DNA from: a virus | IMG/VR virus record: IMGVR_UViG_3300031608_000064 | Location: 1-20,756 of that record | Direction: 5' to 3' (one strand) | DNA: 20,756 bases | Part shown: positions 1 to 20,756 of the stretch, piece by piece | Position numbering within the stretch: the first letter of the stretch is position 1 | Layout of the letters: every line of letters begins with the position of its first letter | Notes under the pieces: model-generated | The model's database searches: none | What the model saw: only the letters and a program-made list of their open reading frames with translations | Told to the model about the DNA's origin: nothing | Made by a program: the position numbers and the translations under genes

Positions 1-1
1 A

Positions 2-484
2 GATATACAGTTTGAAGATAACTTAACAGAAGCATTATCAAGCGGTACAGGATTAACAGAGTTCTTAAGTCAACAAGCACCTAACTTTCAACGTTTTGAA
101 GTACAGAACACAATGCAAGAACAACGCACTACAGACGCCGTAGAGAGCCTTGCAGACACTGTAGGTGCTGAAGTAGCATCTACTAACTTACAAGCACAAT
201 TAGACAATATTCAGCAAGGGGAACCTACTGAGGATGGTGGATACTCTGACCAAACGATTGCTGTAGCCTATATAGGTTATACTGCAGGATTCAGTGGTTA
301 CACTGACATGACATTGTATGGTGATGCTAAAAAATCACAATGGTATAATGACAAACAAATGCCAGACAGTAAGATAGATGACAACAAAATGGGATTCTAT
401 CGTATGGCTGGAAATACACAAGAAAAATTGTATAAGATGGTTCTTATGCAATATGGAATAGAACCAGATGACTCAGGAGAATAG
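2..484 (+). CDS. C-terminal part of an unrecognised phage protein (5' end outside window)
   Basis: The reading frame is open from the first complete codon at position 2, so the ATG at 113 is internal and the true start lies upstream of the window. The visible part is 160 residues, acidic and rich in Gln, Asn and Thr. The first half looks helical (TEFLSQQAPNFQRFEVQN, then an A/E/L/Q-rich run). The second half has an aromatic, Gly/Tyr-rich stretch (AYIGYTAGFSGYTDMTLYGD) and ends in acidic residues. No signal peptide, membrane segment or catalytic motif is visible. The TAG stop is followed after 2 nt by the ATG of the next gene, so it is probably co-transcribed with the two membrane-protein genes downstream. 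Virion-related by context only; function unknown. Confidence 0.75.
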   Translation, partial: DIQFEDNLTEALSSGTGLTEFLSQQAPNFQRFEVQNTMQEQRTTDAVESLADTVGAEVASTNLQAQLDNIQQGEPTEDGGYSDQTIAVAYIGYTAGFSGYTDMTLYGDAKKSQWYNDKQMPDSKIDDNKMGFYRMAGNTQEKLYKMVLMQYGIEPDDSGE

Positions 485-486
485 TA

Positions 487-891
487 ATGAGTGAAGAAAA
501 TATCAAAATAGAGGGCGGTGATGGTGTCGTTCAGAACTTAGATTTAGACAAATATACCGATCTACTTTTAAAATTAGATGAGGCTACTGACAAGATTAAA
601 GAAATGGAAGCCTTAACTAAAGATTTAAAAAAAGTTGCCATAGAAGTAAAACCAAAACAGAAATTTACTTTTAGCGGCCTATTTATGGACGACAATACAA
701 TCAATGAGAAAGCAATCATTGGTTTTGCATCGTTTGTAATGATGGTTGCTTTTGGTATTGTAGACTTAGTGACAGGATTAGCCGGTACAGAATTAGTTAT
801 ATCAGACTATATCTATACTTCTTTTGTTGTAGTGACACTAGGATCATTTGGTATTTCAGAAGCAGGCAAAGCATTTAGTAGTAAACAATAA
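487..891 (+). CDS. small membrane protein with two C-terminal TM helices, holin-like topology
   Basis: A 134-residue protein. Residues 15-55 form a charged heptad-like helix (coiled coil), residues 56-75 are a linker, and there are two hydrophobic segments at about 77-99 (IIGFASFVMMVAFGIVDLV) and 105-125, followed by a short basic tail ending SSKQ. There is no signal peptide and no catalytic motif. It starts 2 nt after the preceding stop and lies 11 nt before the next gene, so the three + strand genes form one unit. Two TM helices with a long cytoplasmic coiled coil would suit a holin-like or membrane-anchored structural protein, but I do not recognise the family. The gene calling is secure; the role is inference from topology. 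A separate, better-supported holin lies at 11549-11971. Confidence 0.8.
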   Translation: MSEENIKIEGGDGVVQNLDLDKYTDLLLKLDEATDKIKEMEALTKDLKKVAIEVKPKQKFTFSGLFMDDNTINEKAIIGFASFVMMVAFGIVDLVTGLAGTELVISDYIYTSFVVVTLGSFGISEAGKAFSSKQ

Positions 892-902
892 CGGAGATTA
901 AG

Positions 903-1334
903 ATGGCACAAGTAGAATACGAAGGAATAAAAATGAGTGGTAGCAAGTTACTTATTATCATTCCATTATTAGGAACATTGATAGGTGGTTTGTGGGGAGG
1001 TTTTGAAGTCTATAACAGATTGTTAGAAGCAGAATCAAAACTTGAAGCACTTGAACCTGAGTCAATACAACAAGAGATTACGAGATTAACAGAACTTACA
1101 GAAATTATTAAAGATAACTTAGCAGGAGACATCTTAGAAGCCTCAAGACTAGCACGTTCAGTCGAAGTTAGTTCAGCGGCAACTCAGCGAGAAGTTCGTA
1201 ATGATGTGTATGCTATAGAAAAAGAGATGAACAATAATTTCAAAGAGATTAACAAAGACATCCGTGAGATGAGAAAAGAATTAGAAGAAAGAATTCAAAC
1301 GATCTTAGAAAATCCTTTGAATGATGTTGAGTAA
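903..1334 (+). CDS. single-TM protein with long coiled coil
   Basis: A 143-residue protein. After a short polar N-terminus, residues 15-34 form one membrane segment (LLIIIPLLGTLIGGLWGGF). The rest, about residues 38-140, is a continuous charged helix with heptad character, rich in Glu, Lys, Arg and Leu. A GGAG ribosome site lies just upstream of the ATG. It is the third gene of the + strand unit and its TAA abuts the stop of the convergent - strand gene with no spacer. The layout (N-terminal anchor, long periplasmic or cytoplasmic rod) resembles inner-membrane spanin or phage membrane-tether proteins, but no lipobox protein or overlapping o-spanin frame is seen, so spanin is only a possibility. 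Confidence 0.8.
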   Translation: MAQVEYEGIKMSGSKLLIIIPLLGTLIGGLWGGFEVYNRLLEAESKLEALEPESIQQEITRLTELTEIIKDNLAGDILEASRLARSVEVSSAATQREVRNDVYAIEKEMNNNFKEINKDIREMRKELEERIQTILENPLNDVE

Positions 1335-2021
1335 TTAGTTAAGTTTTTTATTCTCTGCTGGCCAGCTATAAACGTAAGAGCCAGCAAAATCTTTTACTAA
1401 GCAGAATATTTGATCTTTATATTCATAGACACGAATGTCTGCTTCATATCCGGGGAGGATTCTATCGAATTTCATTTCATAGTCTCCTCTTCTTTCACCG
1501 TATGCATTAACCATACCAGCAACTGCATTTAGTTCTCGTTGCTCGTTTGGTCCTTGATCTCCTAGATTAGCAAGTACATTAATGTCTTCAATTGGAGTTG
1601 CTGTTAGAGATGCAAATACTTTCTGACCCATCATACGAATAGCATCGTCCATGTAGCCAGGTAAGTTTTCTACTGAATGAAATCTTGCAGTAACATCACC
1701 ATGTGTTCTTAAATCTTTTCTAATTTCTTGTGGTAGAGTGTTTGGCTCATCAAAGCCTTCGCCTTCGCCTTCATCTTCTTCATCATCAACAGGTATAAGA
1801 TCAGTCATTTGATCGTCAGTATATTGATGTATTAAATCTTTGTTTTGAGCAAGTTGTGCCATGCGATCATCCATGCCTGCAATCTGACTTGTATCTACAG
1901 TAGATAAGGCATCTGATGTATCATCTACTGATACAGCATCTCTGGATTTGATGTCTAAGGGAGGAATATTTCTTTTCTTAACTAAGTCATCTGCTTCAAT
2001 AACAAACTCTGTAAATCTCAT
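1335..2021 (-). CDS. phage protein with capsid-targeting-like N-terminus, probable internal head protein
   Basis: A 228-residue protein of unknown family. The first ten residues, MRFTEFVIEA, closely resemble the T4 internal-protein capsid-targeting peptide (MKTYQEFIAEA in IPI, IPII and IPIII), where the prohead protease gp21 cuts after the Glu. Here the equivalent cut would fall between E9 and A10. A long acidic, disordered stretch follows at about residues 25-95, including an E/D/G run (DDEEDEGEGEGFDE), then a more globular C-terminal half ending SWPAENKKLN. It lies 9 nt after the bL33 gene and ends flush against the convergent + strand gene. Being packaged in the head is an inference from the N-terminus; no enzymatic motif is seen. 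Confidence 0.75.
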   Translation of the reverse strand: MRFTEFVIEADDLVKKRNIPPLDIKSRDAVSVDDTSDALSTVDTSQIAGMDDRMAQLAQNKDLIHQYTDDQMTDLIPVDDEEDEGEGEGFDEPNTLPQEIRKDLRTHGDVTARFHSVENLPGYMDDAIRMMGQKVFASLTATPIEDINVLANLGDQGPNEQRELNAVAGMVNAYGERRGDYEMKFDRILPGYEADIRVYEYKDQIFCLVKDFAGSYVYSWPAENKKLN

Positions 2022-2030
2022 TGTATAACC

Positions 2031-2234
2031 TTACTTAGTGTGAGGGGGTAGTTTTGCTTCTATGAACCACTCATGTATTCTTTTAACTGGGTTGTACTTT
2101 TTAAATCTTAATTTAGTATTACTAATAGTCAAGTTTTTTGTTTTAATAGCAGTGTAATGATAAGTGTGAGAGTTTCTACTCTCGCTTTCTGGTATCATAT
2201 AAACTTTCGATTGTTTCTTTTTCTTATCTGCCAT
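2031..2234 (-). CDS. rpmG-like: phage-encoded homologue of bacterial ribosomal protein bL33
   Basis: A 67-residue protein; bL33 is usually 50-55 residues. After a Lys-rich start (MADKKKKQSKVYMIP) the rest follows the bL33 pattern: an H-x-Y-T strand followed by KTKN, a KLRFKKYNPVKR block matching E. coli KLELKKFDPVVR, an H two residues later, and a closing EAKLP matching EAKIK. It has no cysteines, so it corresponds to the zinc-free C-minus form of bL33. In the host, bL33 sits near the E site of the 50S subunit. I chose the ATG at 2234, which overlaps the end of the 996-residue gene by 11 nt. An in-frame upstream start at 2288 would add 18 residues that are only a frame-shadow of that gene. 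It lies among probable late virion genes. Confidence 0.82.
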   Translation of the reverse strand: MADKKKKQSKVYMIPESESRNSHTYHYTAIKTKNLTISNTKLRFKKYNPVKRIHEWFIEAKLPPHTK

Positions 2235-5214
2235 AGCCTTTATATTCTGTGCCAGCACCTTTGCCAGTGCTTTTACCTTTATATTCACTGCGGCCGCTTA
2301 AACGTAATATATCTTCTAACATATTATCGGGTTCATGTTTTTGATGTACAGACATTTCATCATCTGCATTTTTACTTTCTGCTCCAACTAAGTCTCCTAC
2401 TTTAGCAGGTTTTCCTTTAGTCGGTCCAGTGTTTCTCCACTGACCTGCTTTCCCTGTTTTGTAGTTTCCGGCAAATGTCATTCCGCCTGATTTAGTTTCA
2501 CCGATCTTTTCATTTAACTCATCCATGTATGTATCAAACTTGAGTGATAATTGATTTGAAGTAATATTACGTGCTTCTGGATCATCTTTAAATTCATCAT
2601 ACCATGTACTTTGAAATTGTGAAAATGACATCGGACTTTCTTCGCCACTTAGTGGGTGAACGTTTACATAGAATCCTTTCTTGCCTATTTTAATTGCTTC
2701 TTCTAAATTGTCTGGTTCATTTTGAGTCTTGTAGATTGCTTTCTTAACACCTGGATGCTCAGATAGTCCTGGCATAATGCCTTCAATTGCTTTGATGGCT
2801 CCTGCAAGATTTCCACCTTTGAATCTAGGATCGTTTAAGATGCCATATGCCATTTTGATTTCTTTGTCTATACCTTTTGCTGAGAAATCTGTATCGTCTA
2901 TTACTGCTTCATCTATGTCATTACTATAGTCATGGTCTATAATTTTTAAACTTGCTACACCTGGGAAGTAACTCATACCGTCATCAGTATAGATTCTTCC
3001 AGTTGAACTGGAATGTTCAGGTGCTTTGTATCCAGTGACAATCATTTCATCACCTCTAAAGTCTTGTGTTATTAAAGGTAAAACAACTTCTTGCCCGTCT
3101 TTAGTTACAAGTTTACCTTTTTTAGGCCTACTTGGCTTATCATCATCGTACTCATCACGCATGAATTCATTTACTTTTTGATTCTCAGCAAACATACCGG
3201 CTAATGCACCTGCAATGCCTACTCCTGCTCTACCTACTGTAACTTTGTCTTGCATACTTAGTGTGTCAGAATCATCCTGATTAGCAAGTCGATCTGCTTC
3301 TTTTCTTGCACCGTCTCTTGCATTCCTTGCAGAGTGAATACCACCATGTTTTTTCATATATGTTAATAGAAGTCTTGCTTCATAACCTATATCTCGTCTT
3401 CTAGCCCTATTAGGCTCGTTAGGTCCGCCTTGATTTTTTAAAGTCCTGATTCTATTCTTAATCAGTGTATCAATTTCGTCTTGGTCTCCGTCAGCATCCT
3501 GCTTAAAGATTTTTATTTGTCTTCTGACATTTTTTGCAATTTCGTCATTATTTAAAGAGTCTTCAGTTATGTCAAGTTCACCTTGAGTAGAAAACAATTC
3601 CCCTTGTTCAGGTTTATCTAATTTATTTTGTAAATCTTTTTCGTCAAATGCATCAAGTATATCATTATATCTATGTGCCATTAATGGATATGCTTCTGCG
3701 AAATCTTTTTCATCCATCTCTAGTGCATCAACAACCATCTGATTGAACTTGCCTTCGTTAATAGGATCATTGTCATTGTCTTTATAGTCTGCAATTGCTT
3801 CATCGTAAGACCACTCACCTTTATATTTTGCATCAAATTCTTCTCTGGACATGTCCATAGCATCGTGTATGATGTCTTTAACTCTGCCTTCATCTATTTT
3901 TTCTTTACCACAATCGCATTTAGAACAACTTGCATCACATGTACATTTGTCTTTTGGTCCGCATCCACATGCACAACCAGAATCTTCAGTTAAGTCTTTG
4001 TTACAGTTACAATGTGGACAGTCTGGTGAGCATCCACAGTCTTCTGCTTTTACATCTGCACCACAGCATTTGGCTGAGCAATGCGTATCTTTCTTTTCTT
4101 CTTCTGTGATTGATTTTCCTGATATGACACTTTGTGAATTCGATCCATTGTCACCCATCTGCGGTGTGATTTCTGGAAGTTTAATTGCTTCCTCAACTTG
4201 ATCCATCTCTGTAAGTTCTTTAGCCCATTGATCTAACTCATTGACTTCTTCAATCTCATTAATGATGCCACTGTTTAATCTGTTTAGAATAGGTAGAACA
4301 CTTTCGATTCTTGGATCGATTGTTCCTTGTGCAAACATTTCAGCAATGCTTGATGAATCACTATCGTCTTCCATTAACGGAGGAGTCCAAGACTCAAAGT
4401 AGTGATTGTATCCTCTATGACTTTGCATCTTCTGCAAAGATTCTTTTAATGACTTGTGATGATTAACACCTTCTGCTATAAGTTTTGCAACTGATTCATT
4501 GAATTCACCTCTACGAGTAGCACGGACAAAGCCTGCCATCTTAGTGTATTCTTCTACTAATGTAGTGATGTGTTTACCACGTTCATCATAAGGTGTACCA
4601 CCTTCTGCTACATGTCTTCCATATACTCTAGCAATGCCAGGCATTCTAGTTGGAACTGCAAATCTTTCACCTTCTGTATTTTCTACAAAGATTTTATGAA
4701 CGTTTCTCCAACGTTGCTCTCCTTCTCGGACTGCTCTATCGTGTTGTATAACAACTTTGACGTTAGGTATGTTATCATTGTATGATGTCTTTTGATTGAC
4801 AGCATGATAACCTTCATTCATTTTCTCTTTCATTTTGTAATAATCCCGTTGACGCATATCATCACCTAAACGATCACTGTCATGTAATCCGAAGTTTAGT
4901 TGCTTAGATAATGCCCATTGTTTTAAATGCTTTAGCAATCCTGTCCAAGAATCATCATAGTCTACTCCTTTAGTTTGTCCTGCAGGACTTCCTGATTGAG
5001 TATCATCGTAGTAGAGATTTAGTGATGATGTTTTGTCGATAGTCGCCCATGCTTTACCATAGTTTTTGCCATCTTTGACGAACTGAAACTCAAAGACATC
5101 TGCTGTCTCTGGATTTGTTCTTTCATTCTTTGAGTCTTTAGGTGAAGGTTTATACCCACGAGTCTTAAAGATATCGTAGAGTCTTTTATTAAAGGATTCC
5201 TGATCAATTGCCAT
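2224..5214 (-). CDS. 996-aa phage protein with Cys-rich insert, probable virion/structural protein
   Basis: The largest gene here, directly downstream of TerL (17-nt gap). I do not recognise a family. The N-terminal 100 residues look like a small globular domain (MAIDQESFNKRLYDIFKTRG, then KDGKNYGKAWATID). Residues about 377-437 hold 16 cysteines in CxC, CxxC and CC spacing, like a metal-binding (metallothionein- or zinc-type) segment. Two related 25-residue units follow at about 438-465 and 485-510: EGRVKDIIHDAMDM with EEFDAKY, and EGKFNQMVVDALEM with KDFAEAY. A short Gly/Ala-rich, moderately hydrophobic stretch follows (VGRAGVGIAGALAGMF). The C-terminus is Lys/Gly-rich (YKGKSTGKGAGTEYKGYGR). 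Much of the rest is charged and probably disordered. A late box ends 5 nt before the ATG. A structural or internal head role is inference from position and composition. Confidence 0.8.
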   Translation of the reverse strand: MAIDQESFNKRLYDIFKTRGYKPSPKDSKNERTNPETADVFEFQFVKDGKNYGKAWATIDKTSSLNLYYDDTQSGSPAGQTKGVDYDDSWTGLLKHLKQWALSKQLNFGLHDSDRLGDDMRQRDYYKMKEKMNEGYHAVNQKTSYNDNIPNVKVVIQHDRAVREGEQRWRNVHKIFVENTEGERFAVPTRMPGIARVYGRHVAEGGTPYDERGKHITTLVEEYTKMAGFVRATRRGEFNESVAKLIAEGVNHHKSLKESLQKMQSHRGYNHYFESWTPPLMEDDSDSSSIAEMFAQGTIDPRIESVLPILNRLNSGIINEIEEVNELDQWAKELTEMDQVEEAIKLPEITPQMGDNGSNSQSVISGKSITEEEKKDTHCSAKCCGADVKAEDCGCSPDCPHCNCNKDLTEDSGCACGCGPKDKCTCDASCSKCDCGKEKIDEGRVKDIIHDAMDMSREEFDAKYKGEWSYDEAIADYKDNDNDPINEGKFNQMVVDALEMDEKDFAEAYPLMAHRYNDILDAFDEKDLQNKLDKPEQGELFSTQGELDITEDSLNNDEIAKNVRRQIKIFKQDADGDQDEIDTLIKNRIRTLKNQGGPNEPNRARRRDIGYEARLLLTYMKKHGGIHSARNARDGARKEADRLANQDDSDTLSMQDKVTVGRAGVGIAGALAGMFAENQKVNEFMRDEYDDDKPSRPKKGKLVTKDGQEVVLPLITQDFRGDEMIVTGYKAPEHSSSTGRIYTDDGMSYFPGVASLKIIDHDYSNDIDEAVIDDTDFSAKGIDKEIKMAYGILNDPRFKGGNLAGAIKAIEGIMPGLSEHPGVKKAIYKTQNEPDNLEEAIKIGKKGFYVNVHPLSGEESPMSFSQFQSTWYDEFKDDPEARNITSNQLSLKFDTYMDELNEKIGETKSGGMTFAGNYKTGKAGQWRNTGPTKGKPAKVGDLVGAESKNADDEMSVHQKHEPDNMLEDILRLSGRSEYKGKSTGKGAGTEYKGYGR

Positions 5215-5219
5215 ACTAT

Positions 5220-5227
5220 TATTTATC
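5220..5227 (-). promoter_or_regulatory. late promoter box GATAAATA (996-aa gene)
   Basis: Five nt (ATAGT) separate it from the ATG at 5214. It lies in the 17-nt gap after TerL; predicted leaderless start. Confidence 0.55.
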
Positions 5228-5231
5228 TCTT

Positions 5232-6791
5232 TTAGTTAATCACAGCAAAGAAGGGCAAGGGTGCAACCATTTCGTCATGGTCACGCATATGCTCAGTTAA
5301 ATCACTGTGAAAGTCTGTAATGTCTTGTAATACACGGACTACAAGTAGTGTTGACATGACTAAATCGTCATTGTCACCTATCTTTGCGGCATAACTTCCA
5401 CCAGATGCTACGAATGTTTTTAATTCACTAATGAGTGCTTTGCTTTTTACATTCATTTTCTTACTTTCCATTAGTGTTTTGAATTTAGCACAAGCGGCCA
5501 GTTTTACTTTCTGTGTAGTATTGTATCCTCTACGTTTTTTGCCTCTTTCACTTATGAAGATACCTTGAATATTTGCTTCACCGTACTCTTTAAGAGATAT
5601 AAGAGCGGCTTCTCCGATAGAGTTGTTTTCAAGTGAGTAATAGACATTGTTTGGTTCACCTGTATGCTCTACGATGTATTGAATAATCTCTCCTAGCAAC
5701 TTAACCTGTCTAGGAATGTCTGTCTTGTTGTCTTTCCATTCACCTATCTGTGTTGTTGTGTTTGCTTCAAAGACTTGTATAGCGGCTGGATCTCCTCCAG
5801 TACCTAATGACGGATCTAATCCTAATACATAGATCATTCCTTTCTTGGGTTTTTGAAACCATCTCACTTGACCCATTCTGTCTACTGGATCTACTGATTC
5901 TAACATAATTAGAGTGTTCGGATTGATGAGTGTTTCATCAGCGATTAAGAATTCACAACCAATCTCACGTGCAAATCTGTCATCACCTAATTGGGCTTTG
6001 ATCTCTTCTGCCCACTTGTCATCACGTCCAGGCTGTTCGTTCCAGAATGATCTAAACGGTTTGAAACCATTAACACCTAGTTCTTGTTCTTCTCCTTGTG
6101 CATTGATGTTCTTATTTGCTTGTTTCCAAATCAATGCGAACTGATCCTCATCAGAGTTTGGAGTAGATGTGATGATTGCTTTACCACCAGTTGCTAGTGT
6201 TGGTGTAATAGAAGTCCAGAACTGCTCCGCAATCGTAGGTCTTACGAATGCAAACTCATCTAAGTATAGAAGTGTAATAGACATACCACGACCCGTGTTC
6301 TCTGTAGTCGTTGCTGAGACAATACGAGAGCCGTTCTCAAAGTCTAGTGATCCTTTGTTGTATGTAGTCACACCTGCTTTAATATGCGTAGGACATGCTT
6401 CATATGCATATCTAATACGTTGCATGATCTCTTGTGAGCCTGTGTATTTGTGAGCCGCAATAAGAATTGTAGCATCTGATCTAAACATAGCATACCACAA
6501 TAGATATCCTGCGGCTGATGTAGACTTACCTGACTGTCTAGGCATCAATGCGATAGAGTATCTATAGTTATGATACGTATTAATTAAACGTTCTTGGTAC
6601 TCATATGGATGATATTGAATACTACCCTGAGTCGGATGCTGTATATAAAAGAAGTTATCCATGAAGTACAAATACCCATTGTCAGGGTCACAGCACTTAA
6701 CAAAGTCATCAATCTCTTTTTGATTTTTGTAATGTGTTTTAGTATAAGGTGTTTTTACTAACTCGCCACCAGTTGTGTTTTGACTGCTCAT
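5232..6791 (-). CDS. terL: terminase large subunit (packaging ATPase and nuclease)
   Basis: A 519-residue motor protein that pumps DNA into the prohead and cuts the concatemer (T4 gp17 is about 610 residues, so this is a compact version). The N-terminal ATPase has Walker A at 83-91 (MPRQSGKST), Walker B at 174-179 (LLYLDE, with catalytic E179) and the coupling motif STPNS at 209-213. The C-terminal RNase H-fold nuclease supplies acidic residues at D326 (GLDPS), E388 (SLENN) and D475/D476 (GDNDDLV). All key residues are present, so it should be functional. A box ACTAAATA ends 5 nt before the ATG, without a good Shine-Dalgarno sequence, which suggests its own late, possibly leaderless, transcript. 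No small terminase subunit is recognisable in this window. Confidence 0.96.
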   Translation of the reverse strand: MSSQNTTGGELVKTPYTKTHYKNQKEIDDFVKCCDPDNGYLYFMDNFFYIQHPTQGSIQYHPYEYQERLINTYHNYRYSIALMPRQSGKSTSAAGYLLWYAMFRSDATILIAAHKYTGSQEIMQRIRYAYEACPTHIKAGVTTYNKGSLDFENGSRIVSATTTENTGRGMSITLLYLDEFAFVRPTIAEQFWTSITPTLATGGKAIITSTPNSDEDQFALIWKQANKNINAQGEEQELGVNGFKPFRSFWNEQPGRDDKWAEEIKAQLGDDRFAREIGCEFLIADETLINPNTLIMLESVDPVDRMGQVRWFQKPKKGMIYVLGLDPSLGTGGDPAAIQVFEANTTTQIGEWKDNKTDIPRQVKLLGEIIQYIVEHTGEPNNVYYSLENNSIGEAALISLKEYGEANIQGIFISERGKKRRGYNTTQKVKLAACAKFKTLMESKKMNVKSKALISELKTFVASGGSYAAKIGDNDDLVMSTLLVVRVLQDITDFHSDLTEHMRDHDEMVAPLPFFAVIN

Positions 6792-6796
6792 ATTAG

Positions 6797-6804
6797 TATT
6801 TAGT
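6797..6804 (-). promoter_or_regulatory. late-type box ACTAAATA (TerL)
   Basis: Five nt (CTAAT) separate it from the TerL ATG at 6791. No Shine-Dalgarno sequence at normal distance; predicted leaderless start. Confidence 0.5.
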
Positions 6805-6815
6805 GTACCTTGGAA

Positions 6816-8084
6816 TCAATTTTCAAAAAAGAATTTACTTTCACCGAACGCAGGCTTAAGATCATCTAACCAACAAGCATCTTCATTGTACTCTGCAAAG
6901 AATGTTTGATATGAATACTCTGGGTTTCTGCATTGCAACATACGTAATATAAAGACTTTTTCTCCTTTAATCTCAGTTATGCCTTGTATCTCTACTTTGC
7001 CCGGGGTACAACTCATAGAGGGGCCTCTGACCGTCCTAGAGAGCCCTGAGACTTGTTTTATAGCATCATTGTATATCTCATAAGCCTTATATAAAGGTAA
7101 TTCAAAGTATTTTTTTGCACCTGTATCTCTTTCAATAAACATGTAGTAAGGTACAATCCCTAAACGCACTTGTTCTGCCCACATCTTGGCCCAGACATTA
7201 GGATCATCATTGATATGTTTTACTAAAGGAGACTGACTTCGTAATACTGCACCTGTGTCACGTAATCTACGTATTGCTTCTTTTGCAATTGGTGTTTGCA
7301 TTTCTTGCCAGTGATTGATGTGAGTCATTATTGCTACATGTTTTCCTTTACGTACTAACCTAGTCAATAATTCTAGTAAAGCATATGAATCTGTATCTGT
7401 AAAGAAACGTTGTGGCCAGAATGACAATACTTTTGTACCTATGCGTATATTCTGTATATGATCGAACTCTGGTTCTAGTAATGGTAGAAGATATTCTGCA
7501 AGATGATGTGATCTCATAATCATTGGATCACCACCTGTTACTAATAAATCAGTAACTTCTTTATGTTCTTTAAGATAGTTTAAAAGATGTGTAGATTCAC
7601 TACTAGAAAACTTTAAATCATTGTCACCAATGAATTGTGGCCAACGAAAACAGAATGTGCAGTAACTATGACATGTCTGGCCTCTTGCTGGAAAGAATAA
7701 TACTGTCTCTCTATATTTGTGTTGTATACCTTCTAATGGTTTGTCATTTAATGTAGGTACATTTAATGTTTGTTGTCCTGCAGGATGCGGGTTTAAACTT
7801 TGTCTAATCTGATTGACTAATTCTTTTGTATCTTTTTCAGCAAGAACAAGTTCTTTTAATTTGTCATAGTCTTGTTCATCTAACATGCCCGGCTGTGGGA
7901 ATACTAATTGAAAGATAGGATCATTCGGTATGTTATCCCAATTAATTAATTCATCAAGCACATATTGATTGACTTTGAATGGTAATACTTGTGCTACTAC
8001 TTTAATTGCTAATTGCTGGTCTTCTGTTAGCAGGTGAATCTGTGGAATCGTGTGCAAATTATTTGCACCATACACCTTAAACAT
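6816..8084 (-). CDS. KamA-like radical SAM protein (lysine/amino acid 2,3-aminomutase family)
   Basis: A 422-residue protein. The radical SAM cluster motif is C138-x3-C142-x2-C145 (CHSYCTFC) and is followed by R147, at the place of the LAM arginine that binds the substrate carboxylate. GGDP (184-187) is the SAM-binding glycine motif. K363 in TPGKVEI aligns by eye with the PLP lysine K337 of clostridial lysine 2,3-aminomutase. The family moves an alpha-amino group to the beta carbon using SAM, a 4Fe-4S cluster and PLP. The two aspartates that hold the lysine side-chain amine in LAM (D293, D330) appear to be R319 and S356 here, so the substrate is probably not lysine. The ATG overlaps the preceding stop (TAATG). 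It is the last gene of the methyltransferase cassette, just upstream of TerL. Confidence 0.88.
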   Translation of the reverse strand: MFKVYGANNLHTIPQIHLLTEDQQLAIKVVAQVLPFKVNQYVLDELINWDNIPNDPIFQLVFPQPGMLDEQDYDKLKELVLAEKDTKELVNQIRQSLNPHPAGQQTLNVPTLNDKPLEGIQHKYRETVLFFPARGQTCHSYCTFCFRWPQFIGDNDLKFSSSESTHLLNYLKEHKEVTDLLVTGGDPMIMRSHHLAEYLLPLLEPEFDHIQNIRIGTKVLSFWPQRFFTDTDSYALLELLTRLVRKGKHVAIMTHINHWQEMQTPIAKEAIRRLRDTGAVLRSQSPLVKHINDDPNVWAKMWAEQVRLGIVPYYMFIERDTGAKKYFELPLYKAYEIYNDAIKQVSGLSRTVRGPSMSCTPGKVEIQGITEIKGEKVFILRMLQCRNPEYSYQTFFAEYNEDACWLDDLKPAFGESKFFFEN

Positions 8085-8293
8085 TAATGAGACTTTTTGT
8101 AGTCTTGGTAATCTAATAAGAAACCAATAGCAACAAGAACGTTCATGCCTAATGATGCTATGAGTATGTGAACATCATCATAAACATTTGATGTGAGACT
8201 AAGATGCAAGTGTCCAACTGCCCAGAATGGAATGGCCAATTGCTGGCTGATCCAAGATAGTGTGTATCTTATAAAAATAAATTTATTTTCCAT
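8084..8293 (-). CDS. small membrane protein in the methyltransferase-KamA cassette
   Basis: A 69-residue protein from the ATG at 8293 (MENKFIFIRYTLSWIS). A TTG at 8311 would add six residues, but it sits only 2 nt from an AAAGGAG sequence, too close to serve it, and the ATG is too far from it, so the start is uncertain. There are two hydrophobic stretches at about residues 10-30 and 40-58 (HILIASLGMNVLVAIGFLL), with a polar VYDD loop between them and a basic tail. The composition suggests a two-helix membrane protein. It overlaps its upstream neighbour by 11 nt and its downstream neighbour by 1 nt (TAATG), so translation is coupled with the KamA-like gene. No family recognised. Confidence 0.65.
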   Translation of the reverse strand: MENKFIFIRYTLSWISQQLAIPFWAVGHLHLSLTSNVYDDVHILIASLGMNVLVAIGFLLDYQDYKKSH

Positions 8294-9053
8294 ATTTATT
8301 ATAGTATGCAACTCTCCTTTGTATCATCTTTACCCAAGCGGCATGTATCCTATCTGCAATACTAGGTAATTCTAAATCAAAATAACCCTTTAAAATGCCT
8401 CGTAAATACTCTGATCCTTCTACAGTAAAGTAGATATCAGAATCTATTGAGATAGCATTTATGCCAGGGCACATATCATATATACCTGATATCTCTTGTG
8501 ACTTTTCTGCATTGAGTTCTGGCAGATGACCAAGATTCCATGTATATATGTCATCTAACTTTGGATACAACTTTAATTCATCTTCAATTAAATCTACATG
8601 TTCTTTTTCTATGCGTATTCGTTGTGAACACAGTGATGTAGGATTTGAAGGATACTCAATCATTATCCATTTGACATTATCTATACCGTCAAAGACATTA
8701 GGGTACCAGTCGTGGCAATAACCATGAGCAAGTTTTTCATATGAATGACAATGACCTTGCATTAAATTTATATAGCCATTAGCCGTCTGTTCTATGAAAG
8801 TCTCTTTATGCTGTATCAATCGCTGTTCATTAGCCTGTGTACGATCTGGCAGATTATAATGGGCTATCATTCCACCTTCATCTATACCCCCATCATCTGA
8901 ATTACGAAACTTATACTGCCATAATAAGTCTTTGCCTTTTATCCACGAGGGTTCAACATTATGACATAGAGCAATAAGATTTACAAGGTGATTTCCACCG
9001 CCGAATGACGGGTAGACTACAAATATATTATCAGTTTTACCTAACTGTCCCAC
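8283..9053 (-). CDS. phage protein with GGGNH motif, possibly sulfotransferase-like P-loop fold
   Basis: A 256-residue protein starting with GTG, 1 nt after the methyltransferase stop; no other in-frame start is nearby. The N-terminus has a strand-loop-helix pattern (NIFVVYPSFGGGNHLVNLIA) recalling the PSSGGNHLR-type loop of phage and bacterial sulfotransferase-like proteins, where a degenerate P-loop binds the 5' phosphosulfate group of PAPS. The GKT/GKS form is absent. The middle has an HCHSYEKL-HGYCHDWYPN cluster rich in His and Cys. The C-terminus is helical (GILKGYFDL, then AAWVKMIQRR). The sulfotransferase relation is weak and by eye only. It is coupled with the methyltransferase upstream and the membrane protein downstream, so it probably acts with the KamA-like and methyltransferase enzymes. 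Confidence 0.7.
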   Translation of the reverse strand: MGQLGKTDNIFVVYPSFGGGNHLVNLIALCHNVEPSWIKGKDLLWQYKFRNSDDGGIDEGGMIAHYNLPDRTQANEQRLIQHKETFIEQTANGYINLMQGHCHSYEKLAHGYCHDWYPNVFDGIDNVKWIMIEYPSNPTSLCSQRIRIEKEHVDLIEDELKLYPKLDDIYTWNLGHLPELNAEKSQEISGIYDMCPGINAISIDSDIYFTVEGSEYLRGILKGYFDLELPSIADRIHAAWVKMIQRRVAYYNKYGK

Positions 9054-9054
9054 A

Positions 9055-9762
9055 TTATTTAATGTCTAACCCCTGAGCCTTTGTTGCTACAATACAGTAG
9101 TAATGTTCTCTCATTTTCATAGGTTCGCCACCGGGATCATTTGGATTGTCTTGTTCTAAATCAAATTCTAAATTATTAAAATGATCGATTGAGAATCCTG
9201 TACGTTGTAGTAACGCGGCAAGTTGAGTTGATCCAAATATACTATAATGATTTAAATTGTATTCATGCTTACGATCATTATCTGGAGCAGGTACTTCGAT
9301 ATAAATCTTTGCGCCTTGCTTAAGAATACGATTGTATTCCATTAAACTAAAGATAGGATAAGGTGAATGTTCTAATGCATGTCGTAAGAAAATGAAGTCT
9401 ACACTTTCATCATGGTAACCATCTTTCTGTGGTAAGAATGACAAATCATATCCCGCAGTCTTATGTCCTTTTTCTGTGCATATTGCGACATCACCGGGAC
9501 TTAAAGTAACGCCTAAGACATCACTAAAACCACGTTCTTTCATTTCATCTAAGAAGTAACCTGGACCGCAACCTAAGTCTAAGATTTTAGAATCTAGAGG
9601 CAATGCTAATGGATCAATATACGTTTCAACTACTTGAGTAGTCAAGTTTTTATGAAATGGGCTGTCTCCTTCGTCATAGATATGTGACGTATATAGCCAC
9701 TCATTGTAAAACTTTAATTTAATAAGATCAAGTGTGTTGTTAATATCATACGGAATATCCAT
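9055..9762 (-). CDS. class I SAM-dependent methyltransferase
   Basis: A 235-residue protein. Motif I is clear at residues 60-68 (ILDLGCGPG). Further into the Rossmann fold come an acidic motif after the second strand, a motif with VDFIFLRHALEHSPYP (the DxV..x.LEH signature of Methyltransf_11/23) and a beta strand IYIEVPAPDN. The substrate is unknown; the fold is used on small molecules, sugars, lipids and proteins. A Shine-Dalgarno AGGAG lies 7 nt upstream and a late-type box ACTAAATA lies 30 nt upstream, so it is the first gene of a late operon that runs on through the GGGNH protein and the small membrane protein to the KamA-like enzyme. Confidence 0.92.
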   Translation of the reverse strand: MDIPYDINNTLDLIKLKFYNEWLYTSHIYDEGDSPFHKNLTTQVVETYIDPLALPLDSKILDLGCGPGYFLDEMKERGFSDVLGVTLSPGDVAICTEKGHKTAGYDLSFLPQKDGYHDESVDFIFLRHALEHSPYPIFSLMEYNRILKQGAKIYIEVPAPDNDRKHEYNLNHYSIFGSTQLAALLQRTGFSIDHFNNLEFDLEQDNPNDPGGEPMKMREHYYCIVATKAQGLDIK

Positions 9763-9792
9763 TCATCGCTCCTAGTGTGAATTGTATGATAT

Positions 9793-9800
9793 TATTTAGT
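9793..9800 (-). promoter_or_regulatory. late-type box ACTAAATA (methyltransferase cassette)
   Basis: It lies 30 nt upstream of the methyltransferase ATG, with AGGAG between. It is the same ACTAAATA variant as the box before TerL. Confidence 0.5.
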
Positions 9801-9827
9801 GAGGTTTATACTGAGAGAATTATTTCT

Positions 9828-10544
9828 TTATGTCCAAGGACGGAGAGAGTAAAGGGGTTGACCGGCAGTACCAGTTCCTGCTCCAACGCCAGTTGCTTGG
9901 AAACTGGCACCGACTGTATTAGTTGCGGCTCCAATTAATGTAAAGTCAGTTGTACCTAAGGTTTGTATTTCATAGACGAAACCAACTGTCAAAGTACCCG
10001 CAACTCGCGGTGCTGTTCCTGGCTGTGCTGATTGTGTTGCTACGTTTCCAACATACTTAGCAGGTAGATAGTCTAAGTCAGCAGTGTTATCGGCGTTGTA
10101 TCCCGGTAGACTTACGTTGCCACCAATGCCACCTTTTCTATTAAGTTGTGCTACTTGTGATACTCTTAACTCTTGTCTGAATTGTAACGTACTAGCAGGA
10201 GCGTTTGATGTAGATGCTGGTGTAGTAAGAAAGATATCTGTTGCTGGAATAGTTGTTTGTGTTCCGTTATCAAACGTTTCACTAACGATAGAGCCTGCGA
10301 CAAAAGAATCTAGGCCTGTTGCTCCCACAAAGTTTAATGATGCAAGTGTTGCTGTTGGTGCTGTAAGATTGTCTTTATTAGTATCTCTTACTAATGCCAT
10401 ATTGTAGTAATACCCTGCACCCAAACCCTCGGCGCCGATGATGTCACTGTATACATCTGCTATTGTAGTTACTGCATCATTAGGATATCCAAAGATTGTA
10501 ATTAAACCTGTTAAGCCTTTGACTGGTACATTAATGGCTGCCAT
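9828..10544 (-). CDS. virion/tail-fibre-type structural protein
   Basis: A 238-residue protein rich in Thr, Ala, Gly and Asn and poor in charge, as in phage fibre and decoration proteins. The last 60 residues carry a module (GFVYEIQTLGTTDFTLIGAA, then NTVGASFQATGVGAGTG) that recurs in tail fibres and other virion proteins of marine phages. The N-terminus (AAINVPVKGLTGLITIFGYP) has no signal peptide. Its ATG overlaps the preceding stop (TAATG), so it is coupled to the two genes before it. No enzymatic motif. A structural role is inferred from composition and the shared module. Confidence 0.75.
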   Translation of the reverse strand: MAAINVPVKGLTGLITIFGYPNDAVTTIADVYSDIIGAEGLGAGYYYNMALVRDTNKDNLTAPTATLASLNFVGATGLDSFVAGSIVSETFDNGTQTTIPATDIFLTTPASTSNAPASTLQFRQELRVSQVAQLNRKGGIGGNVSLPGYNADNTADLDYLPAKYVGNVATQSAQPGTAPRVAGTLTVGFVYEIQTLGTTDFTLIGAATNTVGASFQATGVGAGTGTAGQPLYSLRPWT

Positions 10545-10930
10545 TATCTTGGGTATCCTTTAAAGCCTTCTACTGGACTTTCTGTATTGACTGATGGTAG
10601 TTCAACTGACTTCATATCACCTGCGTTTAAGTCTTCCCATTCAGAGCCTACTGCTTTGTATGCTGACTTTAACATGTTAGACTCTAGTTCAGTATAAGGC
10701 ACAGCCATGTTACTTGTGCCGATCCAACTTTCTGAATCTAAATCGATGCCGTCATCTGCACCAGTTTTACCGTTTGCTTGTGCTAATGCCATCATTACAC
10801 GATTCAATTCGTAGACTCTATCTCTACCGTCTACATCTTGGAACTTATGCATTCCTCTTGAACCATACCGTTGTCTCTTAGACAGTTTACCTGGGGGATT
10901 ATCTTCGTTTAAAAATTCTCTTGCTCTCAT
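10544..10930 (-). CDS. small phage protein with capsid-targeting-like N-terminus
   Basis: A 128-residue protein. It begins MRAREFLNEDNPPGK, which fits the T4-type capsid-targeting peptide and prohead-protease site (hydrophobic-x-Glu): L7-N8-E9, then D10. The rest is polar and mostly helical with a disordered C-terminus (PSVNTESPVEGFKGYPR). It contains GTSNMAVPYTELESNMLKSA, also seen as a motif-like stretch without known function. The start overlaps the upstream stop (TAATG) and its own stop overlaps the next ATG, so it is translated in step with two virion-type proteins. Packaging into the head is an inference; no family recognised. Confidence 0.75.
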   Translation of the reverse strand: MRAREFLNEDNPPGKLSKRQRYGSRGMHKFQDVDGRDRVYELNRVMMALAQANGKTGADDGIDLDSESWIGTSNMAVPYTELESNMLKSAYKAVGSEWEDLNAGDMKSVELPSVNTESPVEGFKGYPR

Positions 10931-11496
10931 TATGGAGTTTCTTCAGTTGTGATTGTGTCATTGGCCTCAGATGCTAGTTCAGAATCTACGTATCCATCTA
11001 GTGCTAATGGTAGACCAGCTGGTGCGACTCCTTGGAACATGATTGAAGAATTAATAAAATGAAATAATGTTTGCGAACCAACTACGTTTGCAACATCAGG
11101 ATCAACTGTGATTCTAACATTACCAGAAGTGACATCCATGTCATAACCGCTTCCTCGTATTAAAACGTTGCCCCATTGTGTAGATGAGTATGCTGAGAAT
11201 TTAATATTGGCTGAGTTAGCACTTAGTTGTGCATCTAATCTAACATCTTGTTGATCGATAGTGCCTGGGTCATTTGATTTGATAAAGAATGAACCTAATG
11301 TAAATGCGTTTGCAGGGTATTCCCAAATAACTTGGTTCGCTGTGTTACCCGTCGTATATGTATTAGACGATATAACAGCAGTCGATGATAAGTTAGCAAA
11401 GTTATTGTTTATCTTATCAAAGGCAACTCTTAACGGATCGCCAGAACCATCGTTCGGTAACGCTCCGGTATTAATAATTTCGTAATTTACAGCCAT
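10930..11496 (-). CDS. virion structural protein (fibre/baseplate-type N-terminus)
   Basis: A 188-residue protein. Its N-terminus (INTGALPNDGSGDPLRVAF followed by DKINNNFANL) matches a motif found at the start of many T4-like cyanophage and pelagiphage virion proteins, where it precedes beta-rich fibre or decoration modules. The rest is Ser/Thr/Asn-rich and beta-like, ending in an acidic tail (ANDTITTEETP). A late box CATAAATA lies 23 nt upstream of the ATG, with only a weak ribosome site (GGGAT). It is the first gene of a three-gene TAATG-coupled operon. A structural role is likely; the exact location in the virion is unknown. Confidence 0.78.
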   Translation of the reverse strand: MAVNYEIINTGALPNDGSGDPLRVAFDKINNNFANLSSTAVISSNTYTTGNTANQVIWEYPANAFTLGSFFIKSNDPGTIDQQDVRLDAQLSANSANIKFSAYSSTQWGNVLIRGSGYDMDVTSGNVRITVDPDVANVVGSQTLFHFINSSIMFQGVAPAGLPLALDGYVDSELASEANDTITTEETP

Positions 11497-11519
11497 ATGT
11501 TTATCCCAGTCTTATATTG

Positions 11520-11527
11520 TATTTATG
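11520..11527 (-). promoter_or_regulatory. late promoter box CATAAATA (virion operon)
   Basis: It lies 23 nt upstream of the ATG at 11496 that starts the three-gene virion operon. Confidence 0.55.
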
Positions 11528-11548
11528 CGATTGGGTAAGTAACTAATG

Positions 11549-11971
11549 TTATTGTTTTGGTGGAGTGGCTTTCATATTCTCTCTCGCCAATCCATTCATT
11601 TTTTCAAAACTTCGCATACCACCTAGACCTAACATAGATAGAGTAAGAGTCATTAACCCTTCAGTTGCAATCTCTGGTAGAATGATCTCTGCTCCGCTTA
11701 TTTGTACTCCCCAATTAAGTATTGGTGCTAGTACATATGCCCATGCTAATCCGAATGCACATATCCACATGATAGCAGGTCTTGCTCCAGCAACAAAGAT
11801 GCTTGGATGCTTTGCTTGTTCTAAGTTGATTTGATTTTGTTGTAAGTTTGCGTTGTGCAAGACCATTTTAAGTTCATGTTCAAACTCGGCCTTCTTGTCT
11901 TTATCGACAATAAATTTGTCTAGTAATGGAGCCGCTACTCCTATTACTGAGTCTATAATACCTAATCCCAT
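11549..11971 (-). CDS. holin, GTA-type 3TM family
   Basis: A 140-residue protein that fits the 3TM holin family found in phages and gene transfer agents. Residues 1-22 form an amphipathic or hydrophobic N-terminal helix. Residues 25-55 are a charged helix (KKAEFEHELKMVL, then NLEQAKHPSI). Residues 57-87 hold the family hallmark FVAGARPAIMWICAFGLAW with a second hydrophobic run, and residues 103-119 the last membrane helix. The AGxRPxxxW pattern is the most diagnostic part. Holins oligomerise in the inner membrane and time lysis by releasing endolysin; no endolysin is seen in this window. A late box GATAAATA lies 24 nt upstream with AGGAG between, so it is a late gene with a normal leader. Confidence 0.85.
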   Translation of the reverse strand: MGLGIIDSVIGVAAPLLDKFIVDKDKKAEFEHELKMVLHNANLQQNQINLEQAKHPSIFVAGARPAIMWICAFGLAWAYVLAPILNWGVQISGAEIILPEIATEGLMTLTLSMLGLGGMRSFEKMNGLARENMKATPPKQ

Positions 11972-11995
11972 TATATATCTCCTATAATATACTAC

Positions 11996-12003
11996 TATTT
12001 ATC
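11996..12003 (-). promoter_or_regulatory. late promoter box GATAAATA (holin)
   Basis: It lies 24 nt upstream of the holin ATG (11971), with AGGAG between. It is the canonical spaced form with a leader. Confidence 0.6.
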
Positions 12004-12016
12004 AATAATTATTGAC

Positions 12017-13141
12017 TTATGGCTCATAGTATATACAGACTTCCTTAGCAACTTCTTCAATCTCTGCATCAGTCATTTCAGGATAGATAGGAAGACTTAA
12101 TAATGATCGTGTAAGAAGTGTACTGGTACACATAAAATCAGGCTTTACCATATTATCTGCAATTGGTAACTCTGACAATGCTGTTCCATAATGTATCTTA
12201 GTGTCTATATTTTTTTGCGTTAACCATTTACGTATGCCATCACGTTCTGTAGTTGAGTAGATTACAAACTTTGAATCAGCATGAGTCTCAAAGCCTGCAC
12301 TTAGACATCTTAATGGTTCAATATGTGAAAATCTTTCTATGTAGTATTGTCTAATTTGCTTTCTACGTTCTTGCCATTCATCAATGTAGTTTGTTCTAAC
12401 CATCAAATGGGCACAATCTAATTCACTCATCTTACTGTTAGTACCAGAATAGAAATGATGAGGCTTACCGTTGTCTCTCCATTGATTAGCAAATTCATAT
12501 AATGCTTGATTGTTAGTGACGATGGCTCCGCCGTTGCCCGAAGCATTTAGATTCTTAGTAGGGTCAAAACTAATTGCCATTGCTGTGCCGATGTTTCCGT
12601 CTGCAATCAACCAATGTTGTGCTCCGTCTACGATAGCAATGTTATTGTTCAGAACACTTATGCCATTGTCACTCTCTACTGCTACAGTTGGTGCACCAAA
12701 GAGTCCGACATGACATTCAATCTTTTGTAGTTCATCTTCCGCTTGTGGTAAAAGGATACCGTTATGATCTGTATCACACAATTCTACCTTTAGTCCAGCA
12801 CTTAGAAATGCATTCATTGTTGCAGGGTATGTTAGATTAGGAACTCTAATTGTTCTATATGTTTCTTTATCGTATTCCCATTTAGCATAAGGGTCTTGGT
12901 CTGGGGAAGTGTCTCGTTCATAACGAGCAATGATTTCTAATGCTTGTGTTCCACTATGACATAGTACTACATAATGTGCTTTAGTCTTTATCGATAACCA
13001 GTCTTTGAATTTCTGTGCGTATATACCATCGTTAAGGCTACCACTAGATAATACAGAATCTGTGGCGTCTAATAATTCATCTTTGAGATTTGCGTATTGA
13101 CGGTCTAATCCAAAATACTTAATTTTTTGATTTCGGGCCAT
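12017..13141 (-). CDS. DegT/DnrJ/EryC1/StrS family PLP aminotransferase
   Basis: A 374-residue protein of normal family length. The PLP lysine is K196 in SFDPTKNLNASGNGG, the phosphate-binding loop is SGTQALE (63-69), and VDGAQHW (171-177) supplies the aspartate that contacts the pyridine ring. These enzymes transaminate keto-sugars on nucleotide carriers (4-amino or 3-amino sugars). The start overlaps the epimerase gene by 23 nt, a typical coupled pair in which the epimerase/dehydratase makes or rearranges the sugar and this enzyme aminates it. Possible targets are host LPS or virion glycosylation; neither can be read from sequence. Substrate unknown. Confidence 0.92.
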   Translation of the reverse strand: MARNQKIKYFGLDRQYANLKDELLDATDSVLSSGSLNDGIYAQKFKDWLSIKTKAHYVVLCHSGTQALEIIARYERDTSPDQDPYAKWEYDKETYRTIRVPNLTYPATMNAFLSAGLKVELCDTDHNGILLPQAEDELQKIECHVGLFGAPTVAVESDNGISVLNNNIAIVDGAQHWLIADGNIGTAMAISFDPTKNLNASGNGGAIVTNNQALYEFANQWRDNGKPHHFYSGTNSKMSELDCAHLMVRTNYIDEWQERRKQIRQYYIERFSHIEPLRCLSAGFETHADSKFVIYSTTERDGIRKWLTQKNIDTKIHYGTALSELPIADNMVKPDFMCTSTLLTRSLLSLPIYPEMTDAEIEEVAKEVCIYYEP

Positions 13142-14165
13142 ATAATTGTTCCTGCCAATATTCAGAATTGTGTAGCCAGTTATTGTATATCATTAACCCT
13201 TCATTTAAAGTAGTTACAGGATTATATCCGAAATCTTTTTGGGCTTTTTCAATGCTTAGTGCGCCTCGACTAGGGAAGTTTTTATCTTTTTGTTTGACTT
13301 CGATATTACCTTTACCTACAATTTGTTTGACCATGTTAGCGGCATCGTAAAGAGTTACACCTTGTGATTTAGTAAGATTGTATGTTTCATTCTTTGCTTT
13401 AGGACTTGTCGTTGCTTGTACTATTCCTGTTGCAACATCATTAACAAATGTAAAGTCTAGTTTTTCCATCTTACCGTTAACAACTATCTTTTCACCTTTT
13501 AGTGCATTGATAAAGAACTTAGAGATAACTCTGTCACAGACATCTAAGGGCCCGTAGACAGCACTAGGACGAATGATAGTATGATCTAGTCCATACTGTC
13601 TAGTGTAATCTTGTACAAGTAATTCTCCAGCATACTTCATAATTGCATACTGACCTTGAGGATTGCAGTCTTCCCATTCTTCTACGTTATCGGTAAAGTC
13701 TCCGTAGACCATAGATGAACTTATATATGAGAAACGTTTAACTTTATTTTTTCTACTGAGTTCTAACATGTTTAACAAGCCTTCACTCATTACTTTAGAA
13801 CCTGCTGTTGGATCAGCATTAACAACTTTTTGTCTTGGGAAACTTGCAAGATGAATTACACTATCAAACTTTTCTTTTTCAAATAGAGTGCTTAGTTCAG
13901 GGTTAGCAACATCAATTGTATAGATGTTTAGACTAACTGAATCAGTCATGCGTCCGGCAATGCCAAAGAATCTTTCTTTCATTACAGCATCTAGTTCATC
14001 CTTATCTATTATACCGTAGTCAGTTTTAGTATCTAAGATAGCAACTTTGTGTCCTTCATTGATTAATTTAACAACGACATGGGCTCCAATAAAACCTAGT
14101 CCACCAGTAACACAAATGTTTTGTTTTTTTGTTTTCTTAGTTGTTGCCTTCTTCTTAGTTGCCAT
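13119..14165 (-). CDS. NAD-dependent epimerase/dehydratase (SDR family) with Lys-rich N-terminal tail
   Basis: A 348-residue extended short-chain dehydrogenase. A 15-residue Lys/Thr tail (MATKKKATTKKTKKQ) comes first, then the NAD-binding GGLGFIG at 21-27, an acidic residue after the second strand (LDT, D45), HLAS (105-108), the active-site serines SSSMVYGD (149-156) and the catalytic pair Y173-x3-K177 in YAIMK. RPSAVYGPLD is the sugar-specificity loop. Such enzymes act on UDP-, GDP- or dTDP-sugars. It lies between a small unknown gene and the aminotransferase, with which it overlaps. The basic tail is unusual for the family and is echoed by the C-terminus of the protein ending at 14835. Confidence 0.92.
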   Translation of the reverse strand: MATKKKATTKKTKKQNICVTGGLGFIGAHVVVKLINEGHKVAILDTKTDYGIIDKDELDAVMKERFFGIAGRMTDSVSLNIYTIDVANPELSTLFEKEKFDSVIHLASFPRQKVVNADPTAGSKVMSEGLLNMLELSRKNKVKRFSYISSSMVYGDFTDNVEEWEDCNPQGQYAIMKYAGELLVQDYTRQYGLDHTIIRPSAVYGPLDVCDRVISKFFINALKGEKIVVNGKMEKLDFTFVNDVATGIVQATTSPKAKNETYNLTKSQGVTLYDAANMVKQIVGKGNIEVKQKDKNFPSRGALSIEKAQKDFGYNPVTTLNEGLMIYNNWLHNSEYWQEQLYGPKSKN

Positions 14166-14172
14166 GTTAGTC

Positions 14173-14430
14173 CTATTGATATTTTAGTTTAAAATATGTC
14201 ACTTGTTTTTCTGTGAGATACCCTTTGATTGTATACTTATGTCCCATGTAATCAGGGGAATTATCTCTTACCCATTTAGCAGTTGGATCACTATGTTCCA
14301 TAATGTATTTCCCTTCTTCTGTTTGTTGCCATTTATATATAGGGTCTGCGATCATTAAGTCTGGGTCTTCAACATCGCCCATTAAGATTTCAAAACAATT
14401 CACTTCAATGGCTTCGCATTCTTCTTTCAT
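14173..14430 (-). CDS. small protein of unknown function
   Basis: An 85-residue acidic protein, MKEECEAIEVNCFEILMGDV at the start and GHKYTIKGYLTEKQVTYFKL at the end. It is a compact, aromatic-rich sequence without membrane segment or known motif; three Trp/Tyr-containing stretches suggest a folded domain. It is the first gene after the terminator at 14478-14497. A weak sigma70-type promoter ends 7 nt before its ATG. It is followed 7 nt later by the epimerase gene, so it probably heads the sugar operon. No family recognised. Confidence 0.65.
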   Translation of the reverse strand: MKEECEAIEVNCFEILMGDVEDPDLMIADPIYKWQQTEEGKYIMEHSDPTAKWVRDNSPDYMGHKYTIKGYLTEKQVTYFKLKYQ

Positions 14431-14437
14431 CTCTATT

Positions 14438-14466
14438 AGTGTACTTTAAGTTTAACCGTTATGCAA
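14438..14466 (-). promoter_or_regulatory. weak sigma70-type promoter for the sugar operon
   Basis: -35 TTGCAT (14461-14466), 17-nt spacer, -10 TACACT (14438-14443), directly after the UUCG terminator. The ATG at 14430 follows 7 nt after the -10, the same spacing as at 19257-19285, so it might also be leaderless. The boxes are only 4 of 6 matches each. Confidence 0.4.
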
Positions 14467-14477
14467 TACAAAAGGGC

Positions 14478-14497
14478 GAAGGGACCGAAGTCCCTTC
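14478..14497 (-). terminator. UUCG-loop terminator
   Basis: On the - strand a perfect 8-bp stem GAAGGGAC/GTCCCTTC is closed by TTCG, giving the very stable C(UUCG)G tetraloop, and followed by GCCCTTTTG as a modest U-tract. It ends the transcript of the gene at 14515-14817. Confidence 0.8.
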
Positions 14498-14514
14498 TAT
14501 AGTTTACAGAGTCA

Positions 14515-14817
14515 TTATAGACCACTTAGTAATTTATCTGTTTCGGGCTGAACTGCTTCTGCAATTCTTTCTACATTTAGAATAAAATCAATTGCTTGAA
14601 TTTCTTCTTCATGCTCCTCTAACAGTTTACTAACTATAATTTCTACTGTTTCGGTGTCAAGTCCTTGCTTTATGAACTTGTCAATGTTAATGGTTTTTTG
14701 CTTACGTTCTTTTAATCTTAGCACAAGTTTTTGCAAAAACTCTACAGGTATTTTGTGCTTCTCTACCTCTTCCAGGAGTCTTTCCCAGTCCTGTATTGAA
14801 CGAGACTTATCTCCCAT
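14515..14817 (-). CDS. small helical protein, unknown function
   Basis: A 100-residue protein that is almost entirely helical and highly charged (WERLLEEVEKHKIPVEFLQK, later LDTETVEIIVSKLLEEHEEE). It has a strong Shine-Dalgarno AGGAGG 6-7 nt upstream. It lies 17 nt after the conserved protein that ends at 14835 and 17 nt before the UUCG terminator, so it is the last gene of that transcript. The helical, charged make-up would suit an adaptor or scaffold-type role, but that is guesswork. Confidence 0.7.
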   Translation of the reverse strand: MGDKSRSIQDWERLLEEVEKHKIPVEFLQKLVLRLKERKQKTINIDKFIKQGLDTETVEIIVSKLLEEHEEEIQAIDFILNVERIAEAVQPETDKLLSGL

Positions 14818-14834
14818 GGGAGACCTCCTATGTT

Positions 14835-15533
14835 TTACGCTTTTGCTTTACGTGTTGTTTTCTTTGCAGTCGTTTTCTTTTTAGCAGTTGTCTTCTTTGC
14901 TGGTTTCGGCATCATTGCTTTTGCTTCTTTCATCAAACGTTTTGACTCTGCTATAAGTCCTGCGGCTTCAGATTCCATACGTGACGCTTGAGCCATGAAG
15001 TCATTCATTAGCACTTCATCGTTCATAGCCATGTTAGGATCTGCTGGAGCATTCGTTCCTGCACTCGGCATTGGACGATTTTGATCTCCAATTAATCCTT
15101 CTTTTCTGCGTCTAACATCATCAGGTGCCTGCATTCCTAATGAGGAATCTGCTTCTGCTAACTTTCTAGTTGCGTCTGCGCCGGCTGCCATTTCAGTTAA
15201 GATTTTATTCAATTCATCTAAACGAATTGATGTGTTAGGACCGGGTGTCATTATAACATCTTGGGTTCTAATCTTCTTAAGCATTCCTTCTGAGTGCAGT
15301 ACTTGAAGTATGCGTTCTCCAGACTTAGTATACTGTCTGTTTATCGCATCAGCAAGTTGTTCACTGTTCTGACCGATATCACTTTCAATAGTTGCCATCA
15401 AAGGATCATGTATATTTTGATTTAGCAATTGTGTATATGTGACTAAACACATATGTTCTTCATTTGGTACTTGACGGAAAATTACAGCAATCTTACGATC
15501 ACCATGTTTTCCTACGTGTCTTAAAAAACTCAT
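14835..15533 (-). CDS. conserved T4-like cyanophage-type protein with Lys-rich C-terminal tail
   Basis: A 232-residue protein. The first 130 residues (MSFLRHVGKHGDRKIAVIFR, QVPNEEHMCLVTY, DPLMATIESDIGQ, RLDELNKILTEM) follow a conserved protein that I recognise from T4-like marine phages, where its function is not known. The middle is disordered (GLIGDQNRPMPSAG). Residues 180-210 form a helix. The last 25 residues are a K/T/A-rich tail (KPAKKTTAKKKTTAKKTTRK) like that of histone H1 or other nucleic-acid-binding tails. A late-type box lies 36 nt upstream and AGGAG about 9 nt upstream. The tail suggests binding to DNA or RNA, but this is not shown. Confidence 0.8.
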   Translation of the reverse strand: MSFLRHVGKHGDRKIAVIFRQVPNEEHMCLVTYTQLLNQNIHDPLMATIESDIGQNSEQLADAINRQYTKSGERILQVLHSEGMLKKIRTQDVIMTPGPNTSIRLDELNKILTEMAAGADATRKLAEADSSLGMQAPDDVRRRKEGLIGDQNRPMPSAGTNAPADPNMAMNDEVLMNDFMAQASRMESEAAGLIAESKRLMKEAKAMMPKPAKKTTAKKKTTAKKTTRKAKA

Positions 15534-15569
15534 TTTAATATTCTCCTGTAGGTTTTACATTAACAGTAT

Positions 15570-15577
15570 TATTTAAT
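15570..15577 (-). promoter_or_regulatory. late-type promoter box ATTAAATA
   Basis: Variant of the late box 36 nt upstream of the ATG at 15533; AGGAG lies between. It is weaker than the other boxes because of the ATT start. Confidence 0.4.
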
Positions 15578-15629
15578 ACGTATATGCCTGTCTAAAACTT
15601 TTTTTCAGACTTCATTTACCCGTTTTAAA

Positions 15630-15887
15630 TTATGACCAGGTCAGTTCAAATTGAACTGCTTCTTTTGGATCTTCAAAAGCATATGTCTTTTGATAGTATG
15701 ATAGAAAATCGTCTTGGTTAGGATTGACGTTGACCACCATAGAAAATCTCCCATGCATCTTTTCAAGTATCCAATGCATGTTCTCTTTGGTAGAAGGAGT
15801 TCTTACAATAGTAAAATGATTAGGTACTTGATCCGTCAATAAACGATTCGTGTTCCATGTGTCTAAATTAATATCTTCGTATTTCAT
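15630..15887 (-). CDS. small protein of unknown function
   Basis: An 85-residue protein starting MKYEDINLDTWNTNRLL. The frame is open further upstream to 15917, but the ATG at 15887 makes an ATGA overlap with the stop of the preceding gene, the usual junction in this block, so it is preferred. The sequence alternates strands and helices (HFTIVRTPSTKENMHWILEK, FSMVVNVN) and ends FELTWS. It has no known motif. It is the last gene of the VWA operon; a weak hairpin follows. Confidence 0.65.
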   Translation of the reverse strand: MKYEDINLDTWNTNRLLTDQVPNHFTIVRTPSTKENMHWILEKMHGRFSMVVNVNPNQDDFLSYYQKTYAFEDPKEAVQFELTWS

Positions 15888-16108
15888 CTTCGTAGAAACT
15901 CCAATTCTGTTTTCCAATTCTCTTTGTTAGATTGATATGTCGGAGAGTTTAATTGACTAATGATTAGTCTTCCTCCATCCATATCAAGTCTGATTGAATC
16001 TGTTTTAAATTGTCCACCATTAACATCATATACTAATGCTTCTATGTTTCCATTTTTATCTTCAGAGTGTAGGTTCGTTATTAATTCAATTAGTTCTTCT
16101 TTCTTCAT
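15884..16108 (-). CDS. small acidic protein of unknown function
   Basis: A 74-residue protein with a strand-rich, acidic centre (DKNGNIEALVYDVNGGQFKT, IRLDMDGGRLIISQL) and no known motif. It overlaps the upstream gene by 23 nt and the downstream gene by an ATGA junction, so it is part of the VWA-led operon and translated in step with it. The pattern of an amphipathic helix followed by a beta sheet is compatible with a small adaptor, but no role can be assigned. Confidence 0.65.
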   Translation of the reverse strand: MKKEELIELITNLHSEDKNGNIEALVYDVNGGQFKTDSIRLDMDGGRLIISQLNSPTYQSNKENWKTELEFLRR

Positions 16109-16355
16109 TACTTAATTTATATATTATCTCTACTTGTTCTAATAACTTCGTAAGAGAAGGGTTATCTTTTGATGCTTCAAGTATATCTCTATACATATGC
16201 CAACGTTCAAAGAAGGCTTTTTCTTCAAGCATCGCCGGGTTCTCATAGACTATTTTGCGTTCGGCTAAGTCTTGACCGAGACTTCTCATAGGCCTTGCGT
16301 ACACAGTATTGCCTCCGTCTGGTGATTCGTAGATTTTTCTTTCTTCATCTGTCAT
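16086..16355 (-). CDS. small protein of unknown function, coupled to VWA gene
   Basis: An 89-residue, charged and mostly helical protein (LAERKIVYENPAMLEEKAFF, SLTKLLEQVEIIYKLSNEER). The start overlaps the VWA stop in ATGA, and its end overlaps the next gene by 23 nt. Its tight coupling to the VWA/metallopeptidase gene suggests that it is a partner of the MoxR/VWA system. It has no motif of known function. Confidence 0.7.
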   Translation of the reverse strand: MTDEERKIYESPDGGNTVYARPMRSLGQDLAERKIVYENPAMLEEKAFFERWHMYRDILEASKDNPSLTKLLEQVEIIYKLSNEERRTN

Positions 16356-17641
16356 GCGGCTTTTTTATCTCTATGTTCTTCGTATAGAGCAAACGTTCCG
16401 AAAGGGGGATTCGGCTCAGGGTCACCATGAATGATCCATGTAGTGTCGCAGTAGTTTTCATCGCCCCAGCTACCAAAAGGATAACCATCTGTGAATACTA
16501 TCAGTCTGTTCGGTACACGCCCTTCGTTCTTAAGATGATCAAAGATACAATCAAAATCAGTACCACCGCCACCATAGATTTCGTATTCAGTGATATCATC
16601 TAAGTTATCACTATCGAATGTCTGAGGGTTATAGACTTGTGTATCAAAGCAATGAACATGAATCTTATAGTTAAGAAACATTTCCATTATGCCTTGAATC
16701 TCTGAAAGGAAAAAGGTTCCTTGTTCAGATCCGATCGATCCTGACATATCTAAAAAGATATCTACATCAATTAATTCGCCGGGAGTCATACCTGGCATGA
16801 TTGCATCCTGATGCCAACCCCTACGAGAAGGCTTCATAAATGAATAGTCATTATTCATTGTGCTAGTCAAGTTAGCCTGAATGATATCGTCCCAGGGCAT
16901 GACGGGTGCAGTCAAGTCTTTGATCATACGTTCAACACCTTTGGGTAGTGAACCTGCATCTGCTCCTGAAGCCGCATTGATGATTGCTTCTTTCATCTCC
17001 TGCTTGAGTGAATCTTTTTCTTCTTTAGACATCTTAACTGGGCCGGGCTTGTCGCCATCTTCTTCGCCATCAGCACCTACACTTCCATCGCCGTCCATGT
17101 GTTCGTCTAGCAATTGCTCTAAGAGTTGATCGACATCAATGATGTCTGCATTCTCATATAGAATGTCATAGACTTGCTCTGCGGACATTCTGTCATACTT
17201 ATAGTCATATAAGCAAGGGACAGTAGTGATAAATTCACCGATGTTGTGATTCTTTAAATCAGCATTGACACAATAGTCATCAGCAATGTTCCATAGTTGA
17301 GGGTCTCTTGTACCTCTACGATCCATGTGATCATACACTACATGTAATACTTCGTGGGCTACTAGAAACTCTACCTCTTTCTTACGTAACATCATAATGA
17401 AACGTGCATTGTAGTAGAAGTGCTTGCCATCAGTTGCCGCAGTCGGGCACCATTCGTCAGCATTGATAAGAGTTAGACGAGTAGCAAGATTGCCAAAGAA
17501 TGAATGTCTGAGTAAGAGTGCGATACGGGCAGTGATAAGACGTTCACGTGCTTGTGCATCTATAGCAGGGTCTGTAGGGCCGACTAGATGAGCAAGTTTG
17601 TTCTCTTTGTCGTTATTGGTTGTTGTTTTGTTCTTTGTCAT
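16352..17641 (-). CDS. VWA-domain protein with metallopeptidase-like N-terminus
   Basis: A 429-residue protein. The N-terminal half has a zinc-peptidase signature HEVLH (96-100, in VAHEVLHVVYDH) and a third-ligand candidate in NIADDYCVN (118-126). An acidic linker follows at 180-210. The C-terminal von Willebrand A domain has the MIDAS metal site DMSGS (D298, S300, S302) and FTDGYPFGSWG near the end. This is the VWA-like metallopeptidase architecture commonly paired with MoxR ATPases. The MoxR gene is immediately upstream, separated by a terminator and a strong sigma70-type promoter at 17670-17698. It may be a metal-dependent substrate adaptor or protease of the MoxR complex; peptidase activity is not shown. 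Confidence 0.92.
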   Translation of the reverse strand: MTKNKTTTNNDKENKLAHLVGPTDPAIDAQARERLITARIALLLRHSFFGNLATRLTLINADEWCPTAATDGKHFYYNARFIMMLRKKEVEFLVAHEVLHVVYDHMDRRGTRDPQLWNIADDYCVNADLKNHNIGEFITTVPCLYDYKYDRMSAEQVYDILYENADIIDVDQLLEQLLDEHMDGDGSVGADGEEDGDKPGPVKMSKEEKDSLKQEMKEAIINAASGADAGSLPKGVERMIKDLTAPVMPWDDIIQANLTSTMNNDYSFMKPSRRGWHQDAIMPGMTPGELIDVDIFLDMSGSIGSEQGTFFLSEIQGIMEMFLNYKIHVHCFDTQVYNPQTFDSDNLDDITEYEIYGGGGTDFDCIFDHLKNEGRVPNRLIVFTDGYPFGSWGDENYCDTTWIIHGDPEPNPPFGTFALYEEHRDKKAA

Positions 17642-17669
17642 GTGTCAGTTCTCTCAAAGTTATTTAACT

Positions 17670-17698
17670 ATTATACTACCATTTGGGAGACAAGTCAA
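17670..17698 (-). promoter_or_regulatory. sigma70-type promoter for VWA operon
   Basis: -35 TTGACT (17693-17698), 17-nt spacer with CCCAAATGG (one base longer variant of the shared CCCAAAGG block), -10 TATAAT (17670-17675). It lies directly after the MoxR terminator and about 30 nt upstream of the VWA ATG. Confidence 0.8.
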
Positions 17699-17709
17699 GT
17701 AAAAAGTTC

Positions 17710-17748
17710 GGAAAAGTGTAAGGAATGTCTCGGACCTTACACTCTTCC
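17710..17748 (-). terminator. rho-independent-like terminator after MoxR
   Basis: Long imperfect stem (about 13 bp, one mismatch; core CCTTACAC/GTGTAAGG) with an 11-nt loop. On the - strand it is followed by GAACTTTTTAC, giving a U-run. It separates MoxR from the promoter of the VWA operon. Confidence 0.7.
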
Positions 17749-17759
17749 AGGCCAGCAAT

Positions 17760-18860
17760 CTAGTTGCCCGCCTCAACAATGTACTTACCGTACTTCTTAT
17801 GAAACTCATCAAAGTTCTTTAACTGAGAAGGTTCGATCGGAAGTTTGTAAGTCTTAAGTGCAACTTTCGCACCCATCACAACTAACTCAGTTTCAAAGTT
17901 ATCCATGATGTAGCCAAAGAAGTTGTCGCACATTTCGTGGAACTGTTTGCTATCAACCTTATCAGTCTCAAGTGCATCTTTAAGTTCATAGCACATTGAG
18001 ATAGTCAAAGAATACATTGCAGAGATTTCTTTAACGTTAAGGTCTTTGACTTTACCTGACAAGATATCAGATGGGTTGGGCATTTTACTCGCAATTTTAC
18101 GATGCGCCATAAACTTAGTTGCAAGTCCTTCGCCGACTGTACCTGCTACGAGATTGTACAAAGTATCTGAATCGATGTCGGACTGTGTTAGCAACTGACT
18201 AACGAAAGTCCATGTACGAGGAGTAGCAAATGCTCTACTAGATGATTTTGCATCAAAGTCATACAAGTCTTGTTTAGCAAATGACAAGTAACCAACTACG
18301 TCTTCATGTACTTTGTTAACGACTGCCCAGTTCTGCCAAGAACCAAAGTCAGGACGCATTTCTAAGTGAATGAAACGATTAGCAAGGGGCATCGGCATAC
18401 GATATGTGACACCTTTGTCAGAGTCTCTGTTACCAGCGGCTACAATATGACAGTTCTTAGGAAGAATGTATTTGCCAACACGTCCATTAAGAACAAGTTG
18501 ATAACCTGCAGCCTGAACTGCTGGGGGAGCCGAGTTCATTTCATCTAAGAACAAGATAATCTTGTCATACATTGCGGCAAGTTCTTCAGAAGGAAGTTCG
18601 ATTGGGGGTGCCCAGTCCATAACTCCTAATTCTTTATTAAAGAAGGGGATACCTCTGATATCAGTAGGTTCCATTTGCGCCATACGCAGATCGATAACTA
18701 GACAGTTACCCATTTCTTCAGCGATTTGCTGAACGAGTTCAGACTTTCCTACGCCGGGAGGTCCCCACAAGAATGATGGACGACCTGCTAACATAGCCGC
18801 TTTTACTGCGGGTTTTGCTTGTTGACTAGTGACAGTCAAGTGTTCAGTTAATTGAGACAT
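17760..18860 (-). CDS. MoxR-family AAA+ ATPase
   Basis: A 366-residue AAA+ protein. Walker A is at 33-40 (GPPGVGKS), Walker B at 101-107 (IILFLDE) followed by MNSAPP (a MoxR/CbbQ-type feature), and sensor 1 is N144 in AAGNRDSDKG. NRF at 161-163 includes the arginine-finger candidate R162. MoxR proteins are ring ATPases that act with VWA proteins as chaperones for metal-cofactor insertion or complex assembly (RavA-ViaA, CbbQ-CbbO). Here the partner is the VWA gene at 16352-17641. GGAG stands 9 nt upstream of the ATG, and a strong sigma70 promoter (18899-18927) lies upstream, so it should be expressed early. The substrate is unknown. Confidence 0.95.
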   Translation of the reverse strand: MSQLTEHLTVTSQQAKPAVKAAMLAGRPSFLWGPPGVGKSELVQQIAEEMGNCLVIDLRMAQMEPTDIRGIPFFNKELGVMDWAPPIELPSEELAAMYDKIILFLDEMNSAPPAVQAAGYQLVLNGRVGKYILPKNCHIVAAGNRDSDKGVTYRMPMPLANRFIHLEMRPDFGSWQNWAVVNKVHEDVVGYLSFAKQDLYDFDAKSSSRAFATPRTWTFVSQLLTQSDIDSDTLYNLVAGTVGEGLATKFMAHRKIASKMPNPSDILSGKVKDLNVKEISAMYSLTISMCYELKDALETDKVDSKQFHEMCDNFFGYIMDNFETELVVMGAKVALKTYKLPIEPSQLKNFDEFHKKYGKYIVEAGN

Positions 18861-18898
18861 TTACTTTACTCCGTTACTTTATTGTTTAATATATATGT

Positions 18899-18927
18899 AT
18901 TATAGAGCCTTTGGGTAACAATGTCAA
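18899..18927 (-). promoter_or_regulatory. sigma70-type promoter for MoxR gene
   Basis: -35 TTGACA (18922-18927), 17-nt spacer with CCCAAAGG, -10 TATAAT (18899-18904). Its transcript would have a leader of about 30 nt carrying GGAG before the MoxR ATG. Confidence 0.85.
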
Positions 18928-18976
18928 GCCTTTTAGCAAATTAATTTCAATTATTTTGCCTATATGATTCAACAAC

Positions 18977-19249
18977 TTAGTTACCTTCTGGTTCCATAAG
19001 GGTTAATAATAAGATATATTTCTCTATTAGATCACAACTTTGATGCATTTTTGCTATGTAAGTGTCAGCGGCTGTCCAGTTGTTACGTTGTCTGCATCTG
19101 ACTTCTATAGTAGATAGTTCATCTATCATGGGCATAATATTAGCCCATAGTTTTCTCATATCAGCATTAAATGATAGAGATTGGATTTGTGTTTGGAGAG
19201 TGTCCAAATACTTGCGGGCTTCTATTGCGTTAGAGAATTTCTCATTCAT
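18977..19249 (-). CDS. small helical protein of unknown function, probably leaderless
   Basis: A 90-residue, largely helical protein (MNEKFSNAIEARKYLDTLQT) with no recognised family. Longer in-frame starts (19285, 19255) are rejected because the sigma70-type promoter at 19257-19285 covers them: the -10 box ends 8 nt upstream of the ATG at 19249, so transcription should begin at or next to this codon. No Shine-Dalgarno sequence can exist on such an mRNA, so the gene is probably leaderless. It is followed by a MoxR gene with its own promoter. Confidence 0.65.
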   Translation of the reverse strand: MNEKFSNAIEARKYLDTLQTQIQSLSFNADMRKLWANIMPMIDELSTIEVRCRQRNNWTAADTYIAKMHQSCDLIEKYILLLTLMEPEGN

Positions 19250-19256
19250 ACCCATT

Positions 19257-19285
19257 ATTATACGACCTTTGGGCACTAATGTCAA
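19257..19285 (-). promoter_or_regulatory. sigma70-type promoter for the 90-aa gene
   Basis: Perfect -35 TTGACA (19280-19285), 17-nt spacer and perfect -10 TATAAT (19257-19262). The spacer contains CCCAAAGG, shared with the promoter at 18899-18927. The ATG follows 7 nt after the -10 box, so the transcript should be leaderless. Confidence 0.85.
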
Positions 19286-19288
19286 GCC

Positions 19289-20587
19289 TTAATAGATACC
19301 TTTACCGAATTCAGTTTTACTATTAGTATTTTTCTTCTTGCCTGGTCTAAGAAGAGGGGGAATTCCAGCACGTGATATATCTCCGAGTCCCATTGCTTTT
19401 GCACCTTTCTTCATAGTGTCTGGATGTACGTCTACAGATAATGCCCTAGAGAATCTTGGGTCATTTCTTTCTGCTTCACTTGGAATGTATCCTGATGCTT
19501 CACTGACATTATACGTGTCACCCATTTTAGATATGTCATTAACATCTGATCCTTCACCATCATTAGTAGAACTTTTATTAAGTTTAGCAATTGCTCTCAT
19601 AAAAGTAATGAATTTGTCATAATATTCAATATCTTTTGCAATATTATTTACTGCTAATTTAGTTGCTTGGTCTCTACGCATTTGAGGTGTAGTTGCAGTT
19701 ACTTGAGGGTTGTTTTTCATTTCAACTTTGACACCCAAATCAATTGCTTTTGCTATTTCTCTAGTACTAACATTCCATTGACTTGCTAGTTCTTCTGTAC
19801 TAATGTCTTCTGCAAGATTTACTTTACTATTATATACACCAATTGATTCTTCAAATGTTCTACGCAACAATTCTTCTTCGATTGATAATTGTTTTGCTCT
19901 TAAATCATTACGCAAATCAAACAATGCTTGGAAGTATCCTTTTGATCTGACAGCCTTAAATGCTAAATTCTCAGGACCGAACTCTCCTTTATTATCTAAG
20001 CCGGCTTGTCTGTATCTTTTAATAATAGATAGTACATTTTTTACTTTTTCAATGTCTTTAGACTTTAAACCTTCGATGGCCAGTTGTTCTAATCTTTCAA
20101 ACTTGTGTTCTGCTGATATCTCATCTAAGTTTGCCCTTTTCTTAGTAGGGAAACGTGTGAACTTATCCTGATAGATACTATACTCACCTAAACTTGTATG
20201 TGATTGTGCTGTATCTTGTACATACAACTCTACAGGAATGTCTCTAATAGTAATTTTATATGTATCATTGTACAAAGACTTCTTAGCCATGAATAGTTCT
20301 TTGTAAACATCTGACTCTGGAAGTTCTGAAAAGTCTACAAGTAAATGTAAATCGATATCAGAATGAGGTGTGTAAGTAAATGCAACATTACTACCAGTAA
20401 TGATTACATCTTCTATAGCAAGATCAGGTAGACCCATATATTCAACAAAATCATCAGTAATGATTAATAATTGTTTTTTGATGTTTGGTTTCAATTTATT
20501 GTTTTCATCAAACAGCAAAGGATTCAACTCCTCATGGAAGTTGATTGCATCTTCTATTTTAAATTTTTCGAGTTCAAGTATGTTCAT
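19289..20587 (-). CDS. nucleotidyltransferase-fold phage protein
   Basis: A 432-residue protein. The N-terminal domain has the polymerase-beta-superfamily pattern: G65-S66 (TGSNVAF), D77-x-D79 (HSDIDLH) and a possible third acidic residue E119 in VELYV. The phage-typical context FHEELNPLLFD stands at about 17-27. Residues 150-250 are helical. The C-terminus carries SGYIPSEAERNDPRFSRALS followed by AGIPPLLRPGKK, a tail I recognise from similar phage proteins. Members of this fold transfer nucleotides to RNA, proteins or antibiotics; the substrate here is unknown. A late box GATAAATA lies 5 nt before the ATG with no Shine-Dalgarno sequence, so it is probably a leaderless late gene; a virion-associated role is possible. 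Confidence 0.85.
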   Translation of the reverse strand: MNILELEKFKIEDAINFHEELNPLLFDENNKLKPNIKKQLLIITDDFVEYMGLPDLAIEDVIITGSNVAFTYTPHSDIDLHLLVDFSELPESDVYKELFMAKKSLYNDTYKITIRDIPVELYVQDTAQSHTSLGEYSIYQDKFTRFPTKKRANLDEISAEHKFERLEQLAIEGLKSKDIEKVKNVLSIIKRYRQAGLDNKGEFGPENLAFKAVRSKGYFQALFDLRNDLRAKQLSIEEELLRRTFEESIGVYNSKVNLAEDISTEELASQWNVSTREIAKAIDLGVKVEMKNNPQVTATTPQMRRDQATKLAVNNIAKDIEYYDKFITFMRAIAKLNKSSTNDGEGSDVNDISKMGDTYNVSEASGYIPSEAERNDPRFSRALSVDVHPDTMKKGAKAMGLGDISRAGIPPLLRPGKKKNTNSKTEFGKGIY

Positions 20588-20592
20588 AGAAG

Positions 20593-20600
20593 TATTTATC
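20593..20600 (-). promoter_or_regulatory. T4-like late promoter box GATAAATA
   Basis: The box is separated from the ATG at 20587 by 5 nt (CTTCT). No Shine-Dalgarno sequence. In T4 the box spans about -13 to -6, which would put the A of the ATG at +1 (leaderless). Confidence 0.6.
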
Positions 20601-20609
20601 GAAATAGGC

Positions 20610-20631
20610 GAGGGGCAAATAAATGCCCCTC
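20610..20631 (-). terminator. hairpin after tmRNA, possible terminator
   Basis: Perfect 7-bp stem GAGGGGC/GCCCCTC with an 8-nt AT loop. It ends the tmRNA transcript region and precedes the late box of the nucleotidyltransferase. The 3' T-tract on the - strand is weak (GCCTATTTCG), so it could also be an RNA-processing or protective stem. Confidence 0.5.
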
Positions 20632-20639
20632 TGAGTGTT

Positions 20640-20756
20640 TGGTTACGAGGTACCTTAGACCTCGGGGGATTAGGCCGCTAGGGCGTAATCTTCCATTTCA
20701 TAATTGTTGTCAATTATAGTGTTTGCTTGATTTAAGGTCATCGCCTACCTCGTTGT
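20640..20756 (-). ncRNA. ssrA: tmRNA coding segment (permuted/two-piece type), 5' end outside window
   Basis: Read on the - strand, the sequence from 20726 to 20673 encodes ANTIIDNNYEMEDYALAA followed at once by TAA (20670-20672). This is the form of a tmRNA proteolysis tag: it starts with a resume codon GCA followed by AAC (as in E. coli), carries the terminal YALAA degron, then stop. An A-rich stretch (TTAAATCAA) precedes the resume codon, as after PK1. A 6-bp hairpin follows the stop (20646-20651 with 20659-20664, loop 7 nt). No T-arm or acceptor 3' end follows before the terminator-like hairpin, so the acceptor half must lie elsewhere. A permuted two-piece gene, as in alphaproteobacteria, would place it upstream of the window edge. 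Alternative: a 23-codon ORF from the ATG at 20741, unlikely to end in YALAA by chance. The end near 20640 is approximate. Confidence 0.72.

Follow-up and report, generated by a model that had tools for sequence, protein, structure and literature searches.

A 20,756-nt viral contig (the window, meaning the whole stretch of DNA analyzed here) very probably ends inside a working tmRNA gene that belongs to a T4-like phage and is circularly permuted, and it keeps the 3' (coding) half of that gene. tmRNA rescues stalled ribosomes and tags unfinished proteins for destruction. The coding half spans the last ~150 nt of the contig on the minus strand, from 20756 to ~20607, and is cut by the contig end. 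Half a gene in this position is sufficient to recognize a phage tmRNA, and the gene would add a clade of T4-like phages to those bringing their own ribosome-rescue RNA.

The coding half at the contig end

We compared the last 177 bases of the window with Rfam under E-value thresholds. This search returned a 5'-truncated match to RF01850 (beta_tmRNA; 40.3 bits, E 1.3e-11, model positions 183-331) and a 5'-truncated match to RF04321 (tmRNA_permuted; 37.4 bits, E 1.6e-6, positions 128-213). Each match carries a 5'-truncation flag and scores under the gathering threshold, and both are far beyond chance. Rfam reports nothing when the whole window is searched at gathering thresholds, because the gene is cut, and ARAGORN calls no tmRNA on the window alone because it requires the missing half. 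There is no T-arm or CCA region within the window, as the preliminary description had said. That description took the segment for the coding piece of a two-piece tmRNA, which is now supported by the truncated matches together with complete genes in six relatives (see below). It also named alphaproteobacteria and some cyanobacteria as bearers of this arrangement; the best clade-specific model is the betaproteobacterial one, beta being the only one of the alpha, beta, and cyano models reported as best.

Read along the minus strand from the contig end, the layout is ACAACGAGGTAGGCGATGACCTTAAATCAAGCAAACACTATAATT-GAC...GCGGCC-TAA, then a 6-bp hairpin, then a second, longer hairpin, and then the next gene. 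The features are as follows, with L001, L002, and L003 denoting viral relatives.

20752-20756, minus strand: coding-piece strand of the P2 helix (ACAAC); RF01850 and RF04321 alignments of L001-L003 show it paired with the GUUGU that opens the acceptor piece, and the window keeps this strand only.
20734-20751, minus strand: hairpin after P2 (GAGGU-aggcgaug-ACCUU), in which five pairs stay intact in 7/7 sequences and two of the five have changed in a compensatory way (CG/AU/GC; AU/GC).
20673-20711, minus strand: tag reading frame DNNYEMEDYALAA, with the resume codon GAC at 20711-20709 aligned to that of beta_tmRNA and UAAUU before it.
20670-20672, minus strand: tag stop codon UAA (TAA or TAG in 7/7 aligned sequences).
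20646-20664, minus strand: 6-bp hairpin after the tag (CGAGGU...ACCUCG; 20664-20659 with 20651-20646), with 97.6% of cells paired in 7 sequences.
20610-20631, minus strand: hairpin predicted to end the precursor on its 3' side (GAGGGGCA...UGCCCCUC); the RF01850 model includes it, with an alignment running to the model end, and in L001 and L002 the stem persists although bases in it have changed.

The open frame ending ...YALAA-TAA (stop at 20672-20670) and the 6-bp hairpin 3' of it had both been pointed out beforehand, and both are present. Across the two hairpins tested for covariation in seven related sequences, 98.7% of cells are paired and two pairs have changed on both sides, and none of 500 shuffles scores as high. 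This covariation, from seven related sequences, is supportive and not decisive alone; the 6-bp hairpin after the tag varies little and offers weak evidence of covariation. Scanning for promoters and terminators, we found no U-run terminator, the hairpin at 20610-20631 included, and one 10/12 sigma-70-like site, which overlaps the tag region.

Complete genes in viral relatives

The complete gene is present in six close viral relatives, of which L001, L002, and L003 come from an IMG/VR scan for the end of the tag and L022, L025, and L037 are among 38 stretches from a scan for the T-arm and acceptor plus spacer. ARAGORN calls a permuted tmRNA in 6/6, and the full-length matches to RF04321 (126-135 bits) and RF01850 (107-130 bits) in these relatives lie above the gathering thresholds. 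The acceptor piece sits directly upstream of the coding piece in all six. It opens with GUUGU, which pairs with ACAAC (window 20756-20752), and continues with the T-arm, CACCUCCACCA, the spacer, and GGGGGUG. CACCUCC pairs with GGGGGUG in the acceptor stem, giving G3-U70, a pair that is an alanine identity element, and CCA is encoded. The spacer between the acceptor and coding pieces is 13 nt in most relatives. The preliminary description had set as its test an acceptor piece with a T-arm and G-U pair, no more than about 300 nt upstream on the minus strand; in the six relatives it is found immediately upstream.

In the window's own genome the marks of the acceptor half, a T-arm and CACCTCCACCA, would lie beyond 20756. 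The contig of L003 (IMGVR_UViG_3300021378_000068) aligns in the same order along nearly all of the window, with DNA identity of about 74-89% in pieces and 89.5% over 19806-20756, through the tmRNA locus to the last base; beyond the cut it runs on into the acceptor half. In 5/6 relatives the terminase is 92-93% identical. Collinearity with L003 and this terminase identity therefore indicate that the gene in the window is the one that the relatives carry, truncated where the assembly stops; from the relatives we infer that its acceptor half is present and hence that the gene is complete in its own genome.

The complete genes also bear on whether the segment is a working gene. A host ssrA fragment left as an attachment-site remnant where an integrated prophage or island ends would fit a window that holds one half only and ends there, and tmRNA genes are common integration sites whose fragments lie at island ends (PMC4131195). 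However, in the six relatives the complete gene lies within phage contigs and is flanked left and right by phage genes, as in the 57-kb contig of L025, which encloses it, and on this ground we reject the remnant. The window tag, moreover, matches 0/15 of the bacterial tags recovered, no integrase was found among the proteins scanned, and the terminase is of T4 type, all of which makes a remnant very improbable.

Comparison with the relatives likewise defines the tag. Following the charged Ala, the window tag is DNNYEMEDYALAA, 13 residues long, with GAC at 20711-20709 identified as the resume codon by alignment to beta_tmRNA and to the complete relatives and by its UANNN-resume context. UAAUU precedes GAC in the window; UAAAU precedes GCA in most of the bacterial genes recovered. 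The resume context and degron (UAAUU-GAC...GCCCUAGCGGCCUAA, an ALAA-type hydrophobic ending) are conserved in the relatives. L001, L002, L003, and L022 share DNNYEMEDYALAA, the tag of L025 and L037 is GNDYTMEDYALAA, and the tag Leu codon varies synonymously (CTA/TTA) across the relatives. The preliminary description had started the tag at GCA (20726), counted 18 codons, and called it longer than usual. L025 and L037 differ by a 1-nt indel between GCAAA and TATAATT, through which both the GCA frame and the ATG-20741 frame run into TAA; the tag is therefore 13 codons. Ten residues is the most frequent tmRNA tag length (PMC11915505), so a tag of 13 is of ordinary length. The Asp resume codon and the tag are clade-specific details.

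The same two sequences decide the case of the ATG-to-stop frame that the window holds at 20741-20670. Read as a short protein ORF (MTLNQANTIIDNNYEMEDYALAA), it would be tag-like by resemblance only, and a conserved protein frame from this ATG had been named in advance as the alternative to a tmRNA. In L025 and L037, however, the frame meets TAA ahead of the conserved part, and the RNA structure on both sides is conserved and fits the Rfam tmRNA models. The in-frame stops refute the ORF, and we give this reading almost no credence.

Phage context and proposed function

The window encodes a T4-type terminase, a holin, and a baseplate connector, and also a MoxR-like ATPase, a VWA-like metallopeptidase, and sugar-modification genes. 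Identity of its terminase to those of the best-listed cultured phages reaches 48% at most. The MoxR-like AAA ATPase adjoins the VWA-like metallopeptidase (DUF2201) at window 16352-18860 on the minus strand; PHROGs labels the metallopeptidase an HNH endonuclease, which Pfam does not support. The downstream neighbor of the tmRNA is P0001.

19289-20587, minus strand: P0001, a conserved phage protein with a putative nucleotidyltransferase-like GS...DID motif (GSNVAFTYTPHSDIDLHLLVD); phrog_36119, E 5.5e-39.

A P0001 homologue adjoins the tmRNA in L001, L003, L022, L025, and L037, and homologues occur in cyanophages and Lak phages. We did not retain P0001 as a defined enzyme, since a Pfam search gave no match and its only PDB match, to a putative nucleotidyltransferase, is sub-threshold (E 0.75). 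Ahead of this gene, GATAAATA at window 20593-20600 (minus strand) resembles the T4 late promoter TATAAATA, and it is found in 6/6 relatives too.

Phage-borne two-piece tmRNAs are already known, and the window gene adds one more. The paper on the OM43 phage Melnitz counts 53 predicted two-piece tmRNAs, of which marine or aquatic phages account for 50 (PMC9004378). Melnitz ssrA resembles the window gene as a permuted tmRNA in a T4-like aquatic phage, but it is reported to have alphaproteobacterial affinity and to lie under a glutamine riboswitch (PMC9004378), whereas the best clade model for the window gene is beta and Rfam reports no such riboswitch in the relatives. With the permuted tmRNAs of RF04321 and RF01850, the gene shares the permuted order, T-arm, CCA, G3-U70 acceptor stem, P2, tag frame, and 3' hairpins; it differs from them in being phage-borne, in resuming at GAC (Asp) and not GCN, in a tag (DNNYEMEDYALAA) that is not of the ANDE..ALAA type, and in the 13-nt spacer of most relatives. 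The tmRNAs of mycobacteriophages (Bxz1, Wildcat) and Bacillus phage G are phage-encoded as well and have the standard, one-piece form, in contrast to the two-piece window gene. These mycobacteriophages, others, and phage G are listed as phages with ssrA (PMC4131195). Against cultured phages, the coding-piece DNA gave no match above noise, and for the complete gene of a relative only 12-25% of the query was covered; the sites matched, in phages of Stenotrophomonas and others, are tmRNAs or lack annotation. We found no near-identical bacterial tmRNA in 399 genomes of the order of G007, only short matches to the T-arm and stem.

The analysis shows the anatomy of the gene, its covarying structure, and its conserved tag. 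The gene most likely serves ordinary trans-translation with host SmpB, for ribosome recycling during infection. The intact gene would run from acceptor piece through a short spacer to coding piece. Host tRNA-processing enzymes would cut the precursor into two RNAs joined by the acceptor stem and P2, and the G3-U70 pair would direct alanine charging. The charged tmRNA would then associate with host SmpB and move into stalled ribosomes, where A-DNNYEMEDYALAA would be appended to the growing chain. This would release the ribosome and target the peptide to ClpXP-type proteolysis; tagged chains are predicted to carry ADNNYEMEDYALAA. With host mRNA being broken down and many ribosomes stalling during infection, the tmRNA would recycle ribosomes for phage translation. 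We found no SmpB gene in 24 tmRNA-bearing viral records, many of them fragments. With no phage SmpB in the contigs searched, function would therefore need host SmpB, the presumed partner.

The Melnitz authors put forward two roles, maintaining the hijacked translation machinery and degrading host proteins (PMC9004378). The second proposal, together with a tag that ends in the ClpXP-type ...ALAA, would suit a gene whose main benefit is tagging host (or phage) proteins for destruction, recycling amino acids or timing infection, and not rescue. However, tmRNA tags stalled chains only, so that picking out host proteins would take an additional step; phage ClpP, found in 17/29 tmRNA-bearing viral records that were chosen non-randomly, is missing from the window and from its close relatives, which are fragmentary. 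We consider it unlikely that tagging is the main benefit.

Long tags in viral permuted tmRNAs

We gathered viral loci by the motif GTAGGCGATGACNNTNAATCAAGC; the counts are of matches listed and are no census. Among these matches, tags of 21-35 residues occur in 34/119 readable related viral permuted tmRNAs vs 0/15 bacterial ones with the same motif (Fisher p 0.012, with loci treated as unrelated). The 15 bacterial-collection loci with the coding-piece motif belong to Alcaligenaceae plus one MAG labelled Alteromonadales, and all have 10-residue tags. Long tags are found at L067, L094, L104, L108, L119, L143, L153, L161, L167, and other loci, for example ANANTFDFSAMSFTGNTVRGAANESRFALAA and AKTSTGEVTVSGKNVKFSARSAQRQSLAV. 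The grouped long tags hold 40 synonymous vs 61 non-synonymous codon pairs, and the third position takes 70/140 changes, an excess; this codon pattern is weak evidence of constraint. Three long-tag peptides gave no significant match in cultured phages.

These tags suggest that phage tmRNA tags diversify well beyond bacterial ones, and the long viral tags may be more novel than the window tmRNA itself. Tag diversification makes it testable whether phages use tmRNA for rescue or for control of protein degradation. We put forward tentatively, as a possibility short of probable, that aquatic phages carry their own evolving permuted-tmRNA lineages, with phage-specific tags that are not host copies and that would change what becomes of stalled nascent chains in infected cells, sending them for example to phage-encoded ClpP. 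Such tags would comprise DNNYEMEDYALAA with its Asp resume codon in the window's clade and the 21-35-residue tags in others, the latter being putatively a strand-like extension (TFEYFQV..., STGEVTVSGK.VKFSAR..., FTGNTV...), in many cases with a classic ...ALAA degron after it. Any purpose assigned to phage-specific tags is speculation. A ClpP-family gene is sometimes within about 3 kb of the tmRNA, and the records with a ClpP-family protease are the following.

Viral records with a ClpP-family protease: G408, G410, G413, G416-G420, G422-G425, G427-G431.

Long tags of the STGEVTVSGK type end in LAV or FAV, not LAA (L060, L104, L108, L143, L148), a change at the last residue of the degron that could alter protease recognition. 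L046 (CALMJT010000228.1), an Alteromonadales MAG contig, has a phage-like permuted tmRNA with the tag ANDSTYALAA and is perhaps a phage contig binned with a bacterium.
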